From assembly GCA_029881255.1 (NCBI GenBank), contig JAOUMY010000005.1, positions 130,479 to 194,478 on the forward strand: a stretch of DNA of 64,000 nt, written 5' to 3'. Shown here piece by piece: positions 1 through 64,000 of the stretch; the stretch's first letter is position 1, and each line of letters begins with the position of its first letter. A program made the translations under genes and the position numbers. Under the pieces are notes generated by a model. That model saw nothing but the letters and a program-made list of their open reading frames with translations, was not told the DNA's origin and did no database searches. The DNA is from Gammaproteobacteria bacterium. Lineage in GTDB: Bacteria; Pseudomonadota; Gammaproteobacteria; S012-40.

Positions 1-1917
1 TATCGCCAGTTCACACTCTTTGGCTGTCGCCTCAATTGCTGCGATCAACTCAATCCAGTTTTCGAGATGGCTTACTGGCGGTAAAAATACCCATAGTCGA
101 CCGTCACGTGGCTGGACACACAAGGCGGTGCGGGGAATGTCTTCATTGTCCTCTGTTGGAGACTGTTCAGATATGGGCTGCGTCGACGCAACTGTCGTGT
201 CGAATAAACTATAACGCCTGGCAATCTCACTGGCAGACACCAGCGGGTTTCGTTCCTCGAAAGTATCACGTGGGGGTTGCTCATGTTTGCGCGCCTTGTC
301 CAAAGCAATGGAATCCAGTGGCAAGCGAAATCCCATCGGCGAATCCCCTGGCAACAATACCAGGCGTTCACGACGGAAAGTCCAGGGCGCGCTATGCCAG
401 CGCTCCTTCGCCGCCACCCACTGCAAAGGCAAAACATACCCGCTTATTTCATCAAGCCCATCGCTGAGAACTTTGGCCAAACGTCGCCGTTCCATCGGGT
501 CTTTCAGATTGGCCTTGCGTGGATCCACATCAACGGGCAGGCTGGATTCGCTACGCAAATAATGCACAACGTCTTCATATGCAGCGGTAATTCCGCGTTC
601 GTTTACCGCAAGTTTTCGCGCCAGGGTTTGGATGAAACGCCTGGCATCACCTATATTGAATCGCGGCGATTCCACCGGCGAGAGTAACTCAGGAGCGTGC
701 CACAAGGGTTCATCATCGCTGCGAAAAAAACAACTATAGGCCCAACGGGGCAAAGGTTCGCCCGGATACCACTTACCCTGACCATGATGTAACAGACCAC
801 CAGAAGCAAAACGCCGCGACAATCTCTGCAACAAGGAGCGGGCCAGTTTCTCTTTGGCCTCTCCGAGTGCGGCGGTGTTCCACTGCGCGCTATCCATATC
901 GTCGATAGACACAAATGTCGGTTCGCCACCCTGGGTCAAACGAATATCGTCTGCCTGGATGTCTTCATCCACTTTGTCACCCAAGGCAAGCACGGCCTGC
1001 CATTGTTCTTCGCTATAGGGTTTGGTTACCCGCGCATCTTCGTGTATGCGCTCCACGCTGTTTTCAAAACTGAATGTGGTTTCGCAGGGCTCTACCAGAC
1101 CACTTACTGGGGCCGCGGCGGCAGGTTCGGGCGTACAACTTAGCGGTATATGTCCTTCACCAGCAAACAGTCCGGAAGTAGGGTCCAGACCTATCCAGCC
1201 CGCGCCGGGCACAAACACCTCGACCCAGGCATGTAAATCGGTAAAGTCTTTATCAGTTCCCGAAGGACCATCCAGGGATTTAACGTCGGCGACCAGTTGC
1301 ACCAGATAACCGGAAACGAATCTTGCGGCAAGACCCAGATGCCTCAATATCTGCACCAGCAACCAGGCGCTGTCACGACAGGAACCGGTGAGTTTGGTTA
1401 ATGTTTCTTCGCAACTCTGTACGCCGGTTTCCATGCGTACGATATAGCCAATTTCCTGTTGTAGGCGCCGATTAAGTTCGACCAGAAAATTCACCACCGC
1501 CGTCTTTTCGCGTTTAACACCCCTCACCCATTCGCGCAGGCGCGAGCCATCTTCGCGTATCTTGAGATAAGGCTGCAGCTGTTGCAGCAAATCCTCATCG
1601 TATTCAAACGGCCAGGTTTCGGCATATTCCTCGACAAAAAAGTCGAACGGATTGATTACCGTCAACTCGGCGATCAACTCCACATCAACGGAAAAATGAC
1701 TGACTTTTTCGGGAAATACAAAACGGGCAACGAAATTACCAAAGGGGTCTTGTTGCCAGTTTACAAAGTGCTTTTTAGGGGTGACGTTCAGGCTATACGC
1801 AAGAACTGGCGTCCGGCAATGGGCGGCAGGACGCAAGCGAACCAAATGGGGTGACAATTGAACCGGGCGATCGTATTGATAAGAAGTCCGGTGCCTGACT
1901 GCTACCCTGATCGACAT
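1..1917 (-). CDS. Large transglutaminase-like protein with DUF2126 region (C-terminus beyond window)
   Basis: The minus-strand frame is open from the ATG at 1917 to the left edge, giving the first 639 residues. A GAGGAG Shine-Dalgarno lies 7 nt upstream of the ATG. Residues 1 to about 90 match the bacterial transglutaminase N-terminal region. The core follows with the papain-like triad: Cys180 in GSCRDSAW, His229 in DLHAWVEVF and Asp245 in GLDPTSG. From about residue 300 onward the sequence has DUF2126 character (for example DDIRLTQGGEPTFVS). Family members of this architecture are about 1,100 residues, so roughly 40 percent is missing. It starts 24 nt after the Anbu gene and is probably cotranscribed with it. 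Known co-occurrence with Anbu, ATP-grasp and alpha-E proteins suggests peptide or isopeptide chemistry; the substrate is unknown. Confidence 0.92.
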   Translation of the reverse strand, partial: MSIRVAVRHRTSYQYDRPVQLSPHLVRLRPAAHCRTPVLAYSLNVTPKKHFVNWQQDPFGNFVARFVFPEKVSHFSVDVELIAELTVINPFDFFVEEYAETWPFEYDEDLLQQLQPYLKIREDGSRLREWVRGVKREKTAVVNFLVELNRRLQQEIGYIVRMETGVQSCEETLTKLTGSCRDSAWLLVQILRHLGLAARFVSGYLVQLVADVKSLDGPSGTDKDFTDLHAWVEVFVPGAGWIGLDPTSGLFAGEGHIPLSCTPEPAAAAPVSGLVEPCETTFSFENSVERIHEDARVTKPYSEEQWQAVLALGDKVDEDIQADDIRLTQGGEPTFVSIDDMDSAQWNTAALGEAKEKLARSLLQRLSRRFASGGLLHHGQGKWYPGEPLPRWAYSCFFRSDDEPLWHAPELLSPVESPRFNIGDARRFIQTLARKLAVNERGITAAYEDVVHYLRSESSLPVDVDPRKANLKDPMERRRLAKVLSDGLDEISGYVLPLQWVAAKERWHSAPWTFRRERLVLLPGDSPMGFRLPLDSIALDKARKHEQPPRDTFEERNPLVSASEIARRYSLFDTTVASTQPISEQSPTEDNEDIPRTALCVQPRDGRLWVFLPPVSHLENWIELIAAIEATAKECELAI

Positions 1918-1941
1918 AACAGTCTCCTCACCAACTGGCGA

Positions 1942-2721
1942 TTATTTTTTTTCCGGCACTATAGGAAGCACATTGTTTCTGGTACGTACGCGTTTTTCCC
2001 ATTCAAAACGTGGCAATACATCAAAGGCATGCATTAGCGCCTCATTCCAGGTGGTTCGAATGTCCCGTAGATATTGATCGTCTTCTTCGAGTCGAACGTA
2101 ATGGTCGGCTTCAAAGGTGTCTTTTTCATAAACCAACACTTCGATTGGCGCGCCTACCGTGGCATTGGATTTCACTGTTGAATCCATGGAAACAATCGCA
2201 CAACGGGCGGCGTCTTCCAGTGTGGTCCCACGATTCAGAATTCGATCCAGAATTGGTTTGCCATACTTGCTTTCGCCGATTTGCAGAAATGGAGTTTCGT
2301 CTGAGTCGGAAATGAAATTTCCCGCGGAGTACATGAGATAAATTGCTGGCGGCCCACCTTTAATCTGTCCACCTAAAATCAATGTCGCCGAGGTATCCAC
2401 GCCGGCAATAGTATGTTCCGCCGCACGCGCCTGCTCTTCACGGCTGACCTGACTAAAGTATCTGGCCGCGCTAATCATTTTGTCACAGGTACGCAAACTG
2501 TTGCCGCTGCTGGCGTCTTCCATTTCCTGCTCGATGCGCGCGATAATCGCTTGAGTGGTGGCAAGATTTCCTGCCGTCAGTACGACAAACAAACGATCTG
2601 GCCCAGGGGTGAATACGTGCATTTTGCTATGAGAGAACAACATGTCCGCCCCGGCATTGGTGCGGGAATCAGAACAAAATACCAGGCCGTCGTTAGTTGA
2701 AATCGCTACACAATATGTCAT
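1942..2721 (-). CDS. Anbu-type proteasome-like peptidase (COG3484)
   Basis: The product is 259 residues and is an Ntn-hydrolase of the bacterial Anbu family, which forms oligomers related to the proteasome beta subunit. I place the start at the ATG at 2721 rather than the upstream TTG at 2727. This gives Met-Thr-Tyr-Cys-Val-Ala, so removal of Met exposes the nucleophilic Thr1. Counting from that Thr, Asp17 lies in SDSR and Lys32 in HSKM, matching the proteasome Thr1/Asp17/Lys33 pattern. The gene leads a minus-strand operon with the transglutaminase and is divergent from the ATP-grasp and alpha-E genes, the classical Anbu neighbourhood. The physiological substrate is unknown. Confidence 0.93.
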   Translation of the reverse strand: MTYCVAISTNDGLVFCSDSRTNAGADMLFSHSKMHVFTPGPDRLFVVLTAGNLATTQAIIARIEQEMEDASSGNSLRTCDKMISAARYFSQVSREEQARAAEHTIAGVDTSATLILGGQIKGGPPAIYLMYSAGNFISDSDETPFLQIGESKYGKPILDRILNRGTTLEDAARCAIVSMDSTVKSNATVGAPIEVLVYEKDTFEADHYVRLEEDDQYLRDIRTTWNEALMHAFDVLPRFEWEKRVRTRNNVLPIVPEKK

Positions 2722-3083
2722 TGCCAAACCACTTCTATTATAAGAATTGAAAAACTGATTCTAGCTGAGTCCAGAACAGATAAACAGCAATATTATGCTC
2801 AAAAAATATTCCAGCTCGTTTCCATTGTCATCGCCGTTTGAACCCGAATGCTGACCCCAGTTCTCAACAAACGAGTCATGACTTTACAAATTGAGTAGAG
2901 CGGAATGCCTTGATCGCGTAACTCTCAGAAAGCATTCATTTTGATGAACATACTGGTTTTTTCAAACTCTCTATTTAGGCAAACCCTGCGTTTTGACCCA
3001 GTATAAAAACAGGACAATTTCTCGTCCGTGTGTTAGTGTGTCATACAACGTAAGCGTTCATCTCAACAGCAACGGTTTGGACT
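2722..3083. other. Divergent intergenic region of the Anbu / ATP-grasp cluster
   Basis: This stretch of about 360 nt separates two divergent operons and must hold both promoters. It is AT-rich and I see no convincing small ORF. A possible -35 element, TTGACC, lies at 2993-2998 on the plus strand, but no good -10 follows at the expected spacing. I do not assign a promoter. Confidence 0.5.
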
Positions 3084-4535
3084 ATGGGCATACGCTGGAA
3101 AGATTATAAGGCCGAAGGGTTTTATGATGAATTGATCCACTCATCAGGTCGGGCCCGAAAAAGCGCGGCGCCTATTTGTCGTTATCTCGCAAAACTTAGC
3201 GATGAAGAACTTAGTGAAAGACGCGCCGCTGCCGATCTGGCGATCAAGTCCATGGGCATCAGCTTTACCGTGTATTCCGATGAAGAAGGCTCGATTGACC
3301 GAGCCTGGCCACTAGACATCGTTCCGCGAATTATCGAGAAGCAGGAATGGGATGTCATACAGGCAGGCCTGATACAGCGAGTTAAAGCACTCAATCTTTT
3401 CATCCAAGATATCTATCACGAACAGTCTGTAATCAAAGACGGCATCCTGCCGGCAGAGTTACTCGAAGATTCAAAAAACTTCCGTCCTCAATGCGTAGGT
3501 ATCACTCCACCACTTGGTATCTGGGCGCATATTTGTGGCTCAGATCTGGTTCGCGATGCCGACGGAAAAGTCTATGTACTGGAAGACAATTTGCGCGTCC
3601 CCTCCGGCGTGTCGTATATGCTGGAAAACCGTCATGTCATGAAACGTGTATTCCCGGAGATGTTTGAAAATTATCATATCCAACCGGTAAACGAATACCC
3701 ATCACAACTCTATGAAACGCTGGCCGCGCTATCCCCACGAAAATCGACAACGCCTGAAATCGTGGTTTTAACCCCAGGAATTTATAACTCTGCCTATTTT
3801 GAGCATTCCTATCTTGCGCAGCAAATGGGTGCCGAATTAGTCGAAGGCATGGACCTTATCGTTGGCGATGATGATTGCGTGTATATGAAAACCGTAGACG
3901 GTCTGACACGGGTTGATGTCATTTATCGTCGCATAGACGATGAGTTTCTCGACCCTGAAGTCTTTAATCCCAAGTCTATGCTCGGCGTACCAGGACTGAT
4001 GCGCGCCTGGAAAAAAGGCAATGTCGCCCTGGCTAATGCACCGGGAGCAGGAGTTGCCGACGACAAAGTAATATACGCCTTTGTACCCAAAATGATTGAG
4101 TATTACCTAAATGAAAAAGCACTCATTCCCAATGTTCCAACCTATGTGTGTTATTACGAAGATGACCGCGAATTCGTGCTGAACAATATCAGCGATCTGG
4201 TTGTAAAACCTGCGAATGAATCCGGCGGCTATGGCATGTTAATCGGTCCGCATGCCAGCAAAGCAGAGCGTGAGCGATTTATAAAACTCATACGCAACGA
4301 CCCACGCAACTATGTTGCGCAACCCATGTTGAAGCTGTCGACTACGCCAACCTTAATCGACAAACACATGGAGGCGCGTCATCTTGACTTGCGCCCATTT
4401 ATTCTTTCTGGGAAAGAAACTTATGTGACGACGGGAGGCTTGACCAGAGTCGCCTTACGCAAAGGTTCAACTGTTGTAAATTCATCACAAGGTGGCGGTA
4501 GTAAAGACACCTGGATAGTAGACCTGGAGGCCTAG
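3084..4535 (+). CDS. Circularly permuted ATP-grasp protein (type 2)
   Basis: The product is 483 residues, the usual length for the CP-ATP-grasp type 2 family (former DUF404/DUF407). Recognisable blocks are CVGITPPLGIWAHICGSDLV (about 138-157), VYVLEDNLRVPSG (about 163-175), the nucleotide-binding stretch LVVKPANESGGYGMLIG (about 372-388) and the C-terminal HLDLRPFIL. It probably activates a carboxylate with ATP to form an amide or peptide bond; the substrate is unknown. The stop is followed 2 nt later by the alpha-E gene, so the two are translationally close and surely cotranscribed. Confidence 0.93.
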   Translation: MGIRWKDYKAEGFYDELIHSSGRARKSAAPICRYLAKLSDEELSERRAAADLAIKSMGISFTVYSDEEGSIDRAWPLDIVPRIIEKQEWDVIQAGLIQRVKALNLFIQDIYHEQSVIKDGILPAELLEDSKNFRPQCVGITPPLGIWAHICGSDLVRDADGKVYVLEDNLRVPSGVSYMLENRHVMKRVFPEMFENYHIQPVNEYPSQLYETLAALSPRKSTTPEIVVLTPGIYNSAYFEHSYLAQQMGAELVEGMDLIVGDDDCVYMKTVDGLTRVDVIYRRIDDEFLDPEVFNPKSMLGVPGLMRAWKKGNVALANAPGAGVADDKVIYAFVPKMIEYYLNEKALIPNVPTYVCYYEDDREFVLNNISDLVVKPANESGGYGMLIGPHASKAERERFIKLIRNDPRNYVAQPMLKLSTTPTLIDKHMEARHLDLRPFILSGKETYVTTGGLTRVALRKGSTVVNSSQGGGSKDTWIVDLEA

Positions 4536-4537
4536 TA

Positions 4538-5512
4538 ATGCTGTCCCGTGTAGCCGAACGTATTTACTGGATGGCACGCTATCTTGAACGCGCAGAAAAC
4601 ACCGCCCGTCTGGTTAATGTCAATTCTCACCTGTTACTTGATCTACCAAGAATAGTCACCGTTGGTTGGTCACCCCTGGTAGACATCAGCGGCAACCGTA
4701 GCCAGTTTGACGAACTTTATGACGAGCCTACGGAACGCGCAGTGGTCAAATTTTTAATCGCCGATCAACGCAATCAGGGCTCACTGGTAAATTCCATACG
4801 TTATGCGAGAGAAAACACACGCACCATCCGCGACATCATGCCGAATGATGTCTGGGAGGCAATCAATAATTTGCATGACTTATGTAAACAGGAATTGCCA
4901 AATGGCTTGTCGCGAAAAAATCGCTTTGCGTTTCTGCAACAAATTATCGCACAGACTCAACAGATAACCGGTCTGCTTGCGGGAACGATGCTCCACAATA
5001 TTGGCTACAGTTTTTTGAAGCTGGGGCGCAATCTGGAACGGGCCGACATGACCACACGCATCATCGACGTGCGTACGGAAAGCATCGTGACAACCGAGAC
5101 CGAGGATCTGGTTCCTTTTGAACAAATCCAGTGGGTCAGCGTATTACACTCCATGTCCGCCTATCAGAGTTTCCGTCAGGAAGTCCAGGGTATTATTCGA
5201 CGCGATAATGTATTACGTTTTCTTACCCAAAACCGTCGCTTCCCGCGCTCCTTCGCGCACTGTATCCAGGAAGTGCGTAGTTGTTTTTCAAACATGCCTA
5301 GAAGCCAACAGCTAATTACCCTCGCTGATAGCATTCTTGCGAACGTAGAAAGACTCAAGTTCGAGAGTCTGGCGGTGGATAAACTGTATTTATTGATCGA
5401 CGAGCTACAAATAGAATTGGCGCAGTTGCATCAGGCCATAACCTCAAGTTATTTTTCCCTCGAGCGTAATGCACAAAAGCCTGCGCAGCAAAAACAGGTC
5501 ATGACGACCTAG
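4538..5512 (+). CDS. Alpha-E domain protein
   Basis: The product is 324 residues and entirely helical in character. It begins MLSRVAERIYWMARYLERAE, the signature start of the alpha-E family, with a second characteristic segment YSFLKLGRNLERADMTTRII near residue 155. Alpha-E proteins are nearly always encoded next to the type 2 CP-ATP-grasp protein, sometimes fused to it, and are thought to be its partner. It begins 2 nt after the ATP-grasp stop, with a GGAGG Shine-Dalgarno inside the upstream gene. The molecular role is unknown. Its end faces the symporter gene with only 10 nt between stops. Confidence 0.92.
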   Translation: MLSRVAERIYWMARYLERAENTARLVNVNSHLLLDLPRIVTVGWSPLVDISGNRSQFDELYDEPTERAVVKFLIADQRNQGSLVNSIRYARENTRTIRDIMPNDVWEAINNLHDLCKQELPNGLSRKNRFAFLQQIIAQTQQITGLLAGTMLHNIGYSFLKLGRNLERADMTTRIIDVRTESIVTTETEDLVPFEQIQWVSVLHSMSAYQSFRQEVQGIIRRDNVLRFLTQNRRFPRSFAHCIQEVRSCFSNMPRSQQLITLADSILANVERLKFESLAVDKLYLLIDELQIELAQLHQAITSSYFSLERNAQKPAQQKQVMTT

Positions 5513-5522
5513 ATCTCCGGCC

Positions 5523-6962
5523 TTATCTGTCATCGACATCGATGATGACATCTTCTCCCGATTTCTCGCGGATACGCTGTAGCATTTCCTGTTGCGCCAG
5601 TGACTCTTCTGCCGAGGTACTTCCGCCCACCCATTTATCCATCACCTTGGCGGCAATTAAATCGCCGCTGACATTAATCGCAGTGCGACTCATATCGAGA
5701 ATTCTGTCGACACCGATAATCAGTGCAACGCCGGTTGCAGGGATACCGACCGTCGTTAATACCATAGATAAAATAACGATGCCCACTCCAGGTGTAGCTG
5801 GTGAACCGATTGATGCACCTACGGCGATAATGACTACCAGCAACATCGACATCACATCTAACTGCACGCCAAACGCTTGCGCCAGAAACACCGTGGCCAC
5901 GCCCTGGTAAAGCGCCGTACCGTTCATATTGATGGTGGCGCCGAGTGGAATAACAAACTGCGAAATCGAAGGCCTTACACCCAGGTTTTCTTCGGCGGTT
6001 TTTATGGATAATGGCATTACTGCCGCAGAACTGGATGTGGAAAACGCCAGCAGCATAACCTCGCGTACCGCCGCCAGATATTTAAACGGGTTCATGCGTA
6101 TGAAAGCGGCAACAATGATTAAATAAATAAGCAACATCAACAACAGACCGAGTAATACTGTCGCCACGTAAACAGCCATGCCCAAAAGCGCATCCAAGCC
6201 AACTTTCATCGTCAACTGCGCCAACAGACCAAACACCGCGAACGGCGCGAGTCGCATCGACCAGCGAACTACGGTCATACACACTTCTTGTAAAGAACCG
6301 AGCAGATCAAGCATGGGACGAGAATTTTTTGGCGACATACTGATCAACGCTACGCCGATGATCATCGAAAAAATCACGATCTGTAGCATCTGCGATTCAA
6401 CCATGGAGCTAAGCGGATTCTGCGGTAATAAGGTGACAAATGCGCGCGGTAAATCCGCAATCCCCGGTGGGGTCATAGTCGTCGACGCAGGCGCCGTCGC
6501 GACTGCCGAAACCGTGCTTTTCACCAACTCGGCACTAATCGACAAACCGGGTTTAATTAGCATCGCGATTGCGATCCCTATCGTAGTCGCAATCGCCGTG
6601 GTTACGATGAAAAACAGAAATACGCGCAGCCCGATTTTCTTTAATTGCTCAAGGTTTTCACTCGCAGCCAGTCCGCGAATGATAGAGGCAAATATCAAGG
6701 GAATGACGATCATTTGCACCAGCGCCAGGAACAGCTGACCAGGCAACGCCAACCAGTTACCTGCGACATGGGCAATAGACGGTGGAACCAGGCCGACCGA
6801 TGGCCCCATGGTAATTCCGGTGGCTATGCCTAACACCATCGCAATCATGACCTTTAGCCACAAACGCTTGCTAACCAGATCTGCCAGTTTGTCACTGAGA
6901 TAACGCAGCGACTGAGGATTAATGAGCTCCAAAGGTGAGGCTGAAAGCTTTACGATCTTCAT
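5523..6962 (-). CDS. Dicarboxylate/amino acid:cation symporter (DAACS/SDF family)
   Basis: The product is 479 residues, an inner-membrane sodium- or proton-coupled carrier related to GltP and DctA. Visible landmarks are the serine-rich re-entrant loop STSSSAAVMPL (about residue 318), the unwound helix motif GATINMNGTALYQG (about 345) and the late transmembrane block ending GVDRILDMSRTAINVSGD. Eight or more hydrophobic segments run from about residue 37 to 430. A charged N-terminal extension of about 35 residues and an acidic C-terminal tail (DVIIDVDD) lie outside the core. Substrate specificity, glutamate or C4-dicarboxylate, cannot be set from sequence. It is a single gene converging on the alpha-E gene. 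Confidence 0.93.
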   Translation of the reverse strand: MKIVKLSASPLELINPQSLRYLSDKLADLVSKRLWLKVMIAMVLGIATGITMGPSVGLVPPSIAHVAGNWLALPGQLFLALVQMIVIPLIFASIIRGLAASENLEQLKKIGLRVFLFFIVTTAIATTIGIAIAMLIKPGLSISAELVKSTVSAVATAPASTTMTPPGIADLPRAFVTLLPQNPLSSMVESQMLQIVIFSMIIGVALISMSPKNSRPMLDLLGSLQEVCMTVVRWSMRLAPFAVFGLLAQLTMKVGLDALLGMAVYVATVLLGLLLMLLIYLIIVAAFIRMNPFKYLAAVREVMLLAFSTSSSAAVMPLSIKTAEENLGVRPSISQFVIPLGATINMNGTALYQGVATVFLAQAFGVQLDVMSMLLVVIIAVGASIGSPATPGVGIVILSMVLTTVGIPATGVALIIGVDRILDMSRTAINVSGDLIAAKVMDKWVGGSTSAEESLAQQEMLQRIREKSGEDVIIDVDDR

Positions 6963-7191
6963 ATTTCCCGCTCGTCGGAATGTTTCACACGTCTACGCTG
7001 GATTGAGGAATGCATTATGTAAACTGGCTTTATTATAGCCATATAAAGTTATCGAGATATACGTTCACTGGCGACACGCCGATGTTTTCTTCTGCATCTT
7101 TTAAGTAAAAAACCTATATTTCTTTTCCCAAATGGCTATGTAAGGTAATACAATCGCGCATAGTTGCGCCATAATCCTATGAGAGGACTCT

Positions 7192-8943
7192 GTGTTTAGA
7201 ATAAGAAAGATCTTCGACACCGTCTCGCCCAGCAATCAAGAGGCGATACGACAGGTGTTGGCTATCATGAAGGCGCAGTTTCCCAAAACCCGTCCGGTTG
7301 ACATAGAGAAAATGCCGGTTCAACTGACCGATCCGGTAAAGTTTAAATACCGTTCCATTTTACTTGTGGCGGAAGATGGCGTTGGTAAAGTCAAAGGCTT
7401 TGCCATGTTATTACATCTGGTAGATGTGGAAATTCTCTATCTGGAACTCATCTCCGCCGCGCCGACTGGCACAGGAGGAGGAATAGGTGGCGCATTATAC
7501 GAACGGGTAAGAGAAGAAGCGTTGTCTTTGAATACCTATGGTATTTTTTTCGAGAGTAGCGTCGATGATGAAACATTGATTAGCGACCAGACAGAGCTGA
7601 AACAAAACATTGCCCGCCTGAGATTTTACGAACGCTACGGCGCCAGACCTATCATTAATAACTGCTATGCCTCTCCGGTTAAACCGGGCGATACGGATCT
7701 CTATTATCTCGTCTATGATGACCTTGGCCAGGGTGTCGTACTGAAGCGCTCCATCACTAGAAAGATCGTTCGCGCCATTCTTGAACGAAAATATGGCGAC
7801 GTGATTCCGAAACAACAAATTGAAGAAGTGGTGCAATCTTTCAATGACGAACCCACTGAGTTGCGCCCACTAAAATATGCCAAAACCAAAAAGACACAAC
7901 GACAGCAAATTCATACGCGTGGCATTGCCCTGATTGTCAACGATGGCCATGATATCCATCACGTCAAAGATCGTGGCTATGTGGAAGCGCCGGTGCGTAT
8001 CTCTGCGATTTTGCACCAGATTGAAAAGACAGGTTTGTTTAAGCGCGTTTTGCCCCGACGTATGCCGGAAAAACATATCAAGCAAGTACACGATAAAAAA
8101 TACGTCGATTATCTCCACAAGGCCTGTGCCTCGCTTCCATTTTCCAAGTCGATATATCCGATTATCTTTCCCATCCGTAATTTAACCCGACCACCAAAGG
8201 ATATCGAATTACAGGTTGGTTACTATTGCATGGACACATTTACGCCGCTTAATCGCAATGCCTATCTTGCCGCGCGCGGCGCGGTCGATTGCGCACTGAC
8301 CGGCGCGCAGGAAATTCTGGGGGGTTATGCGATCGCCTATGCCCTGGTAAGACCACCGGGACACCATGCGGAGCGACGCGCCTTTGGTGGCTTTTGTTAT
8401 TTCAACTCCGCCGCTGTTGCTGCCCACTATCTTAGTGAGTACGGCAAGATTGCCGTACTCGATGTTGATTTTCATCATGGCAACGGTACGCAGAACATCT
8501 TTTATAAACGCGCCGATGTACTAACCGTTTCCATACACGGTGACCCGCATTTTGCCTATCCACATTTTTCCGGTTTCGCAGACGAAAAAGGTGAAGACGA
8601 GGGATTGGGGTTCAATGCCAATTTCCCCTTGCCGGAAAAGACCTCAGCAGAGCGTTATCGTCAGGCACTGAAAGACGCGCTCAAACTGATACAAAAATTT
8701 GATCCGGTTTATGTAGTGTTAAGTCTTGGGCTAGACACAGCGAAAGACGATCCGACCGGAACCTGGCGTTTGCAGACCAAGGATTTTTTTGAAAACGGCC
8801 GCATGATTGGTGAACTGCGCAAGCCTATATTAGTAGTACAGGAAGGCGGTTACCGGACGCGTACCCTGGGCGCAAATGCAAAACATTTCTTCACCGGTCT
8901 TTGGGAAGGTTTTAGTAAGAAAAAACCAGCAACGAGTCACTGA
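7192..8943 (+). CDS. GNAT acetyltransferase-histone deacetylase family fusion protein
   Basis: The product is 583 residues. It uses a GTG start at 7192 preceded by GAGAGGA. Residues 1 to about 180 form a GNAT-like N-acetyltransferase with an acetyl-CoA loop GGGIGGALYERV near residues 95-105. Residues about 240-575 form a class II-like HDAC or acetylpolyamine amidohydrolase domain: PPGHHAERRAFGGFCYFN (about 389), DVDFHHGNGTQ (about 424, zinc ligands), HGDPHFAYPHFSGFADE (about 445), GLDTAKDDP (about 512, third ligand) and EGGY (about 550, catalytic Tyr). Acetyltransferase and deacetylase activities in one chain suggest a reversible acetylation or polyamine switch. The substrate is not evident. 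It is monocistronic, divergent from the symporter. Confidence 0.88.
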   Translation: MFRIRKIFDTVSPSNQEAIRQVLAIMKAQFPKTRPVDIEKMPVQLTDPVKFKYRSILLVAEDGVGKVKGFAMLLHLVDVEILYLELISAAPTGTGGGIGGALYERVREEALSLNTYGIFFESSVDDETLISDQTELKQNIARLRFYERYGARPIINNCYASPVKPGDTDLYYLVYDDLGQGVVLKRSITRKIVRAILERKYGDVIPKQQIEEVVQSFNDEPTELRPLKYAKTKKTQRQQIHTRGIALIVNDGHDIHHVKDRGYVEAPVRISAILHQIEKTGLFKRVLPRRMPEKHIKQVHDKKYVDYLHKACASLPFSKSIYPIIFPIRNLTRPPKDIELQVGYYCMDTFTPLNRNAYLAARGAVDCALTGAQEILGGYAIAYALVRPPGHHAERRAFGGFCYFNSAAVAAHYLSEYGKIAVLDVDFHHGNGTQNIFYKRADVLTVSIHGDPHFAYPHFSGFADEKGEDEGLGFNANFPLPEKTSAERYRQALKDALKLIQKFDPVYVVLSLGLDTAKDDPTGTWRLQTKDFFENGRMIGELRKPILVVQEGGYRTRTLGANAKHFFTGLWEGFSKKKPATSH

Positions 8944-9024
8944 ATTCAGTTCGATGTGCTTTATGCGTTAACAATGACACGTCAGGAACAATCGTCTCAA
9001 TCATAGCCTCAGCAGATCTATCAC

Positions 9025-9248
9025 TTAAGCCGAATACCCGAGTCTTGCCGATATCCGTTTGCCTGCTTCTAGTAGCGGTGTTATCCACTCAGATTTTCTG
9101 CGTTCGATTGGCGCGGATACGGAAAGTCCTGCGACAACGGCACCCGACGAGTCACGCACTAACACACCGATGCAACCGACTCCGATTTCCGCCTCTTCGT
9201 CGTCGAGTGCAAAACCGTTATGCATATCGCGTTCGATGTGTTGACTAA
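9025..9248 (-). pseudogene. IclR-family regulator, C-terminal remnant
   Basis: The minus-strand frame ending at 9025 encodes about 74 residues. It contains GFALDDEEAEIGVGCIGVLV, then AGLSVSAP, and ends ISARLGYSA. This is the end of the IclR effector-binding domain. The helix-turn-helix domain and most of the effector domain are absent. Upstream coding sense stops near 9248, where plus-strand kinase coding begins. I infer that one deletion removed the N-terminal parts of two divergent genes. Function as a regulator is not possible. Confidence 0.8.
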
Positions 9249-10460
9249 CACCCGTGGCTGGATGCCACGCAGGCGGCGGTCACCCGAGCGGTATGTCAGA
9301 ATCTGCGCGTTGCTATAAATGAATTGAAAGCAGTTGGTAAATCCATCAACCCGATTATGGTCAGTCGTTCGGACTCTACTCAACGTGGACACTATCCGGT
9401 CGAGACCGATGTAATCACAGAGGAGATGGGGCCGTTCGATGCGCACTTTTTGATCCCGGCTTTTTTCGAAGGTGGGCGTATCACACGCGATGGGGTGCAT
9501 TATCTCATGGTTGATGGCAAGCCTGTGGCGGTACATGAAACCGAGTTCGCGCGTGACTCTGTGTTTGGCTACAAACACAGTTACATGCCTGACTATGTCG
9601 AGGAAAAGACCAAGGGCCGCATCAAGTCCTCCGAGGTAAAACATTTTGCCCTGGAGCAGGTACGTGGTGACTCGCTGACGGATTTACTCGCCTTACGCGA
9701 CAATCAGTGCTGTGTTGTCGATTGCGAACAACAATCGGACCTCGATCGGTTTGCTGCACAAATACGTGAAGCGGCGGCGCAAGGTAAGCGTTTTCTTTTC
9801 CGCAGCGCCGCTAGTCTATTGACCTCGCTGGCGCAACTACCGCCACAACCTGTCGCCGCTGAGGCCATGCGTGAGTATGTGCGTGGTGGCAAGCCAGGTG
9901 CGGTAATTATCGGCTCGCATGTGAAGAAGACCACGTCGCAGTTAAACGCCTTGTTGAATCAAGCCGGTGTGACACCGATTGAAATCGACGTCACACTTAT
10001 CGAAGAACAAGGCGAGGAATTGTTGCAATACATCGTCAATGCGGCGGCGGCTGCACATCAACAAGGCAATACTCCGGCAATATTTACCAGCCGCGTCGAG
10101 CTGAGCTTTCCCGATCAGCAAACGCGTCTGCAATTTGGTGAAACCGTATCGGCGTTTTTGATGGATGTGGTACGCAATCTTCCGCAGGACATCGGTTTTC
10201 TGATTAGCAAAGGCGGAATCACATCGAATGATGTGTTAAGCTCAGGACTCGCCTTGCAAACCTCTCGGGTTGTCGGACAGATACTCGCCGGTTGTTCTGT
10301 TGTTCGTTGTCCGCAGGAACACGCGCGCTACCCCAATCTGCCAGTAGTCATATTTCCGGGCAACGTGGGTGACGATAATGCGTTGGCTACTGCCTACCAT
10401 CGACTCAGCGGAATGACAAAACCGAATGTTTCCGAACAGGAAAAGGCCGCCTCTGCCTGA
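9249..10460 (+). pseudogene. Four-carbon acid sugar kinase family (DUF1537), N-terminally truncated
   Basis: Coding similarity begins right after an in-frame stop at 9246-9248 and runs to 10460, about 403 codons; the only obvious start is a TTG at 9324. Retained blocks are VSRSDSTQRGHYPVETD (substrate domain) and the C-terminal ATP-binding domain with GAVIIGSHVKKTTSQ and LISKGGITSNDVLS. The family N-terminus carrying the DDxTGA motif, roughly the first 55-60 residues, is missing. Intact relatives phosphorylate tetronates such as erythronate or threonate. It lies 20 nt upstream of glcD. It is probably inactive, though a TTG-started partial protein could still be made. Confidence 0.8.
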
Positions 10461-10480
10461 CGATGACAACGAGATAAAAT

Positions 10481-11980
10481 ATGCACGCAGTCTCAGAAAA
10501 GACCGACAACATACCACAGGCCAAAGTCAGTAAAGCGCAACTGCTACACATGATGCAGCAGTTTTTGCCGAGCGACGCTGTGTTACACGAGGACGAGGAT
10601 CTTCGGCCCTACGTATGTGATGGGCTATCCGCCTATCGCCAGCTGCCGATGATGGTGTTACTACCGGAAACAGTTGCGCAGGTACAGCGCATCGAGCGTA
10701 TTTGTCGCGAACACAACGTACCAATAGTTGCCCGCGGCGCAGGCACAGGTTTGTCCGGCGGTGCCTTACCGCTTGAACAAGGCGTCGTGCTCAGTCTCGC
10801 AAAGTTCAAATCCGTACTCGATATCGATCCCCTGGCGCGCACCGCACGCGTGCAACCCGGTGTGCGCAATCTGGCCATTTCAAACGAAGCAAAACGTTTT
10901 GGACTGTATTACGCCCCAGACCCCTCGTCACAAATCGCGTGCAGTATTGGTGGTAACGTCGCCGAGAACTCCGGTGGTGTGCATTGTTTAAAATATGGTC
11001 TTACCGTACACAATATTCTTGAACTCAAGGTTGTCACTATCGACGGTGAGTTACTCACCATAGGCAGTCAGGCGCTGGACAGTCCCGGTTATGATTTGTT
11101 GGCATTAATGACAGGGTCGGAAGGCATGCTTGCGATTATCGTCGAGGTCACGGTGCGACTGCTGCCGGTACCCGAACGTGCGCAAGTGTTACTCGCAGCC
11201 TTCGACGACGTGGAAAAAGCCGGTGCCGCTGTCGGTAATATTATTGCCGCCGGTGTGATACCCGGCGGATTGGAAATGATGGACAAGCTGGCGATACAGG
11301 CCGCCGAGGATTTTGCGCATGCCGGCTACCCGCGTGACGCCGAGGCCATACTGCTATGCGAACTCGATGGTTCCAACGAGGAAGTTTCCGAACAAGTCAT
11401 GCTTGTGCGTGACGTACTTGAACGCAGTGGCGCGACCGAAGTCAGAACCGCAAAAGACGAACAGGAACGTGTAAATTTCTGGAAGGGACGTAAGTCTGCC
11501 TTTCCGGCTGTCGGCCGCCTCGCGCCTGACTACTATTGCATGGACGGCACGATTCCACGTAAACGTCTGCCCGAAGTATTGCGTGGTATTGCCGATCTGT
11601 CGAAACACTATAATTTGCCAGTGGCCAATGTGTTTCATGCTGGCGATGGCAATTTGCATCCCTTGATACTTTACGATGCGAACATAACAGGCGAGTTGGA
11701 GCGCACTGAAGAATTCGGAGGCAAGATTCTGGAATTGTGCGTTGAGGTTGGTGGCACTATCACCGGCGAGCACGGTGTTGGCATGGAAAAAATCAATCAG
11801 ATGTGTTCGCAATTCGACAGTGCTGAGTTGACGCAGTTTCACGCGGTGAAACACGCCTTTGACCCTGTCGGTTTACTCAATCCCGGCAAAGCCGTTCCTA
11901 CCTTACACCGTTGCGCTGAATTCGGCGCGATGCATGTACATCGGGGCGAGCTACCGTTTCCTGAACTTGAACGGTTTTAA
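10481..11980 (+). CDS. glcD: Glycolate oxidase subunit GlcD (FAD-binding)
   Basis: The product is 499 residues, the same length as E. coli GlcD. An FAD-binding type 4 domain spans about 50-190, with VARGAGTGLSGGALP near residue 85 and GGNVAENSGGVH near 156. An FAD-linked oxidase C-terminal domain follows to about 465, with NVFHAGDGNLHP near 384 and ITGEHGVGMEK near 427. With GlcE and GlcF it forms the membrane-associated glycolate dehydrogenase that oxidises glycolate to glyoxylate and passes electrons to the respiratory chain. It is the first intact gene of a glcDEF operon; GAGAT sits just upstream of its ATG. Confidence 0.96.
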   Translation: MHAVSEKTDNIPQAKVSKAQLLHMMQQFLPSDAVLHEDEDLRPYVCDGLSAYRQLPMMVLLPETVAQVQRIERICREHNVPIVARGAGTGLSGGALPLEQGVVLSLAKFKSVLDIDPLARTARVQPGVRNLAISNEAKRFGLYYAPDPSSQIACSIGGNVAENSGGVHCLKYGLTVHNILELKVVTIDGELLTIGSQALDSPGYDLLALMTGSEGMLAIIVEVTVRLLPVPERAQVLLAAFDDVEKAGAAVGNIIAAGVIPGGLEMMDKLAIQAAEDFAHAGYPRDAEAILLCELDGSNEEVSEQVMLVRDVLERSGATEVRTAKDEQERVNFWKGRKSAFPAVGRLAPDYYCMDGTIPRKRLPEVLRGIADLSKHYNLPVANVFHAGDGNLHPLILYDANITGELERTEEFGGKILELCVEVGGTITGEHGVGMEKINQMCSQFDSAELTQFHAVKHAFDPVGLLNPGKAVPTLHRCAEFGAMHVHRGELPFPELERF

Positions 11981-11994
11981 GTGTAGGGGTATTT

Positions 11995-13053
11995 GTGGCC
12001 AACGAAGAAAAATATTTGCAGCAACAAATTGCATTCGCAGTCAACGATAGAACTCCACTTAACATCGTTGCCGGAAACAGCAAAGCCTGGCTGGGAAGAA
12101 TTTCAGATGGTGAGACATTGAATATCAAAGACCATCACGGCATAACAAACTATGATCCAACCGAACTGGTCATCACCGCACGTGCCGGTACCAGTCTCGA
12201 AGAAATCGAGCACCTGTTGCGACAGAATAATCAGATGTTGGCCTTTGAACCGCCACACTATGGTCCCGACGCTACTATAGGCGGAACCATTGCGTGCAAT
12301 CTTTCCGGCCCAAGACGGGCTACTAGCGGCGCCGCACGGGATTTTTTACTCGGCACAAAAATCATCAATGGCAAGGCAGAGGTTTTGCGCTTTGGTGGTG
12401 AGGTGATGAAAAACGTTGCCGGTTATGACGTGTCGCGCCTGATGTGTGGTGCGATGGGTACGCTCGGGGTTTTACTTGAGGTCAGTCTCAAGGTGTTACC
12501 CAGACCTGCAATGGAAATGACATTGGTGCAAGAGATGAGCGCGAGCAAAGCGATTGCCTTTATGAATCAGTGTGCGAGCATGCCGATACCACTTTCCGCA
12601 AGCGCCTGGTGTAATGAGCAGTTGTATATGCGTCTCTCAGGCAGTGCCAATGCGATCGAAACCGCACGACGCTATATCGGTGGTGAAGAACTCACATCGG
12701 CCGAGGCCTTCTGGTCTCAATTGCGTGAACATCAGTTAGCCTTTTTTCAAAACGAAAAAACACTGTGGCGTATTTCCCTACCCGCCACCCATGCAGAACT
12801 TTCTCTCGAAGGAGATACACTCATGGAATGGGGCGGCGCCCTACGCTGGCTATACACAGACCTTCCAGCGCAAGAGATATTTGACGCATGCACAATCGCC
12901 GGTGGACATGCGAGTTGTTACAAGACCCATGATCGAAGTGGGCAGATATTTCAGCCTCTCAATCAAGGGCTCATGACTTTGCATCGACAGTTGAAACAAT
13001 CATTCGATCCTTATTGTGTATTCAACCCGGGCCGGATGTATCAGGAGTTTTAA
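11995..13053 (+). CDS. glcE: Glycolate oxidase subunit GlcE
   Basis: The product is 352 residues with a GTG start at 11995, 14 nt after glcD. It is an FAD-binding type 4 protein with the conserved run GGTIACNLSGPRRATSGAAR (about 98-117) and GEVMKNVAGYDVSRLMCGAM (about 133-152). The ending NPGRMYQEF is typical of GlcE. It is a required subunit of the glycolate dehydrogenase complex. Its TAA stop overlaps the glcF ATG by one base. Confidence 0.95.
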   Translation: MANEEKYLQQQIAFAVNDRTPLNIVAGNSKAWLGRISDGETLNIKDHHGITNYDPTELVITARAGTSLEEIEHLLRQNNQMLAFEPPHYGPDATIGGTIACNLSGPRRATSGAARDFLLGTKIINGKAEVLRFGGEVMKNVAGYDVSRLMCGAMGTLGVLLEVSLKVLPRPAMEMTLVQEMSASKAIAFMNQCASMPIPLSASAWCNEQLYMRLSGSANAIETARRYIGGEELTSAEAFWSQLREHQLAFFQNEKTLWRISLPATHAELSLEGDTLMEWGGALRWLYTDLPAQEIFDACTIAGGHASCYKTHDRSGQIFQPLNQGLMTLHRQLKQSFDPYCVFNPGRMYQEF

Positions 13054-14288
13054 TGCAAACCCAAATACTGGATAGCTATCTGCAAACGGCCGAAGGCAAA
13101 GAGGCCGAATCGATTCTACGCAGCTGCGTACACTGTGGTTTCTGCACTGCAACCTGTCCAACATATCAGTTGCTCGGCGACGAACTCGATGGTCCGCGCG
13201 GGCGCATCTATTTAATGAAACAATTGCTAGAGGGCAAAGAGGTCACGCGCAAAACGAAGACGCATCTGGATCGTTGCCTCACCTGCCGTTCTTGTGAAAC
13301 GACTTGCCCCTCGGGTGTACGTTATGGTCGTTTAGTCGACATCGGGCGCGATATCGTCGAACACCAGGTGCGTCGTCCGCTGTTTGATCGTGTACAACGC
13401 AAATTATTACGTGTGGTAATACCCCGCAGCGCCGTATTCAAGTCCTTGCTCAACCTTGGTCGCCTGTTTAAACCGGTGTTACCGACGAGTTTAAAACAAA
13501 AGATACCGGTCACACAGAAGTCTGGCGAGTGGCCGACGACGCAACATACACGCAAGATGCTCGTGTTAGATGGTTGCGTGCAACCCGTCACTACACCGAG
13601 AACCAATGCCGCGACCGCACGCGTACTCGACAGACTCGGTATACAACTCGTAAGCGCCAGCGGTGCCGGATGCTGCGGCGCACTCAGTCATCACCTGTCG
13701 GCCCACGAAGAGGGACTCGACTATATGCGTCGCAACATCGACGCCTGGTGGCCGCATATAGATCAAGGCGTCGAAGCGATAATCAACACCGCTAGCGGTT
13801 GCGGCGTGGTGGTCAAAGACTATGGAATGTTGTTAGCAAACGATACACGTTATGCGGACAAGGCAAAACACATATCTGAACTGGCAAAAGATTTAAGCGA
13901 AATTTTATCGCAAGAGGATTTGTCTGTGTTCGCTCGAAAGACGGAAACCCGCGTCGCCTTTCACTCGCCGTGCTCGCTTCAACACGGACAAAAGATTACA
14001 GGCACTATCGAAAGCATATTGCGCAACGCTGGCTTTGTATTAACTGAGGTCAGCAACCCGCACCTATGCTGCGGCTCAGCGGGCGCATATTCGATCTTGC
14101 AAACCGAATTGTCACAACAGCTATTAGATAACAAACTGGATTCCCTTCAATCAGACGCACCAGACGTCATTGTCAGCGCCAACGTCGGCTGCCAGATGCA
14201 CATGGCCACCAAGGCTTCGGTGCCGGTTAGGCATTGGGTAGAATTGCTGGACGATGTGTTCGCCAAACCTAAGGATGGCCGCTTTTGA
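13053..14288 (+). CDS. glcF: Glycolate oxidase iron-sulfur subunit GlcF
   Basis: The product is 411 residues from the ATG at 13053. I chose this start because it has a CAGGAG site and overlaps the glcE stop; an upstream frame extension has neither. Two 4Fe-4S motifs are present, CVHCGFCTATCP (about 22-33) and CLTCRSCETTCPSG (about 74-87). Two CCG-type cysteine domains follow, with CCGALSHH (about 208) and CCGSAGAYS (about 338). It carries electrons from the flavin subunits to the membrane quinone pool. No glcB, glcG or glcC follows in the window. Confidence 0.95.
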   Translation: MQTQILDSYLQTAEGKEAESILRSCVHCGFCTATCPTYQLLGDELDGPRGRIYLMKQLLEGKEVTRKTKTHLDRCLTCRSCETTCPSGVRYGRLVDIGRDIVEHQVRRPLFDRVQRKLLRVVIPRSAVFKSLLNLGRLFKPVLPTSLKQKIPVTQKSGEWPTTQHTRKMLVLDGCVQPVTTPRTNAATARVLDRLGIQLVSASGAGCCGALSHHLSAHEEGLDYMRRNIDAWWPHIDQGVEAIINTASGCGVVVKDYGMLLANDTRYADKAKHISELAKDLSEILSQEDLSVFARKTETRVAFHSPCSLQHGQKITGTIESILRNAGFVLTEVSNPHLCCGSAGAYSILQTELSQQLLDNKLDSLQSDAPDVIVSANVGCQMHMATKASVPVRHWVELLDDVFAKPKDGRF

Positions 14289-14653
14289 AAAGCATAGTTT
14301 GGCCAGATTTGTAAGCGACCTTTTTTGTTTCTACCTAAATAGTAAAGAACGGATTGCGTAATACCGACTTAGAGCGGACATTATCCTAGACATCTACAAA
14401 AGGCAAAAAGGTACTGGTTCCAGTCATTCCTTAATCCAGGTAAAGACGGAAGTTGGTTTAATGCCGATGATACGAACCGAACGGTCAAGACACACGTAGT
14501 GAAATTTTGAGGGGGTAGCAATATAAAAGAGGCCCCCACGAGTCTCAGGCTTTAACCCAGAAACAGTGAAAATCCATAACATCATGATTTTTTAAATCTT
14601 ATTTACTCTCCATCTAGGATCTTCGCCTAACTTCTAGCATCCCTCCCCGGATA
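14289..14653. other. Noncoding stretch between glcF and the fic operator
   Basis: No ORF with coding character was found. A run GAGGGGG near 14510 and a run of C near 14535 could pair across about 20 nt, making a loose hairpin that might end the glc transcript. No integrase, direct repeat pair or IS end was recognised. Confidence 0.4.
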
Positions 14654-14728
14654 ATGAGTCGAACACGACTCCTATTCGGCTCATATTTAACTTGTTTGTG
14701 AGCCGATTAGAGACTATATTCGGCTCAT
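14654..14728 (+). promoter_or_regulatory. Duplicated palindromic operator overlapping the fic start codon
   Basis: Two 31-bp palindromic units lie 44 bp apart. Unit 1 is ATGAGTCGAACA (14654-14665), a 7-nt spacer and TATTCGGCTCAT (14673-14684). Unit 2 is GTGAGCCGATTA (14698-14709), a 7-nt spacer and TATTCGGCTCAT (14717-14728). The last half-site contains the AT of the fic ATG and leaves no room for a normal Shine-Dalgarno. This arrangement suggests autoregulation, possibly by the C-terminal winged helix of the Fic protein itself. The repeats are seen directly; the binding protein is inferred. Confidence 0.7.
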
Positions 14729-15848
14729 GAAATACAACTGGCAACAAGCGAATTGGACCGACTTTCGGTATGACCTCACAGGTCTCCAAGAGACCTTAGT
14801 CATGCTGGCCGAGAAATTCGGACATGTTAGTGGTCTGGTAAAAGGTCTCTCTGAAAATTTACAGACTGATACCCTTGTTAACCTGGTGCTTGCGGAAGCG
14901 ATAAAGACTTCAGAAATCGAGGGCGAGTTGCTCAGTCGGCAAGATGTCATGTCATCGATTCGCAACCAACTAGGCTTGAACAAGCCGACTGAACATGTGC
15001 GGGATAAACGAGCATCGGGAATCGCCGAACTCATGCTAGATGTTCGAAATACTTATGCTGCCCCACTTACGAAAGAAAAGCTTTTTCAGTGGCACACCAT
15101 GCTTTTCGAACAAACACCCACGCAAATCGCTATTGGAGATTGGCGCTCACATGAGGAACCTATGCAGGTTATTTCGGGTCCGGTTGGAAAAACTACAATC
15201 CACTTCGAGGCTCCAGCGTCGAGTCGTGTTCCTGATGAAATGGAATCCTTCATTAACTGGTTTAATCGGAGCGCGCCTGGCGGAGAAAATCATATAAAAT
15301 TTCCCGTCATTCGATCCGCAATCGCTCATCTTTACTTCGAGAGCATACATCCATTCGAAGATGGTAACGGTCGTATTGGACGTGCAATTGCAGAAAAAAC
15401 GCTTTCACAAGGCCTCGGATACCCCGTCCTCTTAAGCCTATCCAGCACCATTGAGAAAAATAAAAAACAATATTACTCAGCGTTAGAAACAGCTCAGAAA
15501 TCACACGAGATTACGCCGTGGCTAAAGTATTTCGCCAACCTCACTCTGGACGCACAAACAGACTCGGAAGTCCAAATCGAATTCATTCTCAAGAAATCTA
15601 AATTTTTCGACCGGTTTGGTTCCGTGCTCAATGAGCGCCAAACCAAAGTGATCAAGCGTATGCTTGATGAAGGGCCGAAAGGATTCGAGGGAGGCATGTC
15701 TGCAAAGAAATATATCGCAATCACAAGCACCTCTAAAGCCACTGCGACTCGCGACCTACAATACCTCATCGAAAAGGGTGTGTTTAAACAAACAGGCGGT
15801 GGTAGAAGTACGCGCTACGAAGTCAATTTAGAACAAATTACTTTTTAG
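14727..15848 (+). CDS. Fic family protein with N-terminal DUF4172-like region and C-terminal winged helix
   Basis: The product is 373 residues. The N-terminal region (YNWQQANWTDFRYD) resembles DUF4172. Near residues 55-62, TSEIEGE fits the class II inhibitory motif (S/T)xxxE(G/N), which blocks ATP binding in Fic proteins. The catalytic loop HPFEDGNGRIGR is complete near residues 210-221, so AMP transfer to a protein target is expected when inhibition is relieved. Residues about 305-365 form a winged helix (STSKATATRDLQYLIEKG). The start codon overlaps a duplicated operator. The target protein is unknown. No separate antitoxin gene is adjacent. Confidence 0.92.
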   Translation: MKYNWQQANWTDFRYDLTGLQETLVMLAEKFGHVSGLVKGLSENLQTDTLVNLVLAEAIKTSEIEGELLSRQDVMSSIRNQLGLNKPTEHVRDKRASGIAELMLDVRNTYAAPLTKEKLFQWHTMLFEQTPTQIAIGDWRSHEEPMQVISGPVGKTTIHFEAPASSRVPDEMESFINWFNRSAPGGENHIKFPVIRSAIAHLYFESIHPFEDGNGRIGRAIAEKTLSQGLGYPVLLSLSSTIEKNKKQYYSALETAQKSHEITPWLKYFANLTLDAQTDSEVQIEFILKKSKFFDRFGSVLNERQTKVIKRMLDEGPKGFEGGMSAKKYIAITSTSKATATRDLQYLIEKGVFKQTGGGRSTRYEVNLEQITF

Positions 15849-16007
15849 GCTCTTAGATTTAACCTGTCACCGCAACAGCTCGTTAAACTCCGTCGCCAGG
15901 ACGGGTAGGAATCCATGGTCCCTAGTTTAGGGGATGGTTACACAATATCGCTGAGTTAAAATTGTAACCTTATTGAAAATATTGGGGCATTTATCTATGC
16001 TGGTCGC

Positions 16008-16910
16008 ATGCCTGATTATCTTGATTGGCCAATAGAGGCCGCATCCCAAACGGACACGGAAAACCGCTGGTGCCAGCCGGAATCGAATATCTGTCTCGAC
16101 TTTCATGGTGATCCAATAAAGGCCGGGCTGGTGGTATTTTCTGATGGCAATCACCACATGGCGCTAGAGGCCTGTCTTCGGCAATTCAGAAATCTACACC
16201 CCGAAGTGAACGATGTTTTCTATGCGACGACGCCACCTGGCGTGATAGTGAATCTACTCAAGAACGGTCAAATCAACCTAGGCAACCTGACGCTCTCGCG
16301 CTTGCCCAATGTGTTTATCAGTCCGCAAGGGATTATGGACAAGTTACAGTCAGACGGTTATGTGGCATCTCACCAGGTTTTCATGCAAAGTCGCGGTAAT
16401 GTTCTGTTGGTACGCAAGAACAATCCCAAGAACATACAGGGCCTCGCCGACCTGCTCCGTGAGGATATAAAACTGTTTATATCTAACCCGAACACGGAAA
16501 AGGCTAGTTACCAGGTTTATGAAGAAACGCTTCTTGCACTGGCTAGGCAAAAAAATATTAGCCAGGACACGATAAGAGATTTACTTAGCGAGGCATCAAA
16601 ACGACTTGTTACCGGGCAGCGTATACATCACCGAGAGGCGCCACAGCGTGTGTTCGATGACAGCGCCGACGTGGCTATAGTTTATTACCATCTTGCCTTG
16701 CGATATACGCGCATTTTTCCGGAACATTTTGATATTGTCCCCTTGAGCGGTTTGAAGGGTGAAGCGAACTATACTGAAAATAATATCTGCACCGCTTACC
16801 ACGTCGGGTCGGTAGGTGATGGGGGCACATGGGGGCAATCATTCGTTGAATTTATGTTCAGTGATACGGTGACGAGCCTCTATGCTAAACATGGTTTGCA
16901 ACGCCCATAA
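16008..16910 (+). CDS. Periplasmic substrate-binding protein-like (ModA-like fold), probably frameshifted at the N-terminus
   Basis: The frame from the ATG at 16008 gives 300 residues. The segment AGLVVFSDGNHHMALEACLR near residue 40, followed by alternating strand-helix blocks to GTWGQSFVEFMFS, resembles type 2 periplasmic binding proteins of the molybdate/tungstate kind. This frame has no signal peptide. In the overlapping frame, a TTG at 15973 begins MKILGHLSMLVACLIILIGQ, a good signal peptide, which stops at TAG 16033-16035. One indel near 16020-16035 would join it to the mature domain. It is therefore either a sequencing error or a recently broken gene. No ABC permease or ATPase is adjacent. 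The ligand is unknown. Confidence 0.65.
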   Translation: MPDYLDWPIEAASQTDTENRWCQPESNICLDFHGDPIKAGLVVFSDGNHHMALEACLRQFRNLHPEVNDVFYATTPPGVIVNLLKNGQINLGNLTLSRLPNVFISPQGIMDKLQSDGYVASHQVFMQSRGNVLLVRKNNPKNIQGLADLLREDIKLFISNPNTEKASYQVYEETLLALARQKNISQDTIRDLLSEASKRLVTGQRIHHREAPQRVFDDSADVAIVYYHLALRYTRIFPEHFDIVPLSGLKGEANYTENNICTAYHVGSVGDGGTWGQSFVEFMFSDTVTSLYAKHGLQRP

Positions 16911-16942
16911 AAAAATATACCACCCGAAGGTGGCATATTTGT
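16911..16942. terminator. Bidirectional rho-independent terminator
   Basis: CCACC (16920-16924), a CGAA loop and GGTGG (16929-16933) form a GC stem extended by AAATAT/ATATTT, flanked by A and T runs. It lies between the convergent binding-protein gene and the PHP-domain gene. Confidence 0.8.
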
Positions 16943-16960
16943 GTGAGAACAAGTTTCTAG

Positions 16961-19351
16961 TTATTTCTTGAACGTGATAAACAAGGCCGATGTCCAGATC
17001 TTGGCATCGTCAACCTGACGTGCGACAACATAGACCGGGCGATGACCGTGTGGGCCGTTTTTCGGTGCGATTTCAAAATTTCCGGTGACTTCACGTGGTG
17101 CCTTCGAGTCACTCATGCGCTCCATCGCAAGAAACATTTCGACGCCGGGTAAATCCTTTTTCAGTCGCGATGCTTCGAGCAATTCTTCGCCGGTAAACTC
17201 CCAGGAAAACGTTGGGCAATGCACAAATGGATTCCCTTTTAAAGGATCACCGACTTTTACATAGCCATCAATCGTGCCTTCGATTTTGATTTTCGCCGTC
17301 GCTAAATGCGAAACGTCCATCTCGATGGCATCGACATCGCCATAGGTATCACTCTTGAATCCGATCGTCGTTGTTGTTTCGCGCCAGCAGGTTTCTTCTT
17401 TGTGCTCAAAGCCCAGGCCTACAAACTCATTGATAACGGCGTTCGTGATGGTGATCTTGCCTTTCCAGGCGGCCCAACGATAGCGATCCTTAATACGTGC
17501 ACCGCCCCAGCGGAAACGAATCTTACGCTCGGAATAGCCCAGTTCCTTCTGCAGATCGCGCCGCCAAAACTCGCCATCCTGATCGTAGGCAACGATTTCA
17601 TCCCAACCGGCGTCGCCAAGAAAGCGATAGTCCACCTGCGCGGCTCCCTGGTGATCAAACTCATCACCCATAATGTGCTTACCACACGAAATCAATCCGA
17701 AGGTACGCTCGCCGGTCGACGCGAAGGTATGGCGTTGGCGTAAGGCGATGCCGATAGCCTTGCGCGATAGTTCTGGAGAGATGACTCCGGAGATACCGCC
17801 CTTGGTACCAAATACCGCTGTACCCGGCACACCGCCACCGCAACGACCACGGTGTTCATCACCTGCCATGCTTGCACCGATTTTGTAGCCGCGTTGCATG
17901 GCTTCCTGATACAGCCAGCCAAAGTGACCCCAGGACGATCCGATCTCAATCAATTTTTCCAGTTCGGGATGATGCCAGTCCAGAATACAACGACGCCCAC
18001 CGACGTGAGGCGTTAACAAGTGACCTTCAGGATCGCTCGCATAGGCGGCCCATAATTCTTCTAGCGGCCAGGCACCGGGAATGGCTTCTGTTGTGCCGGA
18101 ATCTTCATTCCAGTCAACCGAGCGCACGTGGGTGCCATCTTTCAAAAATGGAAACTCAGGTTCGCCATCGTGCAGGAAGATGACGTTATGGTCACCACCC
18201 GCGCAGGAACTGCCGCACCACTCTGTTCCGGGATAAGCAACGAATTCACCGTCTTTACTGATTTCGCGTATCAGCTCTACTGTTTTGTTCCAGCGTTCGT
18301 GGGTGATGTTAAAGTCATTATGCGCAAACGCCAGCACGTCCAACCCGGTTACATCACGCCCGTAATTCAGGTTATACGTTGTAGAATTGGTTCCAATCGT
18401 ATCATCTGAATGCACATGCAAGTCGGTGTAATAGATTCTAGGAAACTCGAGTTCTTTATCGACCGTAACATAGAATGTGTTTGGCTGGACCGCGGGATGA
18501 TCCGGCATGCTGGCATTGATTACCAATTCACCCGGCTTGTCCGTTGGTATATCTTCCAGCAGATGAACCGACCAACCTTCTTCCGGCAACCTGATCTCGC
18601 TCTCATAGCAAGGGACGCCATCAAGCGTAGCGTTGATACGAATCCTGTCAGCGCGATTCCAGCAGGTATTACCCCATTCATCTTCAGCGCGAATTCGCAA
18701 TGGCACTTTCTCGCCCCGCTTCACCAGACGCGAACCGGCCCATTGTAGTAATGCAGGGCGACCCGGTTTGATATTGATCGTTAGATCAGGATTTACCGCT
18801 GCGAAACGTGAGGTGCCAAGTGGGTCCACATAGCAGCGGAACTTGAAGAATTCTTCTGTAAACGTTTGTACACGGGTGCCCGGACCGCCGAAACGTCGGT
18901 CTCCCATGCGGATAACGATTTGATCACCAGCCTTTAAATAGCCGTCATAGGTATCAACAATAATGGCTTTCTGAAAAGGACGCTCGTGGCCTTTCTGATC
19001 AAAGCGTACGGAAAGCTTTTGCACAGACGCTGGGCTTTGTCCTTCAAGCGTAGGCGATGCATGGTATTCAGCGGATACATAGTTGGCGCCGCTTGGGTGA
19101 GTTGTTTGGAAAAGTTCCCAGTCTGAATAGAAGCGAAATGTGGCCTTAAACCAGGAGCCGTCTGCCATGCCCGATTGCCCAAGCGTGTATACAATAATGA
19201 TTTCCTGCCACGAACCGGCATCCATTTCTTCGATATTACAGGTGACTGAACCAAGAAATGGCATGTCCTTGGTCTTTTGGTACAGACCTGCGGGTGCGAA
19301 ATATGAATCGCCCAGTTTTTCTTTTAACTCGGCGTCCGTCATTTTTTTCAT
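16961..19351 (-). CDS. PHP-domain protein, DUF3604-like
   Basis: The product is 796 residues. AAGGGG lies 8 nt upstream of the ATG at 19351. Residues 1 to about 310 are beta-rich with two repeats about proteins acting on polymers or lipids (no firm family). From about 312 the PHP metal site begins with YYTDLHVHSDDTIG, followed by VLAFAHNDFN, VAYPGTEWCG, HNVIFLH and MAGDEHRGRCGGG. These His/Asp/Glu clusters resemble a trinuclear phosphoesterase or hydrolase site, and the layout resembles DUF3604 proteins. There is no signal peptide, so it is probably cytoplasmic. It is the last gene of a unit with tctC, tctB and tctA, so it may process the imported organic acid. The substrate is unknown. Confidence 0.75.
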   Translation of the reverse strand: MKKMTDAELKEKLGDSYFAPAGLYQKTKDMPFLGSVTCNIEEMDAGSWQEIIIVYTLGQSGMADGSWFKATFRFYSDWELFQTTHPSGANYVSAEYHASPTLEGQSPASVQKLSVRFDQKGHERPFQKAIIVDTYDGYLKAGDQIVIRMGDRRFGGPGTRVQTFTEEFFKFRCYVDPLGTSRFAAVNPDLTINIKPGRPALLQWAGSRLVKRGEKVPLRIRAEDEWGNTCWNRADRIRINATLDGVPCYESEIRLPEEGWSVHLLEDIPTDKPGELVINASMPDHPAVQPNTFYVTVDKELEFPRIYYTDLHVHSDDTIGTNSTTYNLNYGRDVTGLDVLAFAHNDFNITHERWNKTVELIREISKDGEFVAYPGTEWCGSSCAGGDHNVIFLHDGEPEFPFLKDGTHVRSVDWNEDSGTTEAIPGAWPLEELWAAYASDPEGHLLTPHVGGRRCILDWHHPELEKLIEIGSSWGHFGWLYQEAMQRGYKIGASMAGDEHRGRCGGGVPGTAVFGTKGGISGVISPELSRKAIGIALRQRHTFASTGERTFGLISCGKHIMGDEFDHQGAAQVDYRFLGDAGWDEIVAYDQDGEFWRRDLQKELGYSERKIRFRWGGARIKDRYRWAAWKGKITITNAVINEFVGLGFEHKEETCWRETTTTIGFKSDTYGDVDAIEMDVSHLATAKIKIEGTIDGYVKVGDPLKGNPFVHCPTFSWEFTGEELLEASRLKKDLPGVEMFLAMERMSDSKAPREVTGNFEIAPKNGPHGHRPVYVVARQVDDAKIWTSALFITFKK

Positions 19352-19460
19352 AGCTAAAACCCCTTGTTCATTTTCCTAAAACATACTGATCGAAATAGTT
19401 TCAACGGCACCTCATGAAAAAAATAGCAACGCCATTGAGCGAAAATGTTGACTAAACTCG

Positions 19461-20990
19461 CTACTGCGTAGACTCAGCAGCGGCGTCCTTTCTTTTCTTG
19501 CGTCCGGCCTTGATGCTGGTCCAGAAAGTGCGAACGACGACGAACAACGTTAGCGCCATCAATACCATGGCAACCGGACGCTGGAAGAACATATAGGTAT
19601 CTTGCTGCGAGATAATGACAACTTGTTGTAATGTACGCTCCCATTCCGGCGCCAGAATAAAACCGATCAACAAGGCGACATAGGAATAGTCAAATTTTCG
19701 CATGAAATAACCGATAAAACCGAACACGAGCATAACGCCCACATCAAACATGTCGGACTTGCCAAGATAGGCACCCATGATGCAGGTGAAGATAACGATT
19801 GGATACAAAACCAGGGCAGGAATATTCACGGCTTTACAGAAAAAGCGCAGACCCACGCGGCCAACAATCAATAGGAACAAACTGGCTATTACCAGGCTGC
19901 CGTAGATGCCATACATCAGCTGCGCATTCTCTTTAAACAACAAGGGGCTCGGTTGCATGCCATGTATCATAAACGCACCCATCAACATGGCTGCGGCAAG
20001 GTTGCCGGGAATGCCGAGCACGAACAAGGGAATCAGGCTGGCAGCAACCACTGAACTATTCGCGGACTCAGACGCTGCAATACCTTCAAGACGGCCCTTG
20101 CCGAACTCTTCTCTGTGCTTTGATCGTTTCATCGCCTGGTCATAAGACATGAACGATGCTACCGGGGCTCCCAGGCCAGGCATAGCACCGACGCCTATTC
20201 CGATAAGAGTGCCGCGCAGCAATGTTCTGGTATTGCCAAAAAATTCCTTGATCGACACGATTCGATCTTCACGCTTTTTAGAAAAAACGTTTGCGGATTG
20301 TTCAACGCTTGCTTTGCCCGCGAATCTTTCCAACTGGATCAGGATTTCCGAAAAAGCGAGCAAGCCAATGGCTACCGGAATGAGCGACAAGCCGCCGCCG
20401 AGTTGATAAACGTCGAAGGTCAGTCTGGGTAATGCCGTCACCGGCTCAGTGCCGATTAAACCCAGTACAATTCCAAAGGCGGCGGCAATCAGTCCACGAC
20501 CGATTGAACCGGTTCCGATACCGGCGATAACGGTTAAGGCGAGCGTGATCAACGCGAAAATTTCCGCCGGCCCCATATATAAGGCCACCATTGCCAATGG
20601 CGCCGCAACCAGGATCAATACGATAGTCGAAAGAAAATCTCCGGCAACCGAACTATATAAGGCCATGCGCAAGGCCTTTTCACCCTGACCTTTTTGCGTA
20701 AGCGGATAGCCGTCCCAGGAAGTAGCAGCGGCTTCGGGTGTGCCAGGTGTTCTTAATAACACGGCAGAAACGGCGCCTCCATAAAACGCGCCCTTGTTTA
20801 AGCCCACTAAAAAACCGATCGCCGTCAGTGGCGTCATGTAATACGTGATGGGGATAAACAACGCAATCGCCATCGGACCATTTATGCCGGGAATAGCACC
20901 AACTAATACGCCAATCGCTACACCAAGGAGGAGAAACATCAGGCTGGCGGGTGAAACAGAATCCAGCAATCCCGCAAGTATCATTTCCAT
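19461..20990 (-). CDS. tctA: Tripartite tricarboxylate transporter, large permease TctA
   Basis: The product is 509 residues, the normal length for TctA. It has about 12 hydrophobic segments. Family landmarks include GAIPGINGPMAIALFIPITY (about 32-51), LRTPGTPEAAATSWDGYP (about 79-96) and GAMPGLGAPVASFMSYD (about 272-288). It forms the transport channel with TctB and receives substrate from the periplasmic TctC protein. It lies between tctB and the PHP-domain gene on the same strand and ends in a basic cytoplasmic tail. Confidence 0.95.
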   Translation of the reverse strand: MEMILAGLLDSVSPASLMFLLLGVAIGVLVGAIPGINGPMAIALFIPITYYMTPLTAIGFLVGLNKGAFYGGAVSAVLLRTPGTPEAAATSWDGYPLTQKGQGEKALRMALYSSVAGDFLSTIVLILVAAPLAMVALYMGPAEIFALITLALTVIAGIGTGSIGRGLIAAAFGIVLGLIGTEPVTALPRLTFDVYQLGGGLSLIPVAIGLLAFSEILIQLERFAGKASVEQSANVFSKKREDRIVSIKEFFGNTRTLLRGTLIGIGVGAMPGLGAPVASFMSYDQAMKRSKHREEFGKGRLEGIAASESANSSVVAASLIPLFVLGIPGNLAAAMLMGAFMIHGMQPSPLLFKENAQLMYGIYGSLVIASLFLLIVGRVGLRFFCKAVNIPALVLYPIVIFTCIMGAYLGKSDMFDVGVMLVFGFIGYFMRKFDYSYVALLIGFILAPEWERTLQQVVIISQQDTYMFFQRPVAMVLMALTLFVVVRTFWTSIKAGRKKRKDAAAESTQ

Positions 20991-21020
20991 GGCTTTATAA
21001 TTTCCACCTGTTGATTTTGT

Positions 21021-21539
21021 TTATTCGAAAAGTTGTGGCCCCGGAACGGGTACCCCAAAACCATAACGCATGATGACATACAACACAGCCGTTAAGATGA
21101 CTGCGAGCATGATTGATTGCAACCAGCGCCGACTGCCAATCACATATTGCAATAACATCAGGAATACAAATGACGCAATGATATAACCAACGTACTCAAT
21201 AGCGACAATCAGCAGAACACTGGGAAACATCACGTTCATCAGGCAACGCAGATTGACTCTGCCTATTTGCGTGAAGCCACCTTCGTCACCTCTATCTTCC
21301 GGAAACGTTGTCTCGCTGCGCGGGAGCGGCTTTTTAAAATAGCGCGCGATGAAGACAAAAAACAGCGACAAACACGCCATAAAGAGCATTATGCTGATTG
21401 CCACGCTTGGCACCAGAGAAGATGATGCACCGTAACCCGGATAGGCAGGTGTGTAATTAGGAATTCCCCAGCTAAGCATCAAAATGCAAAACCCGATTAC
21501 AAGCAAATATGCCATCGAGTCTCTTGTTATTCTTGTCAA
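21021..21539 (-). CDS. tctB: Tripartite tricarboxylate transporter, small permease TctB
   Basis: The product is 172 residues with four predicted transmembrane segments at about 8-27, 42-64, 103-125 and 133-160. This matches the small, poorly conserved TctB subunit. It is placed between tctC and tctA, 30 nt upstream of the latter, as expected for this family. The start ATG is at 21539. Assignment rests on size, topology and neighbours more than on motif. Confidence 0.88.
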   Translation of the reverse strand: MTRITRDSMAYLLVIGFCILMLSWGIPNYTPAYPGYGASSSLVPSVAISIMLFMACLSLFFVFIARYFKKPLPRSETTFPEDRGDEGGFTQIGRVNLRCLMNVMFPSVLLIVAIEYVGYIIASFVFLMLLQYVIGSRRWLQSIMLAVILTAVLYVIMRYGFGVPVPGPQLFE

Positions 21540-21570
21540 GCCACGTCACCTCCGACCTAGACAAATTCAC

Positions 21571-21632
21571 CTGCGTAGAATACGCAGAAGCGACTTAAAT
21601 AAAATCGCCAGACGACTAATCGCCTGGCGATT
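21571..21632 (-). terminator. Two intercistronic hairpins between tctC and tctB
   Basis: AATCGCCAG (21603-21611) pairs perfectly with CTGGCGATT (21624-21632). Next, CTGCGTA (21571-21577) pairs with TACGCAG (21581-21587) around a GAA loop. Both lie just after the tctC stop on the minus strand. They probably protect or attenuate the transcript so that the binding protein is made in excess over the permease. Confidence 0.6.
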
Positions 21633-21650
21633 CAAGTGTTGGTCAAGCTG

Positions 21651-22592
21651 CTAGTTCATACTTGCCAGCGCACCAAAGGTGGCATACAAGCGACTTGCCG
21701 TTTTATCTGCGGTCTCTTCACCCCAGGTAACTGGGCGCATCTTCAGATTATCGGTAATGAATGTTTGCGTTTCTGCATCATTGGCAAGCTTGTCTGCAGC
21801 GGCTAACAATTTCGCTTTCGCCTTAGGATCAATGCCTTTTGGTGCGATCAAAGCAACAATCATTTCAATTTGCTCGTCATATCCCTGCTCTTTCAGCGTA
21901 GGAACTTCGGGGATAGGCGGTAAACGTTCGCCGAGGGCAGAGGCAATTAATTTTATCGTACCCGCTTCTACGTGCTTATATAGAATTGCGCCAACATACC
22001 CAACATCGACATGGTCGCCGGTAACTGCCTGGATAACTGACGGGCCACCTTTCGACGGAAGCAAGGCTAATTGAACACCTTCCTTTTTCGCCATGCGTAC
22101 GATGGCATCCTTATCATCCGCGCCATGGAACATTGCACGAATTTTTCCGCCATTCTGCGTCTTGGCCCAGGCAAATGCTTCTTTCAGTGTCTTATAAGGC
22201 TTGTCGCTTTTAGCGATGAAACCACTGGAGTTCAGCGCCACCAGCGACAGATAATCAAAATCATCGGACGTATATTGCATCTTCGCGTGATGGGGGGCGT
22301 AGGTATAAGCCGTCAAGGAAGTAACACCGATAGTATAACCATCTGCCTTGGCCCGGCTAAGAGATGTGGCCATCACCGTGCCGTGAGAACCGGTGACGTT
22401 CTTAACATTTATGGGTTGTCCCAGGAGTGTACTCATGCGCTGAGCGAGCCCGCGCGTGAGACGGTCTATTTGCGCACCCGGTTGTGTCATCGTCATGAAC
22501 GTAATGGGACGGCTTGGGTAATCCGCGGCGAATACACTGGTGGTAATCGTAGCCATTAATAGGCCAACGCCAAGGGTTAAAAATCTTCTCAT
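21651..22592 (-). CDS. tctC: Tripartite tricarboxylate transporter substrate-binding protein TctC
   Basis: The product is 313 residues. A signal peptide covers about residues 1-22, MRRFLTLGVGLLMATI followed by cleavage after VFA. The mature protein begins with DYPSRPITFMTMTQPGAQID, the standard start of TctC/Bug-family binding proteins. Later family blocks are NVTGSHGTVMATSL (about 63) and KGGPSVIQAVTGDHVDVGYV (about 180). It captures a carboxylated substrate in the periplasm for TctAB. An AGGAGGAT Shine-Dalgarno precedes the ATG. The ligand cannot be predicted from sequence. Confidence 0.94.
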   Translation of the reverse strand: MRRFLTLGVGLLMATITTSVFAADYPSRPITFMTMTQPGAQIDRLTRGLAQRMSTLLGQPINVKNVTGSHGTVMATSLSRAKADGYTIGVTSLTAYTYAPHHAKMQYTSDDFDYLSLVALNSSGFIAKSDKPYKTLKEAFAWAKTQNGGKIRAMFHGADDKDAIVRMAKKEGVQLALLPSKGGPSVIQAVTGDHVDVGYVGAILYKHVEAGTIKLIASALGERLPPIPEVPTLKEQGYDEQIEMIVALIAPKGIDPKAKAKLLAAADKLANDAETQTFITDNLKMRPVTWGEETADKTASRLYATFGALASMN

Positions 22593-23433
22593 TGCGATCC
22601 TCCTTGCTTATCTGTCAGTTTTAAATCCGGCCATTGAATTGAAAGAACGGCCTATTCCTTCTACATGCTGCATTGACGAACAGAAATCGTTGTACAGACA
22701 GAAACATTGGAAAAATGGGAATAAACTTCAGAAGACGGGCAGCATGCCAGTTCGGGGAATTGCAAATTTGGTAAAACAAAACTTTCCCTGTCAATGCGCC
22801 ATACTCCATTTGAAAACGCCCTAAAGAAGTCAACCACTTGTTTTCAATAAATATTGTTACGATGTATATATGATCCGGGCAACTATATCGTTTGAAACAA
22901 AGCGACTGCACTACTCTATATCATTAACGGTTATCCTGTCTGTCGTCTATGCGACGCAAGAAAAACAGACGAACGTCACTCAAAGGATTAAGTGTATTCG
23001 CCAATGTTAATATCCCTTTGCATACAAAAAAGCACTAAACAAAAAAGGGGTGAACGAAGTCTAACAATGCTGCGTACTTGTCACAACTAATAATTCATTA
23101 GATTCCGGCTGCTATCGACTCTTCTTGTTACTATTTTGAAGCTGACTCAACTTCTCGAGGCGCATCTTTCCCATGCGATTGTCGAAATATTGCTGTTTGA
23201 GCGAGATGACAAGGTCTTCGATGCAGATTTAGGGATGGCTTGGAAACACCCTCATTTAAATCAAAATATTTAATATAGGTATTCATGTAAAAGGGATCCG
23301 AATGTGTACCTCGTTGTCCTGCCCGGCCGTCGAAAGCATCTCCCTTAGCGAAAAGCTGCCCATTATTTGAAAAATCCACCACGCATTCGGTGGCAGCTTG
23401 TTACAAAACCAAGGATTGGCCAAAACGGCCAAA
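22593..23433. other. Long noncoding or decayed region upstream of tctC
   Basis: This 840-nt stretch carries no intact gene. The tctC promoter should lie in its left part. Near the right end the minus strand has possible coding remains. One frame starts at about 23286 with MNTYIKYFDLNEGVSKPSLN. A second frame, entered just after a TAA, reads DLVISLKQQYFDNRMGKM and ends at a TAG near 23114. A one-base shift would join them. I do not recognise the family; this may be a decayed small gene. Confidence 0.4.
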
Positions 23434-24726
23434 CTATAGTTTCGTGCACAGATGCTTCCCCTTAGACTTTTCACTGCCGGTAAACACCAATACGAACAAA
23501 CCTGATACGATCATCGCAACCATGACTAACCAAAACGCAGGCTCAATCACGCCAGAAAGTTGCGCAGCTATTCCAAGCGCCAGTGCGCCGATACCATAGC
23601 CGAGGTCACGCCAGAAACGATAAATGCCGAGCGCGGAGCCGCGCCAGTTTGGATGCGCAATATCGGCAACCGCCGCGCCGAGATTGGGATATAACAAGGC
23701 CATGCCGAAGCCTGCGACTGCCGATGAAAACGACCACCAGGCAATACCATCGGACAACAGCATCATACCCACACCGATACCGGACATTATCATGCCGGTG
23801 ACGATGGGAATTTTACGTCCGATGCGATCGGACAAATGTCCGGTCAATAACTGTGATGCGCCCCATACGGTGCCATATACACCAATGACCCAACCGGCTT
23901 GTTTGATGTCCAGGCCTTTGCTCAATAGAAACACCGGGTAAAACACCCACACGATGGCGTCGACAAATTTTTCCACCAGACCTGCCTGACAGTAGGCGAA
24001 CATGCGCTTATCACCCCAGGACATCAGTTTGAATACTTCGCCAGTCGTGGGGTGATCAGAAATAGTTTTTGAATACACGGCGGAAGTGTTTACAGCGCCG
24101 TTTTGTTGCAATTGCGCGCTTTCGGCCATAGCCCAGGGCAAGGTGTCTTTGATCGTAAATAACACCAGCGCCATTGCACTTAGTGTTACCGTCAAACCAA
24201 ACCAGAACAAGCCTTCACGCGTACCAAAACTCAAGGCCAGATACGCCGTCACAACGCCGGCAACGGCCACCGCAAAGTAGCCGGAAAATTCATTCAGACC
24301 ATTGACCATCCCTTTTTGGGTGGGACGCGTAAGGTCTAATTTGGACGTCAGCGTCATCGACCAGGCCAGACCCTGATTAATGCCGAGAAAGATGGTCGCC
24401 GTGACAACCCAATACCAATTCTCGGCGTATAGAATGAGAAACGGAATCGGTAGGGCAAACAACCAACCTAAAAATAAAACACGTTTACGTCCGAGTTTTT
24501 CAGATAGACGACCGGCAACAAAATTCATCGCACCTTTAACAAAACCAAAGGCCACTACGAACGAGGCTAGTAAGGTAAACGAATTGGCCGGTAGATTGAA
24601 TTCATCACTGGCGAGTGCGGGCACTACGTTGCGCATCATACCGATGGTCAAACCCACCAGAAAGACTTGCAGTAGCTGGTTGAGAAACTGTGCGAGATTC
24701 TCCCGCATGCCAAATTGATAAGTCAT
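23434..24726 (-). CDS. MFS transporter
   Basis: The product is 430 residues with 12 predicted membrane helices. The MFS cytoplasmic loop motif appears twice: GRLSEKLGRKRVLFLG (about 72-87, after helix 2) and GHLSDRIGRKIPIVTG (about 289-304, after helix 8). A charged central loop lies at about 195-235. The C-terminal tail is short and basic. It follows the persulfide dioxygenase gene on the same strand, but a strong terminator lies between them. It may serve sulfur metabolism by position, but its substrate is unknown. Confidence 0.88.
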   Translation of the reverse strand: MTYQFGMRENLAQFLNQLLQVFLVGLTIGMMRNVVPALASDEFNLPANSFTLLASFVVAFGFVKGAMNFVAGRLSEKLGRKRVLFLGWLFALPIPFLILYAENWYWVVTATIFLGINQGLAWSMTLTSKLDLTRPTQKGMVNGLNEFSGYFAVAVAGVVTAYLALSFGTREGLFWFGLTVTLSAMALVLFTIKDTLPWAMAESAQLQQNGAVNTSAVYSKTISDHPTTGEVFKLMSWGDKRMFAYCQAGLVEKFVDAIVWVFYPVFLLSKGLDIKQAGWVIGVYGTVWGASQLLTGHLSDRIGRKIPIVTGMIMSGIGVGMMLLSDGIAWWSFSSAVAGFGMALLYPNLGAAVADIAHPNWRGSALGIYRFWRDLGYGIGALALGIAAQLSGVIEPAFWLVMVAMIVSGLFVLVFTGSEKSKGKHLCTKL

Positions 24727-24740
24727 AACAATTAAAATAA

Positions 24741-24775
24741 GGGTCAGACCACGTCAAACAATCGTGATCTGACCC
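24741..24775 (-). terminator. Rho-independent terminator after the persulfide dioxygenase gene
   Basis: GGGTCAGA...TCTGACCC arms (24741-24748 and 24768-24775), extended by CACG/CGTG after one mismatch, form a 12-bp stem. On the minus strand a T-rich run (TTATTTT) follows. It separates the dioxygenase unit from the MFS gene. Confidence 0.75.
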
Positions 24776-24783
24776 CGAGGGAG

Positions 24784-25470
24784 TTAAGCCATGCCGCAGA
24801 CGAGGTTGCCAGGAACAGCAACGTCGATACGTTTTGGCTTTGGTAGGTTAAGGTTGTCCATGATCGCCGTGAACGCTGCTTTAGGCTTGCTGTTCGCGAG
24901 ACGTGGATTGTTGAGTTTCTCTTCGCCGATAGTCGACTCAGTGAAACCATCGTAGTCGTGACCAGGATAGACAACTGTGTCATCCGGATAAGCAAACAAT
25001 TTGTCAGTGATCGAGTGATACAGCGTTTCAGAATTTCCCTGTTGGAAATCAGTACGGCCACAGGCACGTATCAGCAGTGCATCACCTGTGAACAATGCGC
25101 CTTCGATAGCGTAAGTAACGTCACCATTGGTGTGTCCTGGAGTATGCAAAACTTTGATAGTCTGCTTGCCCAGTTTGATTTCCTGGTCGTTCACCAGTTG
25201 CATATCGGCACACTTGGCACCACCGTCGGTATGTACGCCAACTTTACAGCCCAGCTTTTCACGCAATTGACCTGCGCCAGTCACGTGGTCAGCATGTACG
25301 TGTGTTTCCAATGCATACTTCAGCGTCAGACCAAGGTCTTGTACGTATTTCACATCGCGCTCAACGCGCTCTTTCACTGAATCTATAATTGCTGCTTCTT
25401 TTGTTGCTTCGTCCCACAACAAGTAAGTATAAGTCCAGGTATCCTGATCAAAGAGTTGTCTTACTTTCAT
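24784..25470 (-). CDS. Persulfide dioxygenase (ETHE1-like, metallo-beta-lactamase fold)
   Basis: The product is 228 residues. The mononuclear iron site is visible as THVHADHVTGAG (about 56-67), LHTPGHTNGDVTY (about 109-121), FTGDALLIRACGRTDFQQG (about 128-146) and YPGHDYDGF (about 168). The CGRTDFQQG run is typical of ETHE1-type sulfur dioxygenases. It oxidises glutathione persulfide to sulfite and glutathione in the cytoplasm. AGGAG precedes its ATG. It is the second gene after rhodanese-DUF2892, under a sigma-54 promoter at 26076-26091. Confidence 0.94.
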   Translation of the reverse strand: MKVRQLFDQDTWTYTYLLWDEATKEAAIIDSVKERVERDVKYVQDLGLTLKYALETHVHADHVTGAGQLREKLGCKVGVHTDGGAKCADMQLVNDQEIKLGKQTIKVLHTPGHTNGDVTYAIEGALFTGDALLIRACGRTDFQQGNSETLYHSITDKLFAYPDDTVVYPGHDYDGFTESTIGEEKLNNPRLANSKPKAAFTAIMDNLNLPKPKRIDVAVPGNLVCGMA

Positions 25471-25496
25471 TTCGATATCTCCTGTCTAACTAAGAA

Positions 25497-26030
25497 TTAA
25501 TCACATGAACCGGAAGCGCGACAAAATTCGTCTTTCAATTTTGGATCGGCTTTGTTCCACGGCGCTTTTGCCAACGCACCTGCAACTGCGCAATTACCCG
25601 TCAGCCCGGCATAAAACAAACCTGCGCCGAAGGCGATGGTTGCCGTGGAAAACCACGGATTGACAAATGCTCCCAGTGTGGCGAAGACCATGAACATTAC
25701 GCCCATTACCAATTGCATTTGACGCATCAAAGGCAGAGGTGCCTTGCCAGCCTTGCGCACTGGATTACCTTTTTCTATCCACGACATGATCCCGCCGGGA
25801 TAAACGCTATACGTATGTGCATCATCAAACCCAAGACCTTTGGCCTGTTCAAATGCCTGCTGTGCACGCATGCCGCTACGACACATGAACACGATCTTGC
25901 GATCAGTGAGTTGATTCAGCACACCCGGTGCTACCGTAGTAAAAGCAGAAAGCGGAACATTAATGGAGTTGTGTACATACTCCAGTTCATATTCATCACG
26001 CTCCCGCACATCAATAATGACTTCACCCAT
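25497..26030 (-). CDS. Rhodanese-DUF2892 membrane sulfurtransferase
   Basis: The product is 177 residues. Residues 1 to about 98 are a rhodanese domain with the active-site loop CRSGMR near residue 50. Residues about 100-160 form a DUF2892 region with two membrane helices (VMGVMFMVFATLGAFV and IAFGAGLFYAGLTG). The layout resembles E. coli YgaP. The extreme C-terminus is cysteine-bearing (FCRASGSCD). It likely carries sulfane sulfur at the membrane and feeds the persulfide dioxygenase encoded 26 nt downstream. A GGAG Shine-Dalgarno lies 8 nt upstream of the ATG. Confidence 0.92.
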   Translation of the reverse strand: MGEVIIDVRERDEYELEYVHNSINVPLSAFTTVAPGVLNQLTDRKIVFMCRSGMRAQQAFEQAKGLGFDDAHTYSVYPGGIMSWIEKGNPVRKAGKAPLPLMRQMQLVMGVMFMVFATLGAFVNPWFSTATIAFGAGLFYAGLTGNCAVAGALAKAPWNKADPKLKDEFCRASGSCD

Positions 26031-26075
26031 GACATATCTCCGATTCGTTTATTAGCATCTGCTGATTTTCTTAAT

Positions 26076-26091
26076 TGCTATTGTCGTGCCA
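26076..26091 (-). promoter_or_regulatory. Sigma-54 promoter of the rhodanese-DUF2892/dioxygenase unit
   Basis: The minus strand reads TGGCACGACAATAGCA, close to the sigma-54 consensus TGGCACG-N4-TTGC(A/T), with GG and GC separated by 10 bp. The expected transcript start is about 26064, 34 nt before the ATG at 26030. Confidence 0.8.
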
Positions 26092-26238
26092 ATCTTCTAC
26101 GCACTCGGAGCCAGGACGGAGAAGGTTTTTTATTCGCTTGTTTTATCGGGAGTTACTGGAGTTTCATGAGGTGTTTTTTCTAATAACCGATAAACCATAT
26201 TGTTATTCCATAGCGTTTTCATAGGTTATTTGTTTCAC

Positions 26239-26274
26239 ATGTTGCGTCGTATGTTGCAACATATATGACAACAT
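26239..26274. promoter_or_regulatory. Activator site shared by two divergent sigma-54 promoters
   Basis: A perfect palindrome ATGTTGCAACAT lies at 26251-26262. Outer half-sites ATGTTG (26239-26244) and CAACAT (26269-26274) share exactly the same centre. It stands about 165 bp from the minus-strand promoter and about 65 bp from the plus-strand promoter. It is probably bound by the Fis-type HTH of the regulator at 27621-28577. Confidence 0.75.
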
Positions 26275-26321
26275 CCGCGCTATCTCAGAATTATTGATCA
26301 GGAATTCAGCGAGTTATAGAT

Positions 26322-26337
26322 TGGCATATCAACTGCT
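26322..26337 (+). promoter_or_regulatory. Sigma-54 promoter of the carbonic-anhydrase-like gene
   Basis: TGGCATATCAACTGCT has the sigma-54 GG-N10-GC spacing. The expected start is about 26349, 29 nt before the ATG at 26378. Confidence 0.72.
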
Positions 26338-26377
26338 ATGCAAGGACAAATATCGACTTTGTAACGAGCTATAAAAT

Positions 26378-27265
26378 ATGAATGCGGAAACTTTTAGTCA
26401 GGCAAATTGGACGACGATCGCTGAAATCGAAAACAGTGGACAGATCTCGTGTATCGATGGTCGTCATAGTCATTGTGTGGTTGGCGCTCCTGGTGGAAAC
26501 ATCGGCGAGATGATTTTAATGTTGTCAGCGACAGAAAAATTGGGGAAATTCAATTTTTCATCTCACCAACTCGAGCAGCTGCTGGCCAATTACGCGAGTA
26601 GTTTTGGACGCTTTTATATGCATACCGATACGCACGCGGTAAAACGTCTATTAAGTCGTATCGAAAAAGATCCCGAGTTGCAGGACTGGGCCAGATCATT
26701 TAATGGCAATACCCGAAAATTTTTCGACGCGCTCATTTTGATCGACAAAGAAATGTCGGACAAGCTTCTGCCTTTTCTATTGATGCCCGAACATATTGGA
26801 TGCGGCCACCTTAAACTGCTTATTCAACAGCCACAAAAATATCAGGTGCGTAAATCCCTGGTACTTCAGACGCTAACCAGTTTTTTCCAACTCATGTGGC
26901 TAGGCAATCGTCGCATGCACTGGGAAATGCTTGAAGGTGATCACGAGGAAAAACAAGTCATCGTTATCGACTCCGAGCTGGAACTCGAAGACAACTCGGC
27001 GATTCCCTTTGCGTGTAACCATGATAATGAGCAACGCTTTGTGGCACACTCTGCCGCACGTCGCTTCTTTCATCGTCGTGACGCAGGGTTTATCAATAAA
27101 TTTGTTTCCTATATGGGAGAAACAGCGATTAATGCTGATCTGCTTATAGGTGAAATCGCAAGACTCGCAGAACTGCAAATGGGTAATACCCTCAATGCAC
27201 TGGCAAAAGATCTGCCGGTGGTCCGCGTAGTCGTTTCAGCAGAATCTTCTAACCAATCGAGGTGA
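26378..27265 (+). CDS. Uncharacterised protein with a carbonic-anhydrase-like zinc motif
   Basis: The product is 295 residues with no signal peptide or membrane helix. Residues 25-29 read C-I-D-G-R, the Cys-x-Asp-x-Arg zinc/dyad motif of beta-type carbonic anhydrases, followed by APGGNIGEM. A later segment, PEHIGCGHLKLL, contains His139-x-x-Cys142. Another cluster is HTDTH at 82-86. These residues could bind one zinc as in beta, CsoSCA or LCIB-like enzymes, but I cannot place it in a named family. It is the first gene of a sigma-54 unit with a rhodanese, opposite the persulfide dioxygenase unit. A hydratase, or another thiol/zinc chemistry on CO2 or a sulfur species, is possible. Confidence 0.6.
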   Translation: MNAETFSQANWTTIAEIENSGQISCIDGRHSHCVVGAPGGNIGEMILMLSATEKLGKFNFSSHQLEQLLANYASSFGRFYMHTDTHAVKRLLSRIEKDPELQDWARSFNGNTRKFFDALILIDKEMSDKLLPFLLMPEHIGCGHLKLLIQQPQKYQVRKSLVLQTLTSFFQLMWLGNRRMHWEMLEGDHEEKQVIVIDSELELEDNSAIPFACNHDNEQRFVAHSAARRFFHRRDAGFINKFVSYMGETAINADLLIGEIARLAELQMGNTLNALAKDLPVVRVVVSAESSNQSR

Positions 27266-27268
27266 GTT

Positions 27269-27619
27269 ATGGCCTATACCGAAAAGTTTCAACAAATGGC
27301 AGACGCGGCGCGCGCCCGTGTGACGGAAGTCGCTCCTGAGGATGTCGATGCACTGATGTCTGCGGGCGCGATTGCACTGGATATACGCGATAAGGAAGAA
27401 CACGATGCGGGACATATTCCTGGTTCCAAGAATATCAGCCGCGGCAAACTGGAGATGAATGTCGAGGGTGAGATTCCAAACCTGGATGCAACAGTCATTT
27501 GCTATTGCAATGCTTATAATCGTGGCGCCTTATCCGCTGCAACGCTGAAAGACATGGGTTATGTCAATGCGCGTTATATTGCCGGTGGACTTAACGCCTA
27601 CAAGGCATTACAGGCCTAA
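27269..27619 (+). CDS. Rhodanese-like sulfurtransferase
   Basis: The product is 116 residues, a single rhodanese domain. ALDIRDKEEHDAGHIPGSKN is the typical N-terminal half, and the active-site loop is CNAYNRGA near residue 75, with Cys as the persulfide carrier. A helix of about 20 residues precedes the domain. It starts 3 nt after the upstream gene and has a GAGGTGAG Shine-Dalgarno inside that gene's end. The stop is one base from the stop of the convergent sigma-54 regulator. It probably transfers sulfane sulfur in the same pathway as the dioxygenase. Confidence 0.92.
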   Translation: MAYTEKFQQMADAARARVTEVAPEDVDALMSAGAIALDIRDKEEHDAGHIPGSKNISRGKLEMNVEGEIPNLDATVICYCNAYNRGALSAATLKDMGYVNARYIAGGLNAYKALQA

Positions 27620-27620
27620 A

Positions 27621-28577
27621 TTAAATCAATTGATGCTCACGCATTTTGCGCCAAAGAGTTGCCCGGCTCATGCCGAGCAACTCAGCGGCCTTACCCTTGC
27701 GTCCATTGGCATCACGCAAGGCGAGTTGGATTTGTTGTCGTTCTGACATTCCACCACCGCCACGCTCTCGCGTAATTTCATTTTCACCACGTAACTCGGG
27801 TGGTAAATCTTCCAGTAGCAATGTTTCTCCCACGCCGATGGCGAATGCGCCTTCCAGTGCATTACGCAATTCTCGAATATTACCCGGCCATTGATAGGCA
27901 ATCATTGCCTCATAAGCGGGTTGCGCAATACCTGTCACGAAGCGAAAACCCTGCTTGTTAAATTCTTCGATGAATTGCCAGGTGAGTGCCTCGACATCAC
28001 CTTTGCGTTCGCGCAATGGAGGTAGAAATAATTTTACTACGCGCAGACGATACATAAGGTCTTCTCGAAAACGACCTTTCTCTACTTCTTCGCGCAGGGC
28101 GCGATGGGTTGCGGAGATCACGCGCACATCAGTTGAACGGGTTTGAGTAGCGCCTACCGGAGTAAACACACGCTCTTGCAACACGCGTAGCAAACGCGCT
28201 TGCACATCGATAGACATCTCACCGATTTCATCGAGAAACAAGGTGCCGTGGTTGGCCAGTTCGAACAAACCTTTTTTATCTGTAATCGCGCCGGTAAACG
28301 CGCCCTTTACATGGCCGAACAATTCCGAAGCCAGCAAATCCGAACCGAGAGTGGCGCAGTTTACCGCCTGCCACGGTCCTTTGGTTCGCGGGCTGATATT
28401 GTGCACCGCGCGCGCCGCCAGCTCTTTACCGGTACCGGTTTCCCCGCGTATCAGGACGCTGGTATCGGTACGCGCCACCCGTTCGATCAGTTTGAAAAAA
28501 TCGAGCATGCACGGCGCAACAGTCACGATATTCTGAAACACGGTGATCTTGATATCTGGTCGTTTGATGATATTCAT
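27621..28577 (-). CDS. Sigma-54-dependent activator, FisR/PspF-like
   Basis: The product is 318 residues from the ATG at 28577. An upstream in-frame start at 28640 lies inside the operator palindromes and is less likely. The AAA+ domain has Walker A GETGTGKE (about 45-52), the sigma-54 contact loop GAFTGA (about 92), Walker B LFLDEIGEM and an arginine-finger region. The C-terminus is a Fis-type HTH (KAAELLGMSRATLWRKMRE). Only about 22 residues precede the AAA+ core, so no large sensory domain exists. Cys23 and one Cys near 74 are candidates for thiol sensing. FisR regulators that respond to sulfane sulfur are known beside persulfide dioxygenase genes. Confidence 0.9.
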   Translation of the reverse strand: MNIIKRPDIKITVFQNIVTVAPCMLDFFKLIERVARTDTSVLIRGETGTGKELAARAVHNISPRTKGPWQAVNCATLGSDLLASELFGHVKGAFTGAITDKKGLFELANHGTLFLDEIGEMSIDVQARLLRVLQERVFTPVGATQTRSTDVRVISATHRALREEVEKGRFREDLMYRLRVVKLFLPPLRERKGDVEALTWQFIEEFNKQGFRFVTGIAQPAYEAMIAYQWPGNIRELRNALEGAFAIGVGETLLLEDLPPELRGENEITRERGGGGMSERQQIQLALRDANGRKGKAAELLGMSRATLWRKMREHQLI

Positions 28578-28618
28578 GGCCTGCTTCCTGGGTGATGTTA
28601 ATAACCAGTCTAGCAGAT

Positions 28619-28640
28619 ACGTTGCAACGTGTTGCAACAC
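28619..28640. promoter_or_regulatory. Tandem activator palindromes between the regulator and sulP
   Basis: ACGTTGCAACGT (28619-28630) and GTGTTGCAACAC (28629-28640) overlap. Their GTTGCAAC cores are 10 bp apart, one helical turn, so both face the same side of the DNA. The same core occurs at 26253-26260. The site lies about 95 bp upstream of the sulP sigma-54 promoter and 42 nt upstream of the regulator start, so it may also control the regulator. Confidence 0.78.
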
Positions 28641-28731
28641 TTTGTAACCACAATGCTTACCCGTGTATAGGTAATAGCCCTATCCTATTGTTTATTCTGT
28701 TTATTTATTGATACAAAAAGTTGGCCTACTC

Positions 28732-28747
28732 GATGCAATACCACTAA
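28732..28747 (+). promoter_or_regulatory. Sigma-54 promoter of sulP
   Basis: TGGCCTACTCGATGCA shows GG-N10-GC spacing with a TGCA -12 box. The expected start is about 28759, 20 nt before the ATG at 28779. Confidence 0.72.
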
Positions 28748-28778
28748 AAATCAGATCAACTAATATCAGAGGTGAAAC

Positions 28779-30485
28779 ATGAACGCGCGACTCAAGCAAT
28801 TCTTTCCAGCCATGAACTGGCTGATGAATTACCGCAAGGAAAATCTCAAAGGCGATATCTCCGCGGGTCTTACCGTCGGCGTGATGTTAGTGCCACAGGG
28901 AATGGCCTATGCCATGCTCGCTGGCCTGCCCCCCATCATCGGTCTCTACGCCTCAATTATTCCAGTCATTGTTTACGCATTGCTCGGCACTTCCAATCAA
29001 CTGGCAGTCGGCCCGGTCGCGATTGTGTCACTAATGACAGCTGCGGGTGTTGGCGCACTAGCCAACGGCAGCACGGAAGCCTATATCGCCTACGCGGTGT
29101 TGTTATCACTCATGGTCGGCGTGATGCAACTTACGCTCGGTGTTGGACGCTTCGGCTTTCTGGTGAATTTTCTTTCGCACCCAGTCATCAGCGGATTTAC
29201 CAGTGCCGCCGCCTTGATCATCGGTTTCAGCCAATTAAAGCACTTGCTCGGCGTGAACATTCCGCGCAGTCATCACATTCATGAGATTCTCATGAATGCG
29301 TTTGATCAGATTAGCAATATTGAAATCACGACGTTCTCAATAGGCATTGCCAGTGTTGCCCTGCTAATGTGGCTGAAAAAGATCAAGCCCATGTTTCCAA
29401 GCGCGTTACTCGTTGTTGTATTGAGTACTCTAGTGGTCTGGTTCTTTGAATTGAACAAGTCTGGCGTGAAGATTGTTGGTGATGTACCTGCAGGCTTGCC
29501 GTCTTTGTCACTACCAACTTTTGAGTGGAGTGTTGTTTCACAACTACTACCCACAGCGATTGCCATCACCATGGTCGGTTTCATGGAATCAATTTCGGTT
29601 GCCAAGGCGTTTGCACGACGCAATCGTTATGATGTTAATCCTAACCAGGAACTGATCGCACTTGGCGCTGCCAATATTGCCGGTAGCTTTTTCAAAGCCT
29701 ATCCGGTAACCGGTGGTTTTTCTCGTACAGCTGTCAACGGGCAAGCCGGTGCAAACACGCCCTTAGCATCGCTAATTACAGCGGCGTTGATAGCCATTGT
29801 ATTGCTGTTCCTGACACCGCTGTTCTATTTCCTGCCTAAAGCCGTACTGGCAGCGATTATCATGACGGCGGTATTTGGTCTGGTGGATATCAAAGAAGTT
29901 AAACATCTTTACCACGTCAAACGTTCTGATTTGGCGCTGTTGGTTGTCACCTTCTTTGCTACGCTAACCATGGGAATTGAGACAGGCATATTAACAGGCG
30001 TGGGAGTGTCTTTACTGTGGGTCATCATCCGTACAACTCGCCCGCATGTTGCCGAACTCGGTCAAATGCCGGACTCAGATGCATACCGCAATATTGCGCG
30101 TCACCCTGAGGCGAAAACAAGTGACGGCTTACTGGTGTTGCGTGTCGATGCCCAGTTCTATTTTGGCAATGCGACTTTCCTGAAAGATACGGTGAAGCGC
30201 TATGTTGCTGAGGCGACTAAACCGCTCAAAGCAATCGTTATCGAGGCTGCCAGTATCAATCAGCTGGATTCCTCCGCCGACTCGACTTTGCATGAACTTG
30301 TAGACGAACTACGCACCCAAGGCATTGAGCTCTACTTTGCCAACGTCAAAGGACCGGTAATGGATGTAATGCATCGTTCGGCGTTGGATGAGAAACTAGG
30401 CCGCGATCATTTCTTCGCGAGTCTGTCTAATGCCATCGACAGCATACGGAAAAGTCTAAACACAAGGACCGTTTCTTATTCCTAA
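28779..30485 (+). CDS. SulP family anion transporter with C-terminal STAS domain
   Basis: The product is 568 residues. The SulP membrane core spans about 25-420 and begins GDISAGLTVGVMLVPQGMAYAM, the family signature, followed by GLPPIIGLYASIIPVIVYAL. A STAS domain occupies about 440-560, starting near VLRVDAQFYFGNATFL. SulP proteins carry sulfate, bicarbonate or other anions. A sigma-54 promoter and the shared GTTGCAAC sites place it under the sulfur regulator. It could export sulfate or sulfite made by persulfide oxidation, or import bicarbonate. AGAGGTG precedes its ATG. A strong terminator follows. Confidence 0.93.
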   Translation: MNARLKQFFPAMNWLMNYRKENLKGDISAGLTVGVMLVPQGMAYAMLAGLPPIIGLYASIIPVIVYALLGTSNQLAVGPVAIVSLMTAAGVGALANGSTEAYIAYAVLLSLMVGVMQLTLGVGRFGFLVNFLSHPVISGFTSAAALIIGFSQLKHLLGVNIPRSHHIHEILMNAFDQISNIEITTFSIGIASVALLMWLKKIKPMFPSALLVVVLSTLVVWFFELNKSGVKIVGDVPAGLPSLSLPTFEWSVVSQLLPTAIAITMVGFMESISVAKAFARRNRYDVNPNQELIALGAANIAGSFFKAYPVTGGFSRTAVNGQAGANTPLASLITAALIAIVLLFLTPLFYFLPKAVLAAIIMTAVFGLVDIKEVKHLYHVKRSDLALLVVTFFATLTMGIETGILTGVGVSLLWVIIRTTRPHVAELGQMPDSDAYRNIARHPEAKTSDGLLVLRVDAQFYFGNATFLKDTVKRYVAEATKPLKAIVIEAASINQLDSSADSTLHELVDELRTQGIELYFANVKGPVMDVMHRSALDEKLGRDHFFASLSNAIDSIRKSLNTRTVSYS

Positions 30486-30489
30486 ACTT

Positions 30490-30523
30490 CGGGGACCAGA
30501 GAACAGTCGTTTCCTGGTCCCCG
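30490..30523. terminator. Convergent terminator after sulP
   Basis: CGGGGACCAG (30490-30499) pairs perfectly with CTGGTCCCCG (30514-30523), followed by a T-rich ACTTTATT. It lies between sulP and the convergent sensor kinase and can serve both. Confidence 0.85.
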
Positions 30524-30526
30524 ACT

Positions 30527-33187
30527 TTATTCGATGAGTTCCTTGATCGTGTCTGCTAGCTGTTGACTACTGGTTCTCGACTTCAACAAAACCGCATTTA
30601 CCTTGTCGGCATATTCACTGGACACATCAAGTGCAGAAAATATGACCACTCTTGGTGGAAAAACCCGTCTCTCGATTATATCGATGAGATCCAGCCCAGA
30701 CCCATCAGGCATGCCTATGTCCAAAAGTACGAGATCAAAATCCGTGCTTTCCAACTTTTCTCGTGCGGAGGCAATCGTCTTCACCCATGTAAGTTCACAG
30801 ACATCATTAATAACGGATTTGACGATCGTATGCACGTCACCTTCATCCTCAACGTGTAATACACTTGGCATTCCACCTGGGCCAGCTGCCTGCTTCACTG
30901 CCTTGATTAACCTCGCTTGATCAATCGGCTTCTGTAACCAGTCGACTACCCCAATTGCACTGCCATTTAACTCTCTTCTTGCCTCATCTGCCTTGACAGA
31001 CACCACAACCACGGGGATCTGTTGCGTGCTGGCCTCAGTCCTAAGTTTTTCAAGAAAACTAATACCGTCCTGTCCCGGTAGTATCAAGTCCAATGTAATC
31101 GCACGGAACTGTTTGGGGTTTCGCTGTAGTATTTCGTAAGCCTGCTGGGCATCGTAGGCGATTAGGGTGTTGAAGCCACGCTCAGCCAGCATACGTTTTA
31201 GCAAGGCAGCAACATCAGGATCGTCCTCGACTATTAATATGCAAGGCTGATGATCTGGCACTCGCCTGTAAGGTTTATTTTCAGGCTGTGATGAAACCAC
31301 GCCAATCAGTTCGGGAAGCTCTATGTAGAAACTGGTTCCTACACCCTGCCTACTAAAGAAATCAATTTTACCCCCAAGCTTTTCCATAATGGTCTTACTG
31401 ATGTTCAAACCTAAACCTGTACCACCCTTACGACGAACGTCAGTAGAATCCTGTTGCGTAAATTTCTCAAACAATCTGGACTGAAACTCAAGAGGTATGC
31501 CCGGGCCATGATCAGAAACCGTTACACGTAAAGTATCATGATGATGGCGAGCCACACTGATCTCGACCGTGTCTCCCTCCGGCGAAAACTTGGCCGCATT
31601 CGACAATAGATTTGCAAATACCTGAAATAATCGGTCCCTATCAACATAGATTCGTACAGCTTCCAATCTTTGTTTTATAACGAAGTTAACCCCAAACTGT
31701 TTACCATAGGCCTCGTTTTCCTGTATTACCTGATCAAGCAACGGCATAAGCTCCACATTCTGAAACTTAAAGGCCATTTTGCCCGATTCAATTTTCTGTA
31801 TGTCCAGGATATCGTTTATCAGCAATAGCAGACGCTCGGTATTATTGCTCGCAATCCTGGCCATCTCGGCCGCAAGATCCGGCAAATTACCTGCCGTACC
31901 ACTGTTGAGAATGTCCAGAGAACCTCTTATCGACGTCAGTGGTGTACGTAACTCGTGACTAACCGTAGAGATAAACTCATTTTTCATGGACTCAATACGT
32001 TTACGCTCCGAGATGTCGCGAACGATACCAGTAAATATCACTTCACCGCTAATCCTCAATTCATTCACCGCCAGTTCAAGCGGAAAAATGGTGCCGTCTT
32101 TTCTCTGCCCGGTCAGCTCACGAGTAAGCCCAATAACCTTTTTCTCTCTTGTTGTCAAATAGTCGGTAATATATCCATCGTGTTCATCGGAGTATCGTTT
32201 AGGCATCAAGAATTTTACATTTTTCCCTATCGCCTCACTTGCGTTGTAACCAAAAACAACTTCCGCTGCTGAGTTAAAACTCTGAATGATACCGCGCTTA
32301 TTAATGGTAATAATTCCGTCCACAACGTTATCGAGCACTGCTTGAAGGCGCCCACTAGCTATTTTCAGTTTATTTTCGTTTTCGCTGATATGTCGAATAT
32401 TTTGCAGATAAACATCAATAAAAAACCACAGAATCACGAGGTAAGCAAACAAACGCAGCATATGCCATAACCACCAAGTGGCATCCCACAACTCAGAAAA
32501 ATGAAAAAGCAAACCAGCGATACCAAAAAGTAAACAATGATTCGCAAGCAGTAGTCGCTCTTCCCTTCTTACGTGAAACTTATGCGACCAGGCAAAAAAA
32601 ACCCACGCCACAAGAAAACCTACCCCACCTGTGATATTTAAAAATTCGGCAACGTCTGTAAAGTCGCCCTCGACAACCATCGCCGGAATTTTTTCTGGTA
32701 ACGCTAAAGACAATATACCAACGAGTACACTGATAAACGCCACCACATAGGGCACACTCCGTATGCCGGGTATTCGTGAAACGCGATCGGGAAGTATAAC
32801 TAAGGCGAACGTAACACCACCGACAAAAGTCGCCAGACTATGCAGCCAAACAAATACTTCTCCTGGTTCTACACCGGCATGAAACCCATCCAGCAGCCCC
32901 ATCCCCATCAAGGTGGTCGCAACCCAAATATACGAAGGGCTCAGGTTCTCACTACGACGCATGCTAATTATAATTACTGCTAACAACACAGCTGCAAAAG
33001 AACCTACACTTTCAACCAAGGCGTGAAACGGCTCATAGTCCCAATGCCAATCTGAAATCGTATTTGAAAATAGTAACGCTAGACCAACAGGAATCACCGC
33101 GCCAGGAATTACCGTCGTTAGAAAGGCAAACCACCACGAAGTTTGTTTGGCTGCCACCTTATCTTCTTGAATCACCCCATTTGTCAT
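30527..33187 (-). CDS. Membrane hybrid histidine kinase with PAS and two receiver domains
   Basis: The product is 886 residues. About seven or eight membrane helices at 20-270 form a MASE-like sensor with few periplasmic residues. A PAS domain follows at about 285-400. It resembles the FixL PAS (MPKRYSDEHDGYI) but has KKVIG where heme-binding FixL has a His, so heme binding is doubtful. The HisKA box is STVSHELRTPLTSI (about 410) and the HATPase has HGPGIP and GGTGLGL. Two receiver domains follow: ILIVEDDPDV with LDLILPGQDG (about 640-755) and VLHVEDEGDV with LDIGMPDGSG (about 770-886). It is the third gene of a minus-strand phosphorelay cluster. Confidence 0.92.
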   Translation of the reverse strand: MTNGVIQEDKVAAKQTSWWFAFLTTVIPGAVIPVGLALLFSNTISDWHWDYEPFHALVESVGSFAAVLLAVIIISMRRSENLSPSYIWVATTLMGMGLLDGFHAGVEPGEVFVWLHSLATFVGGVTFALVILPDRVSRIPGIRSVPYVVAFISVLVGILSLALPEKIPAMVVEGDFTDVAEFLNITGGVGFLVAWVFFAWSHKFHVRREERLLLANHCLLFGIAGLLFHFSELWDATWWLWHMLRLFAYLVILWFFIDVYLQNIRHISENENKLKIASGRLQAVLDNVVDGIITINKRGIIQSFNSAAEVVFGYNASEAIGKNVKFLMPKRYSDEHDGYITDYLTTREKKVIGLTRELTGQRKDGTIFPLELAVNELRISGEVIFTGIVRDISERKRIESMKNEFISTVSHELRTPLTSIRGSLDILNSGTAGNLPDLAAEMARIASNNTERLLLLINDILDIQKIESGKMAFKFQNVELMPLLDQVIQENEAYGKQFGVNFVIKQRLEAVRIYVDRDRLFQVFANLLSNAAKFSPEGDTVEISVARHHHDTLRVTVSDHGPGIPLEFQSRLFEKFTQQDSTDVRRKGGTGLGLNISKTIMEKLGGKIDFFSRQGVGTSFYIELPELIGVVSSQPENKPYRRVPDHQPCILIVEDDPDVAALLKRMLAERGFNTLIAYDAQQAYEILQRNPKQFRAITLDLILPGQDGISFLEKLRTEASTQQIPVVVVSVKADEARRELNGSAIGVVDWLQKPIDQARLIKAVKQAAGPGGMPSVLHVEDEGDVHTIVKSVINDVCELTWVKTIASAREKLESTDFDLVLLDIGMPDGSGLDLIDIIERRVFPPRVVIFSALDVSSEYADKVNAVLLKSRTSSQQLADTIKELIE

Positions 33188-33212
33188 TGTTGTTTTCCCT
33201 TTTGCATAAGTA

Positions 33213-33611
33213 CTACTGTGAAAACTGTTGCCAAATCTCCCGTATCTGATCAGCCAGTTTCATAGCTGAAAATGGTTTGGCAATAATACCCTCGGCCCCC
33301 AATGCATTTAGCTGTACCAGCTTATCTGCCTGCACCTTGGCAGTCATAAAAATTGCCGGCACTTTTTCGATCTCGGAAATTTTTCTCAGGGCAATTAATG
33401 TCGCCGGACCATCCATCTCCGGCATCATCACATCTAGCACTATAATATCCGGTTGAAATGATGCTGCTATGTCTATGGCCTCTTTTCCGGAACTACAGAT
33501 CTGTAATGTAAATCCGCCTATCATCTCCAAAGCAACTTCCGCAACCCGCTGAATATCCGGCTCATCCTCTACAAGCAAAATTCGTTGTAACTCTGGCATA
33601 GTGTAAGTCAC
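33213..33611 (-). CDS. Single-domain response regulator (CheY-like)
   Basis: The product is 132 residues, a lone receiver domain. The acidic pair is VEDEPDI near residue 14, the phosphoacceptor is in VLDVMMPEMDG near residue 57, the conserved Thr is in MTAKVQ and the Lys in AKPFS near 111. There is no output domain. It lies between two hybrid kinases, 17 nt after the upstream one and 25 nt before the downstream one, and probably moves phosphate between them. Confidence 0.93.
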   Translation of the reverse strand: MTYTMPELQRILLVEDEPDIQRVAEVALEMIGGFTLQICSSGKEAIDIAASFQPDIIVLDVMMPEMDGPATLIALRKISEIEKVPAIFMTAKVQADKLVQLNALGAEGIIAKPFSAMKLADQIREIWQQFSQ

Positions 33612-33628
33612 CTTCTAAGCTGGACTAA

Positions 33629-36600
33629 CTAAACCGTGACCTCTACCCCCAGGGCCTCATCAATTGCCTGATAAAATGGCATAATGTCAATCGGTTTAGT
33701 CAAATACTTTGCAAACCCTGCTGCAAGACCTTTTTCTACATCTATTTTCATCGCGTTCGCACTCACGGCAAAAACCGTTATATCCCGATTTTTCTCATCT
33801 TCACGAATTCTACGCAAGACCTCAAATCCGTCCATGCCGGGAAGATTGATATCCAGCAGAACCAGATCGAATTGTTTGACAGCAATCAGTTCGAGTCCAA
33901 ACTCAGGGGTATGTGCGGTGTAAAGCGTTATATACGGTTTTCTGTCTAGAAGCGTGGCAACCAGTCGCAGATTAGACGGATTGTCTTCTACATACAATAC
34001 ATTGAATTCCTTTCTGCCATTGTTTACGACACCATTAGTCTCACTCAATGTAGTTTCTAAAATCAGTGTCTCCTGATCACCAAAATAATTCGAAGTGTCA
34101 TTCACATCAGGCGAAAAAATCAGACTGAATGCGCTCCCTCTGCCTAATTCACTTTCGACTTCAATCTCGCCTCCCATCATCTCGGCGATATTTTTTGTAA
34201 TCAGCAACCCAATTCCGGTTCCCTCAATATCGGTTTTTTCCGCGCCCAGGCGCTCAAAAGCTGTAAAGAGTTTAGCGAGTTTTTCCCTGGAAAGGCCATG
34301 TCCAGTATCGCATATAGAGATAGCGATCTTTCCGTCATCTCTTTCCCTACATAAAACTTTGACCTCTCCCCCTGGCCGATTATATTTCACTGCGTTTGAC
34401 AGCAGATTTAGCAAAGCCTGGCGTAATCGTATGGGGTCTACCAGAATTCTCATCTTTGGCGTCAGCTTGTTCTCTGTACTTATTACAATATTTTGTTTGT
34501 CTGCCAATAATTTCACCAGAGGAACACACTCCTGTATTACATCTACCGGCGCTACATGTTCCAGAGAAAACTGCATATTTCCCGATTCAATTCTCGATAA
34601 ATCCAGTATATCGTTTATTAGCTCAAGCAAATGATTACCAGCGTTGTGTATTTCTTCAACACTATTTAGTTGACCTAGATCCAAAGGTTCAATTTGCAGC
34701 AGTTGACTGAAACCAAGAATAGCATTTAGCGGAGTACGAAGTTCGTGGCTCATCTTGGAAAGAAATTCGGATTTCGCATGATTGGCCCGCTCGGCTGCCT
34801 CTCTCGCCTTCAGCATAATACGTTGTGTTTGCTTTTGCTCTAGAGCAATCGCAGCGAAATTTGCCATTTCTCTGGCCAACTCTACAATTTGATCGGTGAA
34901 TTCAGATGCACGCATACTGAAAAGCGCAAAAGTACCCAGAACTTTTCCGGAGGACAGCAACACAGGAACCGAACAGCAGGCGCGTATACCGGCTTTTTGC
35001 GCCGTATCCCTATATGCATTCCAGCGTACATCCGAAAGAATATCGTCAACAACAATAGTCGTGTTGTTCATCGCTGTGTCACCACAAGCGCAGGAACCAG
35101 ATGCAATATCAACTTCAGCTACCAGAGCAACAAAAGAATCCGACATCCCTGGTGCGAGTATTTCATTGAAACGTTGTCCTTCTTCGTCGAGAAACAAAAA
35201 AGCACCTATTCTGCCCGGAAGCAATATTTCAACGTGTCGAATTATGGTTAGAAGAATGTCTGTCAAAGGTTCGTCCCGAGAGATCATCTCGAGAACCCGA
35301 GTACTGCCCTCACGCTTAAGTTCACTGAACTTACGCTCGCTGATATCCTGCAGAATACCTTGTAGACGGCTGATTTTACCATTCTGATTTTTTTGTAACT
35401 GTGTTTCGACATGTACCCAGCGAATTTGTCCATCGCGTTGCGTGACTCTAAAATCCAGGCTGTGATTATCGCCTCTGGAAAAAGACTTGCCTTGAGATAA
35501 CTTAACCATCGCCAAATCGTCCGGGTGAATTCGTTCGATAAAAATGTCATAGCTCGGCTCAATTTCACCAAGTGCATAGCCGAGTATCGAATACATCTCA
35601 TCAGACCACTGCATTTTTTTGCTATCTATATCCCAGGACCAATTGCCGATACGTCCCAATTGCTGAGCTTTTTTGAGACTGATTTCTCGCCTGCGTAACT
35701 CGGTGACGTCGGTACTTGTCGAAACATACTGATACGGCGTACCCATATCATCAAGAAACGGAACAATCGTGGTATCGAGCCAATACTCATCGCCATTCTT
35801 GTGTCGATGGCTGATCACATTTCGCCATATCTGGCCTTTTTTCAACGCGTCCCACATCTGTTGAAAATACTTCAGTCGATATTGTTCTGAATACAACATA
35901 TCCAGAGACCTTCCGATGAGTTCTTCGCGATTAAAGCCGCTTAGTTTGCATAGCTTTTCGTTTATTGAAGATATCAGTCCGCTTTCATCCATGACACATA
36001 CGACATTATGTTGATCCATGGTTATGCGTTGATACTCACTCTCGCGCAGGGCAGATTTGAGATCGCGGGTAATTCTGTTCATCCAGCGTGCACGCTTGGT
36101 ACGCGCACTGACCGAATCGACAAGATGTTTAGGCGACACTGGCTTGGTGATAAAGTCATCTCCTCCCAGTTTCATCGCGGCTAGTTGGCGATCGATATTC
36201 GCTTCCGTCGACAAAAAGACTATAGGAATGTGGGCGTAATAATCGTCTTGACGAATGACTTGCGCCAGTTCAGGACCGGAACATTGCGGCATAAAAACAT
36301 CGAGAAGAATCAATTCCGGTTGAAATCGATCCAGCTCATCAAGACTGGCAAGTGGATTGGACACTGTCTGCACTTCCATACCTGCTCGCCTCAATATCGT
36401 CGAGTAATATTCAAGCAAAACCTCGTCGTCATCCACAACGAGTATTCGATAGGGCGACGAAGCGACTCTTGCAGTTAACCCGTGCATAGTCCCAACGAGC
36501 GCATCCATATTAGTTGGTTTGCTAAAGTAGCGGACTACCCCTGCCCTGGCGGCCGCCAGACGCGCTTCGATATCTTTACGCATCGACAACACAACAACCG

Positions 36601-37240
36601 GAGGTGGTTCTGAAAACTGCTGATTCAGATGCTCAATTGCCCTAGCGCCTGCGTTATTCCCCTCTTCGAGAACCAAATCCATAATAACCGCGCCAGGTAT
36701 TTGCGCATGACATGCCTGCTCAAATTCATCAAGCGCCCCGAAATGTTTAACTACATAGTCTTCGGCTTCAAGACAGTCCTGAATTTGCTGTCCAAATAAT
36801 GGGTCGTCTTCTACAATGTAGATGAGGTTGTTTTCGATAGGCTCCTTCTCTGCTTCCTCGTAATCAAGGAGCGGGGCCTCGGTAGGATGCCAGCGTGATG
36901 CAATTGATACCAGTTCTCCCAACAGGGTAGAAATCTGGAGTTCAACAGATTCGGTGTAACTGGAAATATCTTGTTTTCCGAAATCGGACAGTGCTTGTAA
37001 AACAACCTCGAGTTCAAACGCGGCCCTACTCACGGAATTAGCGCCGAAAGTACTGCCAGAACCTGTCAAATTATGGACATGTCGGTGCAAACTGTCGGTG
37101 GTCAGCCCCTCCTCCCCCGACCGGCTTTTCATGCCGTTCCAGAGAGTCGTTATCGCATTGAGCTTTTCGGGTAGTTGCTGAAAAAACTGCTGCTGTAGCA
37201 GGAGTAATTTTTCTGTCGCTGCATTACTTGAAGTCGGCAT
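33629..37240 (-). CDS. Soluble hybrid histidine kinase: Hpt-REC-REC-PAS-PAS-GAF-HisKA-HATPase-REC
   Basis: The product is 1,203 residues and lacks membrane helices. An N-terminal Hpt domain carries RHVHNLTGSGSTFG near residue 50. Two receivers follow (YIVEDDPLFG with IMDLVLEEG, and ILVVDDDEVLL with LLDVFMPQCSG). Two PAS domains span about 400-640 and a GAF domain about 650-800. The kinase core has SKMSHELRTPLNAILGFS near 835 and GTGIGL in the HATPase. The last receiver is VLYVEDNPSN with LLDINLPGMDG. A chain with its own Hpt and three receivers can run a complete multistep relay. It leads a three-gene operon. The signal and output are unknown. Confidence 0.92.
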   Translation of the reverse strand: MPTSSNAATEKLLLLQQQFFQQLPEKLNAITTLWNGMKSRSGEEGLTTDSLHRHVHNLTGSGSTFGANSVSRAAFELEVVLQALSDFGKQDISSYTESVELQISTLLGELVSIASRWHPTEAPLLDYEEAEKEPIENNLIYIVEDDPLFGQQIQDCLEAEDYVVKHFGALDEFEQACHAQIPGAVIMDLVLEEGNNAGARAIEHLNQQFSEPPPVVVLSMRKDIEARLAAARAGVVRYFSKPTNMDALVGTMHGLTARVASSPYRILVVDDDEVLLEYYSTILRRAGMEVQTVSNPLASLDELDRFQPELILLDVFMPQCSGPELAQVIRQDDYYAHIPIVFLSTEANIDRQLAAMKLGGDDFITKPVSPKHLVDSVSARTKRARWMNRITRDLKSALRESEYQRITMDQHNVVCVMDESGLISSINEKLCKLSGFNREELIGRSLDMLYSEQYRLKYFQQMWDALKKGQIWRNVISHRHKNGDEYWLDTTIVPFLDDMGTPYQYVSTSTDVTELRRREISLKKAQQLGRIGNWSWDIDSKKMQWSDEMYSILGYALGEIEPSYDIFIERIHPDDLAMVKLSQGKSFSRGDNHSLDFRVTQRDGQIRWVHVETQLQKNQNGKISRLQGILQDISERKFSELKREGSTRVLEMISRDEPLTDILLTIIRHVEILLPGRIGAFLFLDEEGQRFNEILAPGMSDSFVALVAEVDIASGSCACGDTAMNNTTIVVDDILSDVRWNAYRDTAQKAGIRACCSVPVLLSSGKVLGTFALFSMRASEFTDQIVELAREMANFAAIALEQKQTQRIMLKAREAAERANHAKSEFLSKMSHELRTPLNAILGFSQLLQIEPLDLGQLNSVEEIHNAGNHLLELINDILDLSRIESGNMQFSLEHVAPVDVIQECVPLVKLLADKQNIVISTENKLTPKMRILVDPIRLRQALLNLLSNAVKYNRPGGEVKVLCRERDDGKIAISICDTGHGLSREKLAKLFTAFERLGAEKTDIEGTGIGLLITKNIAEMMGGEIEVESELGRGSAFSLIFSPDVNDTSNYFGDQETLILETTLSETNGVVNNGRKEFNVLYVEDNPSNLRLVATLLDRKPYITLYTAHTPEFGLELIAVKQFDLVLLDINLPGMDGFEVLRRIREDEKNRDITVFAVSANAMKIDVEKGLAAGFAKYLTKPIDIMPFYQAIDEALGVEVTV

Positions 37241-37664
37241 GTATGCACCTGTTTTCTTTTACTTAACCCACTCAGGAGGGGCAACAATTACATATTCAGG
37301 GTTCAAACAATAATCAACCGGCGGCTTATGCTGTGCAGGGATAACAAGACAAATCCTGTCATTCAACACTACTTGCCTGGACGAACGCATCCCCGAATCG
37401 ATGGTAGCTCAGATCGCACCTTCAAATGTGATTTTTTCCTATAGATATCCCAAATAAAATTTACGTAAGAGTGTACCCAACAATTCCAACAAATAACACA
37501 CTCTATAACTCGGATATTGGGATTTTTTGGAGATGGTATTACTGTTGGTTAAAAAATAGACAGGACTCTATCGATTTGAGGAATCTGCCAATTCATCGGC
37601 CAAACTACCGCAAGCAGGCTCCACGAACATTGAACCCTAAGACTAATGCAAATTTATCAATTTT
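37241..37664. other. Noncoding region upstream of the phosphorelay operon
   Basis: This 424-nt stretch separates tag from the hybrid-kinase operon on the same strand and should hold the operon promoter. It is AT-rich. No ORF with coding character, hairpin of note or repeat was seen. Confidence 0.5.
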
Positions 37665-38270
37665 TTATTGTGACTTCACAAAGCGCTTTCTAGCATCGTC
37701 GACCTTCGTTCTGACAATACAGCCTACGACGTGATCGTTTATCATTCCCATCGCCTGCATGAATGCGTAAACCGTGGTAGGCCCCACAAACTTCCAGCCA
37801 CGCTTTTTCAAATCTTTAGACAATGCAATAGACTCGGGAGACGTCGATGCGGTTTGAGGATCTTTAGGTTGTTTTTGCGGCTCGATGGCCCAGAAGTACG
37901 CCGCTAAAGAACCCTCCTGCTCCACCAGTTTTTGCGCCTGTCTGGCATTGTTAATCGTAGCCTCGATCTTCCCGCGATGACGCACTATGCCCTCATCCTT
38001 GAGTAGTCGATCGATATCTTTTTGCTTAAACCCGGCAACTTTATTGAAGTCAAAATGATGAAACGCAGCGCGAAAATTCTCCCGCTTTGCGAGTATGGTT
38101 CTCCAGCTCAAGCCCGATTGAAAACCTTCAAGCGATAGTTTTTCAAACAGACGAAAGTCGTCCTCTACAGGAAATCCCCACTCGGTATCGTGATAGTGAA
38201 AAAATTCTGGAGCAGCTTCACACCAACGACAACGTGGTTTTCCGTCTGGTCCTTTTACCGTTTCGCTCAT
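37665..38270 (-). CDS. tag: DNA-3-methyladenine glycosylase I
   Basis: The product is 201 residues. Family landmarks are RCRWCEAAPEFFHYHDTEWG (about 13-32, with zinc-site Cys and His), FEKLSLEGFQSGLSWRTIL (about 42-60) and GWKFVGPTTVYAFMQAMGMI (about 155-174), plus the late VVGCIVR. It removes 3-methyladenine from alkylated DNA. It is the third gene after tetR and yciI on the minus strand, 10 nt after yciI. The C-terminal RKRFVKSQ tail is short. Confidence 0.95.
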   Translation of the reverse strand: MSETVKGPDGKPRCRWCEAAPEFFHYHDTEWGFPVEDDFRLFEKLSLEGFQSGLSWRTILAKRENFRAAFHHFDFNKVAGFKQKDIDRLLKDEGIVRHRGKIEATINNARQAQKLVEQEGSLAAYFWAIEPQKQPKDPQTASTSPESIALSKDLKKRGWKFVGPTTVYAFMQAMGMINDHVVGCIVRTKVDDARKRFVKSQ

Positions 38271-38280
38271 AGCATTACCC

Positions 38281-38583
38281 TTACCCTAATATGGTCTGTA
38301 GACGTTCGTCGACTCGCGTCGGACCAATTTCGAGTATCTCGCTGCTCACTACGCTTTCCGTTACGAAGGGATCCTGGCTTATACGTTCTTCAAGTTTTTC
38401 ACGCGTTATATTGTGAGCGATAATGGCACCACCTTGGTTCGGTTGCAAACTGCCTACCACCAGAAAGACTCCATCGTTGAACCCCTGTGCAATCCATTGA
38501 TTATGCCCCTCCATTAACTCTCCCGCACGGGCTTTATTGCCGGAAAACCTAAGCAGTACTACGAACATTTTTGTTCCCTCCAT
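38281..38583 (-). CDS. YciI family protein
   Basis: The product is 100 residues with a ferredoxin-like alpha/beta fold typical of YciI/YCII proteins. It begins MFVVLLRFSGNKA after a short leader, and continues with HNQWIAQGFNDGVFLVVGSL and FVTESVVSSEILEIGPTRVD. The biochemical role of these small proteins is poorly defined; some act as dehydrochlorinase-like or stress proteins. It is encoded 6 nt after the TetR gene and probably shares its regulation. The start could be the internal Met at residue 6. Confidence 0.85.
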   Translation of the reverse strand: MEGTKMFVVLLRFSGNKARAGELMEGHNQWIAQGFNDGVFLVVGSLQPNQGGAIIAHNITREKLEERISQDPFVTESVVSSEILEIGPTRVDERLQTILG

Positions 38584-38589
38584 TATTGA

Positions 38590-39162
38590 CTACTGTTGTT
38601 CAGTTTGTGTTTCCAACCATGCACACATGTCTTCTACTTCCTGCTGTATGAATTTTTCATCATGAAAAGAACTCGCCAGCACCGCCACGCCCTGACTACG
38701 CATGAGTAAGTGCATGGCCAATTGTTCTGCGTCTTTTTTTCGCCCGAGTAGTTCAAATTGACCGGTTAACCATCTTCTGAACAGTGTAAACAGTGTGTTC
38801 GCTCGAGATTTTGCAATATGATCCAGCTTTGCCAGTTCAGTACATAAGCTCCCGATCGGACAACCAAATTGTTTAATCTTGGTTTTGTTCATGATCAGAA
38901 TATGGATAAAACTGCGTATGCGTTCTTTCGGCGTATCACCTTCTTCCTCCCAGCGATTGAGCATACTTTCGGTGTTTGCTATACGTCTCGATATCACTGC
39001 GTCAAGAATTTCATCTTTTGTTTTAAAATGATGATAGAAATTGCCGCGCGAGATTTGCACTGCGGCGGCAATATCGGCAAAAGAGGTATGCTCAAAACCA
39101 TGCTGATAAAACAGCAGATCGGCGGTTTCGATTATACGCTGACGGGTACCACTATGATGCAT
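38590..39162 (-). CDS. TetR/AcrR family transcriptional regulator
   Basis: The product is 190 residues. Residues about 8-55 form the TetR helix-turn-helix, RIIETADLLFYQHGFEHTSF followed by DIAAAVQISRGNFYHHFKTK. The C-terminal ligand domain ends MCAWLETQTEQQ. A perfect 9-bp inverted repeat lies 8 nt upstream of its start codon, suggesting that it represses itself together with yciI and tag. The inducing ligand is unknown. No Shine-Dalgarno is evident because the operator occupies that space. Confidence 0.92.
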   Translation of the reverse strand: MHHSGTRQRIIETADLLFYQHGFEHTSFADIAAAVQISRGNFYHHFKTKDEILDAVISRRIANTESMLNRWEEEGDTPKERIRSFIHILIMNKTKIKQFGCPIGSLCTELAKLDHIAKSRANTLFTLFRRWLTGQFELLGRKKDAEQLAMHLLMRSQGVAVLASSFHDEKFIQQEVEDMCAWLETQTEQQ

Positions 39163-39170
39163 GTCGAAAT

Positions 39171-39190
39171 ATTAGGACAACTGTCCTAAT
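39171..39190. promoter_or_regulatory. TetR-type operator
   Basis: ATTAGGACA and TGTCCTAAT form a perfect 9-bp inverted repeat around a 2-nt centre. It sits just upstream of the tetR start and resembles known TetR-family operators with TAGGACA half-sites. Confidence 0.8.
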
Positions 39191-39277
39191 TCAGTCAAGC
39201 ACTAAAGAGAGATCTGATACTACTCTCCCCTAATATTTGAGAAAAGTTGAATCTGACTCTACTCAAATTCACCCAAA

Positions 39278-40258
39278 TTAACAGCCAGTGATGCATTTTC
39301 CCTGGGCGCTAAATGACATGGTTTTGCCACTTAGCGGTAAATAGACAGGCTTTTCGCTTGCCTTTATAAAAGTATCGGTGCGCGTGCCGGGAATGACTTT
39401 GCCGTTTTGAGTTGCTGCTTCATTGGCGTGAGAAGCGATAACGGCTGCTGGTTTAACCAGTTCATTGATGACATATGCGGCCTCTGTCGGTCCGGTGGTA
39501 TAGGTGTCGCCTATATTCATAACGGCGAGTTTGGCTTTGTAGTGATCACCTACCACAACTTCTTGTTCAGCGGTGATGCCGGTATCGCCAGAAAGATAGA
39601 CTACTAAGCCATTTGAAAACGTCAATACAAAGCCAGTCGGTGGTCCTGCGTGTGCAGTTAGCCCGGCGGCATTCATCATATTGCCAAGCTCCCCACCTAT
39701 CATCTCAGGTGCAATACCATTCGAGTGTACTGCGGGTACCGTGGCTATCGTTACGCCGTTCAATTTTAATGAGGCACCAAAACGAACCAGTAGCGCGTCC
39801 TTCGGATTTCCACCTAAGGTTTTTAATTTACTCGCAAAGAACTTGGGCATTTCGCTACCACTGACAATCTTAGCTTGTTTTGCAACTGCTATTTTCGCTG
39901 TATTGGTGTCAGGCAAAACGTTTACCGAGGCCTGCGGTTGTACACAACTACCTTCGTTGGTCTTTGGTATGTGTACGGCGCCAACATGATCGCCGTGCAT
40001 ATGGCTGACCAGAAGCGCGTCGATCTTCCCAAGGCGTGGATCGTCAGCCCCAGCGACGGTCATACCTGCGTCGTACAGTATACGCGTACCGTCCGGATCT
40101 TCGAATATCATGGCACGGTCGCGTGCGCAAAATTCGCCGTCGTGGCTGCCTAGAGGGGTTATTTTTACGGCACTGTCAGCAGAGAATACAGATGCCGAAA
40201 CAAGCAAACACATTAACCAAACAGTGGAAATAGTTATCGAACGAGAATTTATGTTCAT
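39278..40258 (-). CDS. Secreted metallo-beta-lactamase-fold hydrolase
   Basis: The product is 326 residues from the ATG at 40258, which has AAGGTGA 8 nt upstream; a GTG at 40270 lacks spacing for a site. A signal peptide ends near VFSADSA. The metal motif is SHMHGDHVGAVH near residue 85, with later ligands in VPAVHSNG (about 178), LSGDTGI (about 222) and ASHANE (about 276). This fits the metallo-beta-lactamase superfamily hydrolases of the UlaG or lactonase kind. Cysteines at the ends (EFCAR, CITGC) may form a disulfide in the periplasm. The substrate is unknown. Confidence 0.87.
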   Translation of the reverse strand: MNINSRSITISTVWLMCLLVSASVFSADSAVKITPLGSHDGEFCARDRAMIFEDPDGTRILYDAGMTVAGADDPRLGKIDALLVSHMHGDHVGAVHIPKTNEGSCVQPQASVNVLPDTNTAKIAVAKQAKIVSGSEMPKFFASKLKTLGGNPKDALLVRFGASLKLNGVTIATVPAVHSNGIAPEMIGGELGNMMNAAGLTAHAGPPTGFVLTFSNGLVVYLSGDTGITAEQEVVVGDHYKAKLAVMNIGDTYTTGPTEAAYVINELVKPAAVIASHANEAATQNGKVIPGTRTDTFIKASEKPVYLPLSGKTMSFSAQGKCITGC

Positions 40259-40344
40259 TGGGGCGCTCACCTTATTGATTAGCAGTGTGAGCTTATTGTA
40301 GTTCGGAAACCGTTAGCTGGAAATAAAAAGAAAGGCTTTATGTT

Positions 40345-41163
40345 TTAGGGCTTAACGATCAGTGCTTGAATCAGACTTACGCGTGCTTCATCAAGATTTC
40401 GACGTAGATTATATGCTTTGTATGGAACATCATCGCCGACCAACATATACACGCCGAGTGCCGGAAGGGAATAATCGGGTTTTGGCTCTTCCATGTTCGC
40501 GAATGCTTGTTGGGCAAGGTCTGTCTTGTCGTACCACTCTTCTACAGAGAAACCTGTCGATTTTACCTGCTCTCTAAAATCATCGGGTAAAACGAGAAAA
40601 CTCATGCTACTGTCTTGCGCCCATGGTACGGGAAAATAAATCGGCGAATTTACGTTTGCACAAACCTCGTAAAGTACGGCGCAAGCACCCGGTTTCATGA
40701 CGCGATACATTTCCTTCAACCAGCTCGTTTTGTCGTCGATGTTCATACCCATTTGGATAGTCCAGGCGCCATCGAAACTATTGTCTTCAAATGGAAGCGC
40801 TAACGCACTCGCCGGTCGAAAACTGACTTTGTCCTGCATGCCCAACAATTCGGTAAGACGTGCAGCCGTAGTGGTATATTCCTCGCTCAAATCCACGCCG
40901 GTGGTTCGACAACCGGTTTCATGTGTCAGACGTCGTGTGGACCCGCCTATGCCGCAACCTATGTCGAGGATATGCATATCAGAGTGAAAACCCGACATAG
41001 CAATCAATTCTTTCGTCGCCGCACTACCACGAATATGAAACTCGTCTACGGGTTGTAAATCCTCAAGATCCAGATCTGTCAGATCGGCGCCGGCCTTTTC
41101 CAGTCCCTTGAGAATTCGATCATACAGATTTCCGGGAGAATAATAGTGTTGTACTTTTTCCAT
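40345..41163 (-). CDS. Class I SAM-dependent methyltransferase
   Basis: The product is 272 residues from the Met at 41163; a longer start at 41184 is possible. SAM-binding motif I is HILDIGCGIGGSTRRL near residue 64, followed by TGVDLSEEY and the post-motif PFEDNSFDGAWTIQMGMNI near 125. The layout resembles UbiE-like and sarcosine/dimethylglycine-type methyltransferases (VQHYYSPGNLYDRIL at the start). The acceptor cannot be named. It is a single gene divergent from the aldo-keto reductase. Confidence 0.88.
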   Translation of the reverse strand: MEKVQHYYSPGNLYDRILKGLEKAGADLTDLDLEDLQPVDEFHIRGSAATKELIAMSGFHSDMHILDIGCGIGGSTRRLTHETGCRTTGVDLSEEYTTTAARLTELLGMQDKVSFRPASALALPFEDNSFDGAWTIQMGMNIDDKTSWLKEMYRVMKPGACAVLYEVCANVNSPIYFPVPWAQDSSMSFLVLPDDFREQVKSTGFSVEEWYDKTDLAQQAFANMEEPKPDYSLPALGVYMLVGDDVPYKAYNLRRNLDEARVSLIQALIVKP

Positions 41164-41385
41164 GCCAGAAGTGTAGACATGCAACCAGATATTTACCAGC
41201 GAAATTTGTGTATGTTTGCAGGCTCAAAGCCTGGCTTTTAGTAAAATCGCAATATGGGAATTTGACTGGCTCATGGATAGATGCCGGTTTGTGCTATACC
41301 GCTTCCAAAATTTGCAATTGGGATTGAATGCTGCCACATTGGTGCGCTTTCATGACTCATTTCCACGCCATGCAAAGGAGGCCCT

Positions 41386-42423
41386 ATGGAGTATCGCAAA
41401 CTCGGTCGCACTGACCTAAAAGTCAGCCTGATTGGTCTGGGCACTATGACCTGGGGACGACAAAATACACAGGAGCAAGGATTCGAACAAATGGACTATG
41501 CCTTGGAGCAAGGCATTAATTTTTTCGACACCGCCGAGATGTATGCTATTCCTCCCGCGCCGAATACTTATGGTACGACTGAAACCATTATTGGCAACTG
41601 GTTTGTCGCGCGGAAAAACCGCGACAAGGTAATACTCGCAAGCAAGATTACCGGTCCTGGACTAAGCTGGATACGTAACGGCGATGTGATCAACCGCAAG
41701 AATCTACAACTCGCGCTTGAGGACAGTCTCAAGCGTTTGCAAACCGATTACATCGATCTCTATCAATTACATTGGCCTAATCGCGGCTCATATCACTTTG
41801 GCAGAACCTGGAATTACGGCCCACGCTTTGACGTGGATGAGCAACGGGAAAATTTTCTGGAAGTACTGCAAACCTTGCAGGACATGCAAAACGCTGGAAA
41901 GATTCGCCACTTCGGTTTATCAAACGAAACCGCATGGGGAATGATGTCGTGGTTGCGCGTAGCCGAACAACACGGTCTTCCACGAGCGGTATCCATACAG
42001 AACGAATTCTCACTTTTATGTCGCCACTTCGAACCGGACTTGAGCGAGATATCCCTCAACGAAGATTGCGGCTTATTGGCCTGGTCGCCTTTGTGTCGCG
42101 GCATGATTAGCGGTAAATATCTCAATGGCGCCATGCCCGAAGGTTCGCGTTTTTCGATTGAGACACGCCCAGAACATCGTATCCATCCTCTGACCGACTC
42201 CGCTATTAGTGAATACATCGAAGTCGCCAGGCGTCACCAGTTAGATGTTACGCAAATGGCGATTGCCTTTGTCAACTCCAGACCGTTTGTGACATCAACA
42301 CTGATTGGCGCGACCACAATGGAACAGCTTAAAAGCAATATCGAGGCGATTAGTCTCCGGTTATCTGACGAAGTCCAACGCGATATTGAGACCGTTCGAC
42401 GTAAACACCCAATGCCTTTTTAA
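41386..42423 (+). CDS. tas: Tas-like NADP(H)-dependent aldo-keto reductase
   Basis: The product is 345 residues. It begins MEYRKLGRTDLKVSLIGLGT and continues with INFFDTAEMYAIPPAPNTYG, matching the E. coli Tas pattern with its long proline-rich insertion. The catalytic tetrad is seen as Asp and Tyr in this block, Lys in LASKITG and His in YQLHWPNRG. The NADP-binding end is TSTLIGATTMEQLKSNIEAI. It reduces carbonyl compounds; the natural substrate of Tas is uncertain. AAAGGAGG precedes its ATG. A sulfurtransferase gene follows 11 nt later. Confidence 0.9.
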   Translation: MEYRKLGRTDLKVSLIGLGTMTWGRQNTQEQGFEQMDYALEQGINFFDTAEMYAIPPAPNTYGTTETIIGNWFVARKNRDKVILASKITGPGLSWIRNGDVINRKNLQLALEDSLKRLQTDYIDLYQLHWPNRGSYHFGRTWNYGPRFDVDEQRENFLEVLQTLQDMQNAGKIRHFGLSNETAWGMMSWLRVAEQHGLPRAVSIQNEFSLLCRHFEPDLSEISLNEDCGLLAWSPLCRGMISGKYLNGAMPEGSRFSIETRPEHRIHPLTDSAISEYIEVARRHQLDVTQMAIAFVNSRPFVTSTLIGATTMEQLKSNIEAISLRLSDEVQRDIETVRRKHPMPF

Positions 42424-42434
42424 GAGACAAGACT

Positions 42435-43283
42435 ATGTATACAACGATAGTTGAAGCAGAGGTATTAGCAAGTCATTTGGACAATCCCGAATGGGTAATC
42501 ATTGATTGTCGCTACGATCTCGGTAATGTTGAGGCCGGACGCCAAGCATATAATGTTGATCACATACCCAATGCCCACTACGCCCACCTCGATGAAGATT
42601 TATCATCGCCGATAGGCCCGACCACCGGGCGACATCCACTACCCGATCCTGAATTACTGGCGACACGCTTTAGTGCGTGGGGTATTACTAACGATGTGCA
42701 AGTAATCGTGTATGACGGCGGTCCAGGTGCATTCGCCGCACGCTTATGGTGGTTGTTGAAATGGACGGGACACGACAAGGTTGCCTTGCTCAACGGCGGA
42801 TATGCGGCCTGGCAAACGTCGGGATATCCTTGCAACGCTGAAACACCACAGACATCCTCGACCACATTCACGCTCAAGCTCAATCCGGATTTATTAGTCT
42901 ACGCAGACCTGGTTGATCAAGTCAGACTGGATGAAAATTTTTGCATCGTCGATGCGCGTGCACCAGAACGCTTCCGCGGCGATATCGAACCCCTGGATAA
43001 GGTCGCCGGTCACATCACCGGCGCAAAAAATTCATCATGGGAAAACAATATAAACAACACTCGTCGTTTTAAATCAGAAAGCGAACTGCGACAACTTTTT
43101 TCACAGACTATCGGCGATGTCAGACCCGATCATGTGATACACAGTTGCGGCTCTGGTGTGACAGCATGCCACAACGTATTGGCCATGGAAATTGCCGGAC
43201 TCGCTGGCTCAAAACTCTATGCGGGATCATGGAGTGAATGGATTACCGTACCGGGAAGAGCCATCTCAAAAGGGAACGATTAG
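42435..43283 (+). CDS. 3-mercaptopyruvate sulfurtransferase (two rhodanese domains)
   Basis: The product is 282 residues with tandem rhodanese domains at about 5-130 and 150-275. The C-terminal active loop is CGSGVTAC near residue 238, the form found in mercaptopyruvate sulfurtransferases such as SseA rather than the CRKGVT loop of thiosulfate rhodanese. Linker motif DGGPGAFAARLWWLLKWTG is typical. It transfers sulfur from mercaptopyruvate to thiols, producing persulfides. It is cotranscribed with the Tas-like gene. It lies outside the sigma-54 sulfur locus but could supply the same persulfide pool. Confidence 0.92.
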   Translation: MYTTIVEAEVLASHLDNPEWVIIDCRYDLGNVEAGRQAYNVDHIPNAHYAHLDEDLSSPIGPTTGRHPLPDPELLATRFSAWGITNDVQVIVYDGGPGAFAARLWWLLKWTGHDKVALLNGGYAAWQTSGYPCNAETPQTSSTTFTLKLNPDLLVYADLVDQVRLDENFCIVDARAPERFRGDIEPLDKVAGHITGAKNSSWENNINNTRRFKSESELRQLFSQTIGDVRPDHVIHSCGSGVTACHNVLAMEIAGLAGSKLYAGSWSEWITVPGRAISKGND

Positions 43284-43293
43284 TTAACAGTCT

Positions 43294-44769
43294 TCACGTC
43301 CCGCAAAACGTCATCGTCACCTCTTCATCGGCCGACGGTGGCTGCATATAGTCGTCCATTCCCGGCTGATAAACAAACGGCTGTTGTAATACCTCGTGCA
43401 AGGCGTGAAATGGTCCGAAGTCACCATGATCTTCTGCGGCGCGTATTACTGCCTCGACCTGGTGATTGCGTGGGATATAAACCGGGTTTACCGACTGCAT
43501 CTGCTGTTGTCGTTGTTCATCACTTTGCGATTCACGTTTTAACCGGTCGCGCCAGTCACGCAACCATTGATCTATCGCCAGTGTATTCTTAAACAGGCTA
43601 CGCAATAATTCATCATTATCATCGGCGTGCGAATTGAGTTTGGATAAATGGTAAAACACCAGCGTGAAATCTGCCTGGTTATCGGCCATGACATCAAACA
43701 ATGTCTCCAGCAAAGCCTTGTCTGCCGCGTCATCGCCAACTGCACATATGCCGCACTTTGTCCGAACACCAGTCAGCCATGCCTGTTCATAAGCCGGTTC
43801 GTATTGCTTTAATATACTTGTCGCTTTCTGCACGCCGACATCAGTGTCGTCGTCAAACAAAGGCAATAGTGATTCGGCCAGACGTGTCAGGTTCCACAAA
43901 CCGATAGAGGGTTGTTGATTGTACGCATAACGCCCCAGCCTATCGATAGAACTAAACACCTTGGCATGACCGTAGGCGTCCATAAACGCGCAAGGTCCGT
44001 AGTCGATGGTTTCACCGGCAACCGACATATTATCGGTATTCATCACACCATGAATAAATCCAACCTGCATCCACTGTGCAATGAGTTTGGCTTGACGCAT
44101 CACTGCGGCTTCAAAAAATGCAAGATACGGATTCTCGTGTGCTTCCAACTCAGGATAGTTTCGTTCGATCACATAATCGGCGAGTTTTTGTATTGCCTCG
44201 ATATCTTGTTGCATGGCGAAATACTGAAAACTGCCGACGCGTATAAAACTCGACGCAATTCGTGTAATGACCGCGCCGGGTAAATACTCCTCACGCACCA
44301 CTTTTTCACCTGTGCTTACCGCCGCCATTGCGCGCGTGGTAGGAATACTCAATTTGTACATCGCCTCGCTCAGCAAATATTCCCGCAAAACAGGACCGAG
44401 TGCAGCGCGCCCATCACCGTTACGCGAATAAGGTGTACGCCCGGAGCCTTTTAATTGCACATCGACAAATCCGCCTTTCTTCAGCTCCAGTTCGCCAAGA
44501 TACATGGCACGGCCGTCGCCGAGTTGTGGATTGAAATGACCGAATTGATGACCCGCATAAACCATGGCCAATGGCGTACAACTTTCAGGCAATTGATTAC
44601 CGGAAAATATCGCTGCCAGTTTTTGATCATCCAGGTCTTCAAAACTATCGACAAACTCTTTGGCGAAGCTGTGATTAAATTTGATCAGACCGGGGCTGGC
44701 TACCGGTTCCGGCGGCATTTGATGATAAAAACCCTCACCGAGCGCAAGGTAGCGATTATGAAAGACCAT
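43294..44769 (-). CDS. selO: Protein adenylyltransferase SelO (YdiU/UPF0061)
   Basis: The product is 491 residues from the ATG at 44769; a TTG lies 12 nt further up. SelO landmarks are MVYAGHQFGHFNPQLGDGRA (about 70-89), QLKGSGRTPYSRNGDGRA (about 105-122) and the active-site block GVMNTDNMSVAGETIDYGPC near 243. These define the pseudokinase fold that transfers AMP to Ser, Thr or Tyr of redox proteins. The C-terminus ends FCGT, retaining one Cys of the family's redox-active tail. It converges on the sulfurtransferase gene with 10 nt between stops. Confidence 0.95.
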   Translation of the reverse strand: MVFHNRYLALGEGFYHQMPPEPVASPGLIKFNHSFAKEFVDSFEDLDDQKLAAIFSGNQLPESCTPLAMVYAGHQFGHFNPQLGDGRAMYLGELELKKGGFVDVQLKGSGRTPYSRNGDGRAALGPVLREYLLSEAMYKLSIPTTRAMAAVSTGEKVVREEYLPGAVITRIASSFIRVGSFQYFAMQQDIEAIQKLADYVIERNYPELEAHENPYLAFFEAAVMRQAKLIAQWMQVGFIHGVMNTDNMSVAGETIDYGPCAFMDAYGHAKVFSSIDRLGRYAYNQQPSIGLWNLTRLAESLLPLFDDDTDVGVQKATSILKQYEPAYEQAWLTGVRTKCGICAVGDDAADKALLETLFDVMADNQADFTLVFYHLSKLNSHADDNDELLRSLFKNTLAIDQWLRDWRDRLKRESQSDEQRQQQMQSVNPVYIPRNHQVEAVIRAAEDHGDFGPFHALHEVLQQPFVYQPGMDDYMQPPSADEEVTMTFCGT

Positions 44770-44867
44770 ATTGAAAAACAACTATTGAAACGAAACAGGT
44801 CTTATTTTACCGGGAAAGCTGGCACAGTGAACACATAAAAATAAATTTGCTCACCGCGCCATATGTA

Positions 44868-45128
44868 TTAGTCGTGAACCTCAACCCGCACGAGTTCGTA
44901 TTCCAGCGTTGGATCTGATCGACCGCCAAAGAAAGGCGGTGGCGCCACATCGAAACGCGCATTGATGACATAGATTGCATCACCAAAACCTGCGGCGGTT
45001 GTGGGTATACGAAAATCTGCGTGGGTGATAACTTGCGTCGCGTCGGGCAATTCGCCTTTACCTGTTAACGGAATGCGATACAAAAACAGCGCGAATGAAT
45101 CGGTAAAATACACCGCATATGGACGCAA
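44868..45128 (-). pseudogene. SMP-30/gluconolactonase-like beta-propeller, C-terminal fragment
   Basis: The frame gives at most 86-95 residues. PYAVYFTDSFALFLYRIPL, AGFGDAIYVINARFD and YELVRVEV resemble the last blades of SMP-30-type six-blade propellers, which are normally about 300 residues. Reading upstream runs directly into the flagellin gene 3' end, so the first two thirds are gone. The only start is a TTG. I infer a broken gene whose front was replaced when the flagellin segment arrived. Confidence 0.55.
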
Positions 45129-45148
45129 AAAATGTAAATTGGTAACGA

Positions 45149-46864
45149 TTACACGCCACGCAATAACATCAAAGCAAGGTTTGATGTCGCCTGCGCCTGA
45201 GCCTGCATTGCGGTTCCTGCGCGTGACACAATCATTTGTCGAGTCAGTTCAGCTGTTTCGGCGGCATAGTCCGCGTCGACAATGCGTGAACGTGAAGAAG
45301 AAAGGTTTTCAGTCAGGGTTTCACTACTGCGTATCGCAGACTCCACGCGGTTCATTTGCGCTCCAAGGCGGGCGCGTTGGAACGCCACTACATCGATTGC
45401 GCCGTCTAGTTTGCTAATCGCCAATGAAGGATCGGTCACCAAATCGATATCAGAAACATTCAGCGCTTCTGCCGTGGCCGAACCTAATCCTATCAACAAG
45501 GTTTCTCCCGCGTTTGCGCCTAATTGAAACATAACAGAGGTAACAAATCCGGTAGAAATTTCTCGCGCGGGGCTAAACGGGAATTTCACATTGAAGCCAG
45601 TCGGATTCAAATCCAACTCATCCACGTCGGGTACGACACCGGAGTTTGTGGTGTCGCGATACGACATGCCTTCAGCATCGGCCCCGCCAATTGCACCCGT
45701 GTCATCATTGCTTAACATCGCTTCCGTAACGGCACCGGAACCTATCGTATTGGCTTCGGCATCATCTATAACGTCATCTAAGGACAAGTATGCCGTTCCC
45801 GCAGCGGTGTTTATTGCCGTCAATAGATTTCCCGACGACTTGTACAGATCAAACACTTGACCGATGCCGGAAGCCGTTGGAGAACCATCGGTATAACCAC
45901 CTGCCAGTTCGTGTATGTAGCGTACGGTTAAATATGCCGCAGCATATTCCTCGCTCGAACTACCCCATGCCGTTTTTAAATCGACTAATCCATATGTCGC
46001 AGCCACCCCGCCATGACCTGACACACGTTCATCGGCACCGTGTATAAATTCCGCCGTACCCTCCAGGAACCATTCAGGGAGTCCGGTCGAGTCCACATAA
46101 TTTGCAGTAACGGCATGCACCATTTCGTGCGCAATAATGCGATCGTAGGCCAGACCACCGGCAGTCGTGCCACCATCACCGGGAAATTCCACATCGGTAA
46201 AATCCGCCATATCAATCTGCATCGTCAGCGTGGTCGCGTTTGCAACCGCGGGATAACCAACCTGCGCGAGGATATTCCCAACACCATCGGTAAAACTGTC
46301 GAGGTCTATCGTTAATGTCGCCCCACCCGGTGTTTGCATACCGAAATAGGTCGCAATCATATCTTCTGATTCATTCAACCATGCACTAGCCAAACCTTGT
46401 ACGGTTTTTTCTTTGTCGGTACTACCACCGGCGGAATAGCGCGATCCATCATCAAGAATCTTGACGCCGTTGTAATTGGCGTCTTTGGCCATGCGTGTCA
46501 TTTCCGCCGAAAGCTGGTTGATTTCTTGTTGCAGCGAACGCCTTTCTGAAACGCCAATGACTGCGGTATTCGCCGCCTGCACAGCCAATTCACGCATGCG
46601 TTGCAACATATTGGAGACTTCCTGCAAACCACCCTCGGCGGTTTGCAACATGGCAACCGCGTCCGAGGCATTGCGTCGACCGACGTTATACCCGCGTATT
46701 TGTGCGGTAAAGCGTTCGGATATCGCCAAGCCTGCCGCATCGTCCTTGGCGCTGTTCACCCGTTGCCCGGAAGATAATCGTTGGAGCGTAGTCGCTAGGC
46801 CGCTGGCGCTACGATTGTAGGCACGGTTAGTGTTCAGCGCGGCTATATTAGTGTAAATCTTCAC
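45149..46864 (-). CDS. fliC: Flagellin with internal zinc protease domain (flagellinolysin type)
   Basis: The product is 571 residues from a GTG at 46864, chosen because GGAG precedes it and it gives the standard flagellin start VKIYTNIAALNTNRAYNRSA. The N-terminal D0/D1 core spans about 1-140 (RLSSGQRVNSAKDDAAGLAI) and the C-terminal core about 480-571 (SRSRIVDADYAAETAELTRQ). The surface-exposed middle, about 150-430, holds a gluzincin site: His246-Glu-Met-Val-His250 and a third ligand Glu268 in WFLEG. Published flagellinolysins assemble into proteolytically active filaments. No other flagellar gene is in the window, so this is an orphan copy. Confidence 0.9.
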   Translation of the reverse strand: MKIYTNIAALNTNRAYNRSASGLATTLQRLSSGQRVNSAKDDAAGLAISERFTAQIRGYNVGRRNASDAVAMLQTAEGGLQEVSNMLQRMRELAVQAANTAVIGVSERRSLQQEINQLSAEMTRMAKDANYNGVKILDDGSRYSAGGSTDKEKTVQGLASAWLNESEDMIATYFGMQTPGGATLTIDLDSFTDGVGNILAQVGYPAVANATTLTMQIDMADFTDVEFPGDGGTTAGGLAYDRIIAHEMVHAVTANYVDSTGLPEWFLEGTAEFIHGADERVSGHGGVAATYGLVDLKTAWGSSSEEYAAAYLTVRYIHELAGGYTDGSPTASGIGQVFDLYKSSGNLLTAINTAAGTAYLSLDDVIDDAEANTIGSGAVTEAMLSNDDTGAIGGADAEGMSYRDTTNSGVVPDVDELDLNPTGFNVKFPFSPAREISTGFVTSVMFQLGANAGETLLIGLGSATAEALNVSDIDLVTDPSLAISKLDGAIDVVAFQRARLGAQMNRVESAIRSSETLTENLSSSRSRIVDADYAAETAELTRQMIVSRAGTAMQAQAQATSNLALMLLRGV

Positions 46865-47074
46865 TATTTCTCCAAAGCTCAATAACAGGGGAAATCCCCG
46901 GATTGAGGTATATGGAAAATAACGACACGTCAATATTTTGACTTTAATTTTTTTGATCAATTTTCTTTTTTATATGGCTGTTAAATATAGCTTTTGTCAG
47001 GATTCTCTATTGTAGACCTCCGGTTCTGCTACTTCCCCTCCCTGGCTCGGTTCAACAACCCAGACCACCCGTCG

Positions 47075-47114
47075 GTGTGTCGCAACACACAGCGTTTTGT
47101 GTGTAATCACACAC
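47075..47114. repeat. Duplicated inverted repeat between flagellin and the DUF4266 gene
   Basis: Two inverted repeats share identical arms GTGTGT and ACACAC with 4-nt loops, at 47075-47090 and 47099-47114, spaced 24 bp apart. They lie between the divergent flagellin and DUF4266 genes, so they may be tandem operator sites. No sigma-28 or sigma-54 flagellar promoter was recognised nearby. Confidence 0.45.
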
Positions 47115-47218
47115 TTCGGCACCTGCCCTCACCCATATCTTATTGTTTTTACTAGATTTAGCAGTTGGCTCATTGCCTGCAACACGCCTATTTACAACAG
47201 CAATCAGAGAAACTGAAC

Positions 47219-47428
47219 GTGCGTGGTTTTATTTTGTTAATCGGTCTGTGTACGACGGCGGGATGCGTCAACGTCAAAGCGTGGGAAAGAGCATATCTGG
47301 CAGACCCGATCATGATGGAAACCGACGCACGGGAGCACCGCGCTTTCGACATGCATATGCATCGAGCCTTGGCACAGGGTCTGATCGGCGGCAGTGTCGC
47401 CGGTGGTGGCTGCGGTTGCGAGCAATAA
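47219..47428 (+). CDS. DUF4266 family small lipoprotein
   Basis: The product is 69 residues from a GTG at 47219. A lipoprotein signal VRGFILLIGLCTTAGC puts the lipidated Cys at residue 16. The mature part has VKAWERAYLADPIMMETD near 20-36, the DUF4266 core, and ends in a glycine/cysteine-rich GGSVAGGGCGCEQ. The family is of unknown function and is commonly next to DUF3570 outer-membrane proteins, as here. It leads a plus-strand group with the propeller lipoprotein 31 nt downstream. Confidence 0.85.
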   Translation: MRGFILLIGLCTTAGCVNVKAWERAYLADPIMMETDAREHRAFDMHMHRALAQGLIGGSVAGGGCGCEQ

Positions 47429-47459
47429 CCAATAATCGAAATTGAAAAGGTAGACCGAA

Positions 47460-49016
47460 ATGAAAAAGCGTCAGCAAAAAACTGTTTTGCTTCTGTCCAT
47501 GCTTGCCGCACTAAGTGGCGGCTGCTTTCATGCGCAAGACGATGAACACGTCATGGCGAAAGCCAAATACCATGTTTACGCTGTAGACCACAGTGGCTAC
47601 ATCAATATTTATGGCGACGATGGCGAAGTCTATGTAGGACACCTAGCATCTATACAACCGAAGAATGCTAACAACGAAGCTCTCGGCCTGGGCGAAGTAC
47701 ATTTCAACAAAGGCAAGGCCTTTGTCATCGTGCAATCGAATATGACCGACAGTAGCGGCACCGTCGTTGGTGGCGGCGTTATCGTCGTTGACGTTGCAAC
47801 GCAAAAAGTGGAACACACTATTCCATTTGCATCGAATGAAACAGCAAACATCACACGCCTGGTCCACTCCTACCCGGATCCTAATGGAAACTATCTATGG
47901 ATTAATAATGATGGACCGTCCGGCAATGCGGATGCAGATTCAGTATTCCGTTTTAACTGGAATCTGGATGACGCCGATGACACTGACGGCGACAAATACC
48001 TCGACGTCACCGAGATTGCAACAGGTAACGGACACAAGAAAGGCGCCTTCGCCTTTAACGACAGCAACATCGCAAACAGCGTCACCGTACCGTTGATGTT
48101 TGCTTCACATAATCTCAGCGATCAGTCAGTTTCTTTGATCAACAATGATCCGGAAAGCCAGGATTTTCTGAACGTCACAACGATAGACTTTGGACCCTAT
48201 GTCAATGGCGATACCAGTTTGAGTAATACGCCGCACGGCCTTGAGTATTCACCGCTAAGCGGCAAATTTTATATCGGTATTACACCTGGCCAGGACATGG
48301 GAGTCGCGGTTATTGACGCCAATAATCTGCCCGCGGATATGGCAGCCGTGCGCGCGGGCAGTATTATGGCTGGTAGCGATGTTAGCGCCAATCAGGTACC
48401 GGCAGGTGGTTACATCCACACCTCTATGGATCACAAGTTCCTGTACATGGTCGGTAAGAAAGATGGAAAAGGCTATCTATCTGTCATCGACGCCACCAAT
48501 GATACTGTTGTTGATGTCATCGACTATGGCAATGTCTCTGCCAGCAGCTTTGTTTTCGCCCACGGCGAAATGGATCACGGAGACACGACTATGCACATTA
48601 ATAAGGTGTATGTCGGCGCATCTGTTGTAACAACTAACGGCGCTGTCGATACTACCTGGGCACAAAATGTTATCAAGGTAATTGAGATTGATCCGGCGAC
48701 GGGTGGGCAAAAGGCCGGCACCGAAGTCAAATCGATCACTACCGATATCGGGAATGGTACGGCTCATCGCAACGGTAAGGGCACTCCTGATGGAATGCAT
48801 GTTTATATGCCTAACGGCGGCGGAAATTGCGAAGACCACGCGACGATGGACGCAGACTGTTCGACAATTTCCGTTATCGAAACCATGGGTGACAAGGTAA
48901 TTACCAAGATCAAGACGCAAGGGCATATGCCGGGTTCTATGGGTATCGTCGATGTCTCTGATCTTACGCTGATGTTTACCGTGGGCGACCACGATCAAAC
49001 AGCTCACACGCATTGA
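47460..49016 (+). CDS. Beta-propeller lipoprotein (YVTN-like)
   Basis: The product is 518 residues. The signal ends in a lipobox MLAALSGGCF (Cys22). The mature protein is built of repeating strands with YVTN/cytochrome-D1-like blades: KFYIGITPG, KFLYMVGKKDGKGYLSVIDA and TISVIETMGDKVITKI. Aspartate-rich DADDTDGDKYLDV near residue 170 looks like a calcium site. His-rich spots (HGEMDHGD, GDHDQTAHTH at the end) suggest metal binding. It is probably anchored at the outer membrane. Between DUF4266 and DUF3570 genes it is likely part of one envelope complex. Function is unknown. Confidence 0.75.
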   Translation: MKKRQQKTVLLLSMLAALSGGCFHAQDDEHVMAKAKYHVYAVDHSGYINIYGDDGEVYVGHLASIQPKNANNEALGLGEVHFNKGKAFVIVQSNMTDSSGTVVGGGVIVVDVATQKVEHTIPFASNETANITRLVHSYPDPNGNYLWINNDGPSGNADADSVFRFNWNLDDADDTDGDKYLDVTEIATGNGHKKGAFAFNDSNIANSVTVPLMFASHNLSDQSVSLINNDPESQDFLNVTTIDFGPYVNGDTSLSNTPHGLEYSPLSGKFYIGITPGQDMGVAVIDANNLPADMAAVRAGSIMAGSDVSANQVPAGGYIHTSMDHKFLYMVGKKDGKGYLSVIDATNDTVVDVIDYGNVSASSFVFAHGEMDHGDTTMHINKVYVGASVVTTNGAVDTTWAQNVIKVIEIDPATGGQKAGTEVKSITTDIGNGTAHRNGKGTPDGMHVYMPNGGGNCEDHATMDADCSTISVIETMGDKVITKIKTQGHMPGSMGIVDVSDLTLMFTVGDHDQTAHTH

Positions 49017-49022
49017 TCGGAT

Positions 49023-49046
49023 GGGAGCGCTGGCAACAGCGCTCCC
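49023..49046 (+). terminator. Intercistronic GNRA-loop hairpin before the DUF3570 gene
   Basis: GGGAGCGCTG (49023-49032), a GCAA loop and CAGCGCTCCC (49037-49046) form a perfect 10-bp stem just after the propeller stop and 8 nt before the next ATG. A clean T tract is missing, so attenuation or transcript stabilisation is as likely as termination. Confidence 0.65.
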
Positions 49047-49054
49047 CCTCTTCT

Positions 49055-50173
49055 ATGCCTATACTCGCCCGACTATTTTCGCTGACATTTGCGATTGTAA
49101 GCGGTTTTGCGCTGTCGCCAGCAAAAGCAGAAAACGAAATCGATGTCTTCGTCGCACACTATCAGGACAATACCGGGCTAAGCGTCTTCTCTCCCGTGAT
49201 CAGTTGGCTGCATGAGCTATCTGATGCATTTTCGGTTAATGGTCGTTTTAACTACGAAACGTTTAACAAAACTGCGTCAAATAATGGCTCAGCCATGGAC
49301 GCAATTTCCGGCGCAACAACAGTTGTTGGTGGTAGTGGCAGCGGCTTTAGCGAGACACGCATTGAACCCTCCGCTGGTATTGCATATAAACGAGGCAGCT
49401 GGAACACCAACGTAAATACCTCAATGAGCAATGAATCGCATTTTCAGTCGCGAAGTATTGCTGCTGGCATCGAACGAGAAACATTTCAACGCAACCTGAC
49501 GCTTTCCATAAACTATGCCTATACCGCGGACCAGGTCGAAGTAAACAGCGCCTCACAGGGCGTGAGTACCCAACAAAAACAAACCCAGTCAATTTTGCTG
49601 GGCGCAACACAATTGCTAGGCCCGAAAGATTTGCTGTCAGTTGGTTTTGGATATGCAAACATTAGCGGATACCAGAGTGGTCCGTTGCGGAAGATTTCGA
49701 TTGATGAAAATTTAAGTGGCAGTATTGTTTCCTATATTTATGATGAGTCCCACCCAACGCTGCGCAACCGTGCACTTCTCTACCTGCAATACAAGTCCTA
49801 CTTTCAGACACGTACCGCTTTAGTGGTAAATACTTCTGTCTACCGTGATGACTGGGGGATTAATGCATTCGCGATAGAAAGTCGGCTCGCGCAATACATT
49901 ATCGATACCTGGCGTATTGCCTGGCGCTATCGCTTTTACTATCAGGATGCCGCCGATTTTTATCGCCCGCTCTATACCCAGGAACAAGATTTAATGACAG
50001 CCGATGCGCGATTGCGTCGCTTCAATACCCACTTGACCGGAATTTCAGCAACCTGGTCTCCTGCCAAATTCAATAACGACTGGTCTATTCGCGCCAGCCT
50101 GGATTACTATTTGGAAAATGATGGTTTCACCAACGCTATAATTCTTTCTTTACATACTGGTATCAGGTTTTAA
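49055..50173 (+). CDS. DUF3570 outer-membrane beta-barrel protein
   Basis: The product is 372 residues from the ATG at 49055. This start gives a clean signal peptide (MPILARLFSLTFAIVSGFA, cleavage after AKA); an upstream TTG at 49013 overlaps the previous stop and adds a charged leader. The mature chain alternates amphipathic strands with short turns and ends in HTGIRF, with terminal Phe as in outer-membrane barrels. DISGATTVVGGSGSGF-like text near residue 85 matches the DUF3570 pattern (here DAISGATTV). It forms a module with the DUF4266 lipoprotein and the propeller lipoprotein. Confidence 0.85.
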   Translation: MPILARLFSLTFAIVSGFALSPAKAENEIDVFVAHYQDNTGLSVFSPVISWLHELSDAFSVNGRFNYETFNKTASNNGSAMDAISGATTVVGGSGSGFSETRIEPSAGIAYKRGSWNTNVNTSMSNESHFQSRSIAAGIERETFQRNLTLSINYAYTADQVEVNSASQGVSTQQKQTQSILLGATQLLGPKDLLSVGFGYANISGYQSGPLRKISIDENLSGSIVSYIYDESHPTLRNRALLYLQYKSYFQTRTALVVNTSVYRDDWGINAFAIESRLAQYIIDTWRIAWRYRFYYQDAADFYRPLYTQEQDLMTADARLRRFNTHLTGISATWSPAKFNNDWSIRASLDYYLENDGFTNAIILSLHTGIRF

Positions 50174-50279
50174 ACGCCAAAGTAGCCCAATATTTAAACA
50201 ATCTGTTACATTCTCTATATTACTTTTTCCTAAGGCATGGCCGATAAAATACTGTCTAGCCGATCACAGTTGTCAATTT

Positions 50280-52421
50280 ATGTCTGCCTTGGAATACGAC
50301 AATACGCCTATCCCACTTGCCGATTCCCGCAAAAATATTCTATTTTTCGAAACAGACAAACTCACCCGTAAACTAGCGGAAAAAATGTTAGAAGAATTCG
50401 GCTATAGCATAGATTCGATATCTGACCCGGATTCTCCAATACTTAGCAACATCCACCATCATGCCGTCATCATTGGCAGTATCCCTCACGGGGTGACCTG
50501 TAGCGCTCTTGTTCAACGAATTCGAGGAAAATACGCCAGTTGGCAATTGCCGATACTGGTTCTATCTGAAGACCAAACAACCAAAGAAGTCAGTAACTGC
50601 CTGGAGGCTGGCGCTACGGATTTTCTGTTAAAACCCATAAAGTGGCCACTATTGCAAACGCGCCTGGCCATGGCCTTTAAGTCGACCGATTTCTACGCTG
50701 AACTTCACACCAAAGAAGTGCGTCTGAGAAAGGCACAATCCATGGCCAGAATTGGCTATTGGCGCATGAAAGACGACCCGAGCAATGTGTCATTCTCCGA
50801 AGAGTTTTGCAATATTCTCGATATCCCGAAAAACTCGATTTCAACCTATCAGGATCTCTTCGGCATTGTTCATCCTGATGATCAGGAACGCTTTATGGCC
50901 GAAATTCAAATGGCTTTTATAAAGCGCAAGTCATTTAGTTTTTCTCATCGCATACGCATGCCTAACGGACAGGAGTTCTTTGTTTCTCAGATTGGTGAAT
51001 TCTCCGAAGCGTCAGAAGGCGGCGGCGAGGAAACCCAAGAGTTTTTCGTTACCATGCGCGACGAAACAGAAATGAAATTTACGCGCGAAAAGCTCTATCG
51101 AGAAAAGTATTTCGATACGGTAACCGGACTGCCAAATCGCACCAGCTTTCTGGAAAATGTTGAAGAGGCGATAGCGTCGTCCATCAGCAAGGAAGTCATG
51201 TTGACATGCTTCTTTATGGGGCTGGATGGTTTCAAATCCGTCAATGATGCCCTCGGGCCGGAGGGGAGTGACAAATTACTCAAAATCGTTGGTCAACGTG
51301 TCAGCACGACCAGTGACAAGGTTGTTTCCATGTCCCGCTATGGAAACGATATATTTTCTTTCATCAGCGACAGCTTTTGCACGGTACTTGAAGCAGAGGA
51401 ATATGCAGCCAGCTTGTTGGCACTGGTGAACGAAACGGTCGAACTGGACAATCACACGTTAAACATAAAAGCGAGTATTGGCATCTCCTTTTTCCCTATG
51501 GATGGACATGATGCCAACAGCCTGATCGCCGCAGCCGATACTGCCATGCATGCGGTCAAGGAACTTGGTGGAAACGACTTTCTTATTCATACCGGAAAAA
51601 TGCTGCAGAATGCCAAAAAGAAATTGAAAATCGAGTCAGAACTTAAACTGGCGATTGAAAATGGCGAGCTCGAATTATACTACCAACCTCAAGTCCATAT
51701 ACTTACCCACACCATTTCCGGGATGGAAGCCTTAATTCGTTGGAATCATCCACAACGCGGCATGATACCGCCATTTGAGTTTATTGACATTGCGGAACAA
51801 AGCGGGCTGATTATTCCCATGGGCGATTGGATAGTCGAAACTGCGTGTTACCAGGCGAAGAAGTTTGAGGAATATGGACTGAGCAATTTTCGCGTTGGCA
51901 TAAACTTGTCAGCGAAACAATTTAACGAACCTGGATTCTACAAGAAGATTGAATACCTCGTTTCCCGTTCCGGCATCCGAGCCGAAAATATCGAATTTGA
52001 AGTCACCGAAAGCTCTGCGATGTCAGACGTCGAAAGAGCAATCAATATTTTACATGCGATCAGAGAAATGGGGGCACATACATCAATGGATGATTTTGGC
52101 ACCGGTTTTTCTTCTCTCGCAAGTTTGCAATTATTACCATTAGACACGTTAAAAATTGACCGCGCTTTCGTCAAGGACATCGGTTTTCGCAACAATGCTG
52201 GCGCAATAGCGAAAGCTATTATCACCATGGCTAGAGGACTAGGCATGAATACTATCGCCGAAGGCGTGGAAACAGAAGCACAACTGGCTTTTATGCGTGA
52301 ATATCAATGCGACATCATCCAGGGGTTTTATTACAGCAAACCCCTGGCGAAACTCGATTTCATCAAATACATCCAGAAATTTAACGGCCCGCTCGACTCA
52401 ACCGACCTGCAAAAATCATAA
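50280..52421 (+). CDS. Degenerate REC-PAS-degenerate GGDEF-EAL signalling protein
   Basis: The product is 713 residues. Residues about 18-135 look like a receiver, but the phosphoacceptor position reads HHHAVIIGS with no Asp. A PAS domain covers about 150-265. The GGDEF domain (about 275-435) has YGND in place of GGDEF, so cyclase activity is not expected. The EAL domain (about 450-700) is complete: MEALIRWNHP, NLSAKQF, FEVTES, DDFGTGFSS, LKIDRAFV and EGVET. It should hydrolyse cyclic di-GMP, with the GGDEF part perhaps binding GTP as an activator. It has no membrane helix and is monocistronic. Confidence 0.92.
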   Translation: MSALEYDNTPIPLADSRKNILFFETDKLTRKLAEKMLEEFGYSIDSISDPDSPILSNIHHHAVIIGSIPHGVTCSALVQRIRGKYASWQLPILVLSEDQTTKEVSNCLEAGATDFLLKPIKWPLLQTRLAMAFKSTDFYAELHTKEVRLRKAQSMARIGYWRMKDDPSNVSFSEEFCNILDIPKNSISTYQDLFGIVHPDDQERFMAEIQMAFIKRKSFSFSHRIRMPNGQEFFVSQIGEFSEASEGGGEETQEFFVTMRDETEMKFTREKLYREKYFDTVTGLPNRTSFLENVEEAIASSISKEVMLTCFFMGLDGFKSVNDALGPEGSDKLLKIVGQRVSTTSDKVVSMSRYGNDIFSFISDSFCTVLEAEEYAASLLALVNETVELDNHTLNIKASIGISFFPMDGHDANSLIAAADTAMHAVKELGGNDFLIHTGKMLQNAKKKLKIESELKLAIENGELELYYQPQVHILTHTISGMEALIRWNHPQRGMIPPFEFIDIAEQSGLIIPMGDWIVETACYQAKKFEEYGLSNFRVGINLSAKQFNEPGFYKKIEYLVSRSGIRAENIEFEVTESSAMSDVERAINILHAIREMGAHTSMDDFGTGFSSLASLQLLPLDTLKIDRAFVKDIGFRNNAGAIAKAIITMARGLGMNTIAEGVETEAQLAFMREYQCDIIQGFYYSKPLAKLDFIKYIQKFNGPLDSTDLQKS

Positions 52422-52463
52422 ATCAACATCACTACCGAAAAAATCTTGTTGTCGTGATCAAAA

Positions 52464-52500
52464 CACACTATCTATCCAACACCCGATAATCTATAGTGTG
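52464..52500 (+). terminator. Possible weak hairpin after the EAL gene
   Basis: CACACTAT (52464-52471) pairs with ATAGTGTG (52493-52500). A second imperfect repeat follows, GTAGGAGTGGTT (52526-52537) with AACCACTTCTAC (52578-52589). Neither has a T tract, so a role as terminators is uncertain. Confidence 0.35.
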
Positions 52501-52601
52501 CGCCCGCGTACATATTCGGAAAAGCGTAGGAGTGGTTTTGTTTGCAAAAAATGACTGACCCCGTTCCTTGTGGGCAGAACCACTTCTACCTTATACAAAC
52601 A

Positions 52602-52982
52602 TCAGTGCTCCATGCGAGTTTCCTGTTCTTTACGCATATCTGCCTTTTCTTCCATCATGGCCAGCCACGCCAGAAACGCGAGCAACACACCACAGGAAAG
52701 CGCGTTTACCACCGCCAGTTGCACATGTGCATAATCAAACACCCACGGTGATAAGACTAGACACACCGCCGTTAATTCTGTGCCCCATTCATCCAAGGGT
52801 TTTTGCGTAGATAGTCCCAGCACTGAAAACATGATGGCTACCGAACCCAATAACATGGCAGTGACACTCGCAGAAATTTCATTCAAAAAGCCAAGCGCAA
52901 AAGGCGATAGCACCAGCCAGCTTGCGATACCCAGTTCTAGAAAATCCTGCCAACCCGTTATCTTCCGGCCAAACATTTTCAT
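52602..52982 (-). CDS. SPW repeat membrane protein
   Basis: The product is 126 residues with four hydrophobic helices. The SPW signature occurs twice, as LVLSPFALGF (about 24-33, with Phe for Trp) and LVLSPWVFDY (about 76-85), each starting a helical hairpin. The C-terminal tail is highly charged (EEKADMRKEQETRMEH). An AGGTGCAT region precedes the ATG. The function of SPW proteins is unknown. It is placed alone between an EAL protein and a transporter. Confidence 0.88.
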   Translation of the reverse strand: MKMFGRKITGWQDFLELGIASWLVLSPFALGFLNEISASVTAMLLGSVAIMFSVLGLSTQKPLDEWGTELTAVCLVLSPWVFDYAHVQLAVVNALSCGVLLAFLAWLAMMEEKADMRKEQETRMEH

Positions 52983-53074
52983 GATGCACCTCCGTGCGAA
53001 TTCACAACTGTGCTTACGCTAGTCCTTTTTACGGTGGCGTTCAGTGACTAAGTTACTTTTACAATGGATCCGCT

Positions 53075-54700
53075 TTACGCGCTCTTTAAACGCGATTGAC
53101 GCACCATCCATACAGCAAGCAATGGCGCAAGCAAGCCAATCAGGCTGGCAACGATTAACAACCAACCGAGTTCACTATAATCTGCCGGTGTTTGTACCTC
53201 GCCGGTGGCACGATCGCGAATTTCACGGGACACGCTAAAAATCTGATTCAAATATTTTGTACCGAGATTGCTTAGGGATAGTGCAAGATTGGTAAACGAG
53301 GCCATAACCGCAAAAAAAGTTGCCTTGAGATGAGACGGAGCAGAATTCGCTATCCAGGCCAACATGGGAATCATTGCCACCTGCCCCAGCGGCGACTCTA
53401 CCGCAGTGTTGATGACAGCGATAAAACGCGCATCGACAACACCGCCTGTCACCGAAGCCGTCCATTCGTGCAGTCCGTAATACATGGCAATATTTGGCAA
53501 GGCGAGCACGGTTGATATCAGTGTGAGGAACACCATGATATAGGCAATACTTCTTTCCGCCATAAAGCGTCGGAATATAAACATCCCTAATAAGGTAAGC
53601 GTGCTACTGATGAGCGAGAGTACGGAAAAAAACTGCTGATCGAATTTGAGGACGTCGATACTCCACCAACTGCCACCCGGCCCAATACTGGGCGTCGCGC
53701 GAAAGATAAAAATGATTATCGCCGTACCTAACAACACCCGTCGCGCGTCTTCGTCTAACACTTTCATCAGACGCCACATCAGGAAACTGACGATTGAAAA
53801 CGATCCAAGAAAAATGACTTCCTGATTAAATTCAAAATCACTCAATCCCAGTGTCAGCGTAAACACGACAAACACCAGACTACCGCCGAGTATCCACCAA
53901 TTAGGTTCCGGTTTTTCGCCTTGGGTATGTATTACTCCCCAGGCATCGATGTGATTCATGCCGTTATTACGCAGCGCACGGTATTGACGCAGCTTTAACC
54001 AGCCACCAAAGATGACGCCGCTAACAGAAATTACCGGTATCACCAGTGCCATCAGATATATGTCGATATAAGTCGCGATCTTTGTCGCCTCGTCCATAGA
54101 CTCGACGCCGCCAAACATATACACATTAAGCAGTGAAACAAAAATGCCGCCACCGATAATCGCCACACGTCCCAATGTTTGCATCGTGGTATGCATAAGA
54201 CGCTTGGTTGCCGCGTCGACAGGCGCGCCTTTATCATCCACATTGGGCACAGCCTCAACTGTCATAGCGTCTGCGACCACGTCCTGCACTACGAAGCCTA
54301 CGGGTGCTAACAACTCCGAAATGACAAACCAGGCCTCGACCGACATCACCTCGGCCATCGCTGTTGGGTCGGCCAACAAGCCGATCATGATTAGCAGACT
54401 AGCGGCGATTAAACCTGCGCCGAGGTAAACAAGTATAAATTTGTAGCGCCAGATTAGATCGACGAGATGCCCTAGAGGCATTTTCAAGGCCCAGGGTATT
54501 CCGATCCAAAAACCCAGAGCCGCCAGAAATTCTGCAGACAGCCCCAGATAGTCTTTAACGAAAAAGGCGCCAACAATGCCGGTCAATCCCGAAACACCTG
54601 CGGCGAGATAAACCATCAACGGCGGCAGATAGGTCCAACGAAACTCACGACCCAGTTCCAGGATGGTACGGTCAAACCAGCGTGCGAAATTTGCAATCAT
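53075..54700 (-). CDS. MFS-type transporter, BT1/folate-biopterin-like
   Basis: The product is 541 residues with about 12-13 membrane segments. FFVKDYLGLSAEFLAALGFW near residue 46 and VVQDVVADAMTVE near 137 resemble the BT1 (folate-biopterin transporter) branch of the major facilitator fold, whose motif is normally close to DVVADALMVE. A central hydrophilic stretch with PNVDDKGAPVDAATKR separates the early helices. The substrate cannot be stated. It is one gene, upstream of and on the same strand as the SPW protein. Confidence 0.75.
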   Translation of the reverse strand: MIANFARWFDRTILELGREFRWTYLPPLMVYLAAGVSGLTGIVGAFFVKDYLGLSAEFLAALGFWIGIPWALKMPLGHLVDLIWRYKFILVYLGAGLIAASLLIMIGLLADPTAMAEVMSVEAWFVISELLAPVGFVVQDVVADAMTVEAVPNVDDKGAPVDAATKRLMHTTMQTLGRVAIIGGGIFVSLLNVYMFGGVESMDEATKIATYIDIYLMALVIPVISVSGVIFGGWLKLRQYRALRNNGMNHIDAWGVIHTQGEKPEPNWWILGGSLVFVVFTLTLGLSDFEFNQEVIFLGSFSIVSFLMWRLMKVLDEDARRVLLGTAIIIFIFRATPSIGPGGSWWSIDVLKFDQQFFSVLSLISSTLTLLGMFIFRRFMAERSIAYIMVFLTLISTVLALPNIAMYYGLHEWTASVTGGVVDARFIAVINTAVESPLGQVAMIPMLAWIANSAPSHLKATFFAVMASFTNLALSLSNLGTKYLNQIFSVSREIRDRATGEVQTPADYSELGWLLIVASLIGLLAPLLAVWMVRQSRLKSA

Positions 54701-54893
54701 ATTTGTTTCCCGATATCGGCTCCGTCCAGCTTATGAGAGAATCATGCCGTTTACAAGCTACTGGATTTAAAACAGTTTTATCCCTGCCCTCACCCTTGAT
54801 TACACCTATTCTCCCGCCAGTGCTTCGCCTTATCGATAAGAAACAGCATTACGGCCATTTATTTAACTATTATTGATAAAAACTAGCTTTATT

Positions 54894-54926
54894 GGCCTGT
54901 TTACAGGCCGTTAAATACACTATACT
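54894..54926 (+). promoter_or_regulatory. hipBA promoter with palindromic operator
   Basis: GGCCTGTTTACAGGCC (54894-54909) is a perfect 6-bp inverted repeat around TTTA. A -10-like TATACT lies at 54921-54926 and the -35 region falls within the palindrome. Binding of the HipB-like repressor here would block transcription. Confidence 0.65.
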
Positions 54927-55002
54927 TCGCATAGCGACGACGCAAGACAATATACTTTTTTTCGACTATTATTTGATTTATTGGCAATTAACAGACCTTT
55001 TT

Positions 55003-55341
55003 ATGGCTATTACCAATTTCTACTCCATGACAGACAAGGCTATCGCGCACATGCTCGGCCAGCGTTTTCGCGACCTGCGCCTGCGACGCAACATTACACA
55101 GCAGCAACTGGCAGAGACCACGGCGCTTTCACTGAATGTCATCAAGGCCCTGGAACAGGGAAAAGGCAAACTGACAACCGTGATTGCCGTTTTGCGCGAA
55201 TTGCAGGCATTGGATGAATTGGAAAATCTACTCCCTGAAACTCAGATCAGCCCTTTGCAGTTGGCGCGTTTGCAAGGCAAACAACGCCAACGCGCGCGCG
55301 GCTCGCGCGGACAAACAACTGAAGGTGATGACTCATGGTAA
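55003..55341 (+). CDS. HipB-like antitoxin / Xre-family regulator
   Basis: From the ATG at 55003 the product is 112 residues; an ATG at 55027 would give 104. The longer open frame from 54892 starts inside the promoter palindrome and is rejected. An Xre-type HTH lies at about 15-70 of this product: GQRFRDLRLRRNITQQQLAE followed by TALSLNVIKALEQGKGKL. The tail is very basic (GKQRQRARGSRGQ). It should bind the operator upstream and neutralise the HipA-like kinase, whose gene overlaps its end by 7 nt. Confidence 0.85.
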   Translation: MAITNFYSMTDKAIAHMLGQRFRDLRLRRNITQQQLAETTALSLNVIKALEQGKGKLTTVIAVLRELQALDELENLLPETQISPLQLARLQGKQRQRARGSRGQTTEGDDSW

Positions 55342-56648
55342 ACCGCGTCGAAACTGCTTTGATCAAACTGTGGGGGGAAACCGTCGGCGCAATTTCCTGG
55401 CTGGATGCTCGCGCCGTTGGTGTTTTTGAATTTGAGCCCCGTTTCCTGAATAAGGGATGGGATATCGCGCCCTTACAAATGCCTATCGAGCAGGCACGCG
55501 GTGGCGACAGAATTTTTTCTTTTCCAGCCTTAAACCATGACACTTTTCTCGGCCTGCCAGGCCTGCTTGCGGATACGCTGCCGGACAAATTCGGCAACAA
55601 CATCATTGACGCCTGGCTGGCGCGACAGGGCCGGGATATTGCCAGCTTTAGCCCCGTAGAGCGATTGTGCTACACCGGTAAACGCGGCATGGGCGCGCTG
55701 GAATTTGAACCAGCGAATATGGATCGTTTTGACCAGTCAGTGCCCGTTGAAATCTCGGCCCTGGTATCACTTGCGCAGAAAGTAATGGAAGAACGTCTGC
55801 ATTTAGAAACCAACATAGGTAAAGCCGAGTCTCCCAGCAGTGACGCTATCCTGGACATATTGCGCGTAGGAACCTCAGCCGGTGGCGCGCGCCCCAAAGC
55901 CGTTATCGCGATGAATGCCGCGGGCAATATTGTGTCAGGCCAGACACGAGCGCCTGAAGGATACGAACACTGGATACTCAAATTTGACGGCGTTACCGAT
56001 CTTGAATTGGGTAAACCCATGGAGTTTGGTCGCATCGAATACGCCTACTACAAAATGGCCTGTGCGGCAGGGATCCATATGAGTGAATCTCGCCTGTTGG
56101 AAGAAGGTGGACGCGCTCATTTTCTGACTAAGCGCTTCGATCGTACGGGAGGTGAAAAAATCCATCTGCAATCATTGTGTGGTATCGCCCACTATGACTA
56201 CAACCAGGCCGGGGCCTATAGCTATGAACAGGCGTTTATGATTATGCGTCGTTTGCGTCTCAGCAAAGCCGACGCCATCCAGCAATTCCGTCGTATGGTG
56301 TTTAATGTGGTGACACGCAACCAGGACGATCACACCAAGAATATCGCCTTTCTTATGAACCGGCAGGGAAAATGGTCGCTGTCCCCAGCGTTTGATATCA
56401 CTTATTCACACAACCCGGCAGGCAAATGGACGCAACAACACCAGATGACAATTAATGGTAAACGTGACGCTTTTAAGATGGAAGATTTGATTACTGTCGG
56501 CGACGCGATTAGCCTGCCTAAACCCCGCGAGATCGTTGATGAAATCATCGACTGCGTATCCCGCTGGCCGGAATTTGCCTCGCAAGCAGGTATTAGCGAT
56601 AGTGTGCAACAGCAAATTTCACAAAACCTACGTATTCAACTCGCGTGA
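55335..56648 (+). CDS. HipA-like serine/threonine kinase toxin
   Basis: The product is 437 residues. The HipA N-terminal subdomain spans about 5-105, then GTSAGGARPKAVIAMN near 184 gives the family glycine-rich loop, LTKRFDRTGGEKIHLQSL lies near 263, and the catalytic loop RNQDDHTKNIAFLM is near 330 with the metal-binding SPAFDITYS near 350. HipA kinases inactivate glutamyl-tRNA synthetase or related targets and cause growth arrest. AAGGTGA precedes the ATG. The gene end overlaps the convergent sensor kinase by 13 nt. Confidence 0.9.
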   Translation: MVNRVETALIKLWGETVGAISWLDARAVGVFEFEPRFLNKGWDIAPLQMPIEQARGGDRIFSFPALNHDTFLGLPGLLADTLPDKFGNNIIDAWLARQGRDIASFSPVERLCYTGKRGMGALEFEPANMDRFDQSVPVEISALVSLAQKVMEERLHLETNIGKAESPSSDAILDILRVGTSAGGARPKAVIAMNAAGNIVSGQTRAPEGYEHWILKFDGVTDLELGKPMEFGRIEYAYYKMACAAGIHMSESRLLEEGGRAHFLTKRFDRTGGEKIHLQSLCGIAHYDYNQAGAYSYEQAFMIMRRLRLSKADAIQQFRRMVFNVVTRNQDDHTKNIAFLMNRQGKWSLSPAFDITYSHNPAGKWTQQHQMTINGKRDAFKMEDLITVGDAISLPKPREIVDEIIDCVSRWPEFASQAGISDSVQQQISQNLRIQLA

Positions 56649-59359
56649 TCTTCGCTATGGGCCAAAATGTTTTTGACTTTCTGTAACAGCGTTTTCGAGT
56701 TAAAAGGCTTTTCCAGACGATCGCAATACCACTCATTTTCCGCATCTTCCTTGCCTGATACATCCGCATAACCACTCACGATTTGTATTTTCATTTGTGG
56801 ATACCTTTGCTTGGCCTCGCTAGCCAGTTTGTACCCATTCATACCAGGCATAATGACATCACTAATCATCAAATCGAAACTTTGTTCTTGTAGTACTTCT
56901 AAAGCCTGTTGCCCATTCTTGGCACACACGACCTTATAACCCGAGGCGGTGAGTATTTGTTTTTGCAACTCACGCAAGGCATCTTCATCGTCAACCACCA
57001 ATATCGAGGCATGCCCTGATAAATCATAACTAATCGCGGGTGCCGTCGATACGGAAACTGCATCTTCAATTTGCTGTCGTGGAAAATAAATCGTGATAAC
57101 CGTACCTCTTCCAGGCGCGGAATCGACAAAGATATTCCCCTTCGAGCGTACGACAAAACCATAAACCTGGCTCATGCCAAGCCCGGTCCCCTTGTCACCT
57201 TTAGTGGAGAAGAAAGGTTCGAATATATGCTGCAAGGTATGGCTATCCATGCCCTCACCCGTATCACGTATTGTCAACACAACGTATTCACCAGCGTCTA
57301 TCCCCACGCTAGCGGCTTCTTCATCGAGCACTTCTAAGTTACGTGTCGACAGGGTTAGCACTCCGGACTCGACGATGGCGTGCATGGAATTAATACACAT
57401 ATTCAGAATGGCATCTTCCAATTCATCCCTATCCAATTGAACCAGCCAGATATCTTTTTCAAGATCCAGTTGGAGTTGTATGCGCGCCGTCAGCGTTTTT
57501 TCCAGCAGATGTCTCTCGCTAGTCACAATATCATTGATGGATTCAATCGTAGGGTTTGAAGTCTCCTTGCGTGAAAACGTCAGCAACTTGGAGGTTAATT
57601 TTCGCGCACGCTCCGAGGCATTGAGAATCTCGTTGATATACATTTCGTATTTATCACCCGACCCCTTCAATACCACCCGTAAGAGATCGGCAAAGCCCAT
57701 GATCACGCCCAGCATATTGTTAAAATCGTGGGCAATTCCACCGGTCAGCTTACCCAATGCATCCATTTTCTGACTGCGCCTCAACTGCTCGTCCCGACGC
57801 ACCTGTTCGGTTATATCCTGTATCGTTCCGATCGTCTCAATCGGCACTCCATCGCGGTAAAAATTTTCTCCATGTACATGGATTACTTTTATCACACCGT
57901 CTTCCGTAATAATCCTGTGCACAAAATCAAACGGTTTTTGTAGCTCCAGGGACGCGCGAAACAATGCTCTGGCTTTAGCAACCTCCTCTTCCGGCATTAC
58001 CCGCTCAATAGCCTCTACAGATGGCTCAATCTCGTCCTGCTTATAACCAAAAATACTGTATGCCTCTTCTGACCAGCTCATCTTCCTGCTGACATTATCC
58101 AATGTCCAGTCGCCCACCTTGGCGATACGTTGCGCATTATTTAACTGCCGGGTACGCAGCATTAAATCATACTCGCGTGCTTCGATAGTCTGAACCATAT
58201 CGTTCAATGCCTTGCCCAGCAGAGACACCTCATCGTCGGCGCGACTCACGGGAAATACGGGATAGTTTTGCTGATTTTTACTGACTGTTTCGACTAAAGA
58301 ACGCAAAGGACGCGAAATTAACCGGTTTAACCAAAAAATACCAAACGATATCGCCAACACGGCAGTAACCAAAAACGACATCACCAAATAGAAACGCGTT
58401 TGATTCAATGCGCTGACCAGATTGGTTCTTGGTAAGCTGACAACCAGAAAACTATCGCCGTTTTCCAGCGTCCAGCGAAATCCCTGTATATAGTATTTCT
58501 CACCGATATACGGCAGGACATTTTCTATTGCCCGCAACGAAAAAGACGGCGCTGTACGTTCAAACTGTTCAGATATTGGCAAGTCACCCCTGCCGTTTAG
58601 CGTCGTGCCATCAGGTAACACCGCCGACACCAACGCACTGGTGTCATCAAAAATGCTAGCGAAAAATCGTTCATCATACAGTTTCGAAACGCGTAAATAG
58701 CCGACAATTTCCTCACTACGATTGGGGCCGGCACGAATCACCAATTTGTCGTATCTGGCAACAATTCCCAGTTCATGCGCAAAAAATTCCAAGCCATGGC
58801 GATAATTCTCAGCCAGGTGAAAACCAAGAGGTTTGCGCTCAGTCAGGACAAGTTGCTTTGGCAACTCCCCTTGAACCCATTCGTCTCCGACACCCTGTTT
58901 TATAAAATAAACTGGACGGCCCTGATCATAGGACGAAATCCCCGACATCCGCCCTCTACTGCCATCAATCGCAAAAGCAATAATATCTCCGGCGTCATCA
59001 TAGAATATTGCCTGGTCTGTTTCCGTTAAAATAATCTGATCTAACAGAAAACCAGCCACGCGCTTCTTTTCATTATCGAATATCAACGGTTCGTAGTTTT
59101 GCTTATCCTGATAACGTTTAATCAGATTCCCCAAAGCGATTATTTTCGTATCGATAGAAATGTTTTCACTTTGGGAAAAAATATCACTTTCGATATGGGA
59201 TAGTCGCCGTTGAAAACTACTAATAATATAGGCGAGCTCATCTTCAGCATTCTTGTCATATAAATCAGTCACTGTTCTGTCGATCACCGCTCCCACCACC
59301 AGGAGCGTAATCAGGATCAGTGCGAAGGTATATACAATTAGTTTATTGCGGATTTTCAT
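56636..59359 (-). CDS. Membrane hybrid histidine kinase with large periplasmic domain
   Basis: The product is 907 residues. Transmembrane segments lie at about 8-28 and 322-345, enclosing a periplasmic sensor of about 290 residues. A HAMP region follows (LISRPLRSLVETVSK), then a PAS domain at about 405-520 (MSWSEEAYSIFGY). The kinase core has LTGGIAHDFNNMLGVIMGFA near 545 and the HATPase has GDKGTGLGMSQVYG. A C-terminal receiver has ILVVDDEDALRE and ISDVIMPGMNG. It is divergent from a sugar-binding protein gene 110 nt away, which suggests that the binding protein presents ligand to this sensor. Confidence 0.92.
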   Translation of the reverse strand: MKIRNKLIVYTFALILITLLVVGAVIDRTVTDLYDKNAEDELAYIISSFQRRLSHIESDIFSQSENISIDTKIIALGNLIKRYQDKQNYEPLIFDNEKKRVAGFLLDQIILTETDQAIFYDDAGDIIAFAIDGSRGRMSGISSYDQGRPVYFIKQGVGDEWVQGELPKQLVLTERKPLGFHLAENYRHGLEFFAHELGIVARYDKLVIRAGPNRSEEIVGYLRVSKLYDERFFASIFDDTSALVSAVLPDGTTLNGRGDLPISEQFERTAPSFSLRAIENVLPYIGEKYYIQGFRWTLENGDSFLVVSLPRTNLVSALNQTRFYLVMSFLVTAVLAISFGIFWLNRLISRPLRSLVETVSKNQQNYPVFPVSRADDEVSLLGKALNDMVQTIEAREYDLMLRTRQLNNAQRIAKVGDWTLDNVSRKMSWSEEAYSIFGYKQDEIEPSVEAIERVMPEEEVAKARALFRASLELQKPFDFVHRIITEDGVIKVIHVHGENFYRDGVPIETIGTIQDITEQVRRDEQLRRSQKMDALGKLTGGIAHDFNNMLGVIMGFADLLRVVLKGSGDKYEMYINEILNASERARKLTSKLLTFSRKETSNPTIESINDIVTSERHLLEKTLTARIQLQLDLEKDIWLVQLDRDELEDAILNMCINSMHAIVESGVLTLSTRNLEVLDEEAASVGIDAGEYVVLTIRDTGEGMDSHTLQHIFEPFFSTKGDKGTGLGMSQVYGFVVRSKGNIFVDSAPGRGTVITIYFPRQQIEDAVSVSTAPAISYDLSGHASILVVDDEDALRELQKQILTASGYKVVCAKNGQQALEVLQEQSFDLMISDVIMPGMNGYKLASEAKQRYPQMKIQIVSGYADVSGKEDAENEWYCDRLEKPFNSKTLLQKVKNILAHSEDHAS

Positions 59360-59520
59360 ATGAATTGATTTTTAACACAGAATCCCTGTCAATTTACCAC
59401 TTAATTTTCGATGTAATAGACAAAACCTACTAAAACTCTCAGAACTTAGAGTATCACTATTTACGCAACGTGTTATATAGTTTAATTCGGTCTACAATTA
59501 CAATGTTTACTGGCGTTGCG

Positions 59521-60459
59521 ATGACATTAGAAATGAGCTCGAAAATATTTCTCTATCTTATTTTGCTTGCCCTACTGCCTGTTTCATTTGCGGCATCGGC
59601 AACTACGCAAGCTTCATTTACGCTTGGTTTCCCAGAAGACAATATGTCAAACGATTGGCGCGCTGCACAAATGAAGGAGATACTGGAAGAGCTTAAAAAA
59701 CATCCTCAAATAGAGTTCTTTATGGCGGACGCGGGTGGCAGCATTGCCAAAAACATTCTCGACATGGAGGATATGGCGAGTAAAGGCGTCAATGTAATGT
59801 TTCTAGGTCCAAAGAATCCCAAGGCAGTGGAGCCGGTAATTTCACGACTACGTGAACAAGGCGTACGCATTATTTTGTTAACAAGAAAAATTGAAAGTGA
59901 TAACTACGATGTTTACATCAGCCCGGACGATTTTGATATCGCCAGTCGCGCGGCGCACTATCTCGGTGAGCGATTGAAAGGAAAGGGACGAATACTCATG
60001 TTGGAAGGCGTTCGCACAACCACGACAGCGGCCAATCGAAAGCAGGGATTTCTTGCGGGATTGAAATCCTATCCAAACATCAAGCTCATATCCGAAACCG
60101 GCAATTATTCACGCGCAGAAGCGGCGGCCGTTGTCGAGAACTTACTCGCGAAAGGAGAGAAATTTGATGCCATATATGCGCATAACGATGCCATGGCATC
60201 CGGCGCCAGAATCGTGCTGAAACAAAATAATATTTCTCCCGCATCCATCCCAACCATCAGTATTGATTTCATTCCTGAAACCAAACAGGCAATTCTCAAT
60301 GGCGAACAGTCCGCCAGTTTTACATATCCCACTTGCGGAAAAATCGGTATACAGGCGGCAATTGACCTCGTACAGGGAAAGAAAGTACCGAAGTACATAA
60401 AAGTGCCTTCCCAGTTGATTACGCGTGAAAACGTAGAATCCGTTGCCACGGTATACTAG
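59521..60459 (+). CDS. Periplasmic sugar-binding protein (type 1, RbsB-like)
   Basis: The start is uncertain; the ATG at 59521 gives 312 residues, and ATGs at 59503 or 59533 are alternatives. The signal peptide is KIFLYLILLALLPVSFA with cleavage near ASA. The mature protein has the type 1 binding-protein pattern: FTLGFPEDNMSNDWRAAQMK, MASKGVNVMFLGPKN, ILMLEGVRTTTTAANRKQGF and FDAIYAHNDAMASGA. No ABC permease or ATPase gene is present. Its neighbours are a divergent sensor kinase and a porin, so I infer a role in signal perception rather than, or besides, uptake. Confidence 0.85.
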   Translation: MTLEMSSKIFLYLILLALLPVSFAASATTQASFTLGFPEDNMSNDWRAAQMKEILEELKKHPQIEFFMADAGGSIAKNILDMEDMASKGVNVMFLGPKNPKAVEPVISRLREQGVRIILLTRKIESDNYDVYISPDDFDIASRAAHYLGERLKGKGRILMLEGVRTTTTAANRKQGFLAGLKSYPNIKLISETGNYSRAEAAAVVENLLAKGEKFDAIYAHNDAMASGARIVLKQNNISPASIPTISIDFIPETKQAILNGEQSASFTYPTCGKIGIQAAIDLVQGKKVPKYIKVPSQLITRENVESVATVY

Positions 60460-60466
60460 CGGAAAA

Positions 60467-61753
60467 ATGGAAAAGCATAGACTTACACAAAAAAGGTACC
60501 GACTTTTCTACGCATTACTCATCTCATTTTTTTGCAGCAGCACTGTACTTGCTACTCAAAGTGGTTTCGCCTATCACGGTTATTTTCGCAGTAGCATGGG
60601 TATTTCTCAGGATGCAAAATCACAGTCGAAATTTCAGCTGCCAGGGGCACGGGCAAAATACCGACTGGGAAACGAACCAGACACCAATATGGAACTTCAA
60701 CTGGATTATGTGTATGCACTGAGTCAATCTGAAAAAAATGGCGCAAACATCAAAAGCGTCATTATGCTCGATGGCTATGCTACCCAAGGCGAGAGCAATG
60801 GTTTTGCTCTGGGTCATCTGGCCCAGGCATATTTTAGCTTCAATCAATTCACCTCGAATGCAACGAGCTTGTGGATGGGGCGACGCTATTACCAACGTAA
60901 GTCCGTACACATCATGAATCACTTTTGGTTAAACCCTGGACAGAATTCTCACGCAGGCATAGGTGTCGAAAACTTCAAAACAGGCCCAGGCAAACTGGAT
61001 ATCGCTCTCTTCCGCAATGAAGACAACGTCGATGCTAATGCGTCAAATGTCGTTAACTCCACCGTAGCAGATTTTCGTTGGCACAGTCTCACACTTAGTG
61101 ACCCGCTAAAGCTTACGCTATGGGCACAAGCAGCACTAAGAGGCGCAGTGCCTGTATTGAGCTATGAAAATAAAACGGGGTATGCCTTTGGATATTGGCT
61201 CGATTATAAAACGGACAAACTCAAAAACACTTTGATGACTCTGTTTCAACAGGGCGCCACCATTACGCAGTCCGGCACCAATCCTAGAGCGGTTCGCGAG
61301 GATCTAGGCTGGAATCTGGACTCAGCGAACATTGTCGAAGTGAATAATCAACTCACGCTGGAAGCTTCACCCTATTACGCTTTTCAGTTTTCATTATTGT
61401 ATCGGCGCGATGATCGTGGCACAGCGGGCAATAATTTGTTGACCTGGTTTAGCAGCGGTATCCGACCATTGTTTTATCTTTCTCAACATCTGAATCTGGC
61501 CCTGGAGACCGGCCTTGACTACGTTAAAGACGAGGTCAATCAACGCAGTGGCGGCCTGGGAAAATTCACTGCAGCATTGCAGATCGCGGCAGATCGCGGT
61601 TTCAAGAGCCGGCCAGTATTACGAATGTTTGTCACACTGGCGCAGTGGAGTGAAAGTTTTCGCGGTCTGGTAGGAAACATTCCGGGCAATTCCGCATACG
61701 CAAACAGCACACGCGGTTGGACTGTGGGTAGCCAGGTCGAATCATGGTGGTAA
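60467..61753 (+). CDS. Maltoporin-like (LamB family) outer-membrane porin
   Basis: The product is 428 residues from the ATG at 60467, 7 nt after the binding-protein stop. A signal peptide ends near STVLATQS. LamB-family landmarks are FAYHGYFRSSMGIS at the mature start, MGRRYYQRKSVHIMNHFWLN near residue 140 and the C-terminal GWTVGSQVESWW. Such 18-strand trimers pass oligosaccharides through the outer membrane. It is cotranscribed with the sugar-binding protein. The substrate is unknown, but the pairing suggests a shared sugar. Confidence 0.9.
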   Translation: MEKHRLTQKRYRLFYALLISFFCSSTVLATQSGFAYHGYFRSSMGISQDAKSQSKFQLPGARAKYRLGNEPDTNMELQLDYVYALSQSEKNGANIKSVIMLDGYATQGESNGFALGHLAQAYFSFNQFTSNATSLWMGRRYYQRKSVHIMNHFWLNPGQNSHAGIGVENFKTGPGKLDIALFRNEDNVDANASNVVNSTVADFRWHSLTLSDPLKLTLWAQAALRGAVPVLSYENKTGYAFGYWLDYKTDKLKNTLMTLFQQGATITQSGTNPRAVREDLGWNLDSANIVEVNNQLTLEASPYYAFQFSLLYRRDDRGTAGNNLLTWFSSGIRPLFYLSQHLNLALETGLDYVKDEVNQRSGGLGKFTAALQIAADRGFKSRPVLRMFVTLAQWSESFRGLVGNIPGNSAYANSTRGWTVGSQVESWW

Positions 61754-61805
61754 TCGCCTGCTCAACTCAATTTGTCGAGCGACACCATCTCATTTCACTA
61801 GGCGT

Positions 61806-62768
61806 TTAGTCGCTATTTTGCAACTCCCGCAAGAAATCCAGAACGGCTTGTTTTACTTTCTCCGTATTATTTGGCGCAAGTATATCACCCGCCAACACAT
61901 GGGATTTTCCACTACCCGCTGATGGCATTTGAATCACTTTTTTATACCCTTCTCCCTTCCCCAGGGCGTATCTTTCTATCTTTGATACATTCAACACCCC
62001 ATCACTGGGTGAATAGAGTAATAACAAGGGTTGCTTCACTTTATCAATAGCAGAGCGTCGCGCCAGTTTAATCAAACCCATCATGGACAACATCGCCACG
62101 CTGGGAAATTCGCAACTCCAGTAGCGTGCCTGCAACGCGTTCTGTGGTTCATATCGAAAGTGTTTGCCAACCAATAGATAGAGTATCAGTTTCCCCCATG
62201 GTAGTAACAACAGTTCCGAAGAGCGTTGGTAGAGCCCAAAATTGGGTGAGAGGAATATCAGACGGTGTATGCCCGAACCGTGATGCAAGGCCAACCAGTA
62301 GCCCAATGTTGCGCCGGTGGAATTAGCTACGATAATAATCTTTTTGCCCAGACACCGACCAATCACCAGGGCCTCTACACCGTCCTGCAATAAACGGTTG
62401 ACTGACATTTCACGCATGGCTTCGGCATCTCGTCCGTGACCGGACAAACGCGCATAAAACAGATTGGCGCCGATAGATTCGGCAAGCTCATCACACAAAG
62501 GTGCGACTTCCTGACGCGTGGCAGAAAATCCATGCAAGTAAACTACGCAAAATTCCGTCTGCTGCTTCTGTTCAGGGTCGGCCCACACGATCTTTTTTTC
62601 GCATCCAGGGCGTAAATTCGCCACCAGAGCTTCGCTGTCATTGATGTAGCTCTCCACATCGTCGGGGATAGTGGGTGTGGATACATCGGTATCTATACGA
62701 ATCCGTGGGCCTAAGGCAAACAGACACAACAACGCTATTGAGATTAGCAAGATGCTAGACATAACCAT
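61806..62768 (-). CDS. Membrane-anchored alpha/beta hydrolase
   Basis: The product is 320 residues from the ATG at 62768; a TTG lies 9 nt upstream. One N-terminal helix (MSSILLISIALLCLFALG) should anchor it. The hydrolase core has the oxyanion block VVYLHGFSATRQEV near 80, the nucleophile loop VANSTGAT near 150 (Asn-Ser-Thr-Gly, in place of the common Gly-x-Ser), the acid in YSPSDGVLN near 256 and His in GKSHVLAGD near 292. It resembles monoglyceride-lipase-like esterases (ARLSGHGRDAEAM). The substrate is unknown. Confidence 0.85.
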   Translation of the reverse strand: MVMSSILLISIALLCLFALGPRIRIDTDVSTPTIPDDVESYINDSEALVANLRPGCEKKIVWADPEQKQQTEFCVVYLHGFSATRQEVAPLCDELAESIGANLFYARLSGHGRDAEAMREMSVNRLLQDGVEALVIGRCLGKKIIIVANSTGATLGYWLALHHGSGIHRLIFLSPNFGLYQRSSELLLLPWGKLILYLLVGKHFRYEPQNALQARYWSCEFPSVAMLSMMGLIKLARRSAIDKVKQPLLLLYSPSDGVLNVSKIERYALGKGEGYKKVIQMPSAGSGKSHVLAGDILAPNNTEKVKQAVLDFLRELQNSD

Positions 62769-62830
62769 ATACGACAACAGAAAGCGTCAACCATACCGCA
62801 AAGGTACACGCGCGCAAAGCCCACACACAT

Positions 62831-62860
62831 AAAAAAACGAGGGCGAACCCTCGTTTTTTT
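62831..62860. terminator. Bidirectional terminator after the Met/Asn-rich gene
   Basis: ACGAGGG, a CGAA loop and CCCTCGT form a perfect stem with seven A on the left and seven T on the right. It ends transcription from the minus-strand gene at 62879-63181. Confidence 0.92.
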
Positions 62861-62878
62861 ATCAGACCGGATTTTCGA

Positions 62879-63181
62879 TTAGCGGCGACCCATTCCCCGC
62901 GCACCCATCATCATTCTAACGCCGTTGCTGTTTACGCCCAGGTTATTGACACTCAGTGTTTGGTTTACGCTGTTAACACTGTTTACGTTATTGCCAAACA
63001 TCCCCATCATGCCAACACTTCTTACTGCGTTTGCCGTGTTATTTGCGTTAACCGTATTATTAGCTAACGCGCCGGTGCCACCTCGCATGCCCATCATGCC
63101 CATCATGCCCGCAGAAGCCGACATGGATACTGACAGACCCAACACCGCTACCATCATAGCAACTGATTTAACGTTCATCAT
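62879..63181 (-). CDS. Secreted Met/Asn-rich small protein
   Basis: The product is 100 residues. A GGGGAGAGAG Shine-Dalgarno precedes two ATG codons. The signal peptide covers about 1-24, with cleavage after SASA. The mature chain of about 76 residues starts GMMGMMGMRGG and ends RMMMGARGMGRR. The middle is rich in Asn, Val and Ser with a loose repeat (NANNTANAV, NNVNSVNSVNQTLSVNN). Methionine clusters can bind Cu(I), and a multicopper oxidase gene lies upstream on the same strand. I do not recognise a family. A copper-binding or aggregating surface protein is possible. Confidence 0.75.
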   Translation of the reverse strand: MMNVKSVAMMVAVLGLSVSMSASAGMMGMMGMRGGTGALANNTVNANNTANAVRSVGMMGMFGNNVNSVNSVNQTLSVNNLGVNSNGVRMMMGARGMGRR

Positions 63182-63338
63182 TCTCTCTCCCCAAGATTCT
63201 ATTAACTGGTTTAATAATCAGACTGTGTTTTTATACAGCTCTTGTTAAATATTTAGAGGAGATACACACAAAGAAGTTCAAATTGATTGACAATTTAAAA
63301 GAAAAAAAGTAAACGCAAATAAGACTCAATTACACGCA

Positions 63339-63374
63339 AAAAAAAGCGGAGCCCTTTTCAGGGTTCCGCTTTTA
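63339..63374. terminator. Bidirectional terminator after the multicopper oxidase gene
   Basis: AAAAGCGGA-GCCCT pairs with AGGGT-TCCGCTTTT around a TTTC loop, with one G-T pair. It lies 33 nt after the oxidase stop on the minus strand. Confidence 0.88.
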
Positions 63375-63406
63375 TCACAAAAGAAAAACAAAAGTTACGG
63401 AAAATT

Positions 63407-64000
63407 CTAGGCGGGTGTAATAGACGTAGTCGCTGAGCCCAATATCGATAAGCCCGTGATGTTGTAGTAACTCACTGTTGCTGCCGACGCCGTTGCAGGC
63501 ATGCTAAGAATAACATCGTAACGCTCTCCCGGGCCAACCAGCAAGGTTGTAGTCATCATCGGCGCTACCAACGGCCGGCCATCCGAAGAGACGACTTCGA
63601 ACAGTTGATTGCCAAGGTTTACCATTGCCGGCAGATATCCGGGGTTAACCAGACGTAACAACACACGCTCCCCGGCAGCGGCAGTCAGCACTGTCGCGGG
63701 GTCGGTCAACAGATTGGCTCCGTCTTTGCCATTGATCATGAAATAATTGGGGTGATATCTGGCAGTAAGCGAAGAGCTTTGCGTCTGACTATGCCAAGTG
63801 GTGTCCATGGTGTGAAGATGCCAGACATATTCTTTGCTAAACGTGGGCCCGCCAGTCCACACGGTATTGCGACTACCATCGGCTGGACGTACGATTATCG
63901 TACCCCACATCCCCATTTCCATGTGCAACACCGTATCGACATGACAGTGATACATATAGGTTCCGGCGAAACGCGGGGTGAAATTATAGGTAAAAGGTGA
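63407..64000 (-). CDS. Multicopper oxidase, C-terminal part (gene start beyond window)
   Basis: The frame is open to the right edge, giving 198 codons. It begins within a cupredoxin domain: FTPRFAGTYMYHCHVDTVLH, whose His-Cys-His belongs to the type 1/type 3 copper site, followed by MEMGMWGTIIV. A second cupredoxin-like region (about 75-195) has HPNYFMINGKDG and ERVLLRLVNPGY, ending at ITPA without copper ligands. The upstream ATG inside the HCH block is not a start. Such enzymes oxidise Cu(I), phenols or metals outside the cytoplasm. The Met-rich secreted protein lies next downstream. Confidence 0.85.
   Translation of the reverse strand, partial: SPFTYNFTPRFAGTYMYHCHVDTVLHMEMGMWGTIIVRPADGSRNTVWTGGPTFSKEYVWHLHTMDTTWHSQTQSSSLTARYHPNYFMINGKDGANLLTDPATVLTAAAGERVLLRLVNPGYLPAMVNLGNQLFEVVSSDGRPLVAPMMTTTLLVGPGERYDVILSMPATASAATVSYYNITGLSILGSATTSITPA

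Follow-up and report, generated by a model that had tools for sequence, protein, structure and literature searches.

The window, by which we mean the whole 64-kb stretch of DNA that was analyzed, contains on its forward strand a gene whose product we compare below with CDCA1, the diatom Cd/Zn carbonic anhydrase of Thalassiosira weissflogii (PF18484; PDB 3bob, 3boh, 3uk8, 7bez). The reading frame was confirmed at 26378..27265 (295 aa), and Cys25, Asp27, Arg29, His139 and Cys142 were found at the positions assigned to them in a preliminary description of this DNA. The gene, its neighbors and the candidate regulatory features are as follows:

24784..25470, reverse strand: metallo-beta-lactamase-fold, ETHE1-type persulfide dioxygenase (PF00753; assigned by resemblance)
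25497..26030, reverse strand: divergent rhodanese with YgaP-like membrane segment (PF00581; PF11127 just below its cut-off)
26077..26091, reverse strand: weak sigma-54-like promoter, 1 mismatch, upstream of the membrane rhodanese and dioxygenase
26252..26261, no strand: palindrome TGTTGCAACA in the divergent promoter region, possible activator site
26322..26336, forward strand: weak sigma-54-like promoter, 2 mismatches, upstream of the zeta-type gene
26378..27265, forward strand: zeta-type carbonic-anhydrase-like protein, 295 aa (open reading frame; CDCA1 fold match, Z 10.5; family alignment)
27269..27619, forward strand: single-domain rhodanese (PF00581, E 2e-18) with a candidate active-site Cys (CYCNAYNR), 3 bp past the stop of the zeta-type gene
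27621..28640, reverse strand: sigma-54-dependent activator without an N-terminal sensor domain (PF00158, E 6e-67; HTH_8)
28630..28639, no strand: second TGTTGCAACA, adjoining CGTTGCAACG, between regulator and SulP gene, at the regulator's 5' end
28779..30485, forward strand: SulP-family anion transporter with STAS domain (PF00916, TIGR00815)

The best NCBIfam match of the dioxygenase is the sulfur transferase/dioxygenase Blh, below the cut-off of that model. The zeta-type gene had been described as lying inside a sulfur regulon, a placement that its neighbor genes support and that the shared TGTTGCAACA palindromes back weakly. This palindrome occurs exactly twice in the 64-kb window, where 0.18 copies are expected and two were reached in 1 of 100 shuffles, and both copies lie in the two regulatory intergenic regions. 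CGTTGCAACG-TGTTGCAACA is a possible self-control site of the sigma-54 activator; a whole-genome search with the tandem palindrome pattern pointed to no further regulon members. The sigma-54-like sites were dropped as evidence, as such matches are too common in the window (85 versus 70 expected, barely above chance).

The preliminary description reported no family match for the 295-aa protein, and this still holds: Pfam and NCBIfam returned nothing at E<=1, the beta-class family PF00484 included, and a PDB sequence search returned nothing meaningful. The gene is present as a single copy in the host genome. A scan of a species-genome collection revealed three relatives, all in Myxococcota, and profile matches were found in 20 of the 195 Myxococcota genomes searched, with one paralogue in a genome that already had a family member. 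When broken and partial copies were removed, 21 distinct intact homologues remained, all from Myxococcota and 26-33% identical to the window protein, which together with the latter form the 22-sequence alignment used throughout. The only genome with a family member among 369 in the class sample, and likewise among 398 in the phylum sample (searched with the 22-sequence profile), was the window's own; plasmids and viral contigs, when searched for the family, gave no match. One locus (L006) is a partial match (E 9e-4), and family matches are split in genomes G522 and G544. Broken copies in Myxococcota are found at L027, L028/L031 and L029/L032, the first of which has an internal TGA, reads CVDDR, and carries Gly at the position of the second Cys.

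All 22 aligned sequences share Cys25, Asp27, Gly28, Arg29, His82, Asp84, Gly141-Cys-Gly-His144, Arg158, Trp174, Gly187, His189 and Glu191 as invariant residues. The segments that may form the metal site, together with their CDCA1 counterparts, are:

26450..26464, forward strand: C25-I-D27-G-R29, putative first metal ligand and Asp-Arg dyad, equivalent to CVDGR of CDCA1; C, D, G and R invariant in 22
26621..26629, forward strand: H82-T-D84, putative second metal ligand, equivalent to VHGD of CDCA1; H82 and D84 invariant in 22
26636..26785, forward strand: insert of ~50 residues between His82 and Cys142, missing from CDCA1, where the His-Cys gap is 9 residues (alignments)
26798..26809, forward strand: G141-C142-G-H144, putative third metal ligand, equivalent to LGCG of CDCA1; invariant in 22
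26936..26950, forward strand: G187-x-H189-x-E191, equivalent to GSHTE of CDCA1 and GxHNE of bacterial PF18484 members

Ligand motifs had previously been proposed at Cys25-x-Asp27-x-Arg29 and His139-x-x-Cys142. While Cys25, Asp27, Arg29 and Cys142 are indeed invariant and hence no chance occurrence, 8 of the 22 sequences (L009, L015-L020 and L030) have F, S, A or T instead of His139, such that a beta-class HxxC is not conserved in the family, and the invariant His82-x-Asp84 and His144 had been overlooked. As Cys25, His82 and Cys142 are invariant in the 22 sequences, whereas His139 varies, the alignment indicates that these three are most likely the metal ligands. Compared with the CDCA1 letters, the 22 sequences thus present two cysteines and one histidine, together with CxDxR, in the order and context of CDCA1. 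The ligand numbering of CDCA1 repeat 2, which we take to be C263/D265/R267/H315/C325, agrees with the CDCA1 letters in the alignment. In CDCA1 itself, two cysteines and one histidine coordinate the metal (PMC4413181).

The repeats of CDCA1 carry CVDGR, VHGD, LGCG (with the Cys 10 positions past the His) and GSHTE or GSHxE, and the window protein carries CIDGR, MHTD, IGCG and GDHEE, collinear with these. Among the 1877 ORFs of the loci analyzed, the ordered pattern C[VI]DGR-HxD-GCG-GxHxE was matched only by this family and by bacterial PF18484 proteins. Within the window's class, 11 of the 61 genomes of one family (f176) encode such PF18484 proteins (L033, L035-L044). They have ICVDGR, VHGD, GCGAC and a later HNE in common with the window family, but no rhodanese domain was seen in their ORFs, they have no long insert, and their profile similarity to the window family is weak. 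One further candidate, L034, was rejected as a false hit, as its PF18484 match (E 1.6e-6) lies inside an amidohydrolase-like ORF. No match to PF18484 at E<=10 was found in any family member or in the host genome, and for this reason we describe the family as a zeta-type sister family rather than as a member of PF18484. The insert of ~50 residues probably hides the family from Pfam's CDCA model. Unspliced profile-profile comparisons with CDCA1 and the bacterial PF18484 proteins were, accordingly, insignificant (probability 2.5-6%), since local alignments break at the insert. With the insert spliced out of the family profile, only 0-2 and 5-25 of 20,000 shuffles scored as high as CDCA1 at two of three splice choices, while the third choice was weak (55-772 of 20,000). 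This test was post hoc, having been designed after the motifs were seen, and should be considered as supporting evidence only.

For the fold analysis, the window protein was modeled by AlphaFold2 with its three relatives in the alignment (pLDDT 76.6, pTM 0.81). The top three Foldseek matches of this model were all CDCA1 (best E 5.9e-3, probability 1.00), the next match having an E of 0.44, and VIA-align superposed 173-179 residues on five CDCA1 entries with Z scores of 9.9-10.5 and an rmsd of 3.4-3.7, against a Z of 2.7 for the next match. A second model, for which the Corallococcus domain was placed first in the alignment (pLDDT 82.5), gave CDCA1 as the only clear match as well (Foldseek probability 0.99; VIA-align Z 9.9-10.5, next 3.2). 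Two predicted models thus present the CDCA fold with CDCA1 as the sole clear match, although both were built on one shared four-sequence alignment and are not fully independent, and the Foldseek E-values for CDCA1 do not reach 1e-3. The loop carrying CxDxR (residues 25-35) has a pLDDT below 50, and the geometry of the metal site is not visible in the models. The preliminary description had named a fold unrelated to carbonic anhydrases as an outcome that would speak against it; the fold comparison instead matched CDCA1. With that enzyme, the window family has in common the predicted fold (Z about 10.5), the order and context of CxDGR, HxD, GCG and GxHxE, and the Cys-His-Cys ligand set. It differs in its sequence (18-23% identity in the structural alignments), in the 50 residues inserted between the His and the second Cys, in being missed by PF18484, and in consisting of a single, rhodanese-linked domain where CDCA1 has three repeats. 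Our best reading of the models is that the 295-aa protein would be a bacterial relative of the diatom Cd/Zn carbonic anhydrase, unnamed in standard databases.

An enzyme of the beta, CsoSCA or LCIB class with Cys25, His139 and Cys142 as ligands, as was initially suggested, is very improbable. CxDxR and HxxC resemble beta-class motifs, and beta-class chains do appear low in the fold lists (8thm, Z 2.1-2.3; 1ekj, Foldseek probability 0.07), but His139 is not conserved and the CDCA1 fold match wins by a wide margin. According to PMC4413181, one repeat of CDCA1 mimics the dimer of a beta-class enzyme, which would explain the faint beta signal. CsoSCA and LCIB structures were absent from the listed fold matches, an absence that excludes nothing, and there was no Pfam match to either. 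The earlier guess of a carbonic anhydrase thus holds for the type of metal site, while both the class, zeta (CDCA), and the likeliest ligands differ from those proposed.

The zeta-type fold could also serve a task other than that of a carbonic anhydrase, such as metal binding, sensing, or thiol exchange with the rhodanese as partner. The large insert and the low-confidence active-site loop are consistent with such a role, and the conserved extra polar residues His144, Arg158, His189 and Glu191 might serve another reaction. Nonetheless, we consider this unlikely, as none of the 22 sequences departs from the ligand set or the Asp-Arg dyad, and as His189 and Glu191 have CDCA1 counterparts, a pattern that selection on one and the same active site would produce.

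In all 21 intact myxobacterial homologues, the ORF also encodes a rhodanese domain, N-terminal to the zeta-type part, as judged by Pfam for three of them and by the same sequence features and blastp to the window rhodanese for the others. That the rhodanese is fused in 21 homologues and encoded by the next ORF in the window is strong evidence of joint action. The active-site Cys of the fused rhodanese is, however, replaced by Ser in 12 of 21, indicating that sulfur transfer is not the universal task of the family, while the window rhodanese retains it. At three loci (L009, L010 and L024), lipoprotein-like signal sequences precede the rhodanese and suggest an exported form; no bestrophin was found in the sequence stretches around these three loci.

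Ten of the 21 myxobacterial loci have a bestrophin gene as the immediate same-strand neighbor, which lies upstream in nine of them and downstream in one (identified by Pfam for three, by tblastn for the remainder). These should not be taken as ten independent events, as some of the genomes are closely related, but the bestrophins themselves are widely diverged (32-79% identity). Bestrophins form anion channels, some of them highly permeable to HCO3-, and take part in the algal CO2-concentrating mechanism (PMC6708349). Together, the rhodanese linkage and the adjacent anion channel suggest a CO2/bicarbonate module tied to sulfur metabolism. The host genome encodes a RuBisCO, which by sequence resemblance is of form I, along with CbbR and other cbb-type genes. 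The bicarbonate handling proposed in the preliminary description is thus supported by the myxobacterial bestrophins and the host RuBisCO, but its SulP link is not strengthened: the coupling consists of proximity, an opposite-strand regulator gene intervenes, and the sequence stretches around the homologues yielded no SulP gene.

The reading that we prefer, and hold to be probable though well short of assured, is that of a zeta-class-fold metalloenzyme that interconverts CO2 and HCO3- and works with a rhodanese and an anion transporter. Zn or Cd would be held by Cys25, His82 and Cys142, and the Asp27-Arg29 pair would organize the metal-bound water for the presumed hydration of CO2. The partner rhodanese would be the fused domain in myxobacteria and the product of the next gene in the window, and the transporter would be bestrophin in many myxobacteria and possibly SulP in the window. 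If the zeta-type gene is switched on together with the persulfide-oxidation genes in this RuBisCO-bearing host, the supply of CO2/HCO3- or pH buffering would track sulfur oxidation. Against this reading, the host already has an ordinary Can-type beta-class enzyme (PF00484, on contig C11, away from the window), sulfur neighbors alone do not demand a carbonic anhydrase, and no SulP gene turned up in the stretches beside the homologues.

As a diatom zeta-class enzyme is reported to hydrolyze CS2 and as the gene lies in a sulfur setting, hydrolysis of CS2 or COS is the chief rival. The same metal site would release CO2 and H2S, and the sulfide would feed the adjacent rhodanese and the persulfide dioxygenase. 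The CS2 activity is named in a title that PMC9570166 and PMC12163698 cite, and beta-class COS hydrolases are known (PMC5745022, PMC8209446); in the window, the gene is flanked by rhodanese genes and a dioxygenase gene, and its own rhodanese has retained a candidate catalytic Cys. We nonetheless give such a hydrolase a modest chance, as the recurrent myxobacterial neighbor is bestrophin rather than sulfur-oxidation genes, the rhodanese Cys is so often Ser, and no CS2- or COS-specific residue was identified. A combined sulfur-gas path, in which the zeta-type enzyme, the rhodanese and the persulfide dioxygenase would lead from CS2/COS to sulfite and the same enzyme would convert the released CO2 to bicarbonate, is rather doubtful.

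The CO2-interconverting reading has partial parallels in known systems. Felce and Saier reportedly described SulP-carbonic anhydrase fusions in which beta-class domains are joined to the transporter; the pairing of anion transporter and carbonic anhydrase is alike, whereas the window gene is separate and zeta-type. The algal bestrophin/CAH3 CO2-concentrating system with RBMP2 brings an HCO3- channel, a carbonic anhydrase and a rhodanese without catalytic Cys into one CO2-delivery system (PMC6708349, PMC13345187). That system is, however, eukaryotic, uses another carbonic anhydrase class and consists of separate proteins, and the parallel is probably convergence. Non-catalytic rhodanese domains have been proposed to act in CO2 metabolism in the algal pyrenoid (PMC13345187), and the bacterial family, if correctly read, would offer a tractable system for such rhodaneses.

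According to reviews, the zeta class is confined to diatoms and coccoliths (PMC9570166) or to diatom species alone (PMC4413181), yet the Pfam-CDCA proteins noted above are bacterial, from the window's class. A survey of microbial carbonic anhydrases published in 2026 mentions neither Myxococcota nor rhodanese nor PF18484 in its text, and its BLAST searches for four classes (delta, zeta, eta and theta) yielded less than 2% of the number recovered for alpha, beta or gamma (PMC13098186). In the literature covered, which is partial, we found no earlier description of a rhodanese-linked bacterial zeta-type branch. If true, a distinct bacterial branch joined to rhodanese, and often to bestrophin, would widen the class and bear on the origin of the diatom enzyme; for the window's organism, it would mean a link between inorganic carbon handling and persulfide oxidation.

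Elsewhere in the window, the ORFs at 16961-19351 (796 aa) and 47460-49016 (518 aa) have no Pfam match at E<=1e-5, a Fic/DUF4172 protein is encoded at 14727-15848, and a two-domain rhodanese at 42435-43283 represents a further sulfurtransferase.
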